From positions 248,001 through 312,000 of the forward strand of contig CAJXVS010000003.1 in NCBI GenBank assembly GCA_913061265.1: a DNA stretch of 64,000 nt, read 5' to 3'. A model generated the notes under the pieces. It was not told where the DNA came from and searched no databases. It saw only the letters and a program-made list of their open reading frames with translations. Positions 1 through 64,000 of the stretch are shown here, piece by piece. Source of the DNA: an uncultured Halobacteriovorax sp. (GTDB taxonomy: Bacteria > Bdellovibrionota > Bacteriovoracia > Bacteriovoracales > Bacteriovoracaceae). Position numbers and translations under genes: made by a program. Numbering within the stretch: the first letter of the stretch is position 1; the number at the start of each line of letters is the position of its first letter.

Positions 1-72
1 AAATTATTTCAATTTTGAGAATAAGCCTTAATTTTCGGTAGATTAGGGGTGTATAGATATTAACTGAGTATT

Positions 73-690
73 TTAGTGTGACTCAACTTTTTTCATTTTA
101 TTAAGGCTTGTTGCTTCAACAAGCTTTAAAACTCGATCAAAGTAACTGCGATGTTCCCAGTCTTGTGGCCCAACAAATTTTTCTAAATGCCTTAGTTTAC
201 TAGAAAAAAGGTAGGTTTCAGGAACCTTAACTGATCCATATAAAGGAAGGGTCAAACCTTCTTTATCAATGCCAAATAGAACATTATTTGGTCGATTCTT
301 AGAATATCTTTTGAGGTATTTTTTTACAGCCTTTAACTCATCGTTAACTGCCAGGATGAGAACTGTTATATTCTTCTCCTCCATCTTCTTGGCAAATTTC
401 ATAAAAGAAGGAAGCTCTGCTTCGCAAGGAGCACACCATGTTCCCCAAAAATGAACCATCACAGCCTTATTAGCACCAACAAAACTTTCCTTAGAGATTG
501 GTTCATTGGTATCAACATCTACTGCAGTAAAGTCAGGCATCTCTTTAAGAATTAAGCTCGGTGCTTTATTAACAAACTGGTCGTATTTACTTTTTTCGTA
601 AGAAGAATAAAGAAAGGTTGCCGCTAGAACAGCAATGATAATAAAGATCTTCTGCGCAAATGTTAAATAAGGTGCTTTAGTCTTTTCCAT
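73..690 (-). CDS. TlpA-like membrane-anchored thioredoxin-fold protein
   Basis: Thiol-disulfide oxidoreductase of the TlpA/ResA/CcmG type, expected to face the periplasm from the inner membrane and to reduce or exchange disulfides in envelope proteins. One N-terminal membrane segment lies at about residues 13-30. The thioredoxin domain starts near residue 50 and carries the redox pair Cys86/Cys89 in GTWCAPCE, with a cis-proline candidate in KVPETY. The 205-residue length is usual for the family. It is the last minus-strand gene of the ribosomal block, 76 bases after rplQ. Its ATG sits 12 bases beyond the T-tract of a terminator hairpin, so expression may depend on readthrough. The client is unknown, so no symbol is given. 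Confidence 0.85.
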   Translation of the reverse strand: MEKTKAPYLTFAQKIFIIIAVLAATFLYSSYEKSKYDQFVNKAPSLILKEMPDFTAVDVDTNEPISKESFVGANKAVMVHFWGTWCAPCEAELPSFMKFAKKMEEKNITVLILAVNDELKAVKKYLKRYSKNRPNNVLFGIDKEGLTLPLYGSVKVPETYLFSSKLRHLEKFVGPQDWEHRSYFDRVLKLVEATSLNKMKKVESH

Positions 691-702
691 AGGCCTTCAA
701 AA

Positions 703-740
703 TAAAAAAAGCCTTCCTATTCTTACGAAGCAGGAAGGCC
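703..740 (-). terminator. Intrinsic terminator after rplQ
   Basis: Read on the minus strand, an 8-bp stem (AGGAAGGC at 732-739 against GCCTTCCT at 711-718) is followed by a run of seven T. It closes the S10/spc/alpha transcript. The same 5' arm can also pair with GGCCTTC at 692-698, which holds the RBS of the next gene, so it may act as an attenuator rather than a plain stop. Confidence 0.8.
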
Positions 741-766
741 GTATTTAATTTTTTAAAATAAATCTA

Positions 767-1123
767 CTAATCTACAAGAGCGATATAAGCCATTTTCGCA
801 TTATCACCGACACGTCCGTCAGCAAGTTTCATAATACGAGTATAACCACCGTTTCTCTCTTTAAATTTAGGTCCTACTTCTGCAAATAATTTCTGAACAG
901 CCGCTTTATTATTTAATTTTGAAGCCGCTAGTCTTCTGTTTGCTACAGTATCGTTTTTACCTATAGTAATTAGCTTCTCTACATAAGGACGAATAGCCTG
1001 ACATTTTGTGAATGTCGTCTTAATTTGTCCATGGTCAATTACTTCTACAGCAAGGTTACGTAGTAAACTTTTTCTGTGTGCAGCACATGTACCAATTCTA
1101 TGTTTAATTTTACCGTGTCTCAT
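767..1123 (-). CDS. rplQ: 50S ribosomal protein L17
   Basis: L17 binds the 23S rRNA near the peptide exit side of the large subunit. The 118 residues match the family length and the start MRHGKIKHRIGT is the typical L17 opening, followed by the basic AHRKSLLRNL helix. It lies 22 bases after rpoA, its usual partner, and is the last ribosomal gene of the block before the terminator at 703-740. Confidence 0.97.
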   Translation of the reverse strand: MRHGKIKHRIGTCAAHRKSLLRNLAVEVIDHGQIKTTFTKCQAIRPYVEKLITIGKNDTVANRRLAASKLNNKAAVQKLFAEVGPKFKERNGGYTRIMKLADGRVGDNAKMAYIALVD

Positions 1124-1145
1124 TGTTTCTCCTAAGAGTCAGTAC

Positions 1146-2162
1146 TTACTGACCGTCCTCTTTGAGGTCTTTCATGATGCTATCAACTTTCATTCCAAGA
1201 CCTAATCCCATGTTCGTAAGGATCTCTTTAATTTCATTAAGAGACTTACGTCCAAAGTTTTTAGTTCTAAGCATTTCGCCTTCAGTCTTAGAAACTAATT
1301 CATAGATGTATTTAATATTTGCATTCTGAAGACAGTTTGCAGATCTAACAGAAAGCTCAAGTTCAGAAACAGGCTTAAGTAAAGCGTTGTTCTGTGGGCT
1401 TTGTGCTTGAGCTGGCTTGCTCTCCATTCTTGCGATTTCTTCTTCGTCTTCGAAGTTTAAGAAAACTGCTAGTTGGTCTCTAAGAATCTTTGCTGCATAA
1501 GCAACAGTATCTTGAGGCTCAATACCAGAGTTAGTCCATACTTCTAGAGTAAGCTTATCAAAATCGGTTCTTTTCCCAACTCTTGCATTAGTAACTGCAA
1601 AGTTCACTCTGTGAACAGGTGAGAAAAGTGAATCAAGATAAATCCAACCTACAGGAAGGTCATACTCTTCTTTATTATCAAGAGCAGTAACATAACCTTT
1701 TCCACGAGCAACTTTTAATTCCATTCTGATAGATCCACCAGAAGAGATGTTAGCAATAACATGGTCAGGGTTAAGTACTTCAACATTAGCACTTTCTGCA
1801 ATATTTCCTGCAGTAATAGGGCCTTCTCCACTCTTTTCAAGAGTTAAGATAACGTCTTCTTTTTGGTTAAGCTTGAAATGAACTTCTTTAAGGTTAAGGA
1901 TGATTTCTGAAACCTCTTCCTTAACGTTATTAATAGTTCCAAATTCGTGCTCAACACCTTCGATACGAATAGCAACAATACCTGCACCCTGAAGCGAAGA
2001 TAATAGAACTCTTCTTAAAGAGTTCCCAAGAGTTTGTCCGTAACCTCTTTCAAGAGGCTTAGCTACGAACTTCCCGTATGCATATGTATCTGTATCAATT
2101 TCCGTTTCCAGAGCTACTGGGCGGATCATGCTTGTCCAATTCTTCGAAGTAAATGTATCCAT
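1146..2162 (-). CDS. rpoA: RNA polymerase alpha subunit
   Basis: Alpha dimerises to nucleate assembly of beta and beta' and contacts promoter UP elements and activators. Residues about 1-235 form the dimerisation domain ([19 protein letters not shown] is the typical core), then a linker, then the C-terminal DNA-binding domain from about residue 262 ([14 protein letters not shown], and [13 protein letters not shown]). 338 residues is slightly longer than the E. coli protein (329), mostly in the linker. RBS AAGGAGAA precedes the ATG. The gene directly follows rpsK: rpsD, which usually separates them, is absent. Confidence 0.98.
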
Positions 2163-2193
2163 CGAAATATTCTCCTTAAATTAAATACTAAAA

Positions 2194-2580
2194 TTAAACT
2201 CTTCTTCTCTTCGGAGCTCTACAACCATTGTGAGGAATCGGACTTCTGTCAGAAACAGCAGTGATTCTCAGTCCAGCCTGAACTAGTGCACGAACAGCGT
2301 TTTCACGCCCAGCGCCTGGTCCCTTAACTCGAACTTCAACAGTTTTTAACCCGTGCTCCATTGCTCTTTTAGCAGCTTCGCCAGATGCCATTTGAGCAGC
2401 AAAAGGAGTTGATTTTTTAGATCCTCTGAATCCTAGTTGTCCAGCAGAGGCCCAAGCCAATGCGTTTCCAGCAGTATCAGTGAATGTTACAATAGTATTA
2501 TTAAAAGAAGCTTGGATGTGACAGATGCCACTAACAATATTCTTTTTAACTTTCTTTTTCTGTTCTTTTTTCTTAGCCAT
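2194..2580 (-). CDS. rpsK: 30S ribosomal protein S11
   Basis: S11 lies on the 30S platform and helps form the mRNA exit channel. 128 residues, with a lysine-rich N-terminus ([12 protein letters not shown]), the conserved core [24 protein letters not shown] and the family ending [12 protein letters not shown]. It follows rpsM by 11 bases in the alpha operon order. Downstream is rpoA after 31 bases, with no room for rpsD. Confidence 0.97.
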
Positions 2581-2591
2581 TATTCCCTACC

Positions 2592-2975
2592 TTACTTCAT
2601 CGACTTGATAGACTTCTTACCAGCGATTGCTTTTGCAGGACCTTTACGGGTTCTTGCATTGGTAGAAGTACGTTGACCACGAACTGGAAGACCCATTCTG
2701 TGTCTTTTTCCGCGGTAACATCCAAGATCTTTGAGACGTTTAATATTCAATCCAATTTCTCTACGAAGATCACCTTCTACATTGTAGTTTTCTTCGAGAG
2801 TCTTACGGATATCCTGCGACTCATCTTCTGTTAAATCATTTGAACTTTTGTTGGGATCGATTTTGCATTCTTCTAGAACTTTCACAGCAAGAGTTGGACC
2901 TACACCATATAATGAACGTAGGGCAATTCTCATTGCTTTATTTCTAGGAATATCAACACCAAGGATTCTGGCCAT
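2592..2975 (-). CDS. rpsM: 30S ribosomal protein S13
   Basis: S13 sits in the 30S head and bridges to the 50S subunit and to the P-site tRNA. 127 residues. The start [13 protein letters not shown], the helix-hairpin-helix region ([13 protein letters not shown]) and the C-terminal stretch [17 protein letters not shown] that reaches toward tRNA are all present. It comes 25 bases after rpmJ. Confidence 0.97.
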
Positions 2976-3000
2976 AGCTACACTCCTAATTTAGTTATTA

Positions 3001-3117
3001 TTAACCTTGTCTTTGTTTATGTTTTGGATTCTTTTTACATACAACACGTAAAACACCACTTCTTTTTACAACTTTGCAGTCTTTGCACATTGGCTTAACG
3101 GACGCTCGTACTTTCAT
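3001..3117 (-). CDS. rpmJ: 50S ribosomal protein L36 (zinc form)
   Basis: Short gene (38 codons) between infA and rpsM, the classic place for rpmJ. It reads [19 protein letters not shown] at the start and ends [10 protein letters not shown]. The zinc-ribbon ligands Cys11, Cys14, Cys27 and His33 are all present, so this is the zinc-binding (C+) form. L36 binds 23S rRNA near the GTPase-associated region. It begins 10 bases after the infA stop. Confidence 0.96.
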
Positions 3118-3127
3118 AATTATCCTC

Positions 3128-3349
3128 TTATTTTTTCTTTCTATAAGTAATACGACCTTTACCTAAATCGTATTTGCTAATTTCTACTAAAACAGAATCC
3201 CCTGGAATGATCTTGATATAAAACATTCTCATTTTCCCACTAATGTGAGCAACCACTGAGTGGCCGTTGGGAAGCTTAACTTTAAATTTCGTATTCGGCA
3301 GAAGTTCGGTTACTACGCCTTCTACTTCAATCGTTTCGCCATTTGACAT
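3128..3349 (-). CDS. infA: Translation initiation factor IF-1
   Basis: IF-1 occupies the 30S A site during initiation and works with IF-2 and IF-3. 73 residues forming one S1-type OB fold: [19 protein letters not shown], then [19 protein letters not shown] and ending RITYRKKK. Unlike E. coli, where infA is elsewhere, it sits here between adk and rpmJ, as in many bacteria; the map gene often found next to it is absent. The 91-base gap to adk holds two short inverted repeats (3371-3390 and 3426-3438) without T-tracts. Confidence 0.97.
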
Positions 3350-3440
3350 AACGCTGTAATTCCACCTGTTTGTTCTAGCTATATAGAACAGTCATTCGCC
3401 TATGGCAAGTATCGTCACGGGCACCGACGCTAAGCGTCTA

Positions 3441-4079
3441 TTATTTAACAGTATTCTTAACTTCTTCAAATACTTCAGCACTAGTTGCGGAAGCCTTAAC
3501 CCTCTTCAATGCCCCTTTTTCTTCATAATAACTAAGGACAGGGTCGATAGTGCTCTTAAAAACACCTAAACGAGTCTTAACTGACTCTTCATTATCATCT
3601 TTTCTTTGATTAAGATTTGTCCCGCTACACTTATCACAAACACCTTTTGCTTTTGGTGCTTTAAAAAGAAGATTGTAGATCTCGCCACAATCACCACATG
3701 TCCTACGGTTAACTAATCTCTCTGCGAGAATATCTAAATCTATATCAAAGTAGATGGCCTTGTGGGCTACATCTTTTATTACTTCTAAGTCTAATGCTTT
3801 TGCTTGATCAAGGTTTCTAGGAAAGCCATCAAAAATATAGCTTCCAGAAGTTAGGTCACAGTTCGCATTAAGGAGCTCAAGAACAGTAGTATCATCTACA
3901 AGCTCGCCACGAGTCATGATCCCCTGAACCTTCTTTCCAAGCTCAGATTCTTTTGCAATTTCATTTCTTAGGAGGTCACCAGTCGAGATATGCTTATATC
4001 CCAGGTCGCTTACCAGCCTTGCAGCCTGCGTCCCTTTTCCTGATCCAGGAGCCCCTAATAAAATCAATTGCGCTTTCAT
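3441..4079 (-). CDS. adk: Adenylate kinase, zinc-LID form
   Basis: Catalyses ATP + AMP to 2 ADP in the cytosol. The P-loop GAPGSGKGT is at residues 9-17, the AMP-binding part includes STGDLLR and FDGFPRN, and the LID contains four cysteines in two pairs (CGDC and CDKC), so a structural zinc is likely, as in Gram-positive enzymes and unlike E. coli. 212 residues is the long-LID length. The ATG overlaps the secY stop by one base (TAATG), implying translational coupling. Confidence 0.96.
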   Translation of the reverse strand: MKAQLILLGAPGSGKGTQAARLVSDLGYKHISTGDLLRNEIAKESELGKKVQGIMTRGELVDDTTVLELLNANCDLTSGSYIFDGFPRNLDQAKALDLEVIKDVAHKAIYFDIDLDILAERLVNRRTCGDCGEIYNLLFKAPKAKGVCDKCSGTNLNQRKDDNEESVKTRLGVFKSTIDPVLSYYEEKGALKRVKASATSAEVFEEVKNTVK

Positions 4080-5389
4080 TAGAACCTTCTATTACTTCCG
4101 TTATACTTACCTTTAGATTTGTGAGCATTTTCATACTGATCAGAGAACATAAATGATTGAATATTCATCATTACTCTAATCGAAACACTAACAAGGATAA
4201 GCATTGAAGTTCCACCAAATCTTGTCTGTTCCCCAGTAATCAAAGTCGGGCTGATACAAATTACAACAAGAAATAGGGCTCCAAAAAACGTAAGTCTATT
4301 TAGTAAAAAATCTAAGTACTCTTTAGTCTTTGCACCTGGACGAATCCCAGGAATAAAAGCGTTGTTCTTCTGAAGCATTTCAGCGATCTTTTTAGTCTTA
4401 AACTGGATCGGTGCATAGAAGTACGTCATATAAATAATTAAAAGCGCGAAGAAGATGTTGAAAAGAAGTTTACCTGGGTAAAGCGACTGAACAATAGTAT
4501 CTAAATATGGCTTAATTGCACTATCAGCAGCTACGAAGCTTGCAAAAGTCGTAGGTGCAGCAAGTAGAGAAGAAGCAAGGATAGGAGGCATAACTCCACC
4601 TGTATCAACTCTCATTGGAAGTGACTGTGTTCCACCGTAGACACGGTTATGAACAACTTTTTTAGCATATTGAACCGGAACAGATCTAAAGGATCTTTCA
4701 ATAAATGCTACTACGTAAAATGATACAACAATGACGGCCAACATAATAAGGACTGTCATTCCTTGTAATTCACCATTTCTATAAAGAGTAAGGTTTCTAA
4801 TAATCTCTGAAGGAAGCTCAACTGCGATACCTGCAAAGATAATTAACGAAACACCGTTTTCTAGACCAAATTCAGTGATTCTTTCACCAAGCCATAAAAG
4901 AAACATCGTTCCTGCGGCTAATGTAATCATCGCTGTTAATCTAAAGAGCATCCCTGGCTCAGGAATAACTGGTACTCCTCCTGGACTTTTAAAACTTTCA
5001 AAGACTGCAGCCATTCCATAACCTTGCACACAGCAAAGGATCACAGTTGCATAACGAGTCCACTTTTGAATTTTCTTATGTCCATCGGCATCTTCTTGAA
5101 GCTCAGCAATCTGAGGAATAACTTCACCAAGAAGGGAGAAAATAATTGAAGTTGTAATATAAGGCATGATCCCAAGAGCAAGAACTGAGAAACGCTTAAA
5201 AGCACCACCAGAAAATGTATTGATAAGATCAAATATACCGCCGCCGCCTTCATTGAAGTAGGCTTGAATAGCAGACCCATTAACACCAGGAACTGGTATC
5301 TGGGCTGCTAATCTATAGACAACTAGTAATAAGAATGTGAATAAAATTCGCTTTTTAAGCTCTTCTAATTTTGTTTGATTGGACGACAT
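4079..5389 (-). CDS. secY: Protein translocase subunit SecY
   Basis: Central channel of the Sec translocon in the inner membrane. 436 residues with ten hydrophobic segments. The first is LFTFLLLVVYRLAAQIPVPG, followed by the plug region and the conserved cytosolic loop around residue 350 (FIPGIRPGAKT). It lies in the spc operon between rplO and adk, and works with SecE, encoded at 30840-31226. Confidence 0.97.
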   Translation of the reverse strand: MSSNQTKLEELKKRILFTFLLLVVYRLAAQIPVPGVNGSAIQAYFNEGGGGIFDLINTFSGGAFKRFSVLALGIMPYITTSIIFSLLGEVIPQIAELQEDADGHKKIQKWTRYATVILCCVQGYGMAAVFESFKSPGGVPVIPEPGMLFRLTAMITLAAGTMFLLWLGERITEFGLENGVSLIIFAGIAVELPSEIIRNLTLYRNGELQGMTVLIMLAVIVVSFYVVAFIERSFRSVPVQYAKKVVHNRVYGGTQSLPMRVDTGGVMPPILASSLLAAPTTFASFVAADSAIKPYLDTIVQSLYPGKLLFNIFFALLIIYMTYFYAPIQFKTKKIAEMLQKNNAFIPGIRPGAKTKEYLDFLLNRLTFFGALFLVVICISPTLITGEQTRFGGTSMLILVSVSIRVMMNIQSFMFSDQYENAHKSKGKYNGSNRRF

Positions 5390-5406
5390 TCCGTTGAATC
5401 CTTTAC

Positions 5407-5862
5407 TTATTTAGCTTTAACTTCGCCGCCAGCTTTCTCAACCGCTTCTAAAGCAGCTTTCGTAAACTTTTCGATCCCAACAAATGTAAGCTTTTTCTTA
5501 AGCTCGCCATTAGCAAGAACTTTAACGGGACGTCTCTTATTGATTCCTTTCAATAAACCTTTTTCGATTAGAGCTTCTTTAGTAACTTCTCCGCCATCAA
5601 ACTTTGCTTCAAGTTGAGCAAGACTGACTTCTGCGTAGTTAGTTCTAAAAAGAAAGTTCTTAAACCCTCTCTTAGGAAGACGTAAATAAAGAGGCATGTT
5701 ACCACCCTCAAAACCAGGTCTAACACCGCCACCGGCACGAGCTTTTTGACCTTTGTGACCTTTACCAGCTTGAGTACCTTGACCCGAACCTTGACCACGA
5801 CCGATACGCTTCGTATTACGATGAGCACCTTTTGGACTACTAAGATTATTTAACGTTAACAT
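5407..5862 (-). CDS. rplO: 50S ribosomal protein L15
   Basis: L15 is a late-assembly protein of the large subunit that threads a long N-terminal tail into 23S rRNA. 151 residues; the glycine/basic-rich start (NNLSSPKGAHRNTKRIGRG and GRGQGSGQGTQAGKGHKGQ) is typical, and the globular part ends with ALEAVEKAGGEV. Position between rpmD and secY is the standard spc order. Confidence 0.97.
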   Translation of the reverse strand: MLTLNNLSSPKGAHRNTKRIGRGQGSGQGTQAGKGHKGQKARAGGGVRPGFEGGNMPLYLRLPKRGFKNFLFRTNYAEVSLAQLEAKFDGGEVTKEALIEKGLLKGINKRRPVKVLANGELKKKLTFVGIEKFTKAALEAVEKAGGEVKAK

Positions 5863-5884
5863 ATATGCCTCTCTAACTTATTAA

Positions 5885-6067
5885 TTAAGCTTCTTTCCAA
5901 TCTAGTAAGTGAATAACTTTCTTAATCATTCCTCTTACAGCTGGAGTATTTTCTAAAGTTTTTGATGATCCAGTCTTTCTTAAGCCTAGGCCTTTAACAC
6001 AAGCTTTTTGTCTTGGGTTAGCAGCGATAATACTTTTCTTAAGAGTAACCGTAATTGTCTTGGCCAT
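5885..6067 (-). CDS. rpmD: 50S ribosomal protein L30
   Basis: Small large-subunit protein of 60 residues, the usual L30 length in bacteria. The pattern of a short beta strand (TITVTLKKS), the loop LGLRKTGSSKTLENTPAVRGM and the closing helix KVIHLLDW is characteristic. It lies between rpsE (8 bases) and rplO (22 bases). Confidence 0.95.
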   Translation of the reverse strand: MAKTITVTLKKSIIAANPRQKACVKGLGLRKTGSSKTLENTPAVRGMIKKVIHLLDWKEA

Positions 6068-6075
6068 AATTACCT

Positions 6076-6714
6076 CTATTTAATTCTAATGCTCGAAGCG
6101 TCTTTACCTCTAATAGCTGCAACTTGTTCAGCTGAACGAAGCTTTCTTAAGGCAGCAAATGTTGCTTTCACAACATTATGAGGGTTATTACCACGAGTAG
6201 ATTTTGTTAAAACATTTCTCACACCAGCAAGTTCCATAATTGCTCGGCAAGCACCAGCAGCTTTCACACCAGTACCTTCAGAGGCAGGTCTAAAAAGGAT
6301 CTTTCCAGCATCAAACTCACCTAATATACGATGAGGAATAGTTCCACCAGCGATAGGCACAACTACTAAATTCTTTTGAGCTGCTTGTGTTGCTTTTCTA
6401 ATTGCTTCTGGAACTTCTTTGGCTTTACCAAGTCCGTAACCAACTCTTCCTTTTTTATCACCAACAATCATTAGTGCTGAGAAAGAAAATCTACGTCCAC
6501 CTTTAACAACCTTGGCAACACGATTAACAGCAACAACTCTCTCTTCGAATTCTGATTCGATTTGAGGCTTTGGTTTACGTGGAGCTGGCTTACGACGGCC
6601 CTTTTTTTCTTCTTTTTTACCTTCCGCTTTAGCTTCTACTGCTGCTTCTTTTGGTGCAGCCGCTTCAGCCTTAACTTCTTCTTTACTCTCAGCTTTTTTA
6701 GTTTCTTCGCTCAT
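6076..6714 (-). CDS. rpsE: 30S ribosomal protein S5 with extended N-terminus
   Basis: S5 lies at the mRNA entry site and helps set decoding fidelity. The canonical protein starts near residue 53 ([20 protein letters not shown]), followed by [19 protein letters not shown] and the C-terminal domain. Before it is an unusual stretch of about 50 residues rich in Glu, Lys and Ala, then a basic-proline run ([12 protein letters not shown]). Total 212 residues against about 166 in E. coli. The extension is in frame with no better start near residue 50, and an RBS-like GAGGAA lies before the first ATG. Confidence 0.95.
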
Positions 6715-6725
6715 GAGATTCCTCT

Positions 6726-7103
6726 TTAAATCTGAATTCCGTTTTCACGTACAGAGTCTACTAATACAGATAAAACGCCTGTGTAAGTACTTCCACTTCT
6801 GTCGAAAACAGCTTTCTCAATTTTTTTACCTTTTAACTCTTCAGCAAGCTTAACACCAAGAAGTTTTGCACCTTCTCTATTTGCTTTTGCTCCTGAAACT
6901 CCATTTTTTCCATAAGTCTGAACACTTAAAAGAGTCTTTTCAGTTACATCATCAATGACCTGAACTCTTAAATGCTTATTAGTCTTAGTAGCACAAAGTC
7001 TTGGACGTTCTGCAGTCCCATTAATTTTTGCTCTAATCGACAGTTTTCTTCTTAGCTTTTTGGCTAATGAAGGGTTCTTTACTTTACCTAATGGTTTTCT
7101 CAT
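6726..7103 (-). CDS. rplR: 50S ribosomal protein L18
   Basis: L18 binds 5S rRNA in the central protuberance together with L5. 125 residues: a basic N-terminal tail ([20 protein letters not shown]), the strand [10 protein letters not shown] and the ending [22 protein letters not shown], which corresponds to the usual FDRGGYxYHGR region but with STYTG in its place. Gene order rplF-rplR-rpsE is standard. Confidence 0.95.
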
Positions 7104-7134
7104 CTTTTACTCTCTTTCCTATTGGGACTAGTGC

Positions 7135-7674
7135 TTACTTCTTAGCACCAGTCTTACCAGCCTTACGGATAATATGCTCATCGGCGTATTTAATACCTTT
7201 ACCTTTATAAGGCTCTGGTGGTCTAAATGATCTTACTTTTGCAGCAGCAAAACCAACCAGTTCTTTATCACAGCCTGAAAGTTGAATTGTATTTTTTTCA
7301 ACTTTAGCTGAAACACCTTCTGGAAGGTTGTAATCGATTGGGTGCGAGTAACCTAGGTTAAGAACTAAAACTTTACCTTTTACAGCAGCTTTATAACCAA
7401 CACCTGTGAACTCAAGGTCTTTTTGAAAACCTGTGCTAACACCTACAACCATATTATTAATAAGTGTTCTTGTAGTTCCCCAAAGTGATCTTGCATTTTT
7501 GCTTTGATCAATTGGGTTTACTAGAACTTCTTTATCTTTTTTCTCAATTGTCACAAATTTAGTGAATGTGTACTCAAGAGCTCCATTTGGTCCTTTAACA
7601 GACACATGGGCACCGTCAACTTTAACATCAACTTTCTCTGGTATAACAACTGGTTCTTTTCCAATTCTGCTCAT
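7135..7674 (-). CDS. rplF: 50S ribosomal protein L6
   Basis: L6 lies near the base of the L7/L12 stalk and close to the EF-G binding site. 179 residues in two similar alpha/beta domains: MSRIGKEPVVIPEKVDVKVD at the start and the signature RSFRPPEPYKGKGIKYADE at the end of the second domain. It stands between rpsH and rplR. Confidence 0.97.
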   Translation of the reverse strand: MSRIGKEPVVIPEKVDVKVDGAHVSVKGPNGALEYTFTKFVTIEKKDKEVLVNPIDQSKNARSLWGTTRTLINNMVVGVSTGFQKDLEFTGVGYKAAVKGKVLVLNLGYSHPIDYNLPEGVSAKVEKNTIQLSGCDKELVGFAAAKVRSFRPPEPYKGKGIKYADEHIIRKAGKTGAKK

Positions 7675-7692
7675 AATTACCTCAACTTCCTC

Positions 7693-8076
7693 TTACCAAA
7701 CTGTACAGAGGACTTCTCCGCCAACTTTCTTGTTCTTAGCTTCTCTAGAAGAAACAACTCCCTTTGAAGTAGAAATAATTGCTGTACCAAGACCAGAAAT
7801 TACACGAGGCATGTCTCCATAGCCACGGTACTGTCTTAGACCTGGGCGAGAAAATCTCTTAAGGCCAACAATCGCTTCTTCCTTAAGAAGAACTTTAATT
7901 CTGATATCTGCTTTATCTTTAGCAATGATCTTAAAGCCACGGATATAGCCTTCTTCTTTCATCACTTTGCAAACACCAGCTTTTACTTTACTTGCAGGAA
8001 ACTCAACACGATCATGACCTGCTTGGATAGCATTTCTGATTCTTGTTAACATGTCTGCAATAGGATCTGTCATCAT
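7693..8076 (-). CDS. rpsH: 30S ribosomal protein S8
   Basis: S8 binds helix 21 of 16S rRNA and in many bacteria represses the spc operon by binding rplE-region mRNA. 127 residues starting MMTDPIADMLTRIRNA; the second Met is an equally good start. The C-terminal signature STSKGVVSSREAKNKKVGGE is present. It lies between rpsN and rplF. Confidence 0.97.
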   Translation of the reverse strand: MMTDPIADMLTRIRNAIQAGHDRVEFPASKVKAGVCKVMKEEGYIRGFKIIAKDKADIRIKVLLKEEAIVGLKRFSRPGLRQYRGYGDMPRVISGLGTAIISTSKGVVSSREAKNKKVGGEVLCTVW

Positions 8077-8092
8077 ATCTAATTCTCCTAAA

Positions 8093-8398
8093 TTACCAAC
8101 TAGACTTAGTTACACCAGGTAACATTCCTCTCAAGGCGAGTCTTCTAAACTCAAGTCTTGAAAGACCAAACGCTCTATATACACCACGAGCACGACCTGT
8201 AACAACACAGCGATTTCTCACTCTGTTCTCGCAAGAGTTACGTGGAAGCTTTTGTAGTTTGTCTTGCGCGGCCCAACGTTCTTCGTCAGATAGCGTAGTA
8301 CTTTTTACAGCAGCTCTAAGCTCAATTCTCATCTTAAGATGTTTTTCAGACATCTTTTTTCTTTTTTCGTTACTAACGATTTTTGCTCTTCTTGGCAT
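8093..8398 (-). CDS. rpsN: 30S ribosomal protein S14 (zinc-free form)
   Basis: S14 sits in the 30S head. 101 residues is the long form; the short zinc form of about 61 residues has four cysteines, which are not present here. The conserved ending [21 protein letters not shown] is followed by [20 protein letters not shown], typical of the long class. It lies between rplE and rpsH. Confidence 0.97.
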
Positions 8399-8415
8399 AC
8401 GAGTTTCCTCTTATC

Positions 8416-8955
8416 TTATTTTTGAAAAGGCATTCCAAATTGAGTCAATAACTCACGGCCTTCTTCGTCATTAATAGCAGTTGTTACAAATGAGATACCA
8501 ATCCCACGTACTTTATCAATCTTATCGTAGTTGATTTCAGGAAAGATAATTTGCTCTTTTAGTCCAAGAGTATAATTGCCTCTACCATCAAATGCTTTTT
8601 TGTTAACACCACGAAAGTCACGAACTCTTGGAAGAGTAATCGAAACTAGACGATCAAGAAATTCAAACATTCTTTCTCCTCTTAGTGTTACGTTTGCACC
8701 TAGTGCCTGACCTTCACGAAGCTTAAAACCAGCAATTGATTTTTTAGCTTTAGCAACTACTGGCTTTTGACCAGCAATCAACTCAAGATCAGCCATGATC
8801 GAATCAACTGTTTTTGAATTAGTAACACAATCTTTAGTTACACAGTTAATCACGATTTTTTCTAGCTTTGGAATCAAGTGTGGGTTCGTATACTCATACT
8901 TACCTTTCATTGCTCCAATGATTTCGTTTTTATATTTTTCGCCTAATCTACTCAT
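8416..8955 (-). CDS. rplE: 50S ribosomal protein L5
   Basis: L5 binds 5S rRNA and contacts the P-site tRNA and the 30S head. 179 residues, starting [16 protein letters not shown], with the conserved [21 protein letters not shown] and [19 protein letters not shown] segments. Position between rplX and rpsN is the standard order. Confidence 0.97.
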
Positions 8956-8970
8956 CTTTAACCTTCTTAA

Positions 8971-9279
8971 TTACAGCTCAGTTCCACAAGAAACAGCTAC
9001 GCGAATATTTTTTCCGTCTTTATTAACAATTTTTACTCTAGTAGGTTTTTTAGTCTTAGGACTAAGTACTGCCACATTAGAGATATGTACTGGCATCTCT
9101 TTTTCAGTGATTCCACCAGCTGGGTTTTCTTGGCTAGGCTTAATTGCTTTTTTAGCAATATTAACGCCACCAATAAGAACCTTGTCCTGCTTTCTAAAGA
9201 TTTGAGAAACAGTTCCTGTCTTCCCTTTATCTTTTCCAGCTAACATAATTACTTCATCATTTACTCTTAACTTTTCCAT
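8971..9279 (-). CDS. rplX: 50S ribosomal protein L24
   Basis: Assembly initiator of the large subunit, near the exit tunnel mouth. 102 residues. The KOW motif near the N-terminus reads NDEVIMLAGKDKGKTGTVSQ, followed by the loop AIKPSQENPAGGITEKEMPVH. It lies 10 bases after rplN and is followed by rplE. Confidence 0.97.
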   Translation of the reverse strand: MEKLRVNDEVIMLAGKDKGKTGTVSQIFRKQDKVLIGGVNIAKKAIKPSQENPAGGITEKEMPVHISNVAVLSPKTKKPTRVKIVNKDGKNIRVAVSCGTEL

Positions 9280-9289
9280 CTCAATCCTC

Positions 9290-9658
9290 TTATAGAACTT
9301 CTGGGGCTAAAGAACAGATCTTTGTGAAATTACGTCCACGAAGCTCTCTAGCTACAGGTCCAAATATACGAGTCCCTACAGGCTCATTATTTGGGTTTAG
9401 GATAACAACGCTGTTTTTATCGAACTGAATATAAGATCCATCTTCTCTTCTGATCGGGTACTTCGTTCTTACTATTACAGCCTTCTTAACATCACCTTTC
9501 TTAATCTTTCCACCAGGTAACGCTTGTTGAACTGCTACTACAACAATATCTCCAAGACCGGCTGACATTCTTTTAGAACCACCAAGTACTTTTATACACT
9601 TGACTTCTTTAGCTCCAGAATTATCAGCTACGTCCATTTTTGATTGCATTTGAATCAT
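9290..9658 (-). CDS. rplN: 50S ribosomal protein L14
   Basis: L14 forms part of an intersubunit bridge. 122 residues, exactly the usual length, with the family opening [20 protein letters not shown] and ending [19 protein letters not shown]. The gene follows rpsQ by 21 bases. Confidence 0.98.
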
Positions 9659-9679
9659 TATTTACTCCAACTCGCCTAA

Positions 9680-9934
9680 TTACTTATTAACGCTTACAAG
9701 TTCCCAATTCTTTAATTTAGAATGAGCTCTTGATTCGATTATTGTTACTCTATCACCAATGTTCGCTACATTTTTTGCGTCATGTGCATGATATTTTTTA
9801 GAAGAGTTAACAAATTTGCTATAAACTCTGTGCTTAAATCTTCTCTGCACAGTTACAACAATAGTCTGGTCGCTCTTGTCACTGACAACAACACCCTCTA
9901 ATTTTCTTTTAAAAGCTTTTGTAGTTTCGCTCAT
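9680..9934 (-). CDS. rpsQ: 30S ribosomal protein S17
   Basis: Primary 16S rRNA binder of the small subunit body, with an OB fold. 84 residues; [19 protein letters not shown] opens the fold and [21 protein letters not shown] closes it. It follows rpmC by 8 bases. Confidence 0.97.
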
Positions 9935-9942
9935 ACTTACCT

Positions 9943-10140
9943 CTAGTTTGCTTTCTTAGCTGTTAAAAGCTTAGCAATATTCTTTTTACCAATCTTAAGA
10001 AGGTGTGGTTTCTCTACACCTGAGGCTGCTTTTTGCATTCTCATGTTAAAAAGCTCAGTTTTGATCTCTTCAACTTTAGTGTCGATCTGCTTAGCATCCC
10101 AACCCTTAACTTCTTCATATTTCATTGTTTCAATAGCCAT
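9943..10140 (-). CDS. rpmC: 50S ribosomal protein L29
   Basis: L29 is a two-helix protein at the tunnel exit that helps dock SRP and trigger factor. I place the start at the ATG at 10140 ([14 protein letters not shown]), giving 65 residues, because AGAGGCAG stands just upstream and the family is 60-70 residues long. An in-frame ATG at 10206 would add 22 residues that overlap rplP by 56 bases. The second helix contains [19 protein letters not shown]. Confidence 0.94.
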
Positions 10141-10150
10141 ATCTGCCTCT

Positions 10151-10564
10151 TTATTCCATTTCTCGCTTAATAATCTTCGTCTTAACTGGAAGCTTATAAG
10201 TAGCAAGCCTTAATGCTTCTAAACTTAACTCTGCTTCAGCATGCTTAATCTCAAATAAGATCCTTCCTGGCTTAACAACAGCAACCCAAGAATCAGGTGA
10301 ACCTTTACCTTTACCCATACGAACCTCTGCAGGTTTTTTAGTAAGAGATTTGTCAGGAAAGATCTTAATCCAAACCTGTCCACCCCTCTTAATCTTACGA
10401 GTCATGGCAATCCTGGCAGCTTCAATCTGACGGTTAGTAATATAACCGCAAGTAACTGCCTGTATAGCGTATTCACCAAAGGTGATAGTATTTCCACGGT
10501 AAGCTTTGCCTTTCATACGGCCTTTTTGTTGCTTTCTGTGCTTTACTTTTTTAGGACTTAACAT
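10151..10564 (-). CDS. rplP: 50S ribosomal protein L16
   Basis: L16 organises the A-site region of the large subunit. 137 residues, opening [19 protein letters not shown] and containing the conserved [20 protein letters not shown] and [18 protein letters not shown]. Gene order rpsC-rplP-rpmC is standard. Confidence 0.98.
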
Positions 10565-10597
10565 TTTTCAATTCCTTTTAATCCGAGACAAAAATCT

Positions 10598-11227
10598 CTA
10601 CTTGTAAATCTCACCCTTATAAACCCACACTTTCACACCAATAACTCCATAAGTAGTTTTGGCTTCAGCCGTATTGTAGTCAATATCAGCTCTAAGTGTG
10701 TGAAGAGGAACCTTTCTTTCAGAGTAACCTTCTGCTCTCGCCATTTCTGCTCCACCAAGTCTTCCGGCCGTTCTAACACGAATACCTTTAACACCTGCAC
10801 GGAATGCCGATTGCATCACCTTTTTCATAGCTCTACGGAAAGCAACACGCTTTTCAAGTTGAGCCGCAATATTTTCAGCAATTAACTTCGCATCAGCATC
10901 TGGTCTTTTAACCTCAGCTATATTGAAAATTAATGTACCTTTAGTAAGTTTTTTAAGGTCACCACGAATTTTATCGATTCCAGTTCCCTTTTTACCAATA
11001 GCAACACCAGGCTTAGCAGTATTTACTGTAACTTTTACCTGATCAGAAGTTCTTGAAATATCAACGCTTGATACAGCGGCGTTTTTCATATTCGTTTCAA
11101 TGTAGTTACGGATAGCCAAATCTTCGTGAAGGTTCGTGGCATACTGACGCTTGTCTGTGTACCAATTCGATTGCCAACCTTTGATGTAACCTAGTCTAAA
11201 TCCATACGGATGTACTTTTTGTCCCAT
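10598..11227 (-). CDS. rpsC: 30S ribosomal protein S3
   Basis: S3 lines the mRNA entry tunnel and helps the ribosome helicase. 209 residues, shorter than E. coli (233) at the C-terminus, which is common. The start MGQKVHPYGFRLGYIKGW, a KH domain with the loop GVAIGKKGTGIDKIR and the C-terminal segment RTAGRLGGAEMARAEGYSE are clear. Confidence 0.98.
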   Translation of the reverse strand: MGQKVHPYGFRLGYIKGWQSNWYTDKRQYATNLHEDLAIRNYIETNMKNAAVSSVDISRTSDQVKVTVNTAKPGVAIGKKGTGIDKIRGDLKKLTKGTLIFNIAEVKRPDADAKLIAENIAAQLEKRVAFRRAMKKVMQSAFRAGVKGIRVRTAGRLGGAEMARAEGYSERKVPLHTLRADIDYNTAEAKTTYGVIGVKVWVYKGEIYK

Positions 11228-11238
11228 TCTATCCTTCC

Positions 11239-11574
11239 TTAAGCTTCTTTGAGTTCTAAAATTACGTGACTTGTTCTTTTACGAATTCTAAAAGCACGAC
11301 CCTGAGCTCGTGGGCGAATTCTCTTTAATGTTGGACCTTCATTTGCGTAAAGAGTCCCAACAACAAGATTGTCGATATCGTATTTTCCAGATTCCTGAGC
11401 AATTGCCAGTCCACTATTAATTAGTTTTGCCAAAACAATGGCCGTTTCTTTCTTTTCACAGAAGCGAAGGTACTTTAGCGCCTCGGAAGCTTTTTTGTTT
11501 CTGATCTGGTCACAAACAAGTCTTACCTTACGAGGTGCAATGCCAACTCTGCTATTTTTAACTTTTACCGTCAT
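11239..11574 (-). CDS. rplV: 50S ribosomal protein L22
   Basis: L22 sends a beta hairpin into the peptide exit tunnel, where it forms a constriction with L4. 111 residues; SRVGIAPRKVRLVCDQIRNK opens the protein and the hairpin region reads GPTLKRIRPRAQGRAFRIRK. It lies between rpsS and rpsC. Confidence 0.97.
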   Translation of the reverse strand: MTVKVKNSRVGIAPRKVRLVCDQIRNKKASEALKYLRFCEKKETAIVLAKLINSGLAIAQESGKYDIDNLVVGTLYANEGPTLKRIRPRAQGRAFRIRKRTSHVILELKEA

Positions 11575-11583
11575 TGTTTCCTC

Positions 11584-11865
11584 TTACTTTTTACCTTTCT
11601 TGTCAGCACCGTGACCCGAATAAGTTCTAGTTATTGAAAATTCCCCTAACTTGTGACCAACCATGTTGTCAGTTACGAATACAGGGATAAACTTTTTGCC
11701 GTTATGAACAGCGAAAGTAAGTCCGATAAATTCAGGCACAACTGTTGAACGACGTGACCAAGTCTTAATGACCTTTGAAGATCTAGCTTTGTCACCGTCG
11801 AGAGCAACTGCTTTTTTAATAAGCGATTGATCAACAAATGGTCCCTTTTTAAGTGATCGAGACAT
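11584..11865 (-). CDS. rpsS: 30S ribosomal protein S19
   Basis: S19 lies in the 30S head beside S13. 93 residues with the family opening [18 protein letters not shown] and the conserved [18 protein letters not shown] at the end. It follows rplB by 24 bases. Confidence 0.98.
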
Positions 11866-11889
11866 ATTTTCTCCTTAAAGCCTAATGGC

Positions 11890-12723
11890 TTATTTTTTAT
11901 TTCTTCTTTTAACAATAAAACGGTCAGTTCTCTTATTCTTCCTTGTCTTATAGCCTTTTGTTGGCATTCCCCAAGGAGAAACAGGATGACGACCACCTGA
12001 AGTACGACCCTCACCACCACCATGCGGGTGATCAACCGGGTTCATTGCAACACCTCTAACAGTTGGACGTCTACCCAACCAACGAGCTCTACCAGCTTTA
12101 CCTAACTGACGTTTCTCATGATCAAGATTTCCAACCTGACCAATTGTTGCACGACAAGTAAGCTTAACTTTTCTTAGTTCGCCTGATGGCATTCTTAGAA
12201 GAACTGAATCCCCTTCCTTCGCCATAACTTGAACATAAGCACCAGCTGATCTTGCCATCTGTCCGCCAGCACCTGGATTCAACTCAACGTTGTGAACCAA
12301 AGTACCTACTGGAATATCAGCAAGAAGCTTAGAGTTACCTGTCTTGATATCTGCTTCTTTCGAAGAAATCACAGTATCGCCAACATTTAACCCAAGTGGA
12401 GCTAGTATGTAGCACTTGTATCCATCAGCGTAAGCAAGCTGAGCGATGTTACATGTTCTGTTCGGATCATAAACAATCGCCTGAACTTTCGCAGGGATAT
12501 CTAATTTATTTCTTTTAAAATCAATAGTTCTATATCTTCTCTTAACCCCGCCACCTTTGTGACGACAAGTAATTCTACCGTGGTTATTACGACCACCAGT
12601 TGAATTCTTTGAACCGAGCATACCCTTAAGAGGTTTAACCCCTTTAGTAAGCCCTTCCGAAGTTAATACCGCAGTATTTCTTAGAGAAGGTGTTGTTGGT
12701 TTAAACTTACGAATTCCCATCAT
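11890..12723 (-). CDS. rplB: 50S ribosomal protein L2
   Basis: L2 is needed for subunit joining and supports the peptidyl transferase centre. 277 residues. The signature [20 protein letters not shown] contains the conserved histidine loop, and the SH3-like domain carries [15 protein letters not shown]. Order rplW-rplB-rpsS is standard. Confidence 0.98.
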
Positions 12724-12730
12724 TCAATCC

Positions 12731-13018
12731 TTATACGCCTTTAAAAAATTCTATTCTTTGTCCCTCTTTAAGCTGAACAAATGCCTTCTTGGTCTTTGGC
12801 GTTTTTTTGACAGATTTACCTGCTCTAACGAGTTTTCCAGGGTTAATACTTGTCTTAATATTTAATACTTTTACATCATAAAGTTTTTCTACAGCGTTCT
12901 TGATTTGATTCTTGTTTGCATCTAGTGCAACCAAGAAACCAAAACGATTAAATTTATCGCTAGCTGAAGAAGCTTTTTCAGTAATCATTGGCTTCAAAAT
13001 AACATCTTGCATCTGCAT
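12731..13018 (-). CDS. rplW: 50S ribosomal protein L23
   Basis: L23 lies at the tunnel exit and is the docking point for trigger factor. 95 residues: DVILKPMITEKASSASDKF, then NQIKNAVEKLYDVKVLNIKT and a basic loop. It begins 2 bases after the rplD stop, so the pair is probably translationally coupled. Confidence 0.96.
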   Translation of the reverse strand: MQMQDVILKPMITEKASSASDKFNRFGFLVALDANKNQIKNAVEKLYDVKVLNIKTSINPGKLVRAGKSVKKTPKTKKAFVQLKEGQRIEFFKGV

Positions 13019-13020
13019 AA

Positions 13021-13638
13021 TTACACCACTCGATTAAGAAGTACTTCAAGTGCTTCTTTTTCAATGACTAAGTTTTCAAACTTAACAGCTTCATAGACGC
13101 TAAAACCTTCAACTGGGATAGCTTTACCCCATTGTAAGTTTCTAACAGCCTGAATAACTGGTGAGTTCTTATCTTTAGTAATAACAAGAGCTGGTAGAAG
13201 ACCTTTATCATTAAGAGTCTTGTACATGCCTTTTGTTTTTCCATCAGATTCAAGCTTTTCAACTACAGTCAGCTTTCCAGCTTGTAGCTTGTCAGCAAGT
13301 ACTGATTGAATACCTTTAAGAGCCATTTTCTTATTAACGTTCTGTGAAAAATCTCTTGGAGTTGGTCCAAAAGCTGTTCCACCGCCTACTAAAAGTGGTG
13401 ATCTTGAAGACCCCTGACGAGCTCTACCAGTACCTTTTTGTTTAAAAGGCTTAGCTCCACCGCCACTCTTTAAGCCTTTAGTCTTAGTACATGAAGTACC
13501 TTGACGACGGCCTGCGAGTGTCGCTTTCACAATCTGGTGAACAACAGAGACTTTAATATCTTCAGCTGTAAGGCTAACTTCAGTTGTTAGCTTTCCACTT
13601 GATTCAAATTTCGAATTTAGTACGGTTATATCAGTCAT
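13021..13638 (-). CDS. rplD: 50S ribosomal protein L4
   Basis: L4 reaches into the exit tunnel and, in E. coli, also represses the S10 operon. 205 residues. The basic glycine-rich loop reads GRRQGTSCTKTKGLKSGGG and then KPFKQKGTGRARQGSSRSP, differing from the common RQGTHATKTR form at Ser-Cys. It lies between rplC and rplW. The S10 leader here looks too short for the E. coli type of L4 attenuation. Confidence 0.97.
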   Translation of the reverse strand: MTDITVLNSKFESSGKLTTEVSLTAEDIKVSVVHQIVKATLAGRRQGTSCTKTKGLKSGGGAKPFKQKGTGRARQGSSRSPLLVGGGTAFGPTPRDFSQNVNKKMALKGIQSVLADKLQAGKLTVVEKLESDGKTKGMYKTLNDKGLLPALVITKDKNSPVIQAVRNLQWGKAIPVEGFSVYEAVKFENLVIEKEALEVLLNRVV

Positions 13639-13647
13639 ATCCTACCC

Positions 13648-14361
13648 CTACTTCTTCACTGCTTTAGAGATTCTAAGAAAACCAGACTTAGAACCTGGAA
13701 CAGAACCCTTAACTAGTAAGTATCCTTGTTCCTTGTTTAGCTCAACAACTTGCAGGTTTTGGACTGTCTTTTTCTTAGCGCCCATGTGACCAGGAAGTTT
13801 TTTACCTTTAATTACACGCCCAGGAGAAGCACACATACCAATTGAACCAGGAGCACGGTGAAATTTTGAACCGTGAGCTGCTGGACCACCTTGGAAGTTC
13901 CATCTCTTCATAACACCTTGGAAGCCTTTACCTTTAGAAATACCGGTAACGTCGATCCAAGTGTCTTTAGAAAAGCTTTCAAGTGAAAGTTCTTTTCCAA
14001 GAGCTTCAGCAGAAACTGTACCAGCTTTAACTTCGCCAAAACGAGTTAAGTGATCAGTGATCCCTGCCTTCTTTAAATGTCCTTTCGTGGGATTGTTTAA
14101 TAATTTTTCGCGCTTAACATTGTAAGCAACTTGATAAGCTTCATAACCATCAGTCTCTTTAGTTTTCACTTGAGCAATACGATTAGGAATAAGCTTAACA
14201 ACAGTAACTGAAACATGATTTCCAGTTTCGTCAAAAATACGTGTCATACCTGCTTTGACTCCGTAAAAAACGGGTAGGTCAATTGAGGTTGAGACTTCTT
14301 TCTTACCTTCTGTGGCGTCAGCTTTCGCTTCTACTTCAGGAGATGTCGTTTCATCAGTCAT
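13648..14361 (-). CDS. rplC: 50S ribosomal protein L3 with extended N-terminus
   Basis: L3 starts large-subunit assembly and sits near the peptidyl transferase centre. The conserved protein begins near residue 33 (FYGVKAGMTRIFDETG) and includes KGFQGVMKRWNFQGGPAAHG and PGHMGAKKKTVQNLQVV. Ahead of it are about 30 extra residues rich in Glu, Thr, Ala and Lys, so the total is 237 against about 209 in E. coli. AGGACGA provides the RBS at the long start. Confidence 0.96.
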   Translation of the reverse strand: MTDETTSPEVEAKADATEGKKEVSTSIDLPVFYGVKAGMTRIFDETGNHVSVTVVKLIPNRIAQVKTKETDGYEAYQVAYNVKREKLLNNPTKGHLKKAGITDHLTRFGEVKAGTVSAEALGKELSLESFSKDTWIDVTGISKGKGFQGVMKRWNFQGGPAAHGSKFHRAPGSIGMCASPGRVIKGKKLPGHMGAKKKTVQNLQVVELNKEQGYLLVKGSVPGSKSGFLRISKAVKK

Positions 14362-14450
14362 TCGTCCTCCACAGCATCACCCAATTCATTTTGGGATGCG
14401 TTCGCGGTTATTAAATTTAAATCTTCGTTAAAAGATCTAAGCATTAAAAA

Positions 14451-14759
14451 TTAGTACTTGATCTCTACATCAACACCTGAGGATAGGTCTAATTTCATTA
14501 GGCTATCAACGGTTTGTTGAGTTGGGTCAACAATATCAATCAATCTTTTGTGAGTTCTCATTTCGAACTGTTCACGCGCTTTCTTATCTTTGTGAGGTGA
14601 TCTTAAAACTGTGAACTTATTGATCTCAGTTGGAAGAGGGATAGGTCCGGCAACACGGGCTCCTGTCTCTTTCGCTGTTTGAACAATTTCATTAACTGAA
14701 TTATCCAATAATTTGTGATCGTATGCTCTTAGTTTAATTCTCAGTCTCGACGCTTTCAT
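14451..14759 (-). CDS. rpsJ: 30S ribosomal protein S10
   Basis: S10 sits in the 30S head and also pairs with NusB in antitermination complexes. 102 residues with the family pattern [38 protein letters not shown] and [15 protein letters not shown]. It is the first gene of the S10 operon, with a good promoter 36-64 bases upstream, and is followed by an 89-base gap before rplC. Confidence 0.98.
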
Positions 14760-14794
14760 GTCCTACTAACCCTCTAGTATTTGATTGAAACGAC

Positions 14795-14823
14795 TTTTTA
14801 AGTTTTATAGGGCCCTTTGTCAA
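14795..14823 (-). promoter_or_regulatory. Promoter of the S10 operon
   Basis: On the minus strand a perfect -35 TTGACA (14818-14823) is followed by a 17-base spacer and -10 TAAAAA (14795-14800, 4/6). A second TTGACA lies 24 bases upstream (14842-14847) without a matching -10. The predicted start near 14788 gives a leader of only about 30 bases before rpsJ. Confidence 0.6.
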
Positions 14824-14917
14824 CATCTTGAATTCAGTTTTTGTCAAAAAATGTAAGGTATTTTTACTTGCTTATTGCTTTTGGGCCAACGCGTTGCCGC
14901 ACAGTGTCTTCAGATGT

Positions 14918-14940
14918 AAAAAAAGGGGCTAAGTAGCCCC
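14918..14940 (-). terminator. Intrinsic terminator after tuf copy 1
   Basis: Minus-strand hairpin GGGGCT/AGCCCC (stem 14925-14930 with 14935-14940, loop of four) followed by seven T (14918-14924). It separates the str operon (rpsL-rpsG-fusA-tuf) from the S10 promoter. Confidence 0.88.
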
Positions 14941-14978
14941 TTTCTTACTTTACTCATTTTATTTTATTTAGAAATTAT

Positions 14979-16181
14979 ATTAATCAACAATCTCAGAAAC
15001 TGTACCAGCACCAATCGTTCTACCACCCTCACGGATTGCAAACTTAAGGCCTTTTTCCATAGCAATCGCTGAAATTAATTCAACTTCAAATGCTGTGTTA
15101 TCTCCTGGCATGATCATCTCTACACCTTCTGGAAGTGTGATCGCTCCTGTAACGTCTGTTGTTCTGAAATAGAACTGTGGACGGTATCCTTTGAAAATTG
15201 GAGTGTGACGTCCACCTTCGTCTTTAGAAAGGATATAAACTTCACACTTAAACTTTGCATGTGGAGAAACTGTTCCTGGCTTAATTAGACACTGACCACG
15301 TTCGATATCTTCTCTCTTCGTTCCACGAAGTAAAAGTCCTACGTTATCCCCTGCCATACCTTTATCAAGTAGTTTTCTGAACATCTCAACACCTGTTACA
15401 GTTGTTTTTTGAAGCTCACGAATACCTACAATTTCTACTTCCTCATTAACGTTTACAATCCCTCTTTCAATACGACCTGTACAAACTGTACCACGTCCTG
15501 AAATTGAGAAAACGTCTTCTACTGGCATAAGAAAATCTTTATCAACGTCACGTGCTGGAGTTGGAATATACTCATCAACTCTGTCCATTAACTCTTGTAC
15601 TTTTTCTCTACCAATATTTGCATCTCTATCTTCTACTGCTGCAAGCGCAGAACCAGCTACGATAGGAATATCATCACCTGGAAAATCATAAGAAGAAAGA
15701 AGTTCACGAACTTCCATTTCTACTAGTTCAAGTAGTTCTTCATCATCAACCTGATCAACTTTATTTAAGAAAACAACTAGAGCTGGAACACCAACCTGGC
15801 GAGCAAGAAGGATATGCTCACGTGTTTGTGGCATAGGTCCGTCTGCTGCAGAACAAACTAAAATTGCACCGTCCATTTGAGCAGCACCAGTAATCATGTT
15901 TTTTACATAATCGGCGTGACCTGGACAATCAACGTGAGCGTAATGACGAACACTAGTTTCGTACTCAACGTGTGAAGTATTAATTGTAATACCACGAGCT
16001 TTCTCTTCAGGAGCATTATCAATGTCAGCATAACCAGAAGCATCCATTCCAGAAGCAGCAGCTAGAGTCATTGAGATCGCAGCAGTTAGTGTAGTTTTAC
16101 CATGATCGACGTGACCGATAGTTCCAATGTTTACGTGTGGTTTTGACCTGTCAAAGGTTTCCTTAGCCATAATATTCTCCT
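14979..16181 (-). repeat. Direct repeat containing tuf copy 1
   Basis: About 1,203 bases that appear identical, line by line, to 31790-32992, in the same orientation and 16,811 bases apart. The identity runs from one base beyond the stop codon to the RBS (AGGAGAATATT) and then stops sharply on both sides, which points to gene conversion. Confidence 0.88.
14980..16170 (-). CDS. tuf: Elongation factor Tu, copy 1
   Basis: GTPase that brings aminoacyl-tRNA to the ribosome. G1 is [10 protein letters not shown]3 DCPGHADY, G4 NKVD; domains 2 and 3 follow and the protein ends [14 protein letters not shown]. 396 residues, identical in sequence to the copy at 31791-32981. This copy ends the str operon, 47 bases after fusA, and is closed by the terminator at 14918-14940. 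Confidence 0.98.
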
Positions 16182-16217
16182 GTATAATTAAGTCTTTATT
16201 TTTAAATTCAATCGAAT

Positions 16218-18296
16218 TTAGATATATATGCCTCTTTTTTCAAGCAAATCTTTCGCTAATTCGTGCGGGATATCAACATACTTATCAAAGTTCATTGTAA
16301 AACTCGCTCGACCCTGAGATTTGGATCGTAAATCAGTACTATATCCGAACATTTCTGAGAGAGGTACTTCTGCTTCAACTTGTTCTTTATTTTGCTTGGA
16401 CCCCATATTAAGGATCTTCCCTCTTTTCATATTAATATCTGAAATAACATCGCCTGTGTAATCTGAAGGTGTAATAACCTCTAGGGCCATAACTGGCTCT
16501 AAAAGCTTAACTCCGGCCTTATTACAGGCTTCTCTAAAGGCGCCTGAAGCTGCAATAGAGTAAGCAACTTCAGATGAGTCTTCATCACGATATTCTGCTC
16601 TTAAGAGTGTTACCTTGATGTTTATAAAGGGATATCCCGCCATAGCACCGCCAGGGGCAGTGTCATGAATACTTCTTTCAATAGAATCAATACATTCTTG
16701 AGGAAGATCTCTTTTTGTTAATGCTGTCTCGAACTGAATTCCAGCTTGCTCGTCAGCGGGCTCAACTTTAAGTTCACAATGGCCAAACTGAACCTTTCCA
16801 GCCTGTTCCTTGTTAAAAGTTGATTCAGCTTTAGCTTCACCAATAATGCTTTCTCTATAAGAAACTTGTGGCGAACCAACTCTGACACCAACCTTAAACT
16901 CACGCTGTAATCTATCAGCAATAATCTCAAGATGAAGTTCACCCATTCCAAAAATGAGAAGTTGCCCTGTTTCTTTGTTATTTCTATAGGTAAACGAAGG
17001 ATCTTCCATTTTCAGTTGATCTAAAGATTCCATCATCTTCTTTTCATCTGCTGTCGTTTTAGGCTCAATCGCCACCGAAATAACAGTTTCTGGAAACTCC
17101 ATTAAGTCATACATTAAAGGCTTATGATCCGTGCAAAGAGTTTCACCTGTCGTAGTATATTTTAATCCCGAAATTGCTACGATATCTCCAGCCTTAGCCT
17201 CTTGAAGCTCAGTCCTTTTATCTGCGTGCATTTGAAGAATCTTATTAATACGCTCTTTCTTTTTCTTATGAGGATTGTAAACATTCTGCCCCATCTTAAG
17301 TGAGCCTGAATAAATCCTAATAAAAGTTAGGCTTCCAACGAATGGGTCCGTTGCAATCTTAAAAGCAAGCCCACTGAAAGTATCTTCAGGATCTGGCTTT
17401 CTAACTTCTTCTTGGTCAGGATCTTTAGCACTTATACCTTTAATTTCCCCTCTATCAACGGGGTTAGGAAGGTAGTCGATCACAGCATCGAGAAGCGGCT
17501 GAACACCTTTATTTTTAAAAGCTGATCCGCAAAGAACCGGAACAAAGTTTTCAAAAATGACAGCCTTTCTCATAACAGTTTTGATTTCATCAACAGTGAT
17601 GTCTTCCCCGCCCAAGTATTTCTCAGCAAAGTCGTCATCATAATCAGCAAGAGTTTCCACCAGTTCTTCTCTAGCTATTGCAGCATCATCAAGAAGTTCT
17701 GCAGGAATGTCTCCCTCTTCAACAGTGGCACCTAGATCAGCTTCGGTAAATCTTAAGGCCTTCATTTTAAGAAGGTCGATAATTCCAGAAAATTCATCCT
17801 CAGCTCCGATAGGTAGCTGAATAGCTGCTGCTTTTTTATCTAATTTTTCTCTTATCTCAGCGATACAGTTTTGAAAGTCTGCACCCATTCGGTCCATCTT
17901 ATTAACAAAAGCGATCCTTGGAACTTTATACTTATCCGCTTGTCCCCAGACAGTTTCTGATTGAGGTTCAACTCCTGAGACAGCATCAAAAACACCAACT
18001 GCACCATCAAGAACTCTTAGGGAGCGCTCAACCTCAATCGTAAAATCTACGTGGCCAGGTGTATCGATAATATTAATATTACTTTTCTTCCAGCTACAGG
18101 TAGTAGCTGCAGAGGTAATTGTAATACCTCGCTCTTGCTCTTGCTCCATCCAGTCCATAGTGGCAGCGCCATCATGAACTTCACCGATCTTATGACTCTT
18201 ACCCGTATAAAAAAGAATACGTTCAGTAGTAGTCGTCTTACCTGCATCAATATGGGCCATAATCCCAATATTTCTAATATTTTCTATTTTTGCCAT
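16218..18296 (-). CDS. fusA: Elongation factor G
   Basis: Ribosomal translocase. G1 is [13 protein letters not shown]3 DTPGHVDF, G4 NKMD, then domains II to V; 692 residues is normal. The sequence upstream of the ATG has only a weak AAAG as RBS, and a terminator-type hairpin ends about 16 bases before the start. There is no space for a promoter in between, so fusA is probably served by transcripts that pass the hairpin. Together with rpsL, rpsG and tuf it forms the str operon. Confidence 0.98.
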
Positions 18297-18312
18297 GTCA
18301 TTACTTTAGGTT

Positions 18313-18350
18313 AAAAAAAAGGCCCTGTCGTCGTGAAACGAAAGGGCCTT
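18313..18350 (-). terminator. Terminator or attenuator between rpsG and fusA
   Basis: Minus-strand stem AAGGCCCT/AGGGCCTT (18343-18350 with 18319-18326), with an inner stem TCGT/ACGA, followed by eight T (18313-18320). It also has T-rich sequence on the other side. It stands inside an operon that is normally continuous, so regulated readthrough is likely. Confidence 0.8.
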
Positions 18351-18380
18351 TTAATAATTTGAAAATTTTAGTTTTTTAAA

Positions 18381-18851
18381 TTACCACTTAAGGTGAGCAA
18401 AAGCCTTGTTAGCTTCAGCCATCTTATAAACGTCTTCACGTTTCTTAACTGCTCCACCACGATTTTCTGCAGCATCGATTATTTCGTCAGCTAGACGGTC
18501 AACCATAGTTTTTCCGTTTCTACCTTTTGAATACTCACGTAACCAACGAAGGGCCAGTGACTGACGACGTGCTGGGCGTACTTCAACTGGAATCTGGTAA
18601 GTTGCTCCACCGATACGGCGAGACTTAACTTCAACAGCTGGCTTAATATTTGAAAGAGCTTTCTTAAAGATCTTTAAAGGCTCTTCACCTGTTTTCTTTT
18701 CAATTAAATCCATCGCTCCGTAGAAGATTTTTTCTGCAGTAGCTTTCTTCCCACCGATCATTAGTGAGTTCATGCATTTTGTAACGACGATGTCTTGGAA
18801 TCTAGGATCAGGAAGAACCTGTCTAGGAACTGCTCTGTGTTTTCTACTCAT
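18381..18851 (-). CDS. rpsG: 30S ribosomal protein S7
   Basis: S7 starts assembly of the 30S head and lines the E site; in E. coli it represses the str operon by binding the rpsL-rpsG spacer. 156 residues: [18 protein letters not shown], then [20 protein letters not shown] and ending NKAFAHLKW. The 93-base spacer upstream holds a 7-bp inverted repeat (18904-18910 with 18919-18925), a possible equivalent of that S7 site, although this is not proved. Confidence 0.98.
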
Positions 18852-18944
18852 ATAGTCCTCTCTTCACCCCTTCGAAAAGGGATTACTCTTGTTAAACCAA
18901 AGACCACTATCCGTATGAATAGTGGCAGTTCAACTAGTGGTTAA

Positions 18945-19316
18945 TTATTTCTTAGGTTTTTTACAACCGTACTTAGAACGACGTTGCTTACGCTCAACTC
19001 CAGTCGCATCAAGTGCTCCACGGATAGTATGGTAACGAACACCTGGAAGATCTTTAATCCTTCCCCCTCTAATAAGAACGATACTGTGCTCTTGAAGGTT
19101 ATGTCCCTCTCCACCAATGTACGAAGAAACTTCGAATCCACTAGTAAGCTTAACTCTACAAACCTTTCTCATTGCCGAGTTAGGTTTCTTTGGAGTCGTT
19201 GTGTAAACTCTAGTACAAACACCACGTCTTTGAGGACAAGCCTTCAAAGCAGGTGATTTAGTTTTTGTAAATTTGTCAGTTCTACCTTTACGGATTAACT
19301 GGTTAATAGTTGGCAT
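18945..19316 (-). CDS. rpsL: 30S ribosomal protein S12
   Basis: S12 contributes to the decoding site. 123 residues with [12 protein letters not shown] at the start, [19 protein letters not shown] and [17 protein letters not shown]. Lysines at the two positions linked to streptomycin resistance in E. coli (42/43 and 87/88) are the sensitive, wild-type residues. It lies 93 bases after rpoC. Confidence 0.98.
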
Positions 19317-19356
19317 TTTCAGCTCCCTTAAATCAACATTCGCTCAACATTTAAAA

Positions 19357-19392
19357 ACTAGCTAGTTGATGTAACACACCGAACTAGCTAGT
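19357..19392 (-). terminator. Paired palindromes between rpoC and rpsL
   Basis: The 10-base palindrome ACTAGCTAGT occurs twice (19357-19366 and 19383-19392), 26 bases apart. The two copies can form a 10-bp stem with a 16-base loop. On the minus strand it is followed by T-rich TTTTAAAT, so it may be a weak terminator for rpoBC or a binding site. Confidence 0.45.
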
Positions 19393-19409
19393 ACAAGTAA
19401 CTTTAGTTC

Positions 19410-22400
19410 TTAAACCATAAAAGGTGCTGCTTCTTCAGCACCTGGCTCTAGAACGTCTTCACACACTGCGTCGAAATCGCGGTATTTTGAAATACCAGTC
19501 CCAGCAGGAATTAAACGTCCCATAATCACATTTTCTTTTAGTCCTCTTAGAGAATCACTTTTTCCTTCTAGAGCGGCCTGAGTTAGTACCTTGGTCGTCT
19601 CCTGGAATGATGCTGCAGAGATAAAAGAATCTGTTGTTAATGAAGCTTTCGTAATACCAAGAAGAAGAGGTCTAGCTTCAGCTGGAGCTTCTCCTGCGGC
19701 TACTAATTCTTCATTAGTCTCCATCCATAGTCCCTTAGTAATACTGTCGCCAGCAATAAAGTGAGAATCACCTGAATTTGTGATCAGCACTTTCTTAAGC
19801 ATCTGACTTACGATTACCTCGATATGCTTATCATCGATCTTCACACCTTGAAGTCTATAAACTTCTTGGATCTCATCAACAATATAACGAGCTAAGGCTT
19901 TGATACCCATAACTCTTAAAATATCATGAGGATTAGAAGGACCATCCATAATCGGCTCACCGGCACGGATATAATCACCTTCGTTAACAATTACATAACG
20001 TCCCTTTGGAACACTATAAGTAACTGGATCTCCACCATCTTCTGGTCTTACGAGAATTTTTCTATTCCCTCTAACTTCAGGACCAAATTCGATCGTACCA
20101 GCAATGTCAGCAATCTGCGCTGCATTTGAGGGGTTACGTGCTTCGAAAAGCTCTGCAACTCTTGGTAGACCACCGGTAATATCTTTAGTTTTTGTTGTTT
20201 CTCTAGCAAGCTTAGAAACAGCTGAACCAGCTTCAACTTGACCACCGTTAGTTACCATAATATTGGCACCAACTTGTAGACGATAAGAAGCATGCCTCTT
20301 AGTTCCTGGAACTAAGATTGGATTACCCTCAGCATCTACAACTGTAATTCTTGGTTGAAGAGATGGATCTTTTGATTCAGTAACAATTCTGTTTGTTAAA
20401 CCAGTAACAGCATCAACTTGCTCATTAATAGTAGAACCAGAAACCAAATCTTCGTATTTAACAGTACCTGAAACTTCAGTAAGAAGTGGAATTGAGAACG
20501 GGTCCCATTCAACAATACGGTCACCAACTTTAACCTCGTCACCGTCGACGAAGAATAGTTTAGCACCATAAGGAGTTGGATAACGTTCCTTCTCGAGTCC
20601 GGTAGCTGTCTTAATAACAACTTCCCCAACTTTATTCATTACGATTTTATCGCCAGCAGAAGTATCAGCAACTGTTACGTTCTCTAAATGAACAACACCA
20701 GCAGTTCTAACTTCAGTTTTGTTAACTTGTGCACCAGCAGTTGCAGTACCACCAACGTGGAAAGTACGCATCGTAAGCTGTGTACCAGGCTCACCAATTG
20801 ACTGAGCGGCAATAACACCAACAGCTTCACCCATACTTACCATTGTTCCACGAGCAAGATCGCGTCCAAAGCAAGAACAGCAAAAGCCATGTCTCTCACG
20901 ACAAGTAAGAACTGATCTCACTTTAATCTGATCGACTTCTCTTTCTTTTAAGATTTCATAATCTTTCTTAGCAAGCATATGCCCACGTGGAAAAATCTCT
21001 ACTCCATCAGGGTCAACAATTGGAGTTGCTGTAACTCTTCCCATTGCTCTTTCAGAAACATGTTCAACAATCTCGCCCGCTTCAATTCTTGAAGTAAGAA
21101 CGATTCCGTCCTGAGAACCACAATCTTCATTTCTAATAATACCATCCTGAGCTACGTCAACTAAACGACGAGTCAAGTAACCAGAGTTAGCAGTCTTAAG
21201 TGCTGTATCGGCTAGACCCTTACGGGCACCGTGGGTAGAAGAGAAATACTGAAGAACATCTAGTCCCTCACGGAAGTTGGCAGTAATTGGAGTCTCGATA
21301 ATTTCACCAGATGGCTTGGCCATAAGACCACGCATACCAGCTAACTGTCTCATCTGAGTCGTTGAACCCCTTGCTCCAGAATCGGCCATCATGAAAAGTG
21401 AATTAAATGATGGAGCTTTAATATCTTCTTCGCCTTTTACATCACTAGTAAAAGTATCAGTTGAAATTTGCTCAAGCATAACTTTCGTTAGCTTCTCGTT
21501 AGTCTGAGCCCAAACATCAACGATCTTGTTATATCGTTCACCGTTTGTAATTGAACCTTCGTTATATTCTTCAGTAATTGTATCTACTTCAGCGGATGCA
21601 GTTGCTAGAATATTTGGTTTCTCGTCAGGGATAGTCATATCGTTGACGTTAATTGAGATACCAGCTTTGGTTGCGTAAGAGTAACCAAGTCTCATTAATG
21701 AATCAGCAAGAAGAACTGTTTCTTTCTCAGTCCCAACTCTATATGCATGATCAATAAGAGCAACTAGTGCTTTCTTTCCTAAGATTTTATTAATGTCAGA
21801 ATAAGTTAAACAACCAGGAACAGCATCATAAACAAATGTACGTCCAACTGATGTTTCAACAATCACACCTTCAACACGAACTTTAATTGGAGCTTGAAGG
21901 TGAAGGTTTCCTGAATGATAAGCAAATTGAGCTTCTTCTTTAGATGAGAAAGTTTTTCCATAGCCACGGGCATAAGGACGAAACCTAGTCATGTAATAAA
22001 GACCTAGAACAATATCCTGCGAAGGAACAATAATTGGTGTCCCATCTTTTGGTGAAAGAATATTGTTTGTCGACATTGCAAGAATACGACACTCAACTTG
22101 AGCTTCTAGAGAAAGAGGAACGTGAACGGCCATCTGATCACCGTCGAAGTCAGCATTAAAGGCTGTACAAACAAGCGGGTGAAGATTGATAGCTTTACCT
22201 TCAATAAGAATTGGCTCAAATGCTTGAATCCCAAGACGGTGAAGAGTAGGTGCACGGTTAAGAAGTACAGGGTGCTCTTGAACAACTTCATCAAGGATAT
22301 CCCAAACTTCTTGTTTTTGAGAATCAACCATACGCTTAGCTACTTTAATAGTTGTACAGTGACCTTTCTCAATCAATTTATTGTAAATAAACGGTTTAAA

Positions 22401-23537
22401 GAGCTCAAGACCCATAAGCTTTGGAAGACCACATTGGTGAAGTCTAAGTGTTGGACCAACAACGATCACAGATCGACCTGAATAATCCACACGTTTACCA
22501 AGAAGGTTTTGTCTAAAACGACCTTGCTTCCCTTTAAGCATATCTGAAAGTGATCTTAATGGACGCTTATTAGCACCAGTAAAAACCTTTCCTCTTCGTC
22601 CGTTATCAAAAAGAGCATCAACAGCTTCTTGAAGCATTCTCTTTTCGTTACGAATAATAATCTCTGGAGCGTTAAGCTCTTTTAGTCTTTTAAGACGATT
22701 ATTTCTGTTAATTACACGACGATAAAGGTCGTTAAGATCTGATGTCGCAAATCGACCGGCTTCTAGTGGAACTAGAGGACGAAGATCTGGTGGAAGAACA
22801 GGAATTACTTCCATCATGAACCACTCAGGCTTGTTTTCTGACTTAAGAAGAGATTCAACAACTTTTAATCTCTTAACAAGTTTCTGACGAGCAATCTCAG
22901 TCGTTGTATTCATAAGGGCTCTTCTAAGCTCTTTGTTATCAATATCGATATCAACTTTTCTTAGAAGGTCTTTAACAGTTTCTCCACCCATTCCGGCTTC
23001 GAACTTAATTCCCTTTTCTTTCAGGTCAGCATAAAGCTGCTCAGAAATAACGGCACCAACCTCAAGTCCTGCTTCTTCGTTTTCCTCAGAAGTAGCAGTC
23101 ACGATGTAAGCTTCGTAATAAAGAACTTTTTCCAATTCTTTAAGTGTTAGGTTAAGGATTGCACCAATTCTTGAAGGAAGTGATCTTAGAAACCAAATAT
23201 GAGCAACAGGTGCTGCTAATTCAATATGACCACATCTTTCACGACGTACTTTAGATAATGTAACTTCAACACCACATTTTTCACAAACCACGCCTCTATG
23301 CTTCATTCTTTTGTATTTACCGCAAATACATTCGTAATCTTTCACTGGACCAAAGATTTTGGCACAAAAAAGGCCATCTCTTTCAGGCTTGAAAGTACGA
23401 TAGTTGATTGTTTCCGGCTTTTTAACTTCACCAAATGACCATTCACGAATGGTATCAGGAGAAGCCATCTTAATAGAGACGGCTTCTACACTAATCGGAT
23501 CTTTTGGCTTGTCGAAAAAATTCAAAAGGTCTTTCAT
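19410..23537 (-). CDS. rpoC: RNA polymerase beta' subunit
   Basis: Largest catalytic subunit. The Mg-binding loop [12 protein letters not shown] is present. The N-terminal zinc site is CICGKYKR with CEKCG, and the second zinc site is [15 protein letters not shown]. The trigger-loop region ([21 protein letters not shown]) is standard. 1,375 residues is close to the proteobacterial length (1,407 in E. coli). It follows rpoB by 37 bases. Confidence 0.99.
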
Positions 23538-23574
23538 TTTATTTCCTCTTTAAGTTTTAAAACTTTATTAATAA

Positions 23575-26500
23575 TTAGCTAAACGTTGATTCCTCTTCAG
23601 AATTTTCCTCTAATTTCACATCAAGACATAAAGCTTGAAGTTCTCTAATTAGAACGTTGAAAGATTCTGGAAGACCAGGCTCAAGAACTTGTTCACCTTT
23701 AACGATTGATTCGTACATTCTTGTACGGCCAATAACATCATCAGATTTAACAGTTAAGAATTCCTGTAACGTATAAGCTGCGCCATATGCCTCAAGTGCC
23801 CAAACTTCCATTTCTCCAAGTCTCTGACCACCAAACTGAGCCTTACCACCAAGTGGCTGCTGAGTAACAAGTGAGTAAGGTCCTGTAGAACGTGCGTGAA
23901 GTTTTTCATCAACAAGGTGATGAAGCTTAAGCATGTACATGGCACCAACGGTAACATCTTCTGAAAATGCATCCCCAGTCATTCCGTCAAAGAGAGTTGT
24001 TTTACCATTCTCTTCAAGATCACCAAGTCTAAGCATTTCGTGAATATTCTCTTCTGTAGCTCCATCAAAAACTGGAGTTGAGAAACGAACACCTGTTGAA
24101 AGTTGTTTTGCAACTTCCATCACTTTTTTATCAGAAGCTTTAGCTAACCATTTTTTAACTTCTTCAGTTTTATAAATTAGGTAGATGAAATCTCTCATTT
24201 CATCAGCCTTAGCTCGCTCTTCAAGCATAACCTTGATTTTTTCACCAAGACCACGACCTGCCCAACCAAGATGAAGCTCTAAAAGCTGTCCGATATTCAT
24301 ACGAGACGGAACACCAAGTGGGTTAAGTACGATTTCAACAGGAGTACCGTCACCTAAGAAAGGCATGTTCTCTTGTGGAAGTACGTTAGAAATCACACCT
24401 TTGTTACCGTGACGTCCGGCCATTTTATCGCCTGACTGAAGCTTACGTTTAATCGCAACGTAAATTGTCACTTTCTTAATAACACCCGGAAGAAGTTCAT
24501 CTCCACGGTTTAGTTTAGCAATTTCTTCGTTAGCTTTAGTACGAACTCTATTAATTCTGTTTCTTACGTCAGCAAAGTATTCAGAAACTTTTTCTTCAAG
24601 TGATGCTTCAAGAGGAAGGTATCCGATAAGTTCGAATGGAATTCCAGATAAAGTATCAGGCTTAATCTCAGCACCTTTAGGAAGAAGTTCAGTTGAACCA
24701 TCTTCAGATACTAAACTATCAGTAGTAGTGGCACCCTTAAGGATCTTAGCCATTTTCTGGATAGCAGAAGTTTGAATAGCTTTAATTTCGATTCTTTCAT
24801 CTCTTCTAATAAGAGTGGTTTCGTAATCGATGATTTCTTTTGAACGACTATCAAGCTCGACACCCTCACGAGTATAAACTTTAGCGTCAATCACTGTACC
24901 ACGAACCGATGAAGGAACTCTTAAAGAAGTATCCTTAACATCTCCTGCCTTATCACCAAAGATGGCTTTAAGAAGTTTTTCTTCAGGAGAAAGTTGTGTT
25001 TCACCTTTAGGAGTAATCTTACCAACGAGGATATCACCTGGTTTGATAATCGCACCAACACGAACAATACCAGCTTCATCAAGGTCACTCAGAGCTTCTT
25101 CACTTACGTTCGGAATATCTCTAGTAATCTCTTCTTTACCTAGTTTTGTATCACGGGCTTCTACTTCAAAGGCTTCAATATGAACTGAAGTAAACACATC
25201 TTTTGCAAGAAGGTTTTCACTAATAAGAATTGAATCTTCATAGTTGTAACCACCCCAAGGCATGAACGCTACAAGAACGTTTTGACCTAAGGCTAAATCC
25301 CCATACTGAGTACCAGGACCATCAGCGATAACCTGTCCTTTAGTAACAAGGTCACCCTCTTTAACTAGAGCTTTTTGGTTATTTGAAGTGTTCTGGTTAG
25401 TTCTTTGGTACTTGATCAGTTTGTAGATATCTACTCCTGATTCACCTTCAGAGAACTTATCTCTTTGAATAACGATTCTATTTGAATCAACAAAGATAAC
25501 TTTTCCAGATTCTTTTGAGAAAAGAATTGCACCAGAATCTCTAGCGATAATTCTCTCGACACCAGTACCAACGATAGGAGCATCAGTCTTAACAACTGGC
25601 ACTGCCTGTCTCATCATGTTCGACCCCATTAGGGCACGGTTGGCATCATCATGCTCCAAAAATGGAATCAGAGATGTTGCCATCGAAATCATCTGTGAAG
25701 GAGAAACGTCCATTAACTCAACGTCTTCCTTATCTACTAGACGAAAGTCACCATTATCACGTGCTGGAATATGGTCACCTGCGATCTTACCGTCAACGAT
25801 ATGATTTACATCAATCTGAGCAATTACTTTTCCTTCCTCTTCAAAGGCAGTGAAGTATTTAGTTGCTCCGATTTTTTCATTCTCAACAGTTTGGTATGGA
25901 GTTTCAATGAAACCATACTCAGAAACTCTTGCGAAAGTAGCTAGTGAAGTAATTAGACCAATGTTCGGTCCCTCTGGAGTCTCAACCGGGCACATACGTC
26001 CGTAGTGAGTAGAGTGAACATCACGAACCTCAAAACCAGCACGCTCACGAGTAAGACCACCAGGGCCCAGAGCCGAAAGTCTTCTCTTGTGAGTTACTTC
26101 TGATAATGGGTTAGTTTGATCCATAAACTGAGAAAGCTGTGAAGAACCAAAAAATTCTTTAATCGCAGCTGAAACAGGTTTTTGATTTACAAGATCGTAA
26201 GGCATCATGGTTTCAATTTCTTGAATGGCCATTCTCTCACGTACTGCACGCTCCATTCTTACAAGACCAACTCTAAATTGGTTTTCAAGAAGCTCACCAA
26301 CAGCTCTAACTCTACGGTTACCAAGATGGTCAATATCATCAACCTTCCCTTTTCCGTTACTTAGCTCAACTAAGTATTGAGCAGTTCTTAGGATATCGTC
26401 GTGAGTTAGTACTGTTCTCTCAACAGGAATATCCATTCCAAACTTATAATTGATCTTCATACGACCGACTTTAGATAGGTCATATCTAGTGTCGTCAAAG

Positions 26501-27699
26501 AATAAGCTTTGGAAGAGGTTATCAGCAGCTTCAACTGTTGGTGGCTCACCTGGTCTTAGTCTTTCGAAAATCTTAATAAGAGCATCGTCTTGAGAGTCAG
26601 TCTTATCAATTAATAATGTATTTCTGATCTGATCACCGTAGTTGATCATATCGATATAAAGGAGTTCAACTTCTTTAATTCCTGCACCAACAAGCTCAGC
26701 TACTTTAACTTCACTTAACGCTTCGTTAGCAAGACAAAGAACTTCACCAGTCGCTTCATCAAAAAGATCTACTGAAACTACTTTTCCAATAATCTCTTCA
26801 AGTTCTGCAGGAATAGTATCTACTCCAAGTTCATTAAGCTTTCTTAGTGAGGCTTTAGTGAACTTCTTCCCTTTCTTAACAACGACTTCACCTTTTTTAT
26901 CAAGGATGTCGTTATAAGCACGTGTCCCCATAAGAAGATTTACATCTAGCTTACGAGTGAAAGCACCTTCTTTAGAAATAAGAAGCTTTTCTGTCTTATA
27001 AAACTTTTCAAGAATTTGCTCAGTTGAGTAACCCATGGCTTTTAAAACCACTGTGGCATGAAGCTTACGCTTTCTATCAATTCTGGCAAATAAGATATTT
27101 TTATGGTCAAACTCAAAGTCTAGCCATGAACCTCTATGTGGAATAATTCTTGAAGAATAGAGTAACTTTCCACTGGAGTGTTTTTTACCGCTATCGTGTT
27201 CAAAAATAATACCTGGAGATCTATGTAACTGAGAAACGATAACTCGTTCTGTACCGTTATAAACAAACGATCCAGTATCAGACATAAGTGGGATATTCCC
27301 GAGATAAACTTCTTGTTCTTTAATTGAAGAAACTGTTCTTTGTTCTTCACCGTCTTTATCTACAACCACCTCGTAAAAGACGAGACGGACAACCACTTTA
27401 AGTGGAGCTTCGTAAGATAAACCTCTTTGACGACATTCCTTAATAGGATACTTCGGCTCCTCTAATGTATAGCTTACAAATTCAAGAGAAACAGTCTTAT
27501 TGAAATCGTGAATTGGAAATACCGATTTAAAGACATGTTGAAGTCCAATCTCTATACGTTTTGCCGGTGGAATATCCCTTTGTAAGAAGTCTTCAAATGA
27601 TTTCGTTTGAAGTTTCATTAAGGGAGGAGTGTCCAGTACGACAGGCGCTGTAGAGAAGTTCTTTCTGTACCATTCGTTTGGCGAAAAAACCTGAGTCAT
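23575..27699 (-). CDS. rpoB: RNA polymerase beta subunit
   Basis: Catalytic subunit that, with beta', forms the active site. The rifampicin region reads [20 protein letters not shown] followed by [12 protein letters not shown], the sensitive wild-type form apart from conservative changes. The C-terminal segment [20 protein letters not shown] is intact. 1,374 residues against 1,342 in E. coli. It is 149 bases downstream of rplL, with an attenuator-type hairpin in the gap. Confidence 0.99.
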
Positions 27700-27787
27700 T
27701 TTGCAGTCTCCTTCGAGAGCAACTTTCCCCTATTAAGGGTCAAAGTTTATCTGATAGTTTTAATTAATTATTTTAAAAAAATACAAA

Positions 27788-27820
27788 AAGGCGTGAGAAC
27801 GGAATCCGTTTTCACACCTT
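27788..27820 (-). terminator. Attenuator-type hairpin between rplL and rpoB
   Basis: Nearly continuous stem on the minus strand: AAGG/CCTT at the base, one mismatch, then GTGAGAACGGA/TCCGTTTTCAC with one G-U pair. It is followed by TTTTT and, a few bases later, another T run. E. coli has a partial terminator in the same place that lowers rpoBC relative to rplJL. Confidence 0.68.
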
Positions 27821-27848
27821 TATAAAACACTTTTTAAGCAACTATAAA

Positions 27849-28211
27849 TTACTTAAGCTCAACCTTAGCTCCAGCTGCCTCAAGTTTTTTCTTAAGTTCT
27901 TCAGCTTCTGCTTTATCAACGCCTTCTTTAACTGCTTTTGGAGCACCTTCAACAAGCTCCTTAGCTTCTTTAAGTCCAAGACCAGTAATTCCACGTACTT
28001 CTTTAATTACGTTGATTTTCTTAGCACCCATGTCTGTAAGCATAACTGTAAATTCAGTCTGCTCTTCAGTTGCAGCAGCGGCACCGCCAGCAACAGCTAC
28101 AGGAGCTGCAGAAACGCCAAATTTTTCTTCAAGTTCTTTAACTAGGTTAGCAACGTCAAGTACTGACATAGCAGAGATGTGTTCGATCATTTGTTCATTT
28201 GTAATAGCCAT
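27849..28211 (-). CDS. rplL: 50S ribosomal protein L7/L12
   Basis: Multi-copy stalk protein that recruits translational GTPases. 120 residues: an N-terminal dimerisation domain, an Ala/Gly hinge ([13 protein letters not shown]) and the C-terminal factor-binding domain ([20 protein letters not shown]). It follows rplJ by 36 bases. Confidence 0.98.
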
Positions 28212-28247
28212 ATAAAACTCCTTAAATTTTTAATATTAAAATTGTTA

Positions 28248-28853
28248 TTATTCTTCGCCTTCTTTCTTAACTTCCTCAGCTGCTGGTGCGGCCTCTGCTT
28301 CTGCAGGTGCTGCCTCGGCTGCTGGTGCTTCTTCGGCAGCAGCTTCCACTGGTGCAGATTCAGCGCCTGATTCTTTTTGCTCTTGAATAGCGAAAAAGAC
28401 TCTGGCAAGTGCAGATATCGGTGCATTAAACGTTGCAAGTAAAGTTCCAAGCATTTCGTCTCTAGACGGAAGACTTGCAAGCTCAATTACTTGTGCCTTA
28501 GTGAGTTCCTCTCCATTAAGGAAACCACCTTTAAACTCAATTACATCATGGTCCTCAGCAGCTTCTTTTAAACATTTCGCTACAGCAGCAGCGTCTTCAA
28601 ATGCAAAAGCAAGTGCGTGGGGTCCTTTCAGTTCTGTGAGCAGTTTTTCTACTGTCGTGCCTTCGGCAGCCTTTCTGAAAAGTGTGTTTCTTGTAACAAC
28701 AACTTTTCCGTCAGCTTCACGAACGCCTTTTCTGATAGCGACAGCATCATTGGCTCCAACACCAATGAGATTCGTCAGAAAGACAGCTCTTGCGGATTCA
28801 ATATCTTTTTTGAGTCCGGCAATGATCGCTTCTTTCTCAGCTCTCTTCATCAT
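28248..28853 (-). CDS. rplJ: 50S ribosomal protein L10 with long C-terminal tail
   Basis: L10 anchors the L7/L12 dimers and, in many bacteria, represses rplJL by binding its leader. 201 residues: the rRNA-binding part (KRAEKEAIIAGLKKDIESAR, TRNTLFRKAAEGT) is followed by the helix that holds L7/L12 and then an Ala/Glu/Pro tail of about 35 residues beyond the usual end. A second ATG one codon in is equally well placed after GGAGG. Confidence 0.97.
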   Translation of the reverse strand: MMKRAEKEAIIAGLKKDIESARAVFLTNLIGVGANDAVAIRKGVREADGKVVVTRNTLFRKAAEGTTVEKLLTELKGPHALAFAFEDAAAVAKCLKEAAEDHDVIEFKGGFLNGEELTKAQVIELASLPSRDEMLGTLLATFNAPISALARVFFAIQEQKESGAESAPVEAAAEEAPAAEAAPAEAEAAPAAEEVKKEGEE

Positions 28854-28940
28854 TTAAACCTCCAAGATTTACGGAGGACGATTTCAGGCAGGATTTAAGA
28901 ATCAACGTCCTTGCTGATTCACCGACCTTCTTCAATCCTA
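28854..28940 (-). promoter_or_regulatory. Candidate L10 leader upstream of rplJ
   Basis: The 87 bases between rplA and rplJ contain a 6-bp stem (GAATCA at 28899-28904 with TGATTC at 28915-28920) and a competing pairing (CGTCC at 28906-28910 with GGACG at 28876-28880) near the RBS. This is where autoregulatory L10 leaders lie. I could not confirm the family's kink-turn. Confidence 0.35.
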
Positions 28941-29645
28941 TTATTTAACTGAAGCTACTGCTTCAAGTGTATCTAACTTAATTCCAGGCCCCATAGTTGT
29001 ACTAACAACTAGAGATTTCATAAAAACACCTTTTGCACTGGCAGGCTTAGCTCTAACAACAGCGGTGATGATTGCATCAACGTTTTGCTTAAGTTGCTCT
29101 TCAGTAAAAGATTTCTTTCCAACCGGAACATGGATAATCCCTGTTTTCTCAGTTCTGTACTCAACGATCCCTGCTTTTTGCTCAGTAACGGCTTTAGCAA
29201 CATCAGGAGTAACAGTTCCAAGTTTAGGGTTAGGCATAAGACCACGTGGCCCTAGGACTCTACCGATACGACCAAGTTTTCCCATCATATCTGGAGATGC
29301 GATAACTCTATCAAATTCAAGCCAACCACCAGCAATTTTTGCAACAAGATCATCTGATCCAGCAAAATCAGCACCAGCATCTTCAGCTAGTTTAATTTTG
29401 TCTCCAGAAGTGATCACACAAACTCTTACTGTTTTACCTGTACCAGCAGGAAGAGAAATTGCTCCTCTAATCATTTGGTCAGCATGTCTTGGATCAACAC
29501 CTAGACGGAAAGCTAGGTCGATAGTTTCATCAAAGTTGGCATAAGATGTTTCTTTAACAAGCTTAATGCCTTCCATCAGTGAGTAATTTTTTTCAGAATC
29601 AACTTTCTTAGCTGCTTCTAAGTATTTCTTAGATTTCATTTTCAT
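28941..29645 (-). CDS. rplA: 50S ribosomal protein L1
   Basis: L1 forms the mobile stalk that helps release E-site tRNA; in E. coli it represses the rplKA mRNA. 234 residues: [19 protein letters not shown], the conserved [16 protein letters not shown] and the C-terminal [11 protein letters not shown] second ATG two codons in is possible; GAGGG precedes the first. Confidence 0.98.
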
Positions 29646-29661
29646 AACTTTTCCCTCGACC

Positions 29662-30090
29662 TTACTTGTAGTCTAATTTAAGGCCCATTGAACGGATTGA
29701 ACCTTCAATTGTTCGCATACCTGCTGCTTCATCGGCTGCTGTTAAGTCTGGTTTTTTAGCCTCAACAATTTCCTTCACAACTTTCTCTGGAACACTCCCA
29801 GCAACTTCAGTTCCTGGCTTTTGTGATCCTCTTTTCAACTTAAGTTTTTCCTTAAGAAGATAAGATGCTGGCGGGGTTTTAGTTACGAATGTAAACGATC
29901 TATCAGAATAAACTGTAATGATAGTCGGTAGTACTACACCGTTGTCTTTTTGAGTTTTTGCATTAAAGGCTTTGCAAAACTCCATAATGTTTACACCTTT
30001 TTGACCTAATGCAGGTCCAATTGGTGGTGATGGGTTAGCCTTCCCACCAGCAATCTGTAGCTTAATAAAGCCTGTAACTTTCTTAGCCAT
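29662..30090 (-). CDS. rplK: 50S ribosomal protein L11
   Basis: L11 forms the base of the stalk and is needed for RelA activation. 142 residues. The N-terminal domain has [20 protein letters not shown] with the thiostrepton-site prolines, and the C-terminal RNA-binding domain ends [18 protein letters not shown]. It follows nusG by 50 bases. Confidence 0.98.
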
Positions 30091-30140
30091 GTTTAACTCC
30101 TGCGATTCCTACGAATCTCCCAACAAATTATTATTAAAAG

Positions 30141-30830
30141 TTAAGATACTTTTTCAACTTGAGTAAAGTCGAGTTCCACCGGTGTTGGTCTTCCGAAAAT
30201 GGACACGTTTACTTTTATCTTACCTTTCTCATTAACTTCTTCAATTGTTCCTACGAAAGTTGCAAATGGACCTTCAGTAACTTTAACAGTTTCACCTTCA
30301 GTGAAATTGATACTTGTACGAGGTTTCTTCGCGCTATCGGAAGTTTGATTAATCATGAAAGATGCTTCTTCTTCACTTAGAGGAGCTGGACGATCTGGAG
30401 TCCCACCAACAAAACCTGTAATCTTGTCGGTATCTTTGATTAGGTGCCAAGTCTTATCAGACATAGACATATTTAAGAAAATATAACCAGGAAAGAACTT
30501 CTTCTTAATTCTTCTTTTCTTTCCGTTGGCATTTGTAATGACTTCTTCTTCTGGGACTTGAATCTCAGAGAAGAACTCAGTCATTTTATTTTGTAAAATT
30601 CTTTGTTTAATTAATTTAGCGGCTTTGTTTTCTTGACCAGTCATTGTTTTAGCAATGAACCACTGAAAACCTTCTTTTGGTGCAACAAGACCTTGGCTTA
30701 GTTCATTAACTATTCTTTCAGGTTCTGTACTTTCGACTTCAGCTTCTACCGCAGGAGCAGCTTCAACTGTTTCTTCAGCAGCAACTTCTTCAACTTTAGT
30801 ATTTTCTTCGTTGTTGTTTTCTTCGCTCAT
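30141..30830 (-). CDS. nusG: Transcription factor NusG with acidic N-terminal extension
   Basis: NusG binds RNA polymerase and couples it to Rho or the ribosome. The NGN domain starts near residue 54 ([19 protein letters not shown]) and the KOW domain near residue 175 ([19 protein letters not shown]). The first 50 residues are a Glu/Val/Ala-rich acidic tail absent from E. coli NusG (181 residues; here 229). It lies 9 bases after secE. Confidence 0.96.
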
Positions 30831-30839
30831 GCAGTCCTC

Positions 30840-31226
30840 TTAGTAAATAAGTTCAAGAATCTTTTGAAATGAGAAATCAATTCCAACTAAAATAGAACTG
30901 ACAATACTTACACCAATAATAATACCGATCGTAACTTTGATAACTGAATCGCGGTCAGGCCAAACAACTTTCACAAGCTCGTCGAACACTTCTTGCATAT
31001 GAGTAGAAGCATTTTTATTTTTGATAACTGCTATAAAAGTCACAAGACCAATAACAATCCCAACACCCTGACTAACCATTAGAAAATGATTAATCTTTGC
31101 TTCAAGATCAAACCATTCACTCATTTGATCGAGAAAACGAATTGAAACAAAACCTGCTAAAATACTAAGTACAGCAACAAACGAGTTGATCCACTTTCGG
31201 CTATCTTCACTTTTTACAATCGACAT
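30840..31226 (-). CDS. secE: Protein translocase subunit SecE
   Basis: SecE clamps SecY in the membrane. 128 residues with three hydrophobic segments (about 13-30, 48-66 and 98-122), like the long E. coli form. The conserved cytosolic motif before the last segment is VVWPDRDSVIK. It is followed by nusG in the standard order. Confidence 0.95.
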   Translation of the reverse strand: MSIVKSEDSRKWINSFVAVLSILAGFVSIRFLDQMSEWFDLEAKINHFLMVSQGVGIVIGLVTFIAVIKNKNASTHMQEVFDELVKVVWPDRDSVIKVTIGIIIGVSIVSSILVGIDFSFQKILELIY

Positions 31227-31583
31227 ATCTTTCCTTATATATTCCGACGCCTACCCTCTAGGGGCGGACTTTCAATACTTTACTCATGCGAGTCTGAACT
31301 ATATCCAACAATTTGACCACTTTGGCAAGGGCCTTGCAGTGACACAGGGCCTCATATTATTAACGCAGAGTCAAAGCAACCACTTACAATTTCAGAATTA
31401 AACGAAGATTCTTTTGAAGCCCCAAAATCAACCAACTTTCCAATGCCTCAAATCCCTTTTGTGAGTCATTTTTTATCATCGCTTCGTTGAACGAAAATCG
31501 ACGCTGAGGGAGCGTGTATCTACACGCGACTGAAAAGGAGTCGCAGAGTGAAACGAATGGATGATGAAAAAGGGCCACAAAAG
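31227..31583 (-). promoter_or_regulatory. tRNA-Trp to secE spacer with stacked inverted repeats
   Basis: 357 bases with no gene I can support. Overlapping inverted repeats run from 31483 to 31544: TTCGT/ACGAA, ACGCT/AGCGT, GCGTGTA/TACACGC (31512-31527) and GCGACT/AGTCGC (31526-31544). Neighbouring stems share bases, so they exclude each other. A weak promoter candidate for secE on the minus strand is TTGCCA (31323-31328) with TATAGT (31298-31303) at a long 19-base spacing. Confidence 0.35.
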
Positions 31584-31660
31584 TGGCGGGAGCAGAGGGA
31601 TTCGAACCCCCAACCTACTGATTTGGAATCAGCCGCGCTACCAATTAGTGCCATACTCCC
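31584..31660 (-). tRNA. tRNA-Trp (anticodon CCA)
   Basis: Cloverleaf read on the minus strand. Acceptor GGGAGTA pairs with TGCTCCC (with one G-U), the anticodon loop is TTCCAAA with anticodon CCA, the T loop is TTCGAAT, the discriminator is G and CCA is encoded. The D stem GCAC/GCGC has an A-C mismatch and position 14 reads T instead of A. Location between tuf and secE is the usual place for trpT. Confidence 0.93.
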
Positions 31661-31736
31661 GCAAGGCTTAGAATTTTTAACAAATTTTGGTCAATTTGAC
31701 CATCGTCTTCTTCAGCACTTGGCCAATTGAAGACAT

Positions 31737-31761
31737 AAAAAAAGGGAGCCATTAGCTCCCT
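31737..31761 (-). terminator. Intrinsic terminator after tuf copy 2
   Basis: Minus-strand stem AGGGAGC/GCTCCCT (31743-31749 with 31755-31761), loop of five, followed by seven T (31737-31743). It lies between tuf and tRNA-Trp. Confidence 0.85.
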
Positions 31762-31789
31762 CTTTCTATATATCAAAATTATTTTTTTG

Positions 31790-32992
31790 ATTAATCAACA
31801 ATCTCAGAAACTGTACCAGCACCAATCGTTCTACCACCCTCACGGATTGCAAACTTAAGGCCTTTTTCCATAGCAATCGCTGAAATTAATTCAACTTCAA
31901 ATGCTGTGTTATCTCCTGGCATGATCATCTCTACACCTTCTGGAAGTGTGATCGCTCCTGTAACGTCTGTTGTTCTGAAATAGAACTGTGGACGGTATCC
32001 TTTGAAAATTGGAGTGTGACGTCCACCTTCGTCTTTAGAAAGGATATAAACTTCACACTTAAACTTTGCATGTGGAGAAACTGTTCCTGGCTTAATTAGA
32101 CACTGACCACGTTCGATATCTTCTCTCTTCGTTCCACGAAGTAAAAGTCCTACGTTATCCCCTGCCATACCTTTATCAAGTAGTTTTCTGAACATCTCAA
32201 CACCTGTTACAGTTGTTTTTTGAAGCTCACGAATACCTACAATTTCTACTTCCTCATTAACGTTTACAATCCCTCTTTCAATACGACCTGTACAAACTGT
32301 ACCACGTCCTGAAATTGAGAAAACGTCTTCTACTGGCATAAGAAAATCTTTATCAACGTCACGTGCTGGAGTTGGAATATACTCATCAACTCTGTCCATT
32401 AACTCTTGTACTTTTTCTCTACCAATATTTGCATCTCTATCTTCTACTGCTGCAAGCGCAGAACCAGCTACGATAGGAATATCATCACCTGGAAAATCAT
32501 AAGAAGAAAGAAGTTCACGAACTTCCATTTCTACTAGTTCAAGTAGTTCTTCATCATCAACCTGATCAACTTTATTTAAGAAAACAACTAGAGCTGGAAC
32601 ACCAACCTGGCGAGCAAGAAGGATATGCTCACGTGTTTGTGGCATAGGTCCGTCTGCTGCAGAACAAACTAAAATTGCACCGTCCATTTGAGCAGCACCA
32701 GTAATCATGTTTTTTACATAATCGGCGTGACCTGGACAATCAACGTGAGCGTAATGACGAACACTAGTTTCGTACTCAACGTGTGAAGTATTAATTGTAA
32801 TACCACGAGCTTTCTCTTCAGGAGCATTATCAATGTCAGCATAACCAGAAGCATCCATTCCAGAAGCAGCAGCTAGAGTCATTGAGATCGCAGCAGTTAG
32901 TGTAGTTTTACCATGATCGACGTGACCGATAGTTCCAATGTTTACGTGTGGTTTTGACCTGTCAAAGGTTTCCTTAGCCATAATATTCTCCT
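31790..32992 (-). repeat. Direct repeat containing tuf copy 2
   Basis: Partner of the 1,203-base repeat at 14979-16181. Flanking bases differ at once on both sides (ATTTTTTTG against GAAATTATAT beyond the stop; TATTTCTAT against TGTATAATTA above the RBS). Confidence 0.88.
31791..32981 (-). CDS. tuf: Elongation factor Tu, copy 2
   Basis: 396 residues, identical to the protein at 14980-16170. This copy sits in the tufB-type context: four tRNA genes upstream, tRNA-Trp and secE downstream. It has its own promoter candidate at 33039-33067 and its own terminator at 31737-31761, so the two copies can be regulated apart while their sequences are kept the same. Confidence 0.98.
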
Positions 32993-33355
32993 ATTTCTAT
33001 TAAATATTTTTTACAAACTTATTACGTATAGTTCGCACAGTATGTAGCAAGGTTGTATTTCTGACAAGCCTAAAAACGCTTCCTAATGCAGCTAAGGACG
33101 ATTTTAGTCGGTATTTTTGCGGCCGGTTATGGAGTTTTGTCCTTAGTAGTGGTGTTTAAGCCGGATCTTGATGGTTCTTTTTGAGGGGTTTTCTGGTTTG
33201 GGCTTCTAAAGATAGATCTTTTGAGTGGGGTTCTAGTAAATAAAGATACTGTTCTTTAATAGGCTTTTGTTTTGGGGTGGATCAGTGACCGTAGTTCAAA
33301 AAATATCCTCTGGTTCGCAAAGGAGGCGTTTCAAATAATTGGGATTCTGTAATGA
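32993..33355 (-). promoter_or_regulatory. tRNA-Thr to tuf spacer
   Basis: About 360 bases without a gene. It holds the tuf promoter candidate near its downstream end. Elsewhere I see only T/G-rich sequence on the plus strand (A/C-rich on the minus strand) and no convincing ORF or terminator. The leader from the predicted start to tuf is about 50 bases. Confidence 0.5.
33039..33067 (-). promoter_or_regulatory. Promoter of tuf copy 2
   Basis: Minus-strand -35 TTGTCA (33062-33067, 5/6), 17-base spacer, -10 CATACT (33039-33044, 4/6). It lies between the tRNA cluster and tuf, so tuf need not depend on the tRNA promoter. Confidence 0.55.
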
Positions 33356-33430
<75 letters not shown>

Positions 33431-33453
33431 GATGATAAATTTGGTAGAAAAAA

Positions 33454-33529
33454 TGGAGCGGGCGACAAGGTTCGAACTTGCGACATTCAGCTTGGAAGGC
33501 TGACACTCTACCAACTGAGTTACGCCCGC
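33454..33529 (-). tRNA. tRNA-Gly (anticodon TCC)
   Basis: Minus-strand cloverleaf of 76 bases. Acceptor GCGGGCG/CGCCCGC, anticodon loop CTTCCAA, T loop TTCGAAC, discriminator T and encoded CCA. It lies 23 bases upstream of the tRNA-Thr(GGT) gene in the same transcript. Confidence 0.96.
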
Positions 33530-33544
33530 TTATTATGAGAATGA

Positions 33545-33629
33545 TGGTGGCGAGTGATGGATTCGAACCATCGAAGGGAAACCCGACAGATTTACAGTCT
33601 GTTGCCTTTGGCCACTCGGCAAACTCGCC
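33545..33629 (-). tRNA. tRNA-Tyr (anticodon GTA)
   Basis: Minus-strand class II tRNA of 85 bases with a long variable arm. Acceptor GGCGAGT/ACTCGCC, anticodon loop CTGTAAA, T loop TTCGAAT, discriminator A, encoded CCA. Confidence 0.96.
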
Positions 33630-33649
33630 ACTAATATAACAAAAAAAAA

Positions 33650-33725
33650 TGGAGCTGGCTATAGGAGTTGAACCTACGACCTACGGTTTACAAAACCGTT
33701 GCTCTACCAACTGAGCTAAGCCAGC
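33650..33725 (-). tRNA. tRNA-Thr (anticodon TGT)
   Basis: Minus-strand cloverleaf of 76 bases. Acceptor GCTGGCT/AGCCAGC, anticodon loop TTTGTAA, T loop TTCAACT, discriminator T, encoded CCA. It is first in the Thr-Tyr-Gly-Thr-tuf array, the same order as thrU-tyrU-glyT-thrT-tufB in E. coli. Confidence 0.96.
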
Positions 33726-33748
33726 CCATATTCGTTTGCTAGAGAGAT

Positions 33749-33777
33749 TTTATAATCATTTAGAGTATTAAAATCAA
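33749..33777 (-). promoter_or_regulatory. Promoter of the tRNA-tuf array
   Basis: Minus-strand -35 TTGATT (33772-33777, 4/6), 17-base spacer, -10 TATAAA (33749-33754, 5/6). The predicted start is about 17 bases before the first mature tRNA base. It sits in the 64-base gap after rlmB. Confidence 0.62.
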
Positions 33778-33789
33778 GAAATTAATTAC

Positions 33790-34551
33790 TTAGCTCGATG
33801 CATTATTTGAAATCATTTTCTCCATAGCGATTGCAGCGGCCACAGAAACGTTCAAACTTTGGATATTTCCGCGCGGCTCCAACTTTATTGTTTTGTCGAG
33901 AATCCTAGTAATAGCGTTCGATAAACCAACATCCTCGGCTCCGAGGACTAGAGCCATCTTGTTCGTTTTAGAGAAATTCGTGTCCTCAGAGTGCTCAGAA
34001 AAACCCTGCATCAAAATATTTTTTTCTTTTAATTTATTTATAGTTTTCGGCAGACTGCCACAATTTATCAACGGAACATGCTCATATGCTCCCGAAGAAA
34101 TTCTGTGAAATGTCGGTGTTCTTAGAATATCACCCTTTCTCGATAGTAAAACAGCATCAATTCCATAAAAGCTAGCTGATCTCATAATAGCTCCTAAATT
34201 ATGAACATCAGTGATCTGATCAAGAATAAGCATCTTAAAGTCTTCCTTTGAATCAATAAGATTATAAAGAAAGGTAAGGTTCTTAAGTTCTAAGCGCTCA
34301 GTTAACAGAAAAGTATTAGCGGGAACTCTAGAGAAATGAAAATCCATTTCTTTATAAAGTTTCTTAGCTTCTTCTTGAATGTCGTGGGGCTTATGCTCAC
34401 TAACATCAAGACCCGAGATATTATTCAGGTTTATTTTCTTAGTTAATTCACCTTTATTTTCTTTTGTTGTGAATAACTTATGCCCAGATCTTTCAGGGTT
34501 GTTAAGAGCTTCAACAATAGAGTGAATGCCAACGATGATTTCTTGAGCCAT
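33790..34551 (-). CDS. rlmB: 23S rRNA 2'-O-ribose methyltransferase, SpoU/TrmH family
   Basis: SPOUT-fold RNA methyltransferase that uses SAM to methylate a ribose 2'-OH; the likely target is G2251 of 23S rRNA. An N-terminal substrate-binding domain (about 1-85) is followed by the catalytic domain with motif 1 DVHNLGAIMRSASFYGIDAV, motif 2 ALVLGAEDVGLS and motif 3 IQSLNVSVAAAIAM. 253 residues is normal. Its start overlaps the proS stop by one base. A close relative acting on another RNA cannot be excluded. Confidence 0.85.
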   Translation of the reverse strand: MAQEIIVGIHSIVEALNNPERSGHKLFTTKENKGELTKKINLNNISGLDVSEHKPHDIQEEAKKLYKEMDFHFSRVPANTFLLTERLELKNLTFLYNLIDSKEDFKMLILDQITDVHNLGAIMRSASFYGIDAVLLSRKGDILRTPTFHRISSGAYEHVPLINCGSLPKTINKLKEKNILMQGFSEHSEDTNFSKTNKMALVLGAEDVGLSNAITRILDKTIKLEPRGNIQSLNVSVAAAIAMEKMISNNASS

Positions 34552-36305
34552 TACAATGCCGCCATAAGTTCTTTAAGTTTTACTACTAGATCTTCTCTTT
34601 GAACTTTAAAAGACTCTCCAGTTTTTCTAATAACTACTTCTAATTCTTTATTTTCAGCATAGGTCTTCTCACCTAAGACAACTCTTAGAGGAAGTCCTAA
34701 AAGATCAGCATCCTTGAATTTAAACCCAGGACCTGCTTTTCTATCGTCAAAAACAGTATCTAAACCTGCATCCTGAAGTTCTTCGTAGACTTCCTCAGCA
34801 AGGGCCTTAAGTTCATCAGACTTAGCTAATGAAGCAAAGTAAACATCGGCAGGTGCTAAGGAAACTGGCCAAATAATTCCTTTTTCATCATGGGATTGTT
34901 CAATGGCCGCAGCCACAGTTCTAGTGATCCCAATACCGTAACAACCCATTAGAGGTGGTATAGTTTTTCCATTTTGATCAAGAACGTTGATTCCCATGGC
35001 CTTTGTGTAAATATCTCCAAGCTGAAAGATATGCCCAACTTCTATCCCTCTAGCTTCATCAACAGTGTGTTTACCGTCTTCAGTTAGGTCACCTTTTTTG
35101 GCTAACCTAAGATCAACTGCTTCAAACTCTTTGATATCCCTAGAAGGAACAAAGTTTTTAATATGCAGGTCTTGCTTCTGGCCACCGACTGTATAGGCAG
35201 CATCAATATTGATTTCTGTATCAACTAATACTTTTATTTCTTCTTTTAAATTAAAAGCTCCAATAAAACCCTTAACTAACTCAAGAGACTTAATCTCATC
35301 TTCATGAGCTGGTCTAAGCTCAGAGGCTCCGAGATAGTTTGAAAGCTTTAACTCATTGAGATCATCATCTCCTAGCAGCTGAACCAGAATAAACTGTGCA
35401 TCCCTATCTTCTTCAAAGAAGTCAGCATAATAAACTAAAGATTTGATGCTTGTGTATTTCTCTACTTTTAGGAAATTACAAACATCTTCAATAGTAGTCA
35501 TTCCTGGAGTTGAAACTTCTTCTTGAGCTGGTTTTGAAGTATCAAAGTTAAGGTTGGCCCTCTTGGTTCTGGCTTTCTCAACGTTTGATCCGTAACCAGC
35601 TTCTTGATTAAACAAGATTACGTCTTCTCCATTGTCAGCAATGACCTGAAATTCATGAGTTTGAGCTGAACTATCAGCCATGGCTCCAGCATCAGCTTCA
35701 ACGATAAAAAAGTTAAGCCCCATTCTTTCAAATATTCTTGAATAGGCTTTTTTGAGGTTCTCATAACCTTCATCGAGGCAAGCCTTATCAATATGAAAGG
35801 TATAAGCGTCTTTCATTGTGAACTCACGCCCACGCATTAAACCAAAACGAGGCCTGATCTCATCTCTAAATTTTGTATTAATTTGATACAAACTAGTTGG
35901 TAGTTGCTTATAGCTCTTAACAGTCTTTCTGAAGATATCTGCAATAGCTTCTTCGTTAGTAGGAGAAAGACAAACATCACGACCACTCTTGTCTTTGAAC
36001 TTAAGCATCTCAGTCATTTTATCCCAACGACCAGACTCTTTCCAAAGCTCGCCAGGCGTCACTACGCTCATCAGAAGTTCAGAGCAACCCGCTCTATTAA
36101 GTTCTTCTCTTACGATCCTCTCAGCCTTCTGAATGGCCTTCAAACCGAATGGTAGGTAACTGTATAGACCAGCTCCTGTTTTATGAATTAAACCGGCTCT
36201 AATCATGAGCTGATGACTTGGAATTTCCGCGTCAGCTGGAGTTTCTTTATATGTCTGCCAAAATGCCTTAGAAAGCCTCATAGGTCTCAATCCTTTTTTG
36301 CTCAA
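34551..36305 (-). CDS. proS: Prolyl-tRNA synthetase, bacterial type with editing insert
   Basis: Class II synthetase charging tRNA-Pro. Motif 2 region is CLSPTNEEAIADIFRKTV and FRDEIRPRFGLMRGREFTMK; motif 3 is GCYGIGITRTVAAAIEQ. Between them lies the YbaK-type editing insert (about residues 225-400) that removes mischarged alanine. A C-terminal anticodon-binding domain follows. 584 residues against 572 in E. coli. A 7-bp hairpin (GCTCAAA/TTTGAGC) lies just before the RBS region. Confidence 0.96.
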   Translation of the reverse strand: MSKKGLRPMRLSKAFWQTYKETPADAEIPSHQLMIRAGLIHKTGAGLYSYLPFGLKAIQKAERIVREELNRAGCSELLMSVVTPGELWKESGRWDKMTEMLKFKDKSGRDVCLSPTNEEAIADIFRKTVKSYKQLPTSLYQINTKFRDEIRPRFGLMRGREFTMKDAYTFHIDKACLDEGYENLKKAYSRIFERMGLNFFIVEADAGAMADSSAQTHEFQVIADNGEDVILFNQEAGYGSNVEKARTKRANLNFDTSKPAQEEVSTPGMTTIEDVCNFLKVEKYTSIKSLVYYADFFEEDRDAQFILVQLLGDDDLNELKLSNYLGASELRPAHEDEIKSLELVKGFIGAFNLKEEIKVLVDTEINIDAAYTVGGQKQDLHIKNFVPSRDIKEFEAVDLRLAKKGDLTEDGKHTVDEARGIEVGHIFQLGDIYTKAMGINVLDQNGKTIPPLMGCYGIGITRTVAAAIEQSHDEKGIIWPVSLAPADVYFASLAKSDELKALAEEVYEELQDAGLDTVFDDRKAGPGFKFKDADLLGLPLRVVLGEKTYAENKELEVVIRKTGESFKVQREDLVVKLKELMAAL

Positions 36306-36376
36306 ATCTGCTTTGAGCTCTTATAAATTTAGTACATTGAAAAATCGGGGTTGGCCACTAGCGCATAACTGCTGAT

Positions 36377-37297
36377 CTAGTGAAATGCCGGTGCAAGGGC
36401 CTGGGGGAGTTCAAAGGCTTCGATGGTTTCTTTTTGAAGAGAAGAAGCTGATACAATTTCAAAAGCGCTAGGTGTTTCGAGTAGTTTTCTACAAAGCATA
36501 TTGTGAAGATTATGACCTGACTTATAGGTCGTGATCTTTCCAGCAATCTCATAACCTAATAGGCTAATGTCACCAATGGTATCAAGGATCTTATGCCTTA
36601 CAAATTCATCCTGAAATCTAAGCCCTTCAGGGTTAACAACTTTGAAGTCATCTAAAACAACAGCATTATCTAAGCTTCCGCCTTTAATAAGGCCTCTGCG
36701 CTTAAGCATATCAACATCTCTAAGCATACCAAATGTTCTGGCTCTTGAGATTTCACTAATAAAGTTCTGACAAGAAAACTCGAAGACCTTTTTTTGTTTC
36801 TTAATTAATGAGTGTGGAAAGACAATTGTGCTATCAATGATTAATTTTGAAGACGGCTCAATCGTTGCCCACTTATCTTCTAGCTCCACTCTTACAGGCT
36901 CTAAGATAACTAAGAACTTCTTCGAAGTATTAAGAGAAGTTATCCCTGTTTCCTTTAGTAGGAAAACGAACGAGGCACCTGAGCCATCCATGATAGGAAC
37001 TTCAGGTCCATCGATTTCACAAAGAACATTATTTATCCCTAAGCCGTAAAAAACTGACAAAAGGTGCTCCACTGTATGGATACTATTTATACCTGAACCA
37101 ATTGTTGTATTATTTTCTGTGGCGCCCACAGTCACGGCCGAAGCTTTGATAGCTGGCTCATTAGGAAGGTCAGTTCTTGTGAACTGAATACCAAAGTCTG
37201 CTTCAGCTGGGCATAAAGTTAACGTTACTTTCTTTCCTGAGTGAAGACCCAGTCCAGTAACAGTTACTTTTTTTGCTAAAGTTCTTTGGTAAAGCAT
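36377..37297 (-). CDS. lpxC: UDP-3-O-acyl-N-acetylglucosamine deacetylase
   Basis: Zinc enzyme of the first committed step of lipid A synthesis, which shows that the cell has an LPS outer membrane. The motif HTVEHLLS places the catalytic Glu77 and the ligand His78; the other ligands lie in HKILDTIGD and the general acid histidine in SGHNLHNM. 306 residues is normal. It is transcribed away from the envelope cluster at 37612 and is followed by proS. Confidence 0.96.
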   Translation of the reverse strand: MLYQRTLAKKVTVTGLGLHSGKKVTLTLCPAEADFGIQFTRTDLPNEPAIKASAVTVGATENNTTIGSGINSIHTVEHLLSVFYGLGINNVLCEIDGPEVPIMDGSGASFVFLLKETGITSLNTSKKFLVILEPVRVELEDKWATIEPSSKLIIDSTIVFPHSLIKKQKKVFEFSCQNFISEISRARTFGMLRDVDMLKRRGLIKGGSLDNAVVLDDFKVVNPEGLRFQDEFVRHKILDTIGDISLLGYEIAGKITTYKSGHNLHNMLCRKLLETPSAFEIVSASSLQKETIEAFELPQALAPAFH

Positions 37298-37611
37298 TGT
37301 GTTCCTAATTTTAAGTATCCAATCATTCTAATGTGCTGAGTTTATTAATGGCAACATCTAGTACTAGTATAAACTAGTGAGTTACCTTGTTATTTCAGCG
37401 GACAATTATTCCCGATTTAGTTTATCGGTTTCTATCAAATCTACAGCGGAGAAGGTGGTTTTTTTGCTAAATTGTGTAATTTTTCCTGATTTCAGGTACT
37501 TTTCCCATCTCTGATATCCGACTAAATCTCTTTAATCTCAATATTAGCCACAATTATTTCTCATTCCCTCAAAGTTTAGATAGCCTTTAAGTACTACTAA
37601 AGAGGTAATAG
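37298..37611. promoter_or_regulatory. Divergent spacer between lpxC and the lipoprotein gene
   Basis: 314 bases without a gene. It holds the lpxC promoter candidate on the minus strand and the AGAGG RBS of the plus-strand lipoprotein at its end. A nested inverted repeat (ACTAG/CTAGT around TATAAA) lies near 37361-37378. No convincing plus-strand promoter was found. Confidence 0.5.
37325..37354 (-). promoter_or_regulatory. Promoter of lpxC
   Basis: Minus-strand -35 TTGCCA (37349-37354, 5/6), 18-base spacer, -10 TAGAAT (37325-37330, 5/6). The predicted start gives a leader of about 20 bases. Confidence 0.5.
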
Positions 37612-38016
37612 ATGAATGTAAAAACAGTCGGTTACAAGCACTTGGTCATTCTATTGGTCTTCTCTGCTTGTGCTAGTAAGCCTGTTCTCTACCCTAACAA
37701 GAAATTTGAAGCGGTAGGGCCAGATCTAGCTCAGAAAGATACCGAAGCTTGTATGAAGAAAGCAGATAAGTTCTTAAAGTCTCCAAAAGCAAAAAAGATG
37801 CTTAAATCAGGGGGAGCTGGAGCTTTGCTTGGTGGTGTCGTTGGCGGAGTTGCCGGAATATTTTCTGGAAATATTGCGGGGGGTGCTGCTCAAGGTGCTG
37901 CCATGGGTGGAGCTGGAGGCGCGGTTGCTGGTGCCCTTAGCCCTGATGAATTAAAACAAAGATATGTGAACCAATGCCTTAGAAAAAAAGGTTATCAAGT
38001 TCTTGGATGGGAATAA
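37612..38016 (+). CDS. Glycine-zipper lipoprotein, function unknown
   Basis: 134 residues. A lipoprotein signal peptide ends in FSAC (Cys20 would be acylated). The middle (about residues 65-105) is a glycine zipper with repeated GG and GA steps, for example GGAGALLGGVVGGVAG, a feature of small outer-membrane lipoproteins that insert or oligomerise. Two further cysteines flank it (TEACMKK and NQCLRKK) and may form a disulfide. RBS AGAGG lies before the ATG. The stop overlaps the next start (TAATG), so it heads a three-gene operon. Confidence 0.8.
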   Translation: MNVKTVGYKHLVILLVFSACASKPVLYPNKKFEAVGPDLAQKDTEACMKKADKFLKSPKAKKMLKSGGAGALLGGVVGGVAGIFSGNIAGGAAQGAAMGGAGGAVAGALSPDELKQRYVNQCLRKKGYQVLGWE

Positions 38017-38441
38017 TGATTTGGAAAAAAGAGCCTGATTTGGATTTAATAAATAAATGGTGTGAGAAAACTGCTGTCGATAATAATGGGATTGTCATAG
38101 TTGAAGCCACAGAAGATAGCTTGATCGGCACAATGCCAATAGATGAGAGAACCGTTCAACCTCAGAGAAGGTTGCACGGTGGAGTCAGTTGCGTTCTTTC
38201 AGAAAGCTTAGCTTCAATTGGAGCTAATATGACTTTAGACCAAACGAAATACACGGCATTTGGCATCTCTATAGAAGCCAATCATCTCAGACCAGTTATG
38301 GAAGGAAAGTCCGTAAAAGGGATTGCTACTCCTATACATATAGGAAAAACAATTCAAGTTTGGACCACTTCTATATATGATGATCAAGAAAAACTTATTT
38401 GCAATTCTAAACTAACTTTGGCTGTCGTTAAGACGAGGTAA
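38016..38441 (+). CDS. Hotdog-fold thioesterase, PaaI/MenI-like
   Basis: Acyl-CoA thioesterase candidate of the hotdog family. The signature RRLHGGVSCVLSESLASIGA matches the HGG...E/D active-site region of the PaaI/EntH/MenI group, with a Glu in the usual acidic position; a hotdog sheet follows (FGISIEANHLRPVMEGKSV). About 141 residues is the usual length. I chose the ATG at 38016, coupled to the preceding stop; an ATG at 38007 would add three residues. The substrate is unknown. Confidence 0.8.
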   Translation: MIWKKEPDLDLINKWCEKTAVDNNGIVIVEATEDSLIGTMPIDERTVQPQRRLHGGVSCVLSESLASIGANMTLDQTKYTAFGISIEANHLRPVMEGKSVKGIATPIHIGKTIQVWTTSIYDDQEKLICNSKLTLAVVKTR

Positions 38442-38443
38442 TC

Positions 38444-39106
38444 ATGAAGAAAATATTTTTGGCATTTATCACTTTTCTTTGGGCAGGTTCACTTTTGGCT
38501 AACTACGCAACTGTCGTTTTTATCAAAGGCGATGTTAAAGATGCCAAGAATATAGCTCTTAAGAAAAACCAAAAACTTCCAGAAGGTACTATGATCAATA
38601 CCGGTACAGGATCATTTGCTGTCTTAGAACTTCCTTTTGGAAACAAAGTAAAGGTTGGAGAAAGTTCTCAATTAAAGGTTTCTAAGATAGCGCCTAAAAA
38701 GAATGGCCAAACTAGGCTTGCTCTTTTTAAGGGAAGCTCATTTATTAAAGTTCTAAAATCTAAACTAGCTAAAGGCCAAAAATCAAAACTTATCCTAAGA
38801 ACAAGAACAACGGCCATGGGCGTCCGAGGTACTGAATTTTTCGCCAGTTATGGTACTGGAAAAGATGTTTGGATGTGTGTTAACGAAGGTATTGTTTCGG
38901 TAAGATCTAAGACTGAAAAGAAATCAACTTTTGTAAAAGCTGGGGAAGGCATTATTGTTAAAGATGGTAGCAAGACCTCTAAACCTAAGCCTTTAAAATG
39001 GACTAAAAAATTAAACTGGAATATGGACCCTGCTTCGGGGAACCTTGAGAACAAAGTCTCAATAGAATCTGCTTATACAGACTTACTTGATCAAGACTAC
39101 GATTAA
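38444..39106 (+). CDS. FecR-domain secreted protein
   Basis: 220 residues. A Sec signal peptide (about 1-19, ending SLLA) is followed by a FecR-type domain: ATVVFIKGDVKD, EGTMINTGTGSFAVLELPFG and the conserved TTAMGVRGTEFFASYG. In typical FecR proteins this domain is periplasmic and controls a sigma factor; here no sigma factor gene is adjacent, so it belongs to the stand-alone FecR group often linked to envelope structures. The charged C-terminus is unassigned. It starts 2 bases after the thioesterase stop. Confidence 0.82.
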   Translation: MKKIFLAFITFLWAGSLLANYATVVFIKGDVKDAKNIALKKNQKLPEGTMINTGTGSFAVLELPFGNKVKVGESSQLKVSKIAPKKNGQTRLALFKGSSFIKVLKSKLAKGQKSKLILRTRTTAMGVRGTEFFASYGTGKDVWMCVNEGIVSVRSKTEKKSTFVKAGEGIIVKDGSKTSKPKPLKWTKKLNWNMDPASGNLENKVSIESAYTDLLDQDYD

Positions 39107-39121
39107 TAAATATCGATAAAG

Positions 39122-39141
39122 GGCGTCAGAATACTGGCGCC
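39122..39141 (+). terminator. Hairpin after the FecR gene
   Basis: Stem GGCGTCAG/CTGGCGCC (39122-39129 with 39134-39141, one G-U) with a four-base loop, 15 bases after the stop. The following ATTTAGG is a poor T-tract, so termination is uncertain. Confidence 0.4.
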
Positions 39142-39263
39142 ATTTAGGATATATCCACAAAAAATACTCTCTCTGTAATCTTTTTTAAATTTTTAACACT
39201 TTAGGTTTTAGGATTTTTCCATCAGAATTGGAACACACACAAAAATGAAAAGAGAGAAACCAA

Positions 39264-39380
39264 ATGCTTTATATAAAATACTTAGCCGTATTGTTGGCCC
39301 TCATCACAATTGCATCAACACAAACGAATTCTCAAGAGAGCTCGACATCAAATCAAAAAGTTAAAATTACTAACCGTTAA
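39264..39380 (+). CDS. Small secreted-peptide candidate, 38 residues
   Basis: Short ORF starting MLYIKYLAVLLALITIASTQ, a signal-peptide-like hydrophobic start, then a polar Ser/Gln/Lys tail ending VKITNR. The RBS AGAGAG (39251-39256) is 7 bases before the ATG. The stop overlaps the convergent ruvB stop by 4 bases. An overlapping ORF in another frame starts at 39245 with a weaker RBS. I do not recognise a family. Confidence 0.45.
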   Translation: MLYIKYLAVLLALITIASTQTNSQESSTSNQKVKITNR

Positions 39381-40387
39381 TTTTCTTCGATATGCCTAAT
39401 GGCCTTATCAGAAATCTCTCTCCCTCTAGGGGTTCTGAGAATAAAACCTTCTTTGAGTAAGAATGGTTCATAGACATCTTCAATAGTAGAACGATCTTCC
39501 GCAAGAGTTGCACAAAGAGCTTCGATACCAACTGGTCCACCTTTATAATAATCCTTAATCACTTGAATAATCTTTCGATCCATTCTGTCCAAACCGGATG
39601 AATCGATATCCATAAGATCTAGCGACTTTTTCACATGCCCTGAATCAATGACCTTATTCCCTTCAACAAGAGCAAAGTCTCTCACTCTTCTTAAAATCCT
39701 ATTGGCGATCCTTGGTGTACCTCTTGAGCATTTTGCCATTTCTAGCTTAGCTCCATCACCGAGTTCTATTTCTAACTTCTTAGAATTATTTTGGATAATC
39801 GAAGCCAGCTCTGATGGGTTATAAAAATCAAAGTGGAGATGGGCCATAAACCTATCCCTAAGGGGATTTGATAAAAGGCCTGATCTTGTTGTTGCTCCTA
39901 TTAAAGTAAATGGAGCGACTTCGATTTGCATGGTTCTAGCGCTTGGCCCCTGACCGATAACAATATCTAATCTAAAATCTTCCATCGCTGAATAAAGAAT
40001 TTCTTCAACAGAAATATGTAATCTATGAATCTCATCGATAAATAAGACATCCCTTGGCCCTAAATTCGTTAGGATTGCAGCTAGGTCACCTTTTTTTTCA
40101 ATAGCTGGACCTGATACAACATGAAGCTCAGTTCCAAGAGCATCAGCAATAAGCATGGCAAGAGAAGTTTTACCAAGACCAGGAGGCCCAGATAAAAGAG
40201 CATGATCCATGGCCTGCTCTCTCATATTTGACGACTTCACCATGACATCAATATTTTCAATTATTCTTTTTTGACCAATAAATTCACTAAAATTGGTAGG
40301 TCTTAATCTTTCTTCTTGTTTGAATTCTCGTTCAGTATTTCCTGTAGATAAAAACCTAGAACTTGAAGTTTCAATATCAATATCCAT
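39377..40387 (-). CDS. ruvB: Holliday junction helicase RuvB
   Basis: AAA+ motor that drives branch migration with RuvA. Walker A GPPGLGKTSLAM, Walker B LFIDEIHRL and the sensor region APFTLIGATTRSGLLSNPLR are intact. 336 residues matches E. coli. It starts directly after the ruvA stop. Confidence 0.98.
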   Translation of the reverse strand: MDIDIETSSSRFLSTGNTEREFKQEERLRPTNFSEFIGQKRIIENIDVMVKSSNMREQAMDHALLSGPPGLGKTSLAMLIADALGTELHVVSGPAIEKKGDLAAILTNLGPRDVLFIDEIHRLHISVEEILYSAMEDFRLDIVIGQGPSARTMQIEVAPFTLIGATTRSGLLSNPLRDRFMAHLHFDFYNPSELASIIQNNSKKLEIELGDGAKLEMAKCSRGTPRIANRILRRVRDFALVEGNKVIDSGHVKKSLDLMDIDSSGLDRMDRKIIQVIKDYYKGGPVGIEALCATLAEDRSTIEDVYEPFLLKEGFILRTPRGREISDKAIRHIEEN

Positions 40388-41029
40388 CTAAATTTCCTTT
40401 AATACTAAGTGAACAAGTTGTTCTGCTTTTGTCACTTCGTTATCGTTGAGGATCTTCTGTGCTAACGGAAGAACTTGCTCCTCCCTAAACCCTAACTCTT
40501 TACAAGCGACAAGCGCTTCGTCCATCAAGAGATGTGTCGTCGATGTTGAAAAGTCTTTTTCTACTTCTCCAATCTTAAAGGCCGGAAGCTCTTCAAGATT
40601 ATCAGCATCTAATTTATAAGAAGGTGAATACATTCTTATTTTAGAAATCTTCTTAGAAAGATCCAAGATGATTTGAGCGGCTGCTTTCGGGCCAACGCCT
40701 GGAGCTTTAGTTAAGGTTTTCTTATTTTCTAAAAGGATTGATTCAATAATATTTTCTGTTCCTAAGAAACCCAAGAGATTAAAGGCTCCCTTTGGACCTA
40801 CACCCTTAACCGAAGTTAAGAGTTCAAACATCTTTTTATCTCTAAGGTTTGGAAAACCAAAGAGTTGTTCACTAGCTTCTTTAATTTGATGAGAAATGAA
40901 TAAGCTCTGAAACGATCCTTCAGAGAGAACTCTGTTATAATAAACTTGATAGCCAATTCCTGAAGAAGTTAAAACAATCGTTTCAACTCCATCACTAAAA
41001 AGAACCTTTCCTTGTATATGACCAATCAT
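40388..41029 (-). CDS. ruvA: Holliday junction DNA-binding protein RuvA
   Basis: Tetrameric junction-binding protein that loads RuvB. The start MIGHIQGKVLFSDGVETIV forms the OB domain. Helix-hairpin-helix motifs are visible in LLTSVKGVGPKGAFNLLG and LTKAPGVGPKAAAQII, and the C-terminal domain III binds RuvB. 213 residues, near the E. coli length of 203. Confidence 0.96.
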   Translation of the reverse strand: MIGHIQGKVLFSDGVETIVLTSSGIGYQVYYNRVLSEGSFQSLFISHQIKEASEQLFGFPNLRDKKMFELLTSVKGVGPKGAFNLLGFLGTENIIESILLENKKTLTKAPGVGPKAAAQIILDLSKKISKIRMYSPSYKLDADNLEELPAFKIGEVEKDFSTSTTHLLMDEALVACKELGFREEQVLPLAQKILNDNEVTKAEQLVHLVLKEI

Positions 41030-41039
41030 ATTCTTCCTT

Positions 41040-41582
41040 TTACTTAAAAGCCTCTCTCAAGCTTGTTCCACCTGAGAAGAGTCTATCGCTTTTTTTAACA
41101 GCATGATCTTTTAAAATACTATGGCATACAGCGATAGCTAAAGCGTCACTTTCATCATCAGTTCCAAAGTCAGTTTGGATTTGATTCTTGAACATCATCT
41201 TCAAGGCTTTATTTACACTTTCTTTATTTGCATGCCCATGTCCAGTGACCGTTGATTTTACTAAGTTTGGCGAATACTCAAAGACTTTACTCTTATGAGT
41301 ATTCATAAACGCTGCAATCATTGCGCCCCTAGCTTGAGCTAATTTTGCAAGAGAGGTTACATTTTTAACATAGATCAAAGACTCAATGGCAATTTGATCG
41401 GGCTTATATATTTTTACTAATTCGGCGCATGATAAATGGATATTTCCGAGCCTATCCATAAAGTCTGACTTGCAGTCGTACTTCATTACGCCAGATTCTA
41501 AATAATTTATTTTTCGGCCTTTGAGTTCGATAAGACCAAATCCGGCCTTTCTAGATCCAGGGTCGATTCCTAGGATGATCAT
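41040..41582 (-). CDS. ruvC: Holliday junction resolvase RuvC
   Basis: RNase H-fold endonuclease that cuts Holliday junctions. Catalytic acidic residues are visible: Asp7 in LGIDPGSR, Glu67 in IAIESLIYVKN, and the pair in GTDDESDALAIAVCH. 180 residues is normal. It heads ruvC-ruvA-ruvB and follows a 57-residue membrane protein gene by 44 bases. Confidence 0.96.
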   Translation of the reverse strand: MIILGIDPGSRKAGFGLIELKGRKINYLESGVMKYDCKSDFMDRLGNIHLSCAELVKIYKPDQIAIESLIYVKNVTSLAKLAQARGAMIAAFMNTHKSKVFEYSPNLVKSTVTGHGHANKESVNKALKMMFKNQIQTDFGTDDESDALAIAVCHSILKDHAVKKSDRLFSGGTSLREAFK

Positions 41583-41626
41583 TGTCTTTAATAATAACTA
41601 ATTGCGAAATAGAGTGTCTAGGAAAC

Positions 41627-41800
41627 TTAAGACTGAAATCTTCCCCTAACGAAGTTGCCCACGTAGAAGACTAAAGAACCGCCAACAAGCTGAACAAGCT
41701 CAAGTTGACCATAATCACCTTTCATCATACCTGAAAACAAACAGATACCTACTGTGGCCAATCCCGTTAACTGTAATCCAAATCCGATATAGAACATCAT
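41627..41800 (-). CDS. Small membrane protein, 57 residues, upstream of ruvC
   Basis: Unbroken 58-codon ORF starting MMFYIGFGLQLTGLATVGIC. It has two hydrophobic segments (about residues 3-24 and 34-50) joined by MKGDYGQLE and ends in a basic tail RGRFQS, so an N-in or N-out hairpin in the inner membrane is likely. GAGAG lies 7 bases before the ATG. It runs in the same direction as ruvC, 44 bases away, and probably shares its transcript. Family not recognised. Confidence 0.65.
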   Translation of the reverse strand: MMFYIGFGLQLTGLATVGICLFSGMMKGDYGQLELVQLVGGSLVFYVGNFVRGRFQS

Positions 41801-41920
41801 AATTAAGCTCTCGATAGTTTAACTTTCCAAGGTTCTACCAAAAGAAATTTAACGACGCAAAGTGAGTCCACAAGGTCGTAAAAACAATATAGGATGAAGG
41901 CACTTCAACCTAGGAATCCT

Positions 41921-42781
41921 ATGACGATTGAACTACGGTCTGCCCCTTTAGTGGAGCAGGAGCTAGAAAAGCTCACTTCAAAGTGCGAACTCTTAAAATC
42001 TAAAGGTGTAACTCCCTCAATGAAGGTCATTCTTGTGGGTCAAATCAAAGCCAGCGTTATCTACACTAAGAACAAGAAGAAGTTTTGTGAACGTTTCGGG
42101 GCTGATTGTGAAATCATAAACTTGGATGAAAGTATCAACGAGCAAGACTTTGTTGATGCAGTTAAAAAGATAAGTGAGAATAAAAGCGTTCACGGATGCT
42201 TTGTTCAGCTACCTCTTCCTAGTCACTTAAGTCATATAGACCCAGGCGCTCTCATAGACCCTAATAAAGATGTAGATGGCTTTCATGAGCATAATATTGG
42301 GGAGCTCTTCAAGGGTGATCCAAAATCAAAGTTTTTAATGCCGTGCACACCCCAAGGCGTCCTCGGGACTTTGAATTATTACAATTTTCCAGTAGAGGGA
42401 AAAAATATAGTCATCATCGGCAGAAGCCTAATCGTAGGGAAACCCTTAGCCCTCTTACTTCTCAACAATAATGCAACAGTAACCGTTTGCCACAGTAGAA
42501 CGACGGATCTTAAAGAACATACTAAAAGAGCTGATATTATTATTAGCGCTGTAGGTAAACCTAGGTTCTTAACTGCTGATTATTTAAACGAAAATGGAAA
42601 ACAAGTCTTAGTTGATGTTGGAATCAATCATGATGAAAATGGAAAACTATGTGGCGACTTAGATTACGAAAATCTTCTTGGGCGCTGCCAAGCCATTACC
42701 CCGGTTCCTGGAGGAGTTGGTCCCTTGACCATTCTTTCCTTGGCCCAAAATCTTTTACAAGCAGCTGAAAACAGCTTATAG
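41921..42781 (+). CDS. folD: Methylenetetrahydrofolate dehydrogenase / cyclohydrolase
   Basis: Bifunctional one-carbon enzyme interconverting 5,10-methylene-THF, 5,10-methenyl-THF and 10-formyl-THF. Active-site segment ASVIYTKNKKKFC with the catalytic Tyr and Lys; QLPLPSHL, DPNKDVDGFH and the NADP-binding IIGRSLIVGKPLALLL are typical. I chose the ATG at 41921 because AGGA lies 5 bases before it and the 286-residue product aligns with E. coli (288). An ATG at 41894 would add 9 residues but has no spaced RBS. It supplies folate units linked to gcvT, 14 bases downstream. Confidence 0.93.
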   Translation: MTIELRSAPLVEQELEKLTSKCELLKSKGVTPSMKVILVGQIKASVIYTKNKKKFCERFGADCEIINLDESINEQDFVDAVKKISENKSVHGCFVQLPLPSHLSHIDPGALIDPNKDVDGFHEHNIGELFKGDPKSKFLMPCTPQGVLGTLNYYNFPVEGKNIVIIGRSLIVGKPLALLLLNNNATVTVCHSRTTDLKEHTKRADIIISAVGKPRFLTADYLNENGKQVLVDVGINHDENGKLCGDLDYENLLGRCQAITPVPGGVGPLTILSLAQNLLQAAENSL

Positions 42782-42795
42782 ATGAGAGACATCTT

Positions 42796-43872
42796 ATGGA
42801 ATTATTAAAGACTATTCTTCACCAGAAACATTGTGATCTTGGAGCTAAAATGGCTCCTTTCGCTGGCTTTGATATGCCAATCCAGTACACATCTGTGAAG
42901 GACGAATCGCTTGCGGTTAGAAACTCCTCTGGCGTCTTTGACGTAAGCCATATGGGCGAGTTTCTTGTTAAGGGAGCTGACGCTGTTAAGTTTGTCGACT
43001 TTATCGTAACCAATGACTTTTTAAATGCTGGTAACCTCAAGGCCGTCTATTCTCCTCTCTGTAGAGAAGATGGAACTGTTATTGATGATCTTATTGCTTA
43101 TAAATTAAAAGAAGATGAAGTACTCATTTGCGTCAATGCTTCAAATATTGAAAAAGATTGGAATTGGATTTTTTCTAAGACCGAAGGTTTTGATATCACC
43201 CTAGAAAATCAGAGTGATAAGACATCCCTCCTGGCCCTTCAAGGTCCAGACTCAGAGAAGATCTTAAAAGAGCTAGGACTTATTCCAAGAGAAGACTTTA
43301 CTTACTACTCTGTCGGTTTTTCAAAGTTTGAAGATTCAGAGGTTCTCATTGCCCGAACCGGCTATACCGGTGAAGATGGCTTTGAAATATTTTGCCCTAA
43401 TGAATCAATCACTGTTCTTTGGGATAAGTTATTGGATCTAGGTGTAACGCCTTGCGGACTGGCTTCTAGAGACGTTTTAAGACTCGAAGTTTGTTATCCA
43501 TTATATGGCCATGAACTAAATGATGAACTTACTCCTCTTGATGCAAACCTCAAGTGGACTGTTAAAGAATCAAAGCCTAAGTTTATTGGTAAAGAGAAGC
43601 TTTCAGGTCACAGCTCTAAGTATAGACTTGCGAAGCTAAGCCTAGATAAAGGAATACCGAGAGAAGGCTATTCGGTTCTAAACCTCGATGGAAAAACAAT
43701 TGGTTATATAACTTCGGGGACACACTCTGTTGTTTTAGGAAAAGGAATCTGCCTCGCTCATATTGAAAGAGATGCCTGGCCTGAGAGCAAAGAGTTTTCA
43801 ATTGAAATTAGGAACCGAGTTTTTCCAGCAACTTATCATACAAAGCCATTTGTCACCGGAGGACATAAATAA
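42796..43872 (+). CDS. gcvT: Aminomethyltransferase (glycine cleavage T protein)
   Basis: Transfers the methylene group from aminomethyl-lipoyl H protein to THF and releases ammonia. 358 residues; GAKMAPFAGFDMPIQYTSV, SSGVFDVSHMGEF, ARTGYTGEDGFEIF and LDANLKWTVKESKPKFIGKE are T-protein signatures. The stop overlaps the gcvH start by one base. The P protein gene is not nearby. Confidence 0.95.
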   Translation: MELLKTILHQKHCDLGAKMAPFAGFDMPIQYTSVKDESLAVRNSSGVFDVSHMGEFLVKGADAVKFVDFIVTNDFLNAGNLKAVYSPLCREDGTVIDDLIAYKLKEDEVLICVNASNIEKDWNWIFSKTEGFDITLENQSDKTSLLALQGPDSEKILKELGLIPREDFTYYSVGFSKFEDSEVLIARTGYTGEDGFEIFCPNESITVLWDKLLDLGVTPCGLASRDVLRLEVCYPLYGHELNDELTPLDANLKWTVKESKPKFIGKEKLSGHSSKYRLAKLSLDKGIPREGYSVLNLDGKTIGYITSGTHSVVLGKGICLAHIERDAWPESKEFSIEIRNRVFPATYHTKPFVTGGHK

Positions 43873-44261
43873 TGTCACACAATATTCCAGAGAACCTTAA
43901 GTACACAAAAGAACATGAATGGACCCTTATTGAAGGCGATACAGTGACCATTGGTATTACTGATTTTGCCCAATCCTCTCTAGGAGACATAGTCTTTGTA
44001 GAGCTTCCTGAAGAAGGTGCAAGCCTAGAGATCAACTCTGCCTTTGGCGTTGTTGAGTCTATTAAGTCAGTTAGTGACCTCTACTCCCCGTTAAGCGGAG
44101 AAGTCCTTCAGGCAAACGGTGACCTAGAAGGCGCCCCTGAGATGCTTAACACCGACCCGTATCAAAACTGGATCGTTAAGATTAGGATGACTAATACTGA
44201 GGAGCTAGACCAGCTTATGACTCCCTCGGCCTACTTGGAGCATTGTAATTCTTTAAATTAA
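43872..44261 (+). CDS. gcvH: Glycine cleavage H protein
   Basis: Lipoyl carrier that moves the aminomethyl group between P, T and L proteins. 129 residues; HEWTLIEGDTVTIGITDFAQ and the lipoylation site Lys65 in VVESIKSVSD are clear. It is the last gene of folD-gcvT-gcvH, followed by a strong terminator. Confidence 0.96.
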   Translation: MSHNIPENLKYTKEHEWTLIEGDTVTIGITDFAQSSLGDIVFVELPEEGASLEINSAFGVVESIKSVSDLYSPLSGEVLQANGDLEGAPEMLNTDPYQNWIVKIRMTNTEELDQLMTPSAYLEHCNSLN

Positions 44262-44309
44262 TTTAATATTTTCTTTACAAAATCTTAACTCAATTAAAAT
44301 CATAGCTAG

Positions 44310-44332
44310 CCCCCTTTTTAAGGGGGTTTTTT
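44310..44332 (+). terminator. Intrinsic terminator after gcvH
   Basis: Stem CCCCCTT/AAGGGGG (44310-44316 with 44320-44326), three-base loop, followed by six T. It ends the folD-gcvT-gcvH transcript. Confidence 0.92.
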
Positions 44333-44488
44333 ATTGCAAGAAAAATATATTTTTTTTTCTGAATTTCTTGTCAACTTAAAAGGAATCAAAACCTAAAAGA
44401 ATTAGTTGTTTTCATAGGGGAAAACGAAGTTTTTATGATTTTGTTCGCATCATTTTGAGAGTTTGAAATTATTTTCACGAAGGTAATA

Positions 44489-44514
44489 TTTTTGCTTTAC
44501 TGTTAAAGCAAAAA
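44489..44514 (+). promoter_or_regulatory. 11-bp perfect inverted repeat upstream of the 102-residue gene
   Basis: TTTTTGCTTTA (44489-44499) and TAAAGCAAAAA (44504-44514) flank a CTGT loop, 45 bases before the next ATG. The rest of the 298-base gap after gcvH is A/T-rich with the terminator at 44310. The repeat could be an operator or a leader hairpin; there is no T-tract for termination. Confidence 0.5.
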
Positions 44515-44559
44515 CTCTGATACTCCAAAAATCATTTTAGCGAAAAGGCACACACACCA

Positions 44560-44868
44560 ATGCAAATGGAAAACCAAGAACTGATTCAATTACTCAACAC
44601 TGCTATTGTTAAATCAAAAGAAAAAAAGATTGATAGCACGTATGAAAAAAGATTATCTGAGATCTGTAAGCAACCAGCAGTGTCTGCAATTGCAAACGCT
44701 ATCTCTACTCTTGCTGACAGTGAAAAGATAAGCCGAGACCAAGCTGCTGTTCAAATTGTTGAAACAATCAGAGAGCTTGATTCTATTTGGAATAACTATG
44801 TAATGATGGAAGGTCTTGGGAAGCTAAAAGAACTCTTAAAAGACCCGTCTGAAAATAGACCTCACTAA
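44560..44868 (+). CDS. Conserved-looking helical protein, unknown function
   Basis: 102 residues, no signal peptide or membrane segment. The sequence is mostly amphipathic helix: a Lys/Glu-rich start (AIVKSKEKKIDSTYEKRL), then AIANAISTLADSEKISRDQAA and the end GLGKLKELLKDPSENRPH. An ATG two codons in is an alternative start; no strong RBS is present. It stands alone between a terminator and a convergent gene whose stop overlaps it by 4 bases. I do not recognise the family. Confidence 0.75.
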   Translation: MQMENQELIQLLNTAIVKSKEKKIDSTYEKRLSEICKQPAVSAIANAISTLADSEKISRDQAAVQIVETIRELDSIWNNYVMMEGLGKLKELLKDPSENRPH

Positions 44869-45827
44869 CCCTTTACGACAAAGCCCCATTCAATTTGCGC
44901 ATGACCATCCTTCATCATCCCTTTTGGTGGATTAGGAAATGGACCAGCTTTCTTAAATGATTCAATGGCGGCGTCATCTAGTTCACGAACACCTGAGGTT
45001 GAGTTGATCTTGATATCTACAATATTGCCACCATTGTCCATGGTTATTGTTAGTGATGTAATTCGATTCTCGCTAGCAGGAATCCTCCTACCTTGCTTAT
45101 AAAGTGACTCAGCCTTCTTTCTTAAGGAGTTACCCCAATACTGCTCTAGCTTCTGCTTAATACGGTGATAGAAGCCGTAATACTTATACTCTACTGTGTT
45201 CAAATTGGTCACATCACCTAAAGGTACGTCCTCAATAAAGTCATTATTCTGAGAGAGACCCAAAAGACCCTCTCTTCCGCTTTTAAGTCCTAAGGCCGCT
45301 AGCTTCCTTTTCATCTCCGCCTTTTTTTCACGCTTTGGAGTTTCACTTCCAAGGGCAAGATCGTTAAAGCTAATTTTTTTGGTTCTTTTTATAACGCCTT
45401 TTTTCTTTTGGCTTTTAGCCACTTTCTTAGTCACTTTAGTATTCTTCTTAGCTTGAGTTAATTTCTTAACTCCTTTTTTAATTCCCTTACCAGTCTCTTT
45501 GAAAACACCAATTCTCTTAGAGACGGTTTGGCGGTCATAAGTTTGAGTTTTCTCAGACAGGAATCTACTATCGTTTTCTTTCTTCTTACCAGTGTTCTCG
45601 GTAGTAACGATTTGCTTAATCTTTCCAGATTTCTTTTGAACTTTTCTAGGGGCTAACTGAACCTTGATAACTTGCTGAGCTACCTTTTTAGATTCGCTAA
45701 ACTTAGGAAGCTCTATCTTGAAACCTAGAAATCCTAGGTGAACAATAAAAGAAAAGAATAAGGCCCAAAAAGAATATCTCTTTAGATACCTCTTAATCCC
45801 TAAATTTCTTTCTATTTCATTTTTCAT
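44865..45827 (-). CDS. TonB-like energy transducer with lysine-rich linker
   Basis: 320 residues. A membrane anchor at about 19-36 (FWALFFSFIVHLGFLGF) with a histidine inside, as in TonB, is followed by a long basic linker (about 45-180) rich in Lys, Thr and Gln rather than the usual Pro-Glu/Pro-Lys repeats. The C-terminal domain (about 215-320) is TonB-like: RITSLTITMDNGGNIVDIKI, SGVRELDDAAIESFKKAGPF and ending IEWGFVVKG. No exbB or exbD is adjacent. It may link inner membrane energy or cell-wall work to the outer membrane; PBP1A lies upstream. Confidence 0.78.
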   Translation of the reverse strand: MKNEIERNLGIKRYLKRYSFWALFFSFIVHLGFLGFKIELPKFSESKKVAQQVIKVQLAPRKVQKKSGKIKQIVTTENTGKKKENDSRFLSEKTQTYDRQTVSKRIGVFKETGKGIKKGVKKLTQAKKNTKVTKKVAKSQKKKGVIKRTKKISFNDLALGSETPKREKKAEMKRKLAALGLKSGREGLLGLSQNNDFIEDVPLGDVTNLNTVEYKYYGFYHRIKQKLEQYWGNSLRKKAESLYKQGRRIPASENRITSLTITMDNGGNIVDIKINSTSGVRELDDAAIESFKKAGPFPNPPKGMMKDGHAQIEWGFVVKG

Positions 45828-45899
45828 AAAACAACTAAAGCTCCTAAGAACTTATCGTCGCTTTAGTGGGTTTCTATAACTTGAATTGATAAGATTAAC

Positions 45900-45922
45900 C
45901 TATGGGAAAGAATCTCCCATAG
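45900..45922. repeat. 8-bp inverted repeat after the PBP1A gene
   Basis: CTATGGGA (45900-45907) and TCCCATAG (45915-45922) flank a seven-base loop just past the PBP1A stop. There is no clear T-tract on the minus strand, so it may be an mRNA end or processing hairpin. Confidence 0.5.
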
Positions 45923-45927
45923 TCCAA

Positions 45928-48687
45928 CTATTGATTATTATAGTAGTCGTCTTCTTCGTAAAACTGAGTATTTTGATTTGAGCCTTCATTACTTAGTTTT
46001 TCTTCCTCTTGGCGCCCAGGTTCAGTTCCCTCAACAAAAGCCTCCATAAAAGATCTACTATTCGAAGATTTACTTATGCGCCCGGTATCTTTGTCTATGA
46101 GAACATTTACAATACCTAGAGGCGGCTTAAAGTCATGCTCTCCAAAGCGCTTTAAAGCTGCTGCCATATAATTTTTCCAAATAGGCAGGGCAGACTTTGC
46201 TCCAGTTTCTCCAAAGCCAAGGGTTTTATTGTCATCAAAGCCAGTCCAAACACCTGTTACGACATTTGAAGAAAAGCCAGTAAACCATGCATCGACATAG
46301 GAGTTTGTAGTTCCTGTTTTACCACCTAAATAATGACTGACAGATTTCGCTCCTCGTCCGGTACCGTTGAGAACCACACCCTTTAAGATATTGGACATAA
46401 TATACGCAAGTCTTTCATCATAAACTTGAACTGGACCCAATCCTTCTAGAAAAGGATTTACCTTAACTTTCGGCTCCTGCACTTCAGAATCCCCCTCAGC
46501 CATCTCAAGAGCTGGGGTAACCTCTGGTGTCGGCTGAGCTACTACCTCTACTTCTACTACTTCAGGGTTCTCAACTACAGGTACCTCATCTTGTTCAAAA
46601 AGATATGTTTCACCATACCTATCAGTCACACTTAAAATAGATTTGGCCTTAATAAGCCTACCGCCGTTAGGGAAGATCCCATAAGTAGTAACCATATCCA
46701 TTAAAGTCACTCCAAAAGAGCCAAGTGCAAGAGAGAGGTCTTTATCTAAACTGGCCTTAAACCCAATTCGATCGACAAAATCCACGACTTTACCAACTCC
46801 TAGTTTTTCAGCAATCTTAATTGTTGGAATATTTCTACTTTGCTCCAGCGAGTTTCTAAAAGTAATTGGCCCTTTAAACTTTCCGTCATAGTTTCTTGGC
46901 TTCCAATTCAATGAAGCGTCATAGCCACCTAAGGCCTCAGGCGAGTCAATGATGATTGTCGCTGGAGTATAATCATTTTCTAAGCCTGCAGCGAAGAGAA
47001 GCGGCTTAAATGATGAACCAGGTTGTCTTTGAGATTGGATTGCTCTGTTGAATTGAGATTTTCCAAAGTCATAACCACCTACAAAGCTGATAATCTCACC
47101 GTTTGAGGGCGTTATCGAAACGAGGGCCGCTTGGGCATCAGGCTCCTGATCTAATAAACATAATAAGTACTTCTCTTTTTTTACTGTTTTGTAACCCTTG
47201 TGCTTCTTTAGGCGTTTATCAAAAGAGGCTTTTGTCATTGTGTCTTGAAAGCTTACTTTTTTCTTCAGAAGTTTTACTAAAACAACATCTCCTCTTTTAA
47301 GGATTGTCGAAGGTCTCGTTACGTAAGGGTAAAAATGCCTTTCTTCTTGGATCAGTCTTTCGTGGGCCCAGTTAAATTGTTCATAGCCCATTAAAGCGGT
47401 TACCCCAGCGATAGAAACGATAACCACTCTTTCAGGATCTAAAACTTTTAGAACAACTGCTTTATAGTTTTCATCTTCTTTTATTTGCTGGAGAAAAGGA
47501 TCGTCTTTTGAATAACCTGGTTCAAAACGCTTATAGTTTGCTTTTTCTTTTACTAAATTAATCCTCTCTTCCACGGCATTTAGTTCGTTAGGATCATAGC
47601 TTAACTCAAAAACTTTCTTATAATCTTCGCCAACCTCAAAGAAATTCGAATTATCCGAATAATGTTCTTCACGTTGTTTCTTAAAAAACTCTCGCATGGC
47701 CTCGTCAGAGTCGAGATGACTAAGAGGACCTTTAAAGCCTTGTCTCTTATCGATGGCCTTAGCGCCATCTTGTATTTCTTTTTCAGCGACTTTTTGTAAG
47801 TCCCAATCAAGAGTCGTTACAACTCTAAAACCATTTTCTAGAAAGTTCTTCTCTCCTACTTTTTCTATGATCCTCTGCCTAACCCAATCCGTAAAATAAC
47901 CTGCTTTAAAATAAGAGGATTTTCTAAGCCTATACTTGATCTTTTCATCGACTGCCTGTTTGTAGTCTTCTTCGCTAATCTTTTGATTAGCTTTCATTCT
48001 GGAGAGAACATATCCCTGTCTGGTCTTCGCTCTTGATGGGTTAATATAAGGGGAATACTTACCTGGTGCTACAAGAAGACCTGCCACCATTGCCGCTTCA
48101 GCTACTGTCGCCTCTGAGAGCTCTTTTCCGAAATAACCTTTAAAGGCAGTCTTTACTCCATAGTACCCACCGCCAAGATAGACTTGATTTAGATATAGAT
48201 AGAGGATCTCTTTCTTAGATAGTTTTTTTTCAATTCTTTGAGCTAAGAGAAAGTCTTTTATCTTTCTCGTAAAAGATCTCTCATGAGAAAGAAGAAGTGA
48301 CTTTGCAACTTGTTGGGTAATTGTACTTCCCCCCTGAACTACTTTCCCAGCCTTTATATTTGCTACCATGGCCCTTGCTACGCCTAAGTAATCAACTCCC
48401 TGGTGTTCATAGAACTGAGAATCTTCTGCTGATAAGAAAGCATCGATAATAAGTGGAGGAACATCGTCTAGTTCTACAATCTCACGTTTCTCTTTTGAGA
48501 GGTTCGCTAAGACTGTTCCATCTTTTGATAAGATCTGTGACGTAATCGGTGGGGCATAGTCATTTAAGCTAGATATCTTAGGGAGCGTAAAAGAAAAATA
48601 AACAATGATGCTTATTCCAAAGACTCCTCCTATGACACCTAAGGCTGTTAAAACACCAAAGGCTTTATATAAAATGGACTTACTCAT
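45928..48687 (-). CDS. mrcA: Bifunctional penicillin-binding protein 1A
   Basis: Class A PBP that polymerises and crosslinks peptidoglycan in the periplasm. N-terminal membrane anchor at about 11-32. Glycosyltransferase domain with the catalytic Glu in SAEDSQFYEHQGVDY and the motif GGSTITQQVAKSLLL. Transpeptidase motifs in order: SxxK as GSSFKPL, SxN as SRN in LEQSRNIPTIK, and KTG as GGKTGTTNSY. 919 residues, longer than E. coli (850), with a Glu/Asn-rich acidic tail. The start overlaps the preceding lipoprotein stop (ATGA). Confidence 0.93.
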   Translation of the reverse strand: MSKSILYKAFGVLTALGVIGGVFGISIIVYFSFTLPKISSLNDYAPPITSQILSKDGTVLANLSKEKREIVELDDVPPLIIDAFLSAEDSQFYEHQGVDYLGVARAMVANIKAGKVVQGGSTITQQVAKSLLLSHERSFTRKIKDFLLAQRIEKKLSKKEILYLYLNQVYLGGGYYGVKTAFKGYFGKELSEATVAEAAMVAGLLVAPGKYSPYINPSRAKTRQGYVLSRMKANQKISEEDYKQAVDEKIKYRLRKSSYFKAGYFTDWVRQRIIEKVGEKNFLENGFRVVTTLDWDLQKVAEKEIQDGAKAIDKRQGFKGPLSHLDSDEAMREFFKKQREEHYSDNSNFFEVGEDYKKVFELSYDPNELNAVEERINLVKEKANYKRFEPGYSKDDPFLQQIKEDENYKAVVLKVLDPERVVIVSIAGVTALMGYEQFNWAHERLIQEERHFYPYVTRPSTILKRGDVVLVKLLKKKVSFQDTMTKASFDKRLKKHKGYKTVKKEKYLLCLLDQEPDAQAALVSITPSNGEIISFVGGYDFGKSQFNRAIQSQRQPGSSFKPLLFAAGLENDYTPATIIIDSPEALGGYDASLNWKPRNYDGKFKGPITFRNSLEQSRNIPTIKIAEKLGVGKVVDFVDRIGFKASLDKDLSLALGSFGVTLMDMVTTYGIFPNGGRLIKAKSILSVTDRYGETYLFEQDEVPVVENPEVVEVEVVAQPTPEVTPALEMAEGDSEVQEPKVKVNPFLEGLGPVQVYDERLAYIMSNILKGVVLNGTGRGAKSVSHYLGGKTGTTNSYVDAWFTGFSSNVVTGVWTGFDDNKTLGFGETGAKSALPIWKNYMAAALKRFGEHDFKPPLGIVNVLIDKDTGRISKSSNSRSFMEAFVEGTEPGRQEEEKLSNEGSNQNTQFYEEDDYYNNQ

Positions 48688-49628
48688 TCTATTCTCATTT
48701 TTTGAAATTCGATTGCTAAATCCTTAGAGTTTGTTTGCATGTAAAGATATGTAGCTCTCAGGTATTCAGGAAGTTCATCAATTGAATCTAAAGAGAATCC
48801 GGATGATGGCAGTTTGAAGTTAAAGTCTGCTGTAGACTCCGACTTTGCTGCAGCAAGCTTGCCAAAGATTCCGATGAGAAAATCTTCCTGTTTAAGAAAT
48901 TTTACTTTTCCACTGAGAGCATCAATTGAAACAATAACTTGCATGCCTAGTTCTCTTAGTTTTTGAAAACTTACCGACTTATTTGTTAGAACACTAATAT
49001 ACTTACCCTTTGCTTTTTCTAATTGTAAATTTTCAAGGATCTTCTCTTTTAAATTTCCTCTCCTAGCATACTCAATTTTATTGTCGCTGTAGCTGTAGAC
49101 AGGGATGATCAAAGTGAGCTTAGTAGATTGTATCTGAAGATTTTCAAAATCGGCCAATAGGGATTTTTTTACTTGAGTTAGCCACTCCGTAGAATACGGT
49201 CTCTTATTTTTTATTTTTAAAAAGAATTTATGAAACTTCCATTCAATAACTTCTGGGGTCAGCTCCATTGCCAAGTAGGCCGCCACAACTGCACCAAGCC
49301 CAGTACCTGAAATCATATTAAACTTAATTTCTTTTTCATGAATCGCTCTTACGGCTACAGCATGGCCAATAGTTCTATTGATACCAGGGCCTAAGAATAG
49401 CCCCCAAACTTTCTTTTTTGGAGCATTAATAGAATTAGTGTTTCCTGAGTTTGGTCCTACTGAAATAATATTTTGCTCATCATTACTGATAACAGGGGTT
49501 GTTCCTGATCTATTTTCTTGGTCTAAGCTAACAACGTTAAGATCATCATTTATTAAGGGACCAGCCTCATTTGAAGCACAACTGATTAAAAATATAGGTA
49601 GAATAAGTAATAGAAAAAAATTTCTCAA
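48684..49628 (-). CDS. Patatin-like lipoprotein lacking catalytic residues
   Basis: 314 residues. Lipoprotein signal ending LISC (Cys17), an acidic/Asn-rich linker to about residue 70, then a patatin-like fold: WGLFLGPGINRTIGHA resembles the oxyanion loop, and SGTGLGAVVAAYLAMELTPE matches the nucleophile elbow. However, the GxSxG serine is Gly110 (GTGLG) and the later DG motif before SFQKLRELGMQVIVSID is absent, so phospholipase activity is unlikely. It overlaps both neighbours (xseB and PBP1A) by 4 bases, so the three form a coupled operon. The role may be structural or scaffolding in the envelope. Confidence 0.75.
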   Translation of the reverse strand: MRNFFLLLILPIFLISCASNEAGPLINDDLNVVSLDQENRSGTTPVISNDEQNIISVGPNSGNTNSINAPKKKVWGLFLGPGINRTIGHAVAVRAIHEKEIKFNMISGTGLGAVVAAYLAMELTPEVIEWKFHKFFLKIKNKRPYSTEWLTQVKKSLLADFENLQIQSTKLTLIIPVYSYSDNKIEYARRGNLKEKILENLQLEKAKGKYISVLTNKSVSFQKLRELGMQVIVSIDALSGKVKFLKQEDFLIGIFGKLAAAKSESTADFNFKLPSSGFSLDSIDELPEYLRATYLYMQTNSKDLAIEFQKMRIE

Positions 49629-49840
49629 TCAAGATCCTCTTCTTTAAGACTCTTGGTTAATTTTGAAATTTTCTTTTCAGCAACATCTAGCTCTTTCTTG
49701 CAGTCCTTATATAAAGAGACTCCTTTTTCAAAAAGGCTAAGGGATTGATCCAAAGAACTACTTCCATCTTCTAGCTTTTCAACCAAGGACTCTAATTCTC
49801 CGAGTGATTTTTCTAAATTAATAGCTTTTTTGTCGGCCAT
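49625..49840 (-). CDS. xseB: Exodeoxyribonuclease VII small subunit
   Basis: Small helical partner of XseA in the single-strand exonuclease VII. 71 residues with the family pattern LEKSLGELESLVEKLEDGSS followed by LDQSLSLFEKGVSLYKDCKK. Its stop overlaps the start of the pseudo-patatin gene (ATGA). xseA is not in this window. Confidence 0.93.
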   Translation of the reverse strand: MADKKAINLEKSLGELESLVEKLEDGSSSLDQSLSLFEKGVSLYKDCKKELDVAEKKISKLTKSLKEEDLD

Positions 49841-50140
49841 CTATCTTCCCTTTGTTGAGTTCAGTGATCAGACAATTTAATGACGGTGAATTCTCTCTTA
49901 AACGGTAGATTTTTCCAAATAGTTTTAAATACTTGAGTCACTTATTTATTTAATGTCGCAACGCGCACCTCGATCAAGCAGCAGCTCCCGAAAGACTCTT
50001 TAAGATCCAAGAAGCCTGTAATTTCTACAAATTAACCCCTTAATTTCAAGTACTTACCTTTACGGAGTATTTTGCCTCGTGTGGAAATTTTGGCGCTTAA
50101 GGTACTATTTACCTAGAGAACATCATCAGGAGGATGATTT
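49841..50140. promoter_or_regulatory. Divergent spacer between xseB and flgF
   Basis: 300 bases without a gene. Near the flagellar side are CCCCTTAAT (50036-50044) and TTGGCGCTTAAGGTAC, neither a convincing sigma-54 or sigma-28 promoter. AGGAGG at 50128-50133 is the flgF RBS. No terminator seen. Confidence 0.45.
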
Positions 50141-50989
50141 TTGAAAGACCTTTGGGTTCCCATATCAGGCGCGATAGCACAGCAAAAAAATGTTGAGACC
50201 ATAGCCAACAATGTTGCTAACGCGAACACACCTGGATTTAAAAAAGACCAGCTGGCCTTTAAAGAGCACTTACAAGTTCTAGAAAAAGGATACAACGATA
50301 TAGATCTTCCTAATAAAGAATGGGCTCCAGCAGATTTTTACAGATCTTATGGAGCAGAGAATGCACAAGTAAAAGTCGACGGTTCATATACTAATCATCA
50401 GCAAGGCTCCCTTCAGCCAACTAACAATCCTTTAGATTTAGGAATTCATGGAAAAGGCTTTTTCGAGGTTCTAACTCCTAACGGTGTTAGATATACAAGA
50501 AAGGGAACCTTCTCGATTAATAGTAAGAATCAATTAGTAACTAGCGATGGCTTCCCGGTTTTAAGCAAGCTCGATATACCTGAGTCAGCTTTGAACAGAG
50601 AGCTCGCTTCAAATAAAGAAATAAAGCTACCTCAACCTGAAGAGAGAATCGTTAACCTTGGTAAAGGAAATATTTCCATTAACCTTGAGGGTGAAATTTA
50701 TCAAAGTGGAAACAGAACTGGAAAGTTATCCATTGTTGAATTTGAAGATATTCACGCCATTAAAAAAGAAGGTAATTCTTTTTATATCAATAAAGACTTA
50801 AGAAATATTAAAAATTCAGAACTTAAATCTGCAGTCCACCAAGGGTTTGTAGAGGGGTCAAATGTGAACGCTGTTTCTGAAATGAGTAATCTAATTAAAG
50901 CTCACAGACATTTTGAATCAATTCAAAAAGTAATCAAGGCCTATGATGAAGTCACAGGTAGAGGTGTAAATGAAATTGCTAAGTTCTAA
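50141..50989 (+). CDS. flgF: Flagellar rod protein FlgF
   Basis: Proximal rod component of the flagellum. The N-terminal rod motif VETIANNVANANTPGFKKDQ and the C-terminal FVEGSNVNAVSEMSNLIKAH are standard for the FlgF/FlgG group; position before flgG favours FlgF. 282 residues against 251 in E. coli. It begins with TTG: AGGAGG stands 7 bases upstream, while the ATG at 50134 is out of frame. It heads a 12-gene flagellar cluster. Confidence 0.85.
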   Translation: MKDLWVPISGAIAQQKNVETIANNVANANTPGFKKDQLAFKEHLQVLEKGYNDIDLPNKEWAPADFYRSYGAENAQVKVDGSYTNHQQGSLQPTNNPLDLGIHGKGFFEVLTPNGVRYTRKGTFSINSKNQLVTSDGFPVLSKLDIPESALNRELASNKEIKLPQPEERIVNLGKGNISINLEGEIYQSGNRTGKLSIVEFEDIHAIKKEGNSFYINKDLRNIKNSELKSAVHQGFVEGSNVNAVSEMSNLIKAHRHFESIQKVIKAYDEVTGRGVNEIAKF

Positions 50990-51821
50990 ATTAATTCTCT
51001 TATCACTAGTTATGTACTCGCCCCTTTCAAGCGCAATGCTAAAGGCTCTTAATACAGCTGCAACAGGAATGGCAGCTCAAGAGTCTAATGTGAATACTAT
51101 CTCTAACAATATTGCCAACATAAACACTGTTGGTTTTAAGAAGAGAAGAACAGAGATGGAAAGTCTTCTTTATGAAACAGTAAATGATCCTGGAGCTAGA
51201 TCCAGCAACAATACTGTCTATAGTGTTGGGATGCAGGTTGGTAGTGGTGTTAAAGTTTCGGCCATTCGAAAAGAATTTACGGATGGTAGTCCTAATTTAA
51301 CGAATAATCCTTTTGACCTTATGGTTAAAGGTGATGGTTTCTTCGGTGTCATTCTTCCTAACCAACAAGTTGTTTATACTAGAGATGGCTCTTTTAATGT
51401 TGATAAAACTGGAACCTTAGTCACTAAGCAAGGTTATAAAGTTATGCCAGGTCTAGTATTTCCTCCCGGAACTATGAGTGTAAACATTACTGAAGAAGGA
51501 TTAGTTGAAGCCTTCTTAAAGAATCAAATTGAGCCCGCTCAAGTAGGTACAATCCCCGTATATACTTTTGTTAATCCTGTGGGCCTCTCTTCAGCAGGGC
51601 AAAACTTCTATAAAGTCACAAGATCAAGTGGTCCAGCAAGTGAAAATGTAGCGGGTCAAAATAAAACAGGTGTCGTTCTTCAGGGAGCTCTTGAGACTTC
51701 CAATGTTAGTATCATGACGGAAATGACTGACTTAATTAAGGCCCAGCGAGCTTACGAAATGAATTCAAAAGTTATGGGTGTTGCTGACCAAATGTTACAA
51801 GCCGTAAATAATCTGAGGTAA
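50970..51821 (+). CDS. flgG: Flagellar distal rod protein FlgG with a signal-peptide-like start
   Basis: Distal rod protein exported by the flagellar type III system. The usual FlgG start is residue 23 (MLKALNTAATGMAAQESNVN), followed by ISNNIANINTVGFKK, LTNNPFDLMVKGDGFF and the C-terminal ELIKAQR-type segment TDLIKAQRAYEMNSKVM. Ahead of it are 22 residues, MKLLSSKLILLSLVMYSPLS and SA, that look like a Sec signal peptide. AGAGG stands before the ATG at 50970, but no RBS is visible before the ATG at 51036, so the long form may be real. It overlaps flgF by 20 bases. Confidence 0.9.
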   Translation: MKLLSSKLILLSLVMYSPLSSAMLKALNTAATGMAAQESNVNTISNNIANINTVGFKKRRTEMESLLYETVNDPGARSSNNTVYSVGMQVGSGVKVSAIRKEFTDGSPNLTNNPFDLMVKGDGFFGVILPNQQVVYTRDGSFNVDKTGTLVTKQGYKVMPGLVFPPGTMSVNITEEGLVEAFLKNQIEPAQVGTIPVYTFVNPVGLSSAGQNFYKVTRSSGPASENVAGQNKTGVVLQGALETSNVSIMTEMTDLIKAQRAYEMNSKVMGVADQMLQAVNNLR

Positions 51822-51822
51822 G

Positions 51823-52722
51823 ATGAAATTAACTATTGCTTTAGCCCTATTTGTTTTTGCTTCTGTTGCTCACTCTAAAGAGTGCTCAATAGAAAGCTAT
51901 GACAAGATCTACTATATCCCTACAAAGGGTGCTAAGGATCACAAGAGCTTAATAAAAGAATCAAATTGCCCAACAAGTATACAGACGGCCTTTATCTCAA
52001 AGATCTATCAATCAAGCGGTCTTCTTTCTAGCAATGTCTTAAACTACGATGCGAGGTTTAAGAAATCAGGTTATACCGTCCGTTTAACCCCAAATAGAAT
52101 TAGGGTTTCTAATTTAAAAGACAGCCTTAAGGAAAAATTTAATTTAGGAAGCCTTTGGAGCTTTAGTAAACTTAAACTAGTAAATAAAATGACAACCCTT
52201 GGTCTATCAAATGACGATAGCTTAAGTTTTGGTTGTGAGTTTTGTCATACAACTGGCGAGAAAAACATATCCTTTGTTATTTATAATCCTATTAAAAATT
52301 TTTCTAAAACTTATTGGGCTTCTGCAACGGTATTAGTTTCTACTAAGGTTTTGATCCCAAACCGATCAATTTCCCCTTCTGAACCACAACTCGCTCCTTC
52401 AGATTTTAAATTAAAGAGCTTAAGTGTTACTAGGCCAGAGAAATACTTTACCAATATCGAGCAGCTTGTCTTTTACAAAGTTAATAAGCCTATCTCAGCA
52501 AATGATGGCCTTCTTTTTACTGATCTAGTTCCAGTTAATCTAGTGTCAGCAGGAACCCCTACTAAGATAATTTTAAGAAGTAAGACCCTACTCGTTGAAG
52601 GAACTGCTATTCCAAGTCAAAGCGGAAAATTTGGCGAGGTTATAAGGTTAAGAAACCCTAAAACATCAAGAATGATAACTGGTAAGGTCGTCGATTTTAA
52701 CAAGGTGATGGTTGATTTATGA
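51823..52722 (+). CDS. flgA: P-ring assembly chaperone FlgA
   Basis: Periplasmic chaperone that helps FlgI form the P ring. 299 residues: signal peptide (about 1-18, ending AHS), an unusual first half with cysteines 21, 49, 138 and 141, and a C-terminal SAF/FlgA domain from about residue 185 (VLIPNRSISPSEPQL, GTPTKIILRSKTLLVEG, then FGEVIRLRNPKTSRMITGKV). The pair C138/C141 followed by His142 (GCEFCHT) forms a CXXCH string. It lies 1 base after flgG and overlaps flgH (ATGA). Confidence 0.82.
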   Translation: MKLTIALALFVFASVAHSKECSIESYDKIYYIPTKGAKDHKSLIKESNCPTSIQTAFISKIYQSSGLLSSNVLNYDARFKKSGYTVRLTPNRIRVSNLKDSLKEKFNLGSLWSFSKLKLVNKMTTLGLSNDDSLSFGCEFCHTTGEKNISFVIYNPIKNFSKTYWASATVLVSTKVLIPNRSISPSEPQLAPSDFKLKSLSVTRPEKYFTNIEQLVFYKVNKPISANDGLLFTDLVPVNLVSAGTPTKIILRSKTLLVEGTAIPSQSGKFGEVIRLRNPKTSRMITGKVVDFNKVMVDL

Positions 52723-53450
52723 AAGTCCTATTAATGTCTCTCTTTTTTATAGTTTCAGTATCCACTGGCTGCAGTAGCTATGTTGGAAAAATACATAAAG
52801 AATTTGATCGCGCTGATGGAAAAAGAAGACCTCAAAGAAAGCAAAGAGATCAATTTGATTTCTATAGAAAGGATCATTCTAAAGGACCAGGAACTGGTAT
52901 GAGTTCTTCTCAATCAAAGGTAGTTATGCCTACGGTTAAAAGACATTACCAAGAAGAAAAAAGAGTTAAAGCAGATGACCTAAATGACAATGGCAGTAGT
53001 GGTAGTCTTTGGGTTGGAAGCGGTGACGATAACTTCCTCTTTACTAATGATAGGAAAAAATCTAGCGGTGACATCGTTTTAATAGACGTTGAGTCATCAT
53101 TGAAGAATGAAATAACAGCAGAATTAAAAAGAGCTTTTCCAGATACTGTCCGCAAACCTAAAGCAAAAAGTGCTGGAGATAAAGCTGCTGCGGCCAACCC
53201 TGCAGCAGGGGCAGCCGCTCCAGCTGATCCTCAAGCTAGTAAGGAAGAGGTTTTCGACCGCATTAGTAGCATTGTTATAGAAGAAATTAATAAGGATCAC
53301 CTTCTCTTAAGGGGTCGGAAGTTCCTATTATATAAAAACAGAAAACGCCTCGTTGAGGTTCAAGCACTCGTACCAAGAAGAGATGTGACAAATTCAGATA
53401 CTGTTGACTCTTCAAATATCATTGAATCATCCGTTAACGTAATAAGGTAA
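52719..53450 (+). CDS. flgH: Flagellar L-ring lipoprotein FlgH
   Basis: Forms the L ring in the outer membrane. Lipoprotein signal ends STGC (Cys18). Family segments: SGSLWVGSGDDNFLFTNDR and GDIVLIDVESS in the middle, LLLRGRKFLLYKNRKRLVEV and ALVPRRDVTNSDTVDSSNII at the end. An Ala/Pro-rich spacer (about 160-180) interrupts the fold, and the protein is only moderately like E. coli FlgH, but order and topology agree. 243 residues. Confidence 0.85.
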   Translation: MKVLLMSLFFIVSVSTGCSSYVGKIHKEFDRADGKRRPQRKQRDQFDFYRKDHSKGPGTGMSSSQSKVVMPTVKRHYQEEKRVKADDLNDNGSSGSLWVGSGDDNFLFTNDRKKSSGDIVLIDVESSLKNEITAELKRAFPDTVRKPKAKSAGDKAAAANPAAGAAAPADPQASKEEVFDRISSIVIEEINKDHLLLRGRKFLLYKNRKRLVEVQALVPRRDVTNSDTVDSSNIIESSVNVIR

Positions 53451-53454
53451 AAAA

Positions 53455-54459
53455 ATGAAAGCTATTCTTACCCTAATTTTAATTGCCCTTATCTCACAAG
53501 CATCCGCTAAAGCCGTTCGTCTAAAAGAAATAGTCGATATTAAAGGTGTTAGAGAAAACCCTATTATTGGTTACGGGCTAGTCATCGGACTAAATGGTAC
53601 TGGTGATGGTGGCGGAGAAATTGTAGACAACTCTCTTAGGAGGATGTTTCAGAAGCTAGGATTAAATCCTCAAAATGAAATTTCCTCAAAAAACGTAGCC
53701 AGCGTTATTGTCACAGCAAAGCTAAAACCTTTTGCTCGTGTTGGGCAAAAGGTAGACGTAAAGGTTTCAAGTATAGGAAACGCTGGCTCTTTAGCTGGCG
53801 GTACTTTATTAGTAACTCCTCTTAAAGGTGGAGATGGAAAAGTCTACGGAATTGCAAGTGGCTCCATTTCAATTGGCGGCTTAAACAATGGAAAGAGATT
53901 TCCAACTGCTGGATTAATCTCTAATGGAGCGACTGTTGAAAAAGAGCTCGAGTTAAACTTTGATAAAAAGAAAAGTATCAGACTTAGCTTAAAGCAACCA
54001 GATTTCACAACTTCAGCTCGTGTAGAAAAGGTAATCAATCAAGAACTAGGTGGTAAGTTTGCCAGTTCTAAAGATTCAACGACAGTTGATTTAATTATTC
54101 CCGCACACTATCAAAGAAAAGTTGTTCAGCTTTTGGCCATCGTTGAAAACTTCAAAGTTCATACGGACTCTATTGCAAAGATCGTTATAAACGAGAGGAC
54201 TGGTACTATCGTTGCCGGTGGTGATGTTCTCCTAAAGCCCGTGGCCATCAGCCATGGGGACCTTACTATCGAGATTGGAGACAATGGAGATGGGGGTAAG
54301 GAGAAGCCAAACCGCTTCTACTTTCTTGACCAAAAGACTTCATTAAATGAATTGGTTAAAAGCCTCAATGCTTTTGGAACTACACCCGAAGATTTGATAT
54401 CGATATTTCAAGCACTTAAGAGAAACGGTGCCTTGATAGGAGAAATTGAACTCATTTAG
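53455..54459 (+). CDS. flgI: Flagellar P-ring protein FlgI
   Basis: Forms the P ring around the rod in the peptidoglycan layer. 334 residues: signal peptide about 1-18 (ISQASA), then RLKEIVDIKGVRENPIIGYG, LVIGLNGTGDGG, the strand VASVIVTAKLKPFARVGQK and the C-terminal LNEPV-type region ending ALIGEIELI. It starts 4 bases after flgH. A 115-base gap follows before flgJ. Confidence 0.96.
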   Translation: MKAILTLILIALISQASAKAVRLKEIVDIKGVRENPIIGYGLVIGLNGTGDGGGEIVDNSLRRMFQKLGLNPQNEISSKNVASVIVTAKLKPFARVGQKVDVKVSSIGNAGSLAGGTLLVTPLKGGDGKVYGIASGSISIGGLNNGKRFPTAGLISNGATVEKELELNFDKKKSIRLSLKQPDFTTSARVEKVINQELGGKFASSKDSTTVDLIIPAHYQRKVVQLLAIVENFKVHTDSIAKIVINERTGTIVAGGDVLLKPVAISHGDLTIEIGDNGDGGKEKPNRFYFLDQKTSLNELVKSLNAFGTTPEDLISIFQALKRNGALIGEIELI

Positions 54460-54510
54460 TAGGAATAAAATTTATAGTCTTGATCATAATGGCTTTTTAC
54501 CCCTATTTAA

Positions 54511-54519
54511 TGATAAAAT
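54511..54519 (+). promoter_or_regulatory. Candidate extended -10 promoter before flgJ
   Basis: TGATAAAAT is an extended -10 (TGn then TAAAAT), with TTTTTACCCCTA upstream (54494-54505). No good -35 at normal spacing. The same string recurs before fliW, so it may mark co-regulated flagellar starts. Confidence 0.35.
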
Positions 54520-54574
54520 TAAGATAATGCAGGTAGGTCGAGGATTGACCCACTAAATAACTCAGGATGAGAAA

Positions 54575-55012
54575 TTGAGCATAAAAGTAACAAAAGAACA
54601 TTCCCCTATTTCTGTTGATCAACAGAAGAAATCTCATAAAACAAAACCTGAGTTAGTAGACGATTATAAGTTTATTCCTAAAGCTTACAAAGACGTTGCT
54701 TCTGGAATGGAAAAACAATTTGCAGAGTTCATGATCACTCAAATGAATAACTCTGTTGGAGCTGAGGAAACAAACTCAGGTGCTAAGTATTATAAGTCTC
54801 TTATGAATTCTGAACGTGCCGATATCATGGCCACAAAGGATCAAGGACTAGGATTACAAAAAGTAATCCTAGATCAAATCTATCCTCAGAGAATGAGAAG
54901 TGAAATAGCTTACAAGCAGTTTCTTGCCGCGCAAGAAAATAGAATTATAAAAAAGAATGATATTCAAATGGCGAAACCAGACGCCGAAGGCAAGGAGCCT
55001 GTAAATGAGTAA
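54575..55012 (+). CDS. flgJ: Rod-binding protein FlgJ, N-terminal domain only
   Basis: 145 residues matching the rod-binding half of FlgJ (KQFAEFMITQMNNSVGAEE, YYKSLMNSERADIMATKDQG and LGLQKVILDQIYPQR). The C-terminal muramidase domain present in E. coli FlgJ is missing, as in many non-enteric bacteria, so a separate enzyme must open the wall. It starts with TTG, with AGGA 7 bases upstream. The stop overlaps flgM by 8 bases. Confidence 0.8.
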   Translation: MSIKVTKEHSPISVDQQKKSHKTKPELVDDYKFIPKAYKDVASGMEKQFAEFMITQMNNSVGAEETNSGAKYYKSLMNSERADIMATKDQGLGLQKVILDQIYPQRMRSEIAYKQFLAAQENRIIKKNDIQMAKPDAEGKEPVNE

Positions 55013-55325
55013 CATGGATGTAACGAACCGTTCTAACTTTTTCCCTAATAGCGATGGCGCTAAGACGGCAAGGACAAGTAAAACTTCCCTTCGTAGGAAC
55101 GACTTTGCCAGGAGACAGCAGCTCGATAAGATGAGCAAGTCCGACGCCAAAGTGAAAATCCCTGATGCAGTCAGAGACTTCTCTCGTATCAAGAAAGCTG
55201 TCGACGCAGCCCCTGAAATTGATAACACAGATAAGATCGCAAAGCTTAAAAGTCAGATTAATAACGGTACTTATAAAATGAACTATGAAGCGATAGCAGA
55301 CAAACTGCTTGAGACGGAATTTTAG
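55005..55325 (+). CDS. flgM: Anti-sigma-28 factor FlgM
   Basis: Holds FliA inactive until the hook is complete, then is exported through the flagellum. 106 residues. The disordered, basic N-terminal half is typical, and the C-terminal sigma-binding pattern NTDKIAKLKSQINNGTYKMN followed by YEAIADKLLETEF is well conserved. It lies between flgJ and flgN, as usual. Confidence 0.85.
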   Translation: MSNMDVTNRSNFFPNSDGAKTARTSKTSLRRNDFARRQQLDKMSKSDAKVKIPDAVRDFSRIKKAVDAAPEIDNTDKIAKLKSQINNGTYKMNYEAIADKLLETEF

Positions 55326-55333
55326 GAGTAGAT

Positions 55334-55858
55334 ATGGAAAGCAACATGACTCAAAATATTGATAGTCTTGAAATGATCTACTTTAGAGTTACTGATCTAT
55401 GGCAAAGACTTTGTGAAAAACACACTTCTCTTTTGAATTTAACTTTTGATGAGTACGCTCTTCTTTTAGAGTCAAATCTAGAAGGATTAGAAAGTAAATC
55501 TCTTGAGAAGGAAACAGTAAAAGATGAGATCACGGCACTTGAAAAAGTTCGTGAGCAAGTTATAGAAGAATTAAACTCTGTGCTCGTAAAAAAAGAAATG
55601 GAGCCAATCACTTCAGTCTCTAACTTAATCATGGTTATGGATATTTATGAAAAGAAGAATAATCAAAAGCATCTTTTTAGATTCAATAGCTTATTAATTG
55701 ATTTAATTGAAAAGATCCAAGAGCAAAATAAGAAAAATCAACTCTTTATAAACAAAGCCCTTTTATCACTAAAGCAGATAAGAGAAGAGGTAATGGGAAG
55801 CAAGGATTACTCGACTTATAATAAACGAGGAAGTCATACTTCTCATACAACTGACTAA
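55334..55858 (+). CDS. flgN: FlgN-like export chaperone
   Basis: Chaperone for the hook-junction proteins FlgK and FlgL. 174 residues, almost fully helical and coiled-coil prone (SLEKETVKDEITALEKVREQ and LLIDLIEKIQEQNKKNQLFI). Sequence alone is weak evidence; the place between flgM and flgK makes FlgN the best assignment. The C-terminal tail is Ser/Thr/His-rich. Confidence 0.7.
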   Translation: MESNMTQNIDSLEMIYFRVTDLWQRLCEKHTSLLNLTFDEYALLLESNLEGLESKSLEKETVKDEITALEKVREQVIEELNSVLVKKEMEPITSVSNLIMVMDIYEKKNNQKHLFRFNSLLIDLIEKIQEQNKKNQLFINKALLSLKQIREEVMGSKDYSTYNKRGSHTSHTTD

Positions 55859-55866
55859 GGGAAACA

Positions 55867-57330
55867 ATGCCTGATATTTTAAATATTGGTGTCACAGGCC
55901 TGCATTCGAGTAAGAAGTCTCTTGAGACTACGTCGCACAATATCGCCAATGTTAATACTGAAGGTTATTCAAAACAAAGAGTTCATCAATCATCAAATAG
56001 CCCTATTTCTAAGGGCGGCTTAATTCAAGGTACCGGTGCAAATATAAATAGAATTGCCAGGGATCATGATCAATTCGTAGAAAAAAGGTTAAACTCTAAT
56101 ATATCTTCAGGTGAGTATTTTAAACATCGTTCAGAGCAATTAGAGCAAGTTGAAAATATCTTTAATGAGATTGACCAAGATGGATTAAATAAAGTCCTTA
56201 ACAAGTTCTTTAACTCTTTTAGAGAGTTAAGTAATGCCCCTGAGAATGAAACTATCCGTTCAGTCGTTAGAGATAATGCTGCCCTAGTTTCAAAAGACTT
56301 CAACAGAATCAACGAGACACTTGGTGGTCTTGTAGATGGTATCAATCGTAAAGTTGAAGGTGAAGTCCACGAAATAAATGAAATCACAAAAAGAATCTCA
56401 TTCTTAAATAGGAAGATCGCCACTCTAGAAGTTGTTAAGAGTGAAACTGGTGACATGAGAGATAAGCGTGATGATTTAGTCAGAGAGCTATCAAAAAGTT
56501 TTAAGATTCATACTTATCAAGATGAAAAAGGAAGATATGTTGTTAGTGCAGTTAACGTGGGAACCCTTGTAACGGGTGCCAATGTAGCGGAGTTAGCAAC
56601 TGGTCCAGTTAGTGCTAGTAGTAGTAAATCAGGAATGCCTGGTGCTGTTGAAGTCTTTTTTAAGAAACGCCCTGCCGGTTCAATTACTCATAAGTTTAAA
56701 AGTGGCCGAATTTCTAGTCTTATCAGAGTAAGAAATGAAGACATAAAGCAACTCTACGAAAAGGTAGATTTAATCGCTCATGAGATGACTCAGACTGTGA
56801 ATGCCATTCACAGAAGAGGTTTTGTTAATAGAAAGGTTGAACTTGATGCCAATGGTAACCCTGCTCTCAATGATGCAAAAGGACCTACTACAGGACTTAA
56901 CTTTTTCAAAAGCTTAGATGAAGTCAAAGGCGCCTCTCAAAAGATTGATTTAGAAGATGCTATCAAAAATGACCTTACTAATATTGCAACAGCACTTTCT
57001 CCTAACTCACCTGGTGATAACAGGGTGGCAGTAGCTATCTCTAAGATTCAGCATGAAAGAGTCATAGGCGGAGGCGTTGCAACTCTTGAAGAGTCTTACC
57101 TAAGTTCAATTGGTAATCTAGGTCTTCAAACGAGAAAGGCTAGTTTAGATGGAGAGCAGGCAGATGGATTACTTGCTCTAACTAATAATATTAAACAAAG
57201 AGTTTCGGGAGTTTCCTTAGATGAGGAAGCTTCTAATATGGTTAGGTATCAACAAGCCTACGAGGCAAACGCAAAGATAATGCAGACAGCAGATGAAATG
57301 ATTAAAACAATTTTAGCAATAAAGAGATAG
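55867..57330 (+). CDS. flgK: Hook-filament junction protein FlgK
   Basis: First junction protein (HAP1). 487 residues: the N-terminal rod/hook motif NIGVTGLHSSKKSLETTSHN followed by IANVNTEGYSKQR, a long coiled-coil D0/D1 part, a variable middle (about 230-350) and the C-terminal EEASNMVRYQQAYEANAKIM. It follows flgN by 8 bases. Confidence 0.95.
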   Translation: MPDILNIGVTGLHSSKKSLETTSHNIANVNTEGYSKQRVHQSSNSPISKGGLIQGTGANINRIARDHDQFVEKRLNSNISSGEYFKHRSEQLEQVENIFNEIDQDGLNKVLNKFFNSFRELSNAPENETIRSVVRDNAALVSKDFNRINETLGGLVDGINRKVEGEVHEINEITKRISFLNRKIATLEVVKSETGDMRDKRDDLVRELSKSFKIHTYQDEKGRYVVSAVNVGTLVTGANVAELATGPVSASSSKSGMPGAVEVFFKKRPAGSITHKFKSGRISSLIRVRNEDIKQLYEKVDLIAHEMTQTVNAIHRRGFVNRKVELDANGNPALNDAKGPTTGLNFFKSLDEVKGASQKIDLEDAIKNDLTNIATALSPNSPGDNRVAVAISKIQHERVIGGGVATLEESYLSSIGNLGLQTRKASLDGEQADGLLALTNNIKQRVSGVSLDEEASNMVRYQQAYEANAKIMQTADEMIKTILAIKR

Positions 57331-57337
57331 GAAAGTA

Positions 57338-58372
57338 ATGGTTCGAGTTTCTGAAAATTCAGCTTCGGCCTCCCTACAGTTTGCTTTAAATAAAGCAAAA
57401 CGTAAGATGGAAGATTTGCAGATGAAAGGCACAAGCCTGAAGCGAATCACTAGGCCCTCTGACGACCCTATCGGAAATGTTGAAACTCTTAATATCAGTT
57501 CAAATCAAAGTGATATTAAACAATACAAAAGAAATATTGATTACGCCCTCACCCAACTCTATGCAAGTGATCAATCTCTAGAGCAGTTAGGAGATATCCT
57601 CTTAAAGGCCAAAGAGATTGCTATCGCTCAAGCCTCAGACTTTTATGGTGAAGGGATTAGAAAGAACGTTGCTAACGAAGTTTATCAGTTAAGAAACCAA
57701 GCTTTAAGTATTGCAAATAAAAGACTTGGTCAGCGGTATATTTTTGGTGGTTATAAATCATTAGATAAACCTTTTACCCCTGATGGAAAATATCATGGCG
57801 ATAAAGGCCATGTAACGGTTGAGATTGCTAAGGACTTCTTTGTTCCTTTGAATCTTCATGGAGCTGAAGTTTTCTTCACCACTGATGACTCATCAAATAA
57901 GATTGAACACCCTCTGAAAAAGTTTCCTGAGCTTGAGAATAAATCTAAGCACGATGGGGAAAATGAAAAAGTTGATGATCTTGGCATGGGCCGAGACTTA
58001 GCTTCGATTACAGAAAACGAAGGTGGCTTCGCAGCCTATAATAATATGTTCTCTCAGCTCGAGGCTTTGGCCACGGCCCTTGAAAATGATGATGCTGTTC
58101 TCATTCAAGGCCTCTTAGAGAAGTTTGATGATACAGCGGACAGGCTCGTCGGACTTAGAACCAGGATCGGCTCACTTATTAACTCAGCCGATAATTCTGA
58201 AAATATCCACGAAGCTGATAACGTGAATTTCGCAACACGTAAAAGTAAGGTTCAGGACGCAGATATCGCCGAACTTTTTGCTGATATTACTAAACAACAA
58301 GGTATTTTAAAGACAACATATCAAACGGCCAAGGGCACTATAAATCAAAATCTAATGGACTTTTTAAGGTAA
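57338..58372 (+). CDS. flgL: Hook-filament junction protein FlgL
   Basis: Second junction protein (HAP3), a flagellin relative. 344 residues: ALNKAKRKMEDLQMKGTSLK and RITRPSDDPIGNVETLNI at the N-terminus, KRLGQRYIFGGYKSLDKPFT in the middle, and the flagellin-like C-terminus DADIAELFADITKQQGILKT. It follows flgK by 7 bases. Confidence 0.94.
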   Translation: MVRVSENSASASLQFALNKAKRKMEDLQMKGTSLKRITRPSDDPIGNVETLNISSNQSDIKQYKRNIDYALTQLYASDQSLEQLGDILLKAKEIAIAQASDFYGEGIRKNVANEVYQLRNQALSIANKRLGQRYIFGGYKSLDKPFTPDGKYHGDKGHVTVEIAKDFFVPLNLHGAEVFFTTDDSSNKIEHPLKKFPELENKSKHDGENEKVDDLGMGRDLASITENEGGFAAYNNMFSQLEALATALENDDAVLIQGLLEKFDDTADRLVGLRTRIGSLINSADNSENIHEADNVNFATRKSKVQDADIAELFADITKQQGILKTTYQTAKGTINQNLMDFLR

Positions 58373-58428
58373 ATTTGACGCTAAAACCGCTTATTTTGGG
58401 TATTATTCACAAAATTCCAGCTTTTTCC

Positions 58429-58457
58429 TTGCTTTTTGCCCTACTAAATAATATTAG
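58429..58457 (+). promoter_or_regulatory. Weak promoter candidate before csrA
   Basis: -35 TTGCTT (58429-58434) and -10 TATTAG (58452-58457) with a 17-base spacer. The spacer contains TTTGCCCTACTAAATAA, a variant of the motif seen before flgJ and fliW. Both boxes are weak. Confidence 0.33.
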
Positions 58458-58506
58458 ATTCGACGCCGACTGAATCAGGAAGGTTTAGAACTTTTCGAGG
58501 GAATTT

Positions 58507-58737
58507 ATGCTCGTTTTGACACGGAAGCTAGGTGAAAGTATTGCGATTGATGATCATATCAAGATTGTTGTCGTCCAGATTAAGGGTAAACAAGTTCGTT
58601 TAGGCATCAAGGCGCCTAAAGAGACCAAGATCCACCGAGAAGAAGTCTACAAAGCCATTCAAGATCAAAATACTGAAGCTTCTCAAGCCGATTTGAGTTC
58701 TATTTCAGATTTAGCTAGCGAACTTCATAAAAAGTAG
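58507..58737 (+). CDS. csrA: Carbon storage regulator CsrA
   Basis: Dimeric RNA-binding protein that blocks ribosome access at GGA-containing leaders. 76 residues with MLVLTRKLGESIAI, VRLGIKAPKETKIHREEV and the RNA-contact residues Leu4 and Arg44, plus a polar C-terminal tail. Its own leader holds CAGGAAGG and GAGGGA near the start, so autoregulation is plausible. Position between flgL and fliW fits the CsrA-FliW control of flagellin. Confidence 0.97.
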   Translation: MLVLTRKLGESIAIDDHIKIVVVQIKGKQVRLGIKAPKETKIHREEVYKAIQDQNTEASQADLSSISDLASELHKK

Positions 58738-58790
58738 TTAACTCACCGATATTACATATTATAAAGAATACTTGAGCAAGAAATTCCTCC

Positions 58791-58820
58791 TTGCCGTTTT
58801 GCCCCTACGGCTGATAAAAT
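58791..58820 (+). promoter_or_regulatory. Promoter candidate of fliW
   Basis: -35 TTGCCG (58791-58796, 4/6), 18-base spacer, extended -10 TGATAAAAT with hexamer TAAAAT (58815-58820, 5/6). The spacer contains TTTTGCCCCTA. A 5-bp hairpin GGAGC/GCTCC follows at 58827-58842, then the RBS TGGAGG. Confidence 0.42.
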
Positions 58821-58864
58821 CTTTATGGAGCTTGCCGGCTCCCTATTAGTCTGGAGGCCAATAA

Positions 58865-59422
58865 GTGAAAATCAATACTACCCGCTTTGGTGAACTTGAA
58901 GTTGAAAAGAAAGACATTATTACCTTTAAAGAAGGTCTATTAGGTTTTGAACACCTCAAAAGATTTTTTATTGTTGATCCAGGCGATCAAACTTTAATTC
59001 TTTGGTTTCAATCTATTGATGATGAAAAAACTGCTTTTCCAATTATTGAACCTAAGATCTTTCAACCAGATTATTCTGTAAGACTTCTTCCTGCTGAACT
59101 ACAAAGTTTAAGTTTAGATACAGTTACTGAAGCAAGTGTTTATACAATCTTAACAATTCCAAAAGCTGTTACTGAAATGTCTGCCAACCTTAAGGCACCG
59201 ATCATTATCAATAATAGTTCCAAGGAAGCGAGACAGATCGTTCTTCAGGACAGCAAGTTAGAAGTTCGTTACTCAATGTATGCTGAATTAAAAACATATA
59301 TTGTTAACTACTCTTCTGATGATTCTAACAGAACGACAACTAGCAAGCCTCAAGCTGTAGAGCTTAATGAAGCTAAGAATGCTAATGCTCCAGTTAAAGA
59401 ACTTAAGCGTCCAGAAGCTTAA
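58865..59422 (+). CDS. fliW: Flagellar assembly factor FliW
   Basis: Binds CsrA and flagellin, so that flagellin translation is freed when flagellin is secreted. 185 residues: MKINTTRFGELEVEKKDIIT then FKEGLLGFEHLKRFFIVD and the strand ILTIPKAVTEMSANLKAPII are family features. The start is GTG with GGAGG 7 bases upstream; this GGA-bearing RBS could itself be a CsrA target. The C-terminal 35 residues are a Thr/Ala/Lys-rich tail beyond the usual length. Confidence 0.94.
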   Translation: MKINTTRFGELEVEKKDIITFKEGLLGFEHLKRFFIVDPGDQTLILWFQSIDDEKTAFPIIEPKIFQPDYSVRLLPAELQSLSLDTVTEASVYTILTIPKAVTEMSANLKAPIIINNSSKEARQIVLQDSKLEVRYSMYAELKTYIVNYSSDDSNRTTTSKPQAVELNEAKNANAPVKELKRPEA

Positions 59423-59452
59423 TCAAAAAGAATAAAATTTCGATTATATTTA

Positions 59453-59479
59453 AGCCCTCTTTTTTAGAGGGCTTTTTTT
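59453..59479 (+). terminator. Intrinsic terminator after fliW
   Basis: Stem AGCCCTCT/AGAGGGCT (59453-59460 with 59466-59473), five-base loop, then seven T. It ends the flagellar cluster and faces the convergent TPR gene. Confidence 0.92.
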
Positions 59480-59486
59480 GGAGAAG

Positions 59487-60212
59487 TTATGGAAGTGTAG
59501 TTTCTGTAGCGGCCTTAGAAAGATTGAGATACATAGCCGCCTCAGAGTTGGCAGGATCTCTAGCGATAACATTCTCCCACTCGTTCTGAGCTTCAAGAAT
59601 TTTACCTGTACCGTAATATAAGATACCAAGAGCAACTCGCCCCTCAACATAAGCTGGATATTCGTTCTTCAATTTCTTTAACTCATCAAATGCCTTAGCC
59701 ATGAAATTCTTCTTAGCATAAACTTTTGCTACTTTAATCCTAGCTTCAAGGTTGGCTGAATCTAATGCGATAACTTTATTATATTCGAACAGGGCCTCGT
59801 CATGTCTATTGTAAGAACTGTACATGTCAGCTAGCTCTAGATGCTTAAGTGAAAACTTTTTATTGATATGAGTATCATCTACGCCGCCCTGAGGGCCTGT
59901 TTGCTTTACCCTCTGGTTAGCTTTATCAAAAACCTTTTTAGCATCTTCATAATGACCAATATCGTTATAAAGAACTGATAAACTTATTGAAGCGTCAGTA
60001 TGACCAGGCTCTAATTCTAAAACTTTATTAAAACCTTTAATCGCTTTACCTATCTCACCTTGAATATGAAAGATATTGGCCATATGAAAGAAAGCATCAA
60101 TTAAGATTGATTCACTAGTGCTTGGGTCTTCAATAAGCTCATTAAATATCCCATTGGCCTTCTTATATTCGCCACGCTGGAAACATTCTTTACCTTTAGT
60201 AATCAAATCCAT
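59487..60212 (-). CDS. Tetratricopeptide-repeat protein
   Basis: Cytosolic helical-repeat protein, likely a binding scaffold. At least four TPR units are visible, for example GKECFQRGEYKKANGIFNEL, MANIFHIQGEIGKAIKGFNK and LADMYSSYNRHDEALFEYNK. I place the start at the ATG at 60212 (MDLITKGKECFQ, 241 residues), just before the first repeat; an in-frame TTG at 60254 would add 14 residues overlapping the upstream gene. It is the second gene after the BamD-type lipoprotein. Confidence 0.85.
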   Translation of the reverse strand: MDLITKGKECFQRGEYKKANGIFNELIEDPSTSESILIDAFFHMANIFHIQGEIGKAIKGFNKVLELEPGHTDASISLSVLYNDIGHYEDAKKVFDKANQRVKQTGPQGGVDDTHINKKFSLKHLELADMYSSYNRHDEALFEYNKVIALDSANLEARIKVAKVYAKKNFMAKAFDELKKLKNEYPAYVEGRVALGILYYGTGKILEAQNEWENVIARDPANSEAAMYLNLSKAATETTLP

Positions 60213-60238
60213 TTTAGATAAACTTTCCAATCTTCCCC

Positions 60239-60985
60239 CTAACTTCTCGTACAATTCTTAAAAACTGTAGATAATTTTTTCTTTAGCGAACCAGTTATTT
60301 CATTCGAATATTTCTTGTAATGCTTTTTACAAGCCTCTGGTTCTTTTAGCTCCAAAGATGATCTAAGCACTCTATAGATTGAATGATTTCTAAGCTCTCT
60401 ATCAGTAAAGTTCTTTAAGATGTCTAAGTAGCGATGACGAGCTGCTTGAAAAACGTCAGTCTTGAAGTAGAAATCAGCTATATACTGCTCTTTCTTTTGA
60501 AGTAATAAACGACATTCATCAATCTTCTCTCTTCCGCCTTTTGAAAACTCAGAATTTGGAAAGACCCTTAAGAGCTCATCATAATATTTAATAGCTTCGT
60601 AAAGAGGCGATAGATCTCTGTCGTAACTTGCAGGTCTTTGATTATTAAAAGCCTCTGCAATTCTCCAAACAACATAAGAGATTTTTTTATGCCTAGGATG
60701 AAAGTCCTTGAATAAAATATAAGCTGCTGCTGCTTCCACAAAGTTTTCTTGATCAAATAAAATATCAGCTTGAAGAAGCTCTGCATGAGTTGCGAAATAA
60801 CTATAAGGAAATTGAGACCTTAATGAGTTTAGCTTTTCCGTGGCCATCAAGTAACGACCATCATCAACAAGCATCTTCGCTTCTTTGTATAAAACCTCCG
60901 CTTCAGTTTTCCCTGAAGGCCGAGTTGAACTACAAGAAGCAAGAAACAATGATGCGAATAAAAATAATGCGATGAACTTATTCAA
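60239..60985 (-). CDS. bamD: BamD-type outer-membrane assembly lipoprotein
   Basis: 248 residues. Lipoprotein signal ends LASC (Cys18), then TPR-like repeats of the BamD family: EAEVLYKEAKMLVDDGRYLM, the conserved FPYSYFATHAELLQADILFD and AAYILFKDFHPRHKKISYVV, then a segment like the RPxxRD region (NQRPASYDRDLSPLYEAIKY). BamD is the essential lipoprotein of the BAM complex that inserts beta-barrels. Followed by a TPR gene within the same transcript. Confidence 0.88.
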   Translation of the reverse strand: MNKFIALFLFASLFLASCSSTRPSGKTEAEVLYKEAKMLVDDGRYLMATEKLNSLRSQFPYSYFATHAELLQADILFDQENFVEAAAAYILFKDFHPRHKKISYVVWRIAEAFNNQRPASYDRDLSPLYEAIKYYDELLRVFPNSEFSKGGREKIDECRLLLQKKEQYIADFYFKTDVFQAARHRYLDILKNFTDRELRNHSIYRVLRSSLELKEPEACKKHYKKYSNEITGSLKKKLSTVFKNCTRS

Positions 60986-61070
60986 AATAAACCTAAGCTG
61001 TTGAAATTTATAGATTCTTCTATAGGAGCTAGTTTATCATTTTGAATCAAATTTAGTAAAGATCAATAAG

Positions 61071-62123
61071 CTATTTGGTCCTATCCGAATACACTTCATT
61101 GTAGATTTCAATGACAATCAGCTTAACAGCTGCAGCCACAGGGATTGAAACAACCATTCCGAGGATCCCTAGATACTGAGAGCCTAAAATCACAGACATA
61201 ACAACAATAATGGGATGTAGGTCGACAATCTTGGAAACTAGAATAGGAAAAACAATTCCAATATCAATAGTATTTGCAACTAAATAGAGAAGCACAATAG
61301 CCCCAGTCGTAGGAGTTGGACCATACTCAGCAAAACCTAATACGATAGCAGGAATAGTTCCAAGAACAGGCCCAACGTATGGAATAACATTTGTAAGTCC
61401 GGCTACAAGTCCAAGAAGGAGTGAGAATTTTATGTCTAATATTAAAAGACCGCTGGTTATGATGATTCCGACAATGCTAGCTTCGACAAACTTAGCAAAG
61501 ATATAGTCCCCTAACTGGCTATTGAATTTATGGGACAAATAATAAAAGCGCTCGAAGATTGAATTTGGTGCCAATCGCAAGAAAGACCTTTTAAAACTTG
61601 TTGCGTCCTTAAGCATAAAGAATAAAAAGAGTGGGACTAGAAAAACCCATTCAATAATAGAGGCTAAGAACCTCGGTAAATTTAAAAGGAAGTTACCTGT
61701 TCCCTCTCTTGCCACTTCAATACCTTGTGAAACGTACTTATTAGGAATTTCATACCCCACTTTCTCTTTAACAAAACCCCTAGTAACTGAGTACTGAGTC
61801 TCTAGATACCTTTCAATCTTAGGTATATTATCTTTTAAGTCTCTCGCTTCTTTTGTTATTGTAGGAACAACCTTTACGATTGGATAAACTAAGAAAAATG
61901 TTAGTGCCAGAAACAAAAAGAAGATAGAAACAAGTTTACTCAAACCAAGTTTAGCTAAGGTTGGCATAGCTGGATTTACAATTAAAAAAGTTACATAGGC
62001 AATCATAAGAGGAATTGCAGCTCTAGGAAGAATCAAGAGAGCTCCTCCAATAATAAGTAAAATGCTAAAGAAGAAGATTATCCGAATCCATTCTTTATTA
62101 GATGAATTACCTTTTCGATGCAT
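61071..62123 (-). CDS. AI-2E family (PerM-like) membrane protein
   Basis: 350 residues with about eight hydrophobic segments. The family hallmarks are the long periplasmic-type helix region with GYEIPNKYVSQGIEVAR, the segment FLLNLPRFLASIIEWVFLVP, and the C-terminal GLTNVIPYVGPVLGTIPAIV motif. Members export small molecules or exchange ions; the substrate cannot be told from sequence. Its start overlaps the end of the cyclic-nucleotide-binding gene by 17 bases. Confidence 0.87.
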   Translation of the reverse strand: MHRKGNSSNKEWIRIIFFFSILLIIGGALLILPRAAIPLMIAYVTFLIVNPAMPTLAKLGLSKLVSIFFLFLALTFFLVYPIVKVVPTITKEARDLKDNIPKIERYLETQYSVTRGFVKEKVGYEIPNKYVSQGIEVAREGTGNFLLNLPRFLASIIEWVFLVPLFLFFMLKDATSFKRSFLRLAPNSIFERFYYLSHKFNSQLGDYIFAKFVEASIVGIIITSGLLILDIKFSLLLGLVAGLTNVIPYVGPVLGTIPAIVLGFAEYGPTPTTGAIVLLYLVANTIDIGIVFPILVSKIVDLHPIIVVMSVILGSQYLGILGMVVSIPVAAAVKLIVIEIYNEVYSDRTK

Positions 62124-62736
62124 TTTTTCCTACTTCCACTTGAGAGAGTTTATATTTTAATTCTCTTACTTCTCTGGTTACTGAGAAGAGTCTATTAGCT
62201 ATGATAAGCGAAACAGACTGTAAGAGTTTCGCAGCGACAATTGGATAATTAGAAATAAGTAATTCAACATCTGGTTTAAAGATCCCAACCAGCTCTGTAC
62301 TACTACCTCTTGCTACAACAGTTGCATTTCTTGCACTATTTTCTTGAAGAAGGGCGAGCTCTCCAAAGTAATCCCTTCTCTCTAACGAAAGAAGGTAGTT
62401 TGATCTTTCAGAATCAACTTCTTTATTAGAGTCAACAACCACATCAACATGTCCAGAGTAGATCAAATAAAACCCAACCCCTAGATCATGTTGTCTGAAG
62501 ACAACTTCTTTGTTCTCAAATGTTCTCAAGTGCATAAACTTAGAAAGAATCCTTAACTCATTGTCTGAGAAGTTTTTAAGGACTTCAATCTTCCTTAAAA
62601 ACTTTGGAAGATTACTTCCTTTTCTCGAAGAAAGTGGGTTAGCTTGCCAAAAATACTTAACCATAGAAATATCTAATTTCTGAGGTAGATCATCGTTGTT
62701 TTCAATTTTTTCAGTTATCTCTTTTTCATAGCTCAT
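62107..62736 (-). CDS. Cyclic-nucleotide-binding-domain protein
   Basis: 209 residues with one cNMP-binding fold (about 45-165): FENKEVVFRQHDLGVGFYLI, then DYFGELALLQENSARNATVV, which matches the phosphate-binding cassette with its Glu and an Arg nearby. No helix-turn-helix follows, so it is not a Crp-type regulator; the C-terminal helix may signal to a partner. It overlaps both neighbours (4 bases with the SH3 gene, 17 with the AI-2E gene), so all three are translationally linked. Confidence 0.82.
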   Translation of the reverse strand: MSYEKEITEKIENNDDLPQKLDISMVKYFWQANPLSSRKGSNLPKFLRKIEVLKNFSDNELRILSKFMHLRTFENKEVVFRQHDLGVGFYLIYSGHVDVVVDSNKEVDSERSNYLLSLERRDYFGELALLQENSARNATVVARGSSTELVGIFKPDVELLISNYPIVAAKLLQSVSLIIANRLFSVTREVRELKYKLSQVEVGKNASKR

Positions 62737-63398
62737 TTGATTACACCTACTTCATTAGATTTTATCCATCCAACGTACTCTAAAGGTTTTTCAATCATCC
62801 GCCACCCATCAGTTTTCTTACCTAAAACGATCTTACTTCCTGCTGGGACCTTGCCAGTCTTTTCGAAGATGCCGCTAGGCCCTTCGTAGATGGCTGATTC
62901 TTGAAAAAGGATTCCAACAGAGAAGTTATCTATGTAAAATACTTTCGCGCTAATTGGCACGAGAGCGACTAGTCCTAGAATGGCGAAGGTGGTTTTCGAG
63001 ACATATTTTTTTAAGAAAAGAACAAGGGCCACAACGGAAATTAGTAAAGTGAGAAAGAGATAGAAGTCATTTCCAAACTCGAGAGATTTTGAGAGGACTA
63101 AATCTTCGATTCTACTTGAGTTACTAATATCTGAAACAGCAAGACTTCCTTGAACACTTTTTAAATTATGCTTTACAGCAACATTCTCATAACCTTCAGA
63201 TAAAGCTTTCTCTAAATGAAAACGCGCAACTGCGTGATTTTCCATTTTTGAATAAATGGTGCCTAGATTAAAGTGAAATTCACCTTTAGGAAATGAGGCC
63301 TTATGCTCTAATAGGCCTTCTTTAACAGATTCGAAATCTCCCTTTAGATATTGGTCCTGTAATGACTTTAGAAGTGGTTTCATGCTAGTATTCTCCAT
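62733..63398 (-). CDS. TPR - membrane - SH3-like protein (BatE-like)
   Basis: 221 residues. N-terminal TPR part (about 8-90: FHFNLGTIYSKMENHAVARF), two membrane segments (about 113-128 and 136-152), then an SH3-like domain (about 165-221: ESAIYEGPSGIFEKTGKVPA and KKTDGWRMIEKPLEYVGWIK). This layout resembles BatE of aerotolerance operons, but no batA-D genes are here. ATG at 63398 and at 63383 are both possible. Confidence 0.75.
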   Translation of the reverse strand: MENTSMKPLLKSLQDQYLKGDFESVKEGLLEHKASFPKGEFHFNLGTIYSKMENHAVARFHLEKALSEGYENVAVKHNLKSVQGSLAVSDISNSSRIEDLVLSKSLEFGNDFYLFLTLLISVVALVLFLKKYVSKTTFAILGLVALVPISAKVFYIDNFSVGILFQESAIYEGPSGIFEKTGKVPAGSKIVLGKKTDGWRMIEKPLEYVGWIKSNEVGVIK

Positions 63399-63469
63399 AA
63401 GTTAATTATCCTTTTTGGGAAATATTAAGCAACAAGCAATTATGTCCCACTGCTTCAAGCAGGTTCAAA

Positions 63470-64000
63470 ATGAGTACTGGAATACAAAATAATAGAATAG
63501 ATGAGCATTTAAATCTTCTTTTCTCAGAGATTTTGTTGGCTCAACAAGAATTTTCTCAACTAAGAGAGCCCGATCTTGATAAGCTTGATTTAATTCCTCA
63601 AAAACTAAAAGAATATGAAGAAGTTAGAGGTCGTGGATTTTTCTTTCCCCTCATAGCGAGTGGAAGAGGACATGGTCCATTTTCAGAACTCATAGATGGT
63701 TCAATAAAATACGACCTCATAAATAGTATTGGCGTAAACTTATTAGGACATTCCCATCCACTGTTGATTAGAGCTTCGTTAGAAGCAGCTACTATGGATA
63801 CCAATATGGTTGGCAATCTTCATTTATATGAAGACCCAATTAATCTTTCAAAGGCCATTGTCGATTCAGTCAAAGGCTCTAACTTAAAACACTTTTGGTT
63901 CTCAGGATCAGGTAGTTTTGCCAACGACAACGCCCTGAAGATGATTTGGCAAAAGTCTGAAGGAAGAACTAGGGTTTTAGCTCTCGAAAAGTGCTTTGCT
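63470..64000 (+). CDS. Class III aminotransferase, cut by the window edge
   Basis: 177 codons visible, running off the right end. The protein starts MSTGIQNNRIDEHLNLLFSE; the PLP aminotransferase class III features are KYDLINSIGVNLLGHSHPLL and FWFSGSGSFANDNALKMIWQ, corresponding to the cofactor phosphate-binding Gly-Ser region. An AGG lies 6 bases before the ATG. The catalytic lysine lies outside the window. The group includes ornithine/lysine aminotransferases and decarboxylase-linked enzymes, so no specific substrate is claimed. Confidence 0.85.
   Translation, partial: MSTGIQNNRIDEHLNLLFSEILLAQQEFSQLREPDLDKLDLIPQKLKEYEEVRGRGFFFPLIASGRGHGPFSELIDGSIKYDLINSIGVNLLGHSHPLLIRASLEAATMDTNMVGNLHLYEDPINLSKAIVDSVKGSNLKHFWFSGSGSFANDNALKMIWQKSEGRTRVLALEKCFA

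Follow-up and report, generated by a model that had tools for sequence, protein, structure and literature searches.

By which route does FlgG, the protein of the distal rod, leave the cytoplasm in the family Bacteriovoracaceae? In the textbook picture, every rod, hook and filament subunit of the flagellum crosses the flagellar type III channel unfolded and adds at the tip. The question is raised by a stretch of 64,000 nucleotides from an uncultured Halobacteriovorax sp. (the window), for which an initial annotation had claimed that an AGAGG ribosome-binding site starts FlgG 22 codons before its normal N-terminus, that the extra residues form a basic, hydrophobic stretch ending in SSA, and that either this leader only couples translation to flgF or FlgG takes an unexpected route. 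Here we consider the leader in the window and in related genomes, together with the site by which FlgG would dock on the type III gate and the corresponding features of the other export substrates.

The flgG gene of the window

Both descriptive claims are borne out by the sequence of the window (Table 1). AGAGG lies at 50960-50964 with a spacer of 5 nt to the ATG at 50970, the reading frame holds, and the methionine corresponding to residue 1 of canonical FlgG is codon 23, at position 51036. The residues ahead of it divide into MKLLSSK-LILLSLVMYSP-LSSA, that is, a basic n-region with two lysines, a hydrophobic core and an S-S-A end, and so display the basic n-region, the hydrophobic core and the small residues at -3 and -1 of substrates of Sec and signal peptidase I; a cut after A22 (51035/51036) is predicted. 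The first 20 nt of the leader are shared with the end of flgF. That the gene is flgG follows from its family, its place in the operon beside flgF on one side and flgA, flgH and flgI on the other, and its single copy: the product scores 316.6 bits against NCBIfam TIGR02488 (cut-off 252.75) and aligns without gaps to FlgG of PDB 5wrh over residues 1-258. The match to TIGR02488 begins at residue 26, which puts residues 1-22 outside the FlgG family model.

Of the neighbouring products, FlgI carries a leader of the same style as that of FlgG. The TTG start of flgF is served by a strong ribosome site, as it is in much of the family. The FlgJ-like protein is short, has no muramidase domain and scores below the cut-off of the rod-binding family.

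Table 1. Flagellar features in the window, with positions counted from its first nucleotide
Feature	Position	Strand	Remarks
flgF	50141..50989	+	TTG start, without leader; docking-motif equivalent FKEHL intact
Shine-Dalgarno of flgG	50960..50966	+	AGAGGTG; precedes leader start
flgG open reading frame	50970-51821	+	283 aa, ATG start; reading frame checked
FlgG leader	50970..51035	+	MKLLSSKLILLSLVMYSPLSSA; 22 codons, Sec-type, n-h-c make-up
Mature FlgG (distal rod)	51036..51821	+	TIGR02488; gapless alignment to PDB 5wrh FlgG
Gate recognition motif site F41xxxPhi45	51156..51170	+	MESLL in window; FEDLL in 5wrh
flgA, P-ring chaperone	51823..52722	+	TIGR03170 63 bits (cut-off 54.65); own Sec-type leader
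flgH, L-ring	52719..53450	+	PF02107 50.9 bits (cut-off 27); lipobox-like leader end STGC
flgI, P-ring	53455..54459	+	NF003676 348.4 bits; Sec-type leader ending QASA
flgJ-like single-domain rod cap	54575..55012	+	TTG start, without leader; PF10135 21.8 bits (cut-off 25.1), weak

Distribution and form of the leader

Among 129 genomes of the same family FlgG was found in 119, with close matches under records named Halobacteriovorax marinus, Bacteriovorax sp. and Bacteriovoracaceae MAGs, and all 119 flgG starts were examined in the upstream frame. A leader of 15-30 residues precedes FlgG in 68 of these genes, the other 51 having the canonical start. Genera are uniform in this respect: 27 of 45 have the leader throughout, 18 lack it throughout and none is mixed. 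Outside the family, all 67 FlgGs are leaderless with a canonical start (13/13 from other families of the phylum and 54/54 from other phyla). Each of the 119 family genomes has one FlgG at E<=1e-60, so that no leaderless copy is available as a stand-in, and the presence of a second, leaderless FlgG was rejected at this threshold. Three genes that the automatic choice of start had made leaderless (G068, G071 and G073) are counted with the leader after reading by hand; the leader frame of G071 (L149) holds no ATG, GTG or TTG, and a CTG behind ACGAGGT may be its start.

The leaders were judged by simple rules asking for a boundary site, a hydrophobic core and a net charge of the n-region >= 0. These are passed by 65 of the 68, the boundary rule being failed by three; as controls, each other frame of the same DNA gave 0/68, and leaderless or outgroup genes 0/64. 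The residue directly before canonical residue 1 is Ala in 40 leaders, Gly in 10, Ser in 7, Cys in 3, Thr in 3 and another in 5, which makes A, G, S or C in 60/68. The net charge of the n-region is at least +1 in 66/68, and the best hydrophobic window of eight residues has a minimum of 1.74 and a median of 3.04. The end of the leader is usually A-x-A-like at canonical residue 1, and a rough scan for the best A-x-A placed it exactly at the canonical boundary in 39/68 leaders and from -7 to +4 in the remainder. As in signal peptides, the letters vary freely from genus to genus around a constant n-h-c form and a constant end point. Comparison of the upstream frame in relatives had been proposed in the initial annotation as a check, as had signal-peptide prediction; the comparison, and a judgement by these simple rules, came out in favour of a real leader, one that is kept in all 68 genes though its exact letters vary.

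Other kinds of leader were rejected: twin arginines, as for a Tat leader, occur in 0/68, and a lipobox, as for a lipoprotein processed by signal peptidase II, likewise in 0/68. In one genus (g23; L010, L159 and L163, from G024, G090 and G089), the residue at -1 is a cysteine (SFC, GYC and GFC, respectively), without a lipobox.

Translation of the leader

The ribosome site precedes the leader where there is one and the canonical methionine where there is none. The median Shine-Dalgarno energy of leader genes is -6.4 where the leader starts and -0.2 at the canonical position, against -7.9 for leaderless genes at their canonical start. In 8 of the 68 leader genes, ATG, GTG and TTG are all absent at canonical residues 1 and 2, and in those genes the leader must therefore be translated. 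The overlap of 20 nt with flgF seen in the window recurs in 11/68 leader genes in all, and the other 57/68 are spaced by -1 to +40 nt. With so few overlaps, and with eight genes lacking a canonical start codon, an artefact of translational coupling was rejected.

Decay of the docking motif

A line of evidence independent of the leader itself comes from the gate recognition motif, which is taken here to have the form Phe-x-x-x-hydrophobic. According to the accessible parts of the published work, it is by this motif that early type III substrates dock on FlhB (PMC8983047); the form agrees with F36 to L40, the FlgD residues given in PMC9307174, and the deletion studied in FlgE covers residues 39-43 (PMC8983047). 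For the motif of FlgG, the available text of the eLife paper carries no residue numbers. Residues 41-45 of FlgG in PDB 5wrh read FEDLL, and the aligned MESLL of the window has thus lost the phenylalanine and kept Phi45. Early flagellar type III export substrates have FxxxPhi, at 41-45 in FlgG, and no cleavable N-terminal signal; FlgG of the window has a broken motif and a leader of Sec type, the cleavage of which is a prediction from its sequence.

The window is not a single case. Leaving out G148, where the gene meets a contig end, F41xxxPhi45 is broken in 47 of 67 leader-bearing FlgGs, spread over 15 of the 27 genera: 20 are intact, 12 keep only the phenylalanine, 18 only the hydrophobic residue, and 17 have lost both. 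The motif is intact in 51/51 leaderless FlgGs of the family and in 13/13 FlgGs of the phylum outgroup, and F41 and a hydrophobic residue 45 are kept in 54/54 FlgGs from other phyla. Counted by genus, it is broken in 15/27 with the leader versus 0/18 without (Fisher p 5e-5, kinship ignored). The effect is centred on the two motif positions. When the columns of 67 leader-bearing, 51 leaderless and 13 outgroup FlgGs are compared, column 41 is the most relaxed in leader-bearing FlgG of 47 columns that are otherwise near-fixed in leaderless and outgroup proteins, and F41 and L45 lead the 98 columns that leaderless FlgG conserves; the neighbouring positions 38, 40, 44, 46 and 48 are fixed or nearly so.

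How far this association survives common descent was considered on a tree of FlgF and FlgG, built without the motif columns from 70 rows (62 family genes, at most two per genus, and 8 of the 13 outgroups). On it, leaders lie deep in the family, and a leaderless clade is nested, with the leader genera g9 and g18 within it. The presence of the leader changes about five times, and breakage of the motif at least nine times, always within leader lineages, although the total branch length of leaderless and outgroup lineages (17.6) exceeds that of leader lineages (15.3). Column 41 changes 10 times inside leader lineages and 0 times outside, compared with 0-3 changes inside for the other 42 columns that have none outside. 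By a simple branch-length calculation, nine losses of the motif would all land in leader lineages with a chance of 0.01, which is much weaker evidence than the Fisher values. An independent-pairs test found two pairs on starred branches (p not below 0.5; bootstrap of the careful tree not settled) and is powerless because the leader changes only about five times.

Other export substrates and the type III gate

Is FlgG alone in this? A leader common to all axial proteins was rejected, as none was found on FlgF, FlgB, FlgC, FliE, FlgE or the FlgJ-like cap where these were read. In the genomes with a FlgG leader, FlgF has none (G079 left aside in this survey of starts); automatic FlgF starts fell upstream in several genomes, e.g. 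G004, G025, G116, G122, G130 and G027, and by eye none of the upstream extensions is signal-peptide-like. The FlgF equivalent of the docking motif is intact in 68/68 leader genomes, 51/51 leaderless genomes and 12/12 outgroups. In 30 genomes, 19 with the FlgG leader and 11 without, no leader was seen on FlgB, FlgC or FliE, and the motifs of FlgB and FlgC are intact in 30/30. FlgE has no leader in the 17 readable of 20 fetched pieces, and its motif is present in all nine pieces that are long enough. The FlgJ-like rod cap showed no signal-peptide-like leader by eye in 26 family genomes; four outgroup copies were read as well, and the copy of G167 has a long upstream frame. Leader genomes tend to give the rod cap a lower PF10135 score than leaderless ones do, a tendency confounded by kinship.

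FlhA was found in 110 of 124 family genomes and FlhB in 30/30, so the type III gate is still present, and loss of the type III system was rejected. As the gate is there and the other substrates have kept their motifs, it should serve them, and the change is FlgG's own. FlhB may have drifted too: in 30 family genomes (L297-L326), its pocket position, which we take to be A286 by Salmonella numbering, is Ser in 15/19 leader genomes and in 1/11 leaderless ones, 10/11 of which have Ala. To judge from these residues, a co-change of the pocket with the FlgG leader is possible. A general drift of motifs in response to a changed FlhB was rejected, since the other substrates keep theirs even though the A286 position differs.

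A probable Sec route for FlgG and its alternatives

What can be concluded about the route of FlgG? The sequences themselves demonstrate a translated leader, Sec-type by its make-up and restricted to FlgG, and a loss of the FlhB docking motif confined to leader-bearing FlgG; transport by Sec, cleavage and assembly from the periplasm are what we infer from them. Most probably, in our view, FlgG has left flagellar type III export for Sec and signal peptidase I, with the other rod and hook subunits staying with type III. The FlgG precursor, with its cleavable Sec signal peptide, would be carried over the inner membrane by SecYEG and cut by signal peptidase I at the old N-terminus, so that the mature protein would begin like every other FlgG. 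It would thus bypass the FlhAB-FliPQR gate and the rod channel, for which FliE, FlgB, FlgC, FlgF, the FlgJ-like cap and FlgE would remain as substrates. From the periplasm, FlgG would join the type III-built proximal rod from outside, under or instead of the cap, and its addition would precede the closure of the P and L rings made of FlgI and FlgH, which are also exported by Sec. In evolution, a Sec signal peptide would have been gained, selection on the docking motif would have relaxed in consequence, and the motif would then have decayed many times.

Taken one by one, the parts of this account are in line with what the accessible parts of the literature report. The motif phenylalanine of FlgB (F45) is required for secretion, and mutations in the FlhB pocket block secretion of FlgG or FlgE (PMC9307174); FlgH and FlgI travel by Sec, and the rod proteins by the flagellar exporter (PMC8298488). 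The equivalent phenylalanine of FlgC is required for assembly and not for secretion (PMC9307174), which makes a structural cause for the loss of F41 possible; such a cause would not explain why the loss is tied to the leader. Against Sec export speak the 20 of 67 leader-bearing FlgGs with an intact motif and the Phi45 retained in the window.

The same 20 proteins, together with a start codon at canonical residue 1 or 2 in 60/68 leader genes, would fit a dual routing, in which the long product goes by Sec, and a product of the internal ATG, or the precursor itself, by the type III gate. We consider this unlikely, given a Shine-Dalgarno energy at the canonical position of -0.2 in leader genes versus -7.9 in leaderless ones, the 8/68 leader genes that have no start codon there, and a motif broken in 47/67. 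That the leader serves the type III gate, as an uncleaved and strengthened N-terminal hydrophobic signal, is very unlikely. A small hydrophobic signal close to the N-terminus is indeed required by early substrates, as stated in the available part of PMC8983047, but this signal works together with the docking motif, and decay of that motif is confined to leader-bearing FlgG; moreover, the leader has the form of a signal peptide, a small residue marking the old N-terminus in 60/68, and nothing similar is seen on FlgF, FlgB, FlgC and FliE of the same genomes. Still less credible is the first option of the initial annotation, a leader that only couples translation of flgG to flgF; the working FlgG would then be made from the canonical methionine. 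The 20-nt overlap in the window speaks for it. It is contradicted by the eight leader genes in which residues 1 and 2 both lack a start codon, and against it are also the restriction of the overlap to 11/68 genes, the signal-peptide form recurring through 27 genera, and the loss of the docking motif. The other option given there, an unexpected export route, is supported at the level of sequence by that same recurrence, by the eight genes and by a motif loss limited to FlgG.

A further possibility accepts the route and changes the function: Sec-exported FlgG might act elsewhere in the periplasm, the distal rod being made by another subunit. The change of route itself would suit this, as would the lower family scores of the rod cap in several leader genomes. 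We nevertheless find it quite unlikely, as mature FlgG is strongly conserved (of the 43 columns that do not change outside leader lineages, 33 do not change inside them either), the genes for the P and L rings are present, and each genome has a single FlgG and no other candidate for the distal rod.

If FlgG is indeed routed by Sec, part of the drive shaft, namely its outer half, the distal rod, is probably built from outside the inner membrane in this family. It is likely that the axial shaft as a whole is then supplied by two export systems, with proximal rod and hook coming through the type III channel and the distal rod through Sec by way of the periplasm. Such a two-system shaft would be an exception to the rule of passage through the channel for every axial subunit and would make axial growth independent of the channel at this step, raising questions about the control of rod length, the role of the rod cap and the means by which the type III switch senses the finished rod. 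The family also offers a natural test of the gate recognition motif: with the apparent change of route, precisely F41 and L45 decay, next to residues that stay fixed. One record with the trait, L047, is from Halobacteriovorax marinus, so that experiments are possible in a predator genus that can be cultured.

Comparison with known systems

A full-text search of the open-licence literature returned no earlier report of a Sec-routed FlgG in titles or abstracts. The nearest mention is of FlgG of 'Candidatus Liberibacter', which has a signal peptide predicted by software and is marked positive in a PhoA assay in E. coli; in the accessible part of that source it is an entry of a proteome screen without discussion of the route (PMC5167687). 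Within the operon, FlgI, FlgH and FlgA resemble FlgG in having the same kind of leader, encoded by adjoining genes, and for FlgH and FlgI export by Sec with cleavage is established in Salmonella, according to the available text of PMC8298488. They differ from it in that they make, or help to make, the stationary rings around the rod, whereas FlgG is an axial subunit. With Salmonella FlgG (TIGR02488, PDB 5wrh), the protein described here shares the family, the mature length and the place of its gene in the order flgF-flgG-flgA-flgH-flgI. However, while the known FlgG passes the type III gate uncleaved, FlgG here bears a leader of Sec type, and its motif for docking on FlhB is broken.
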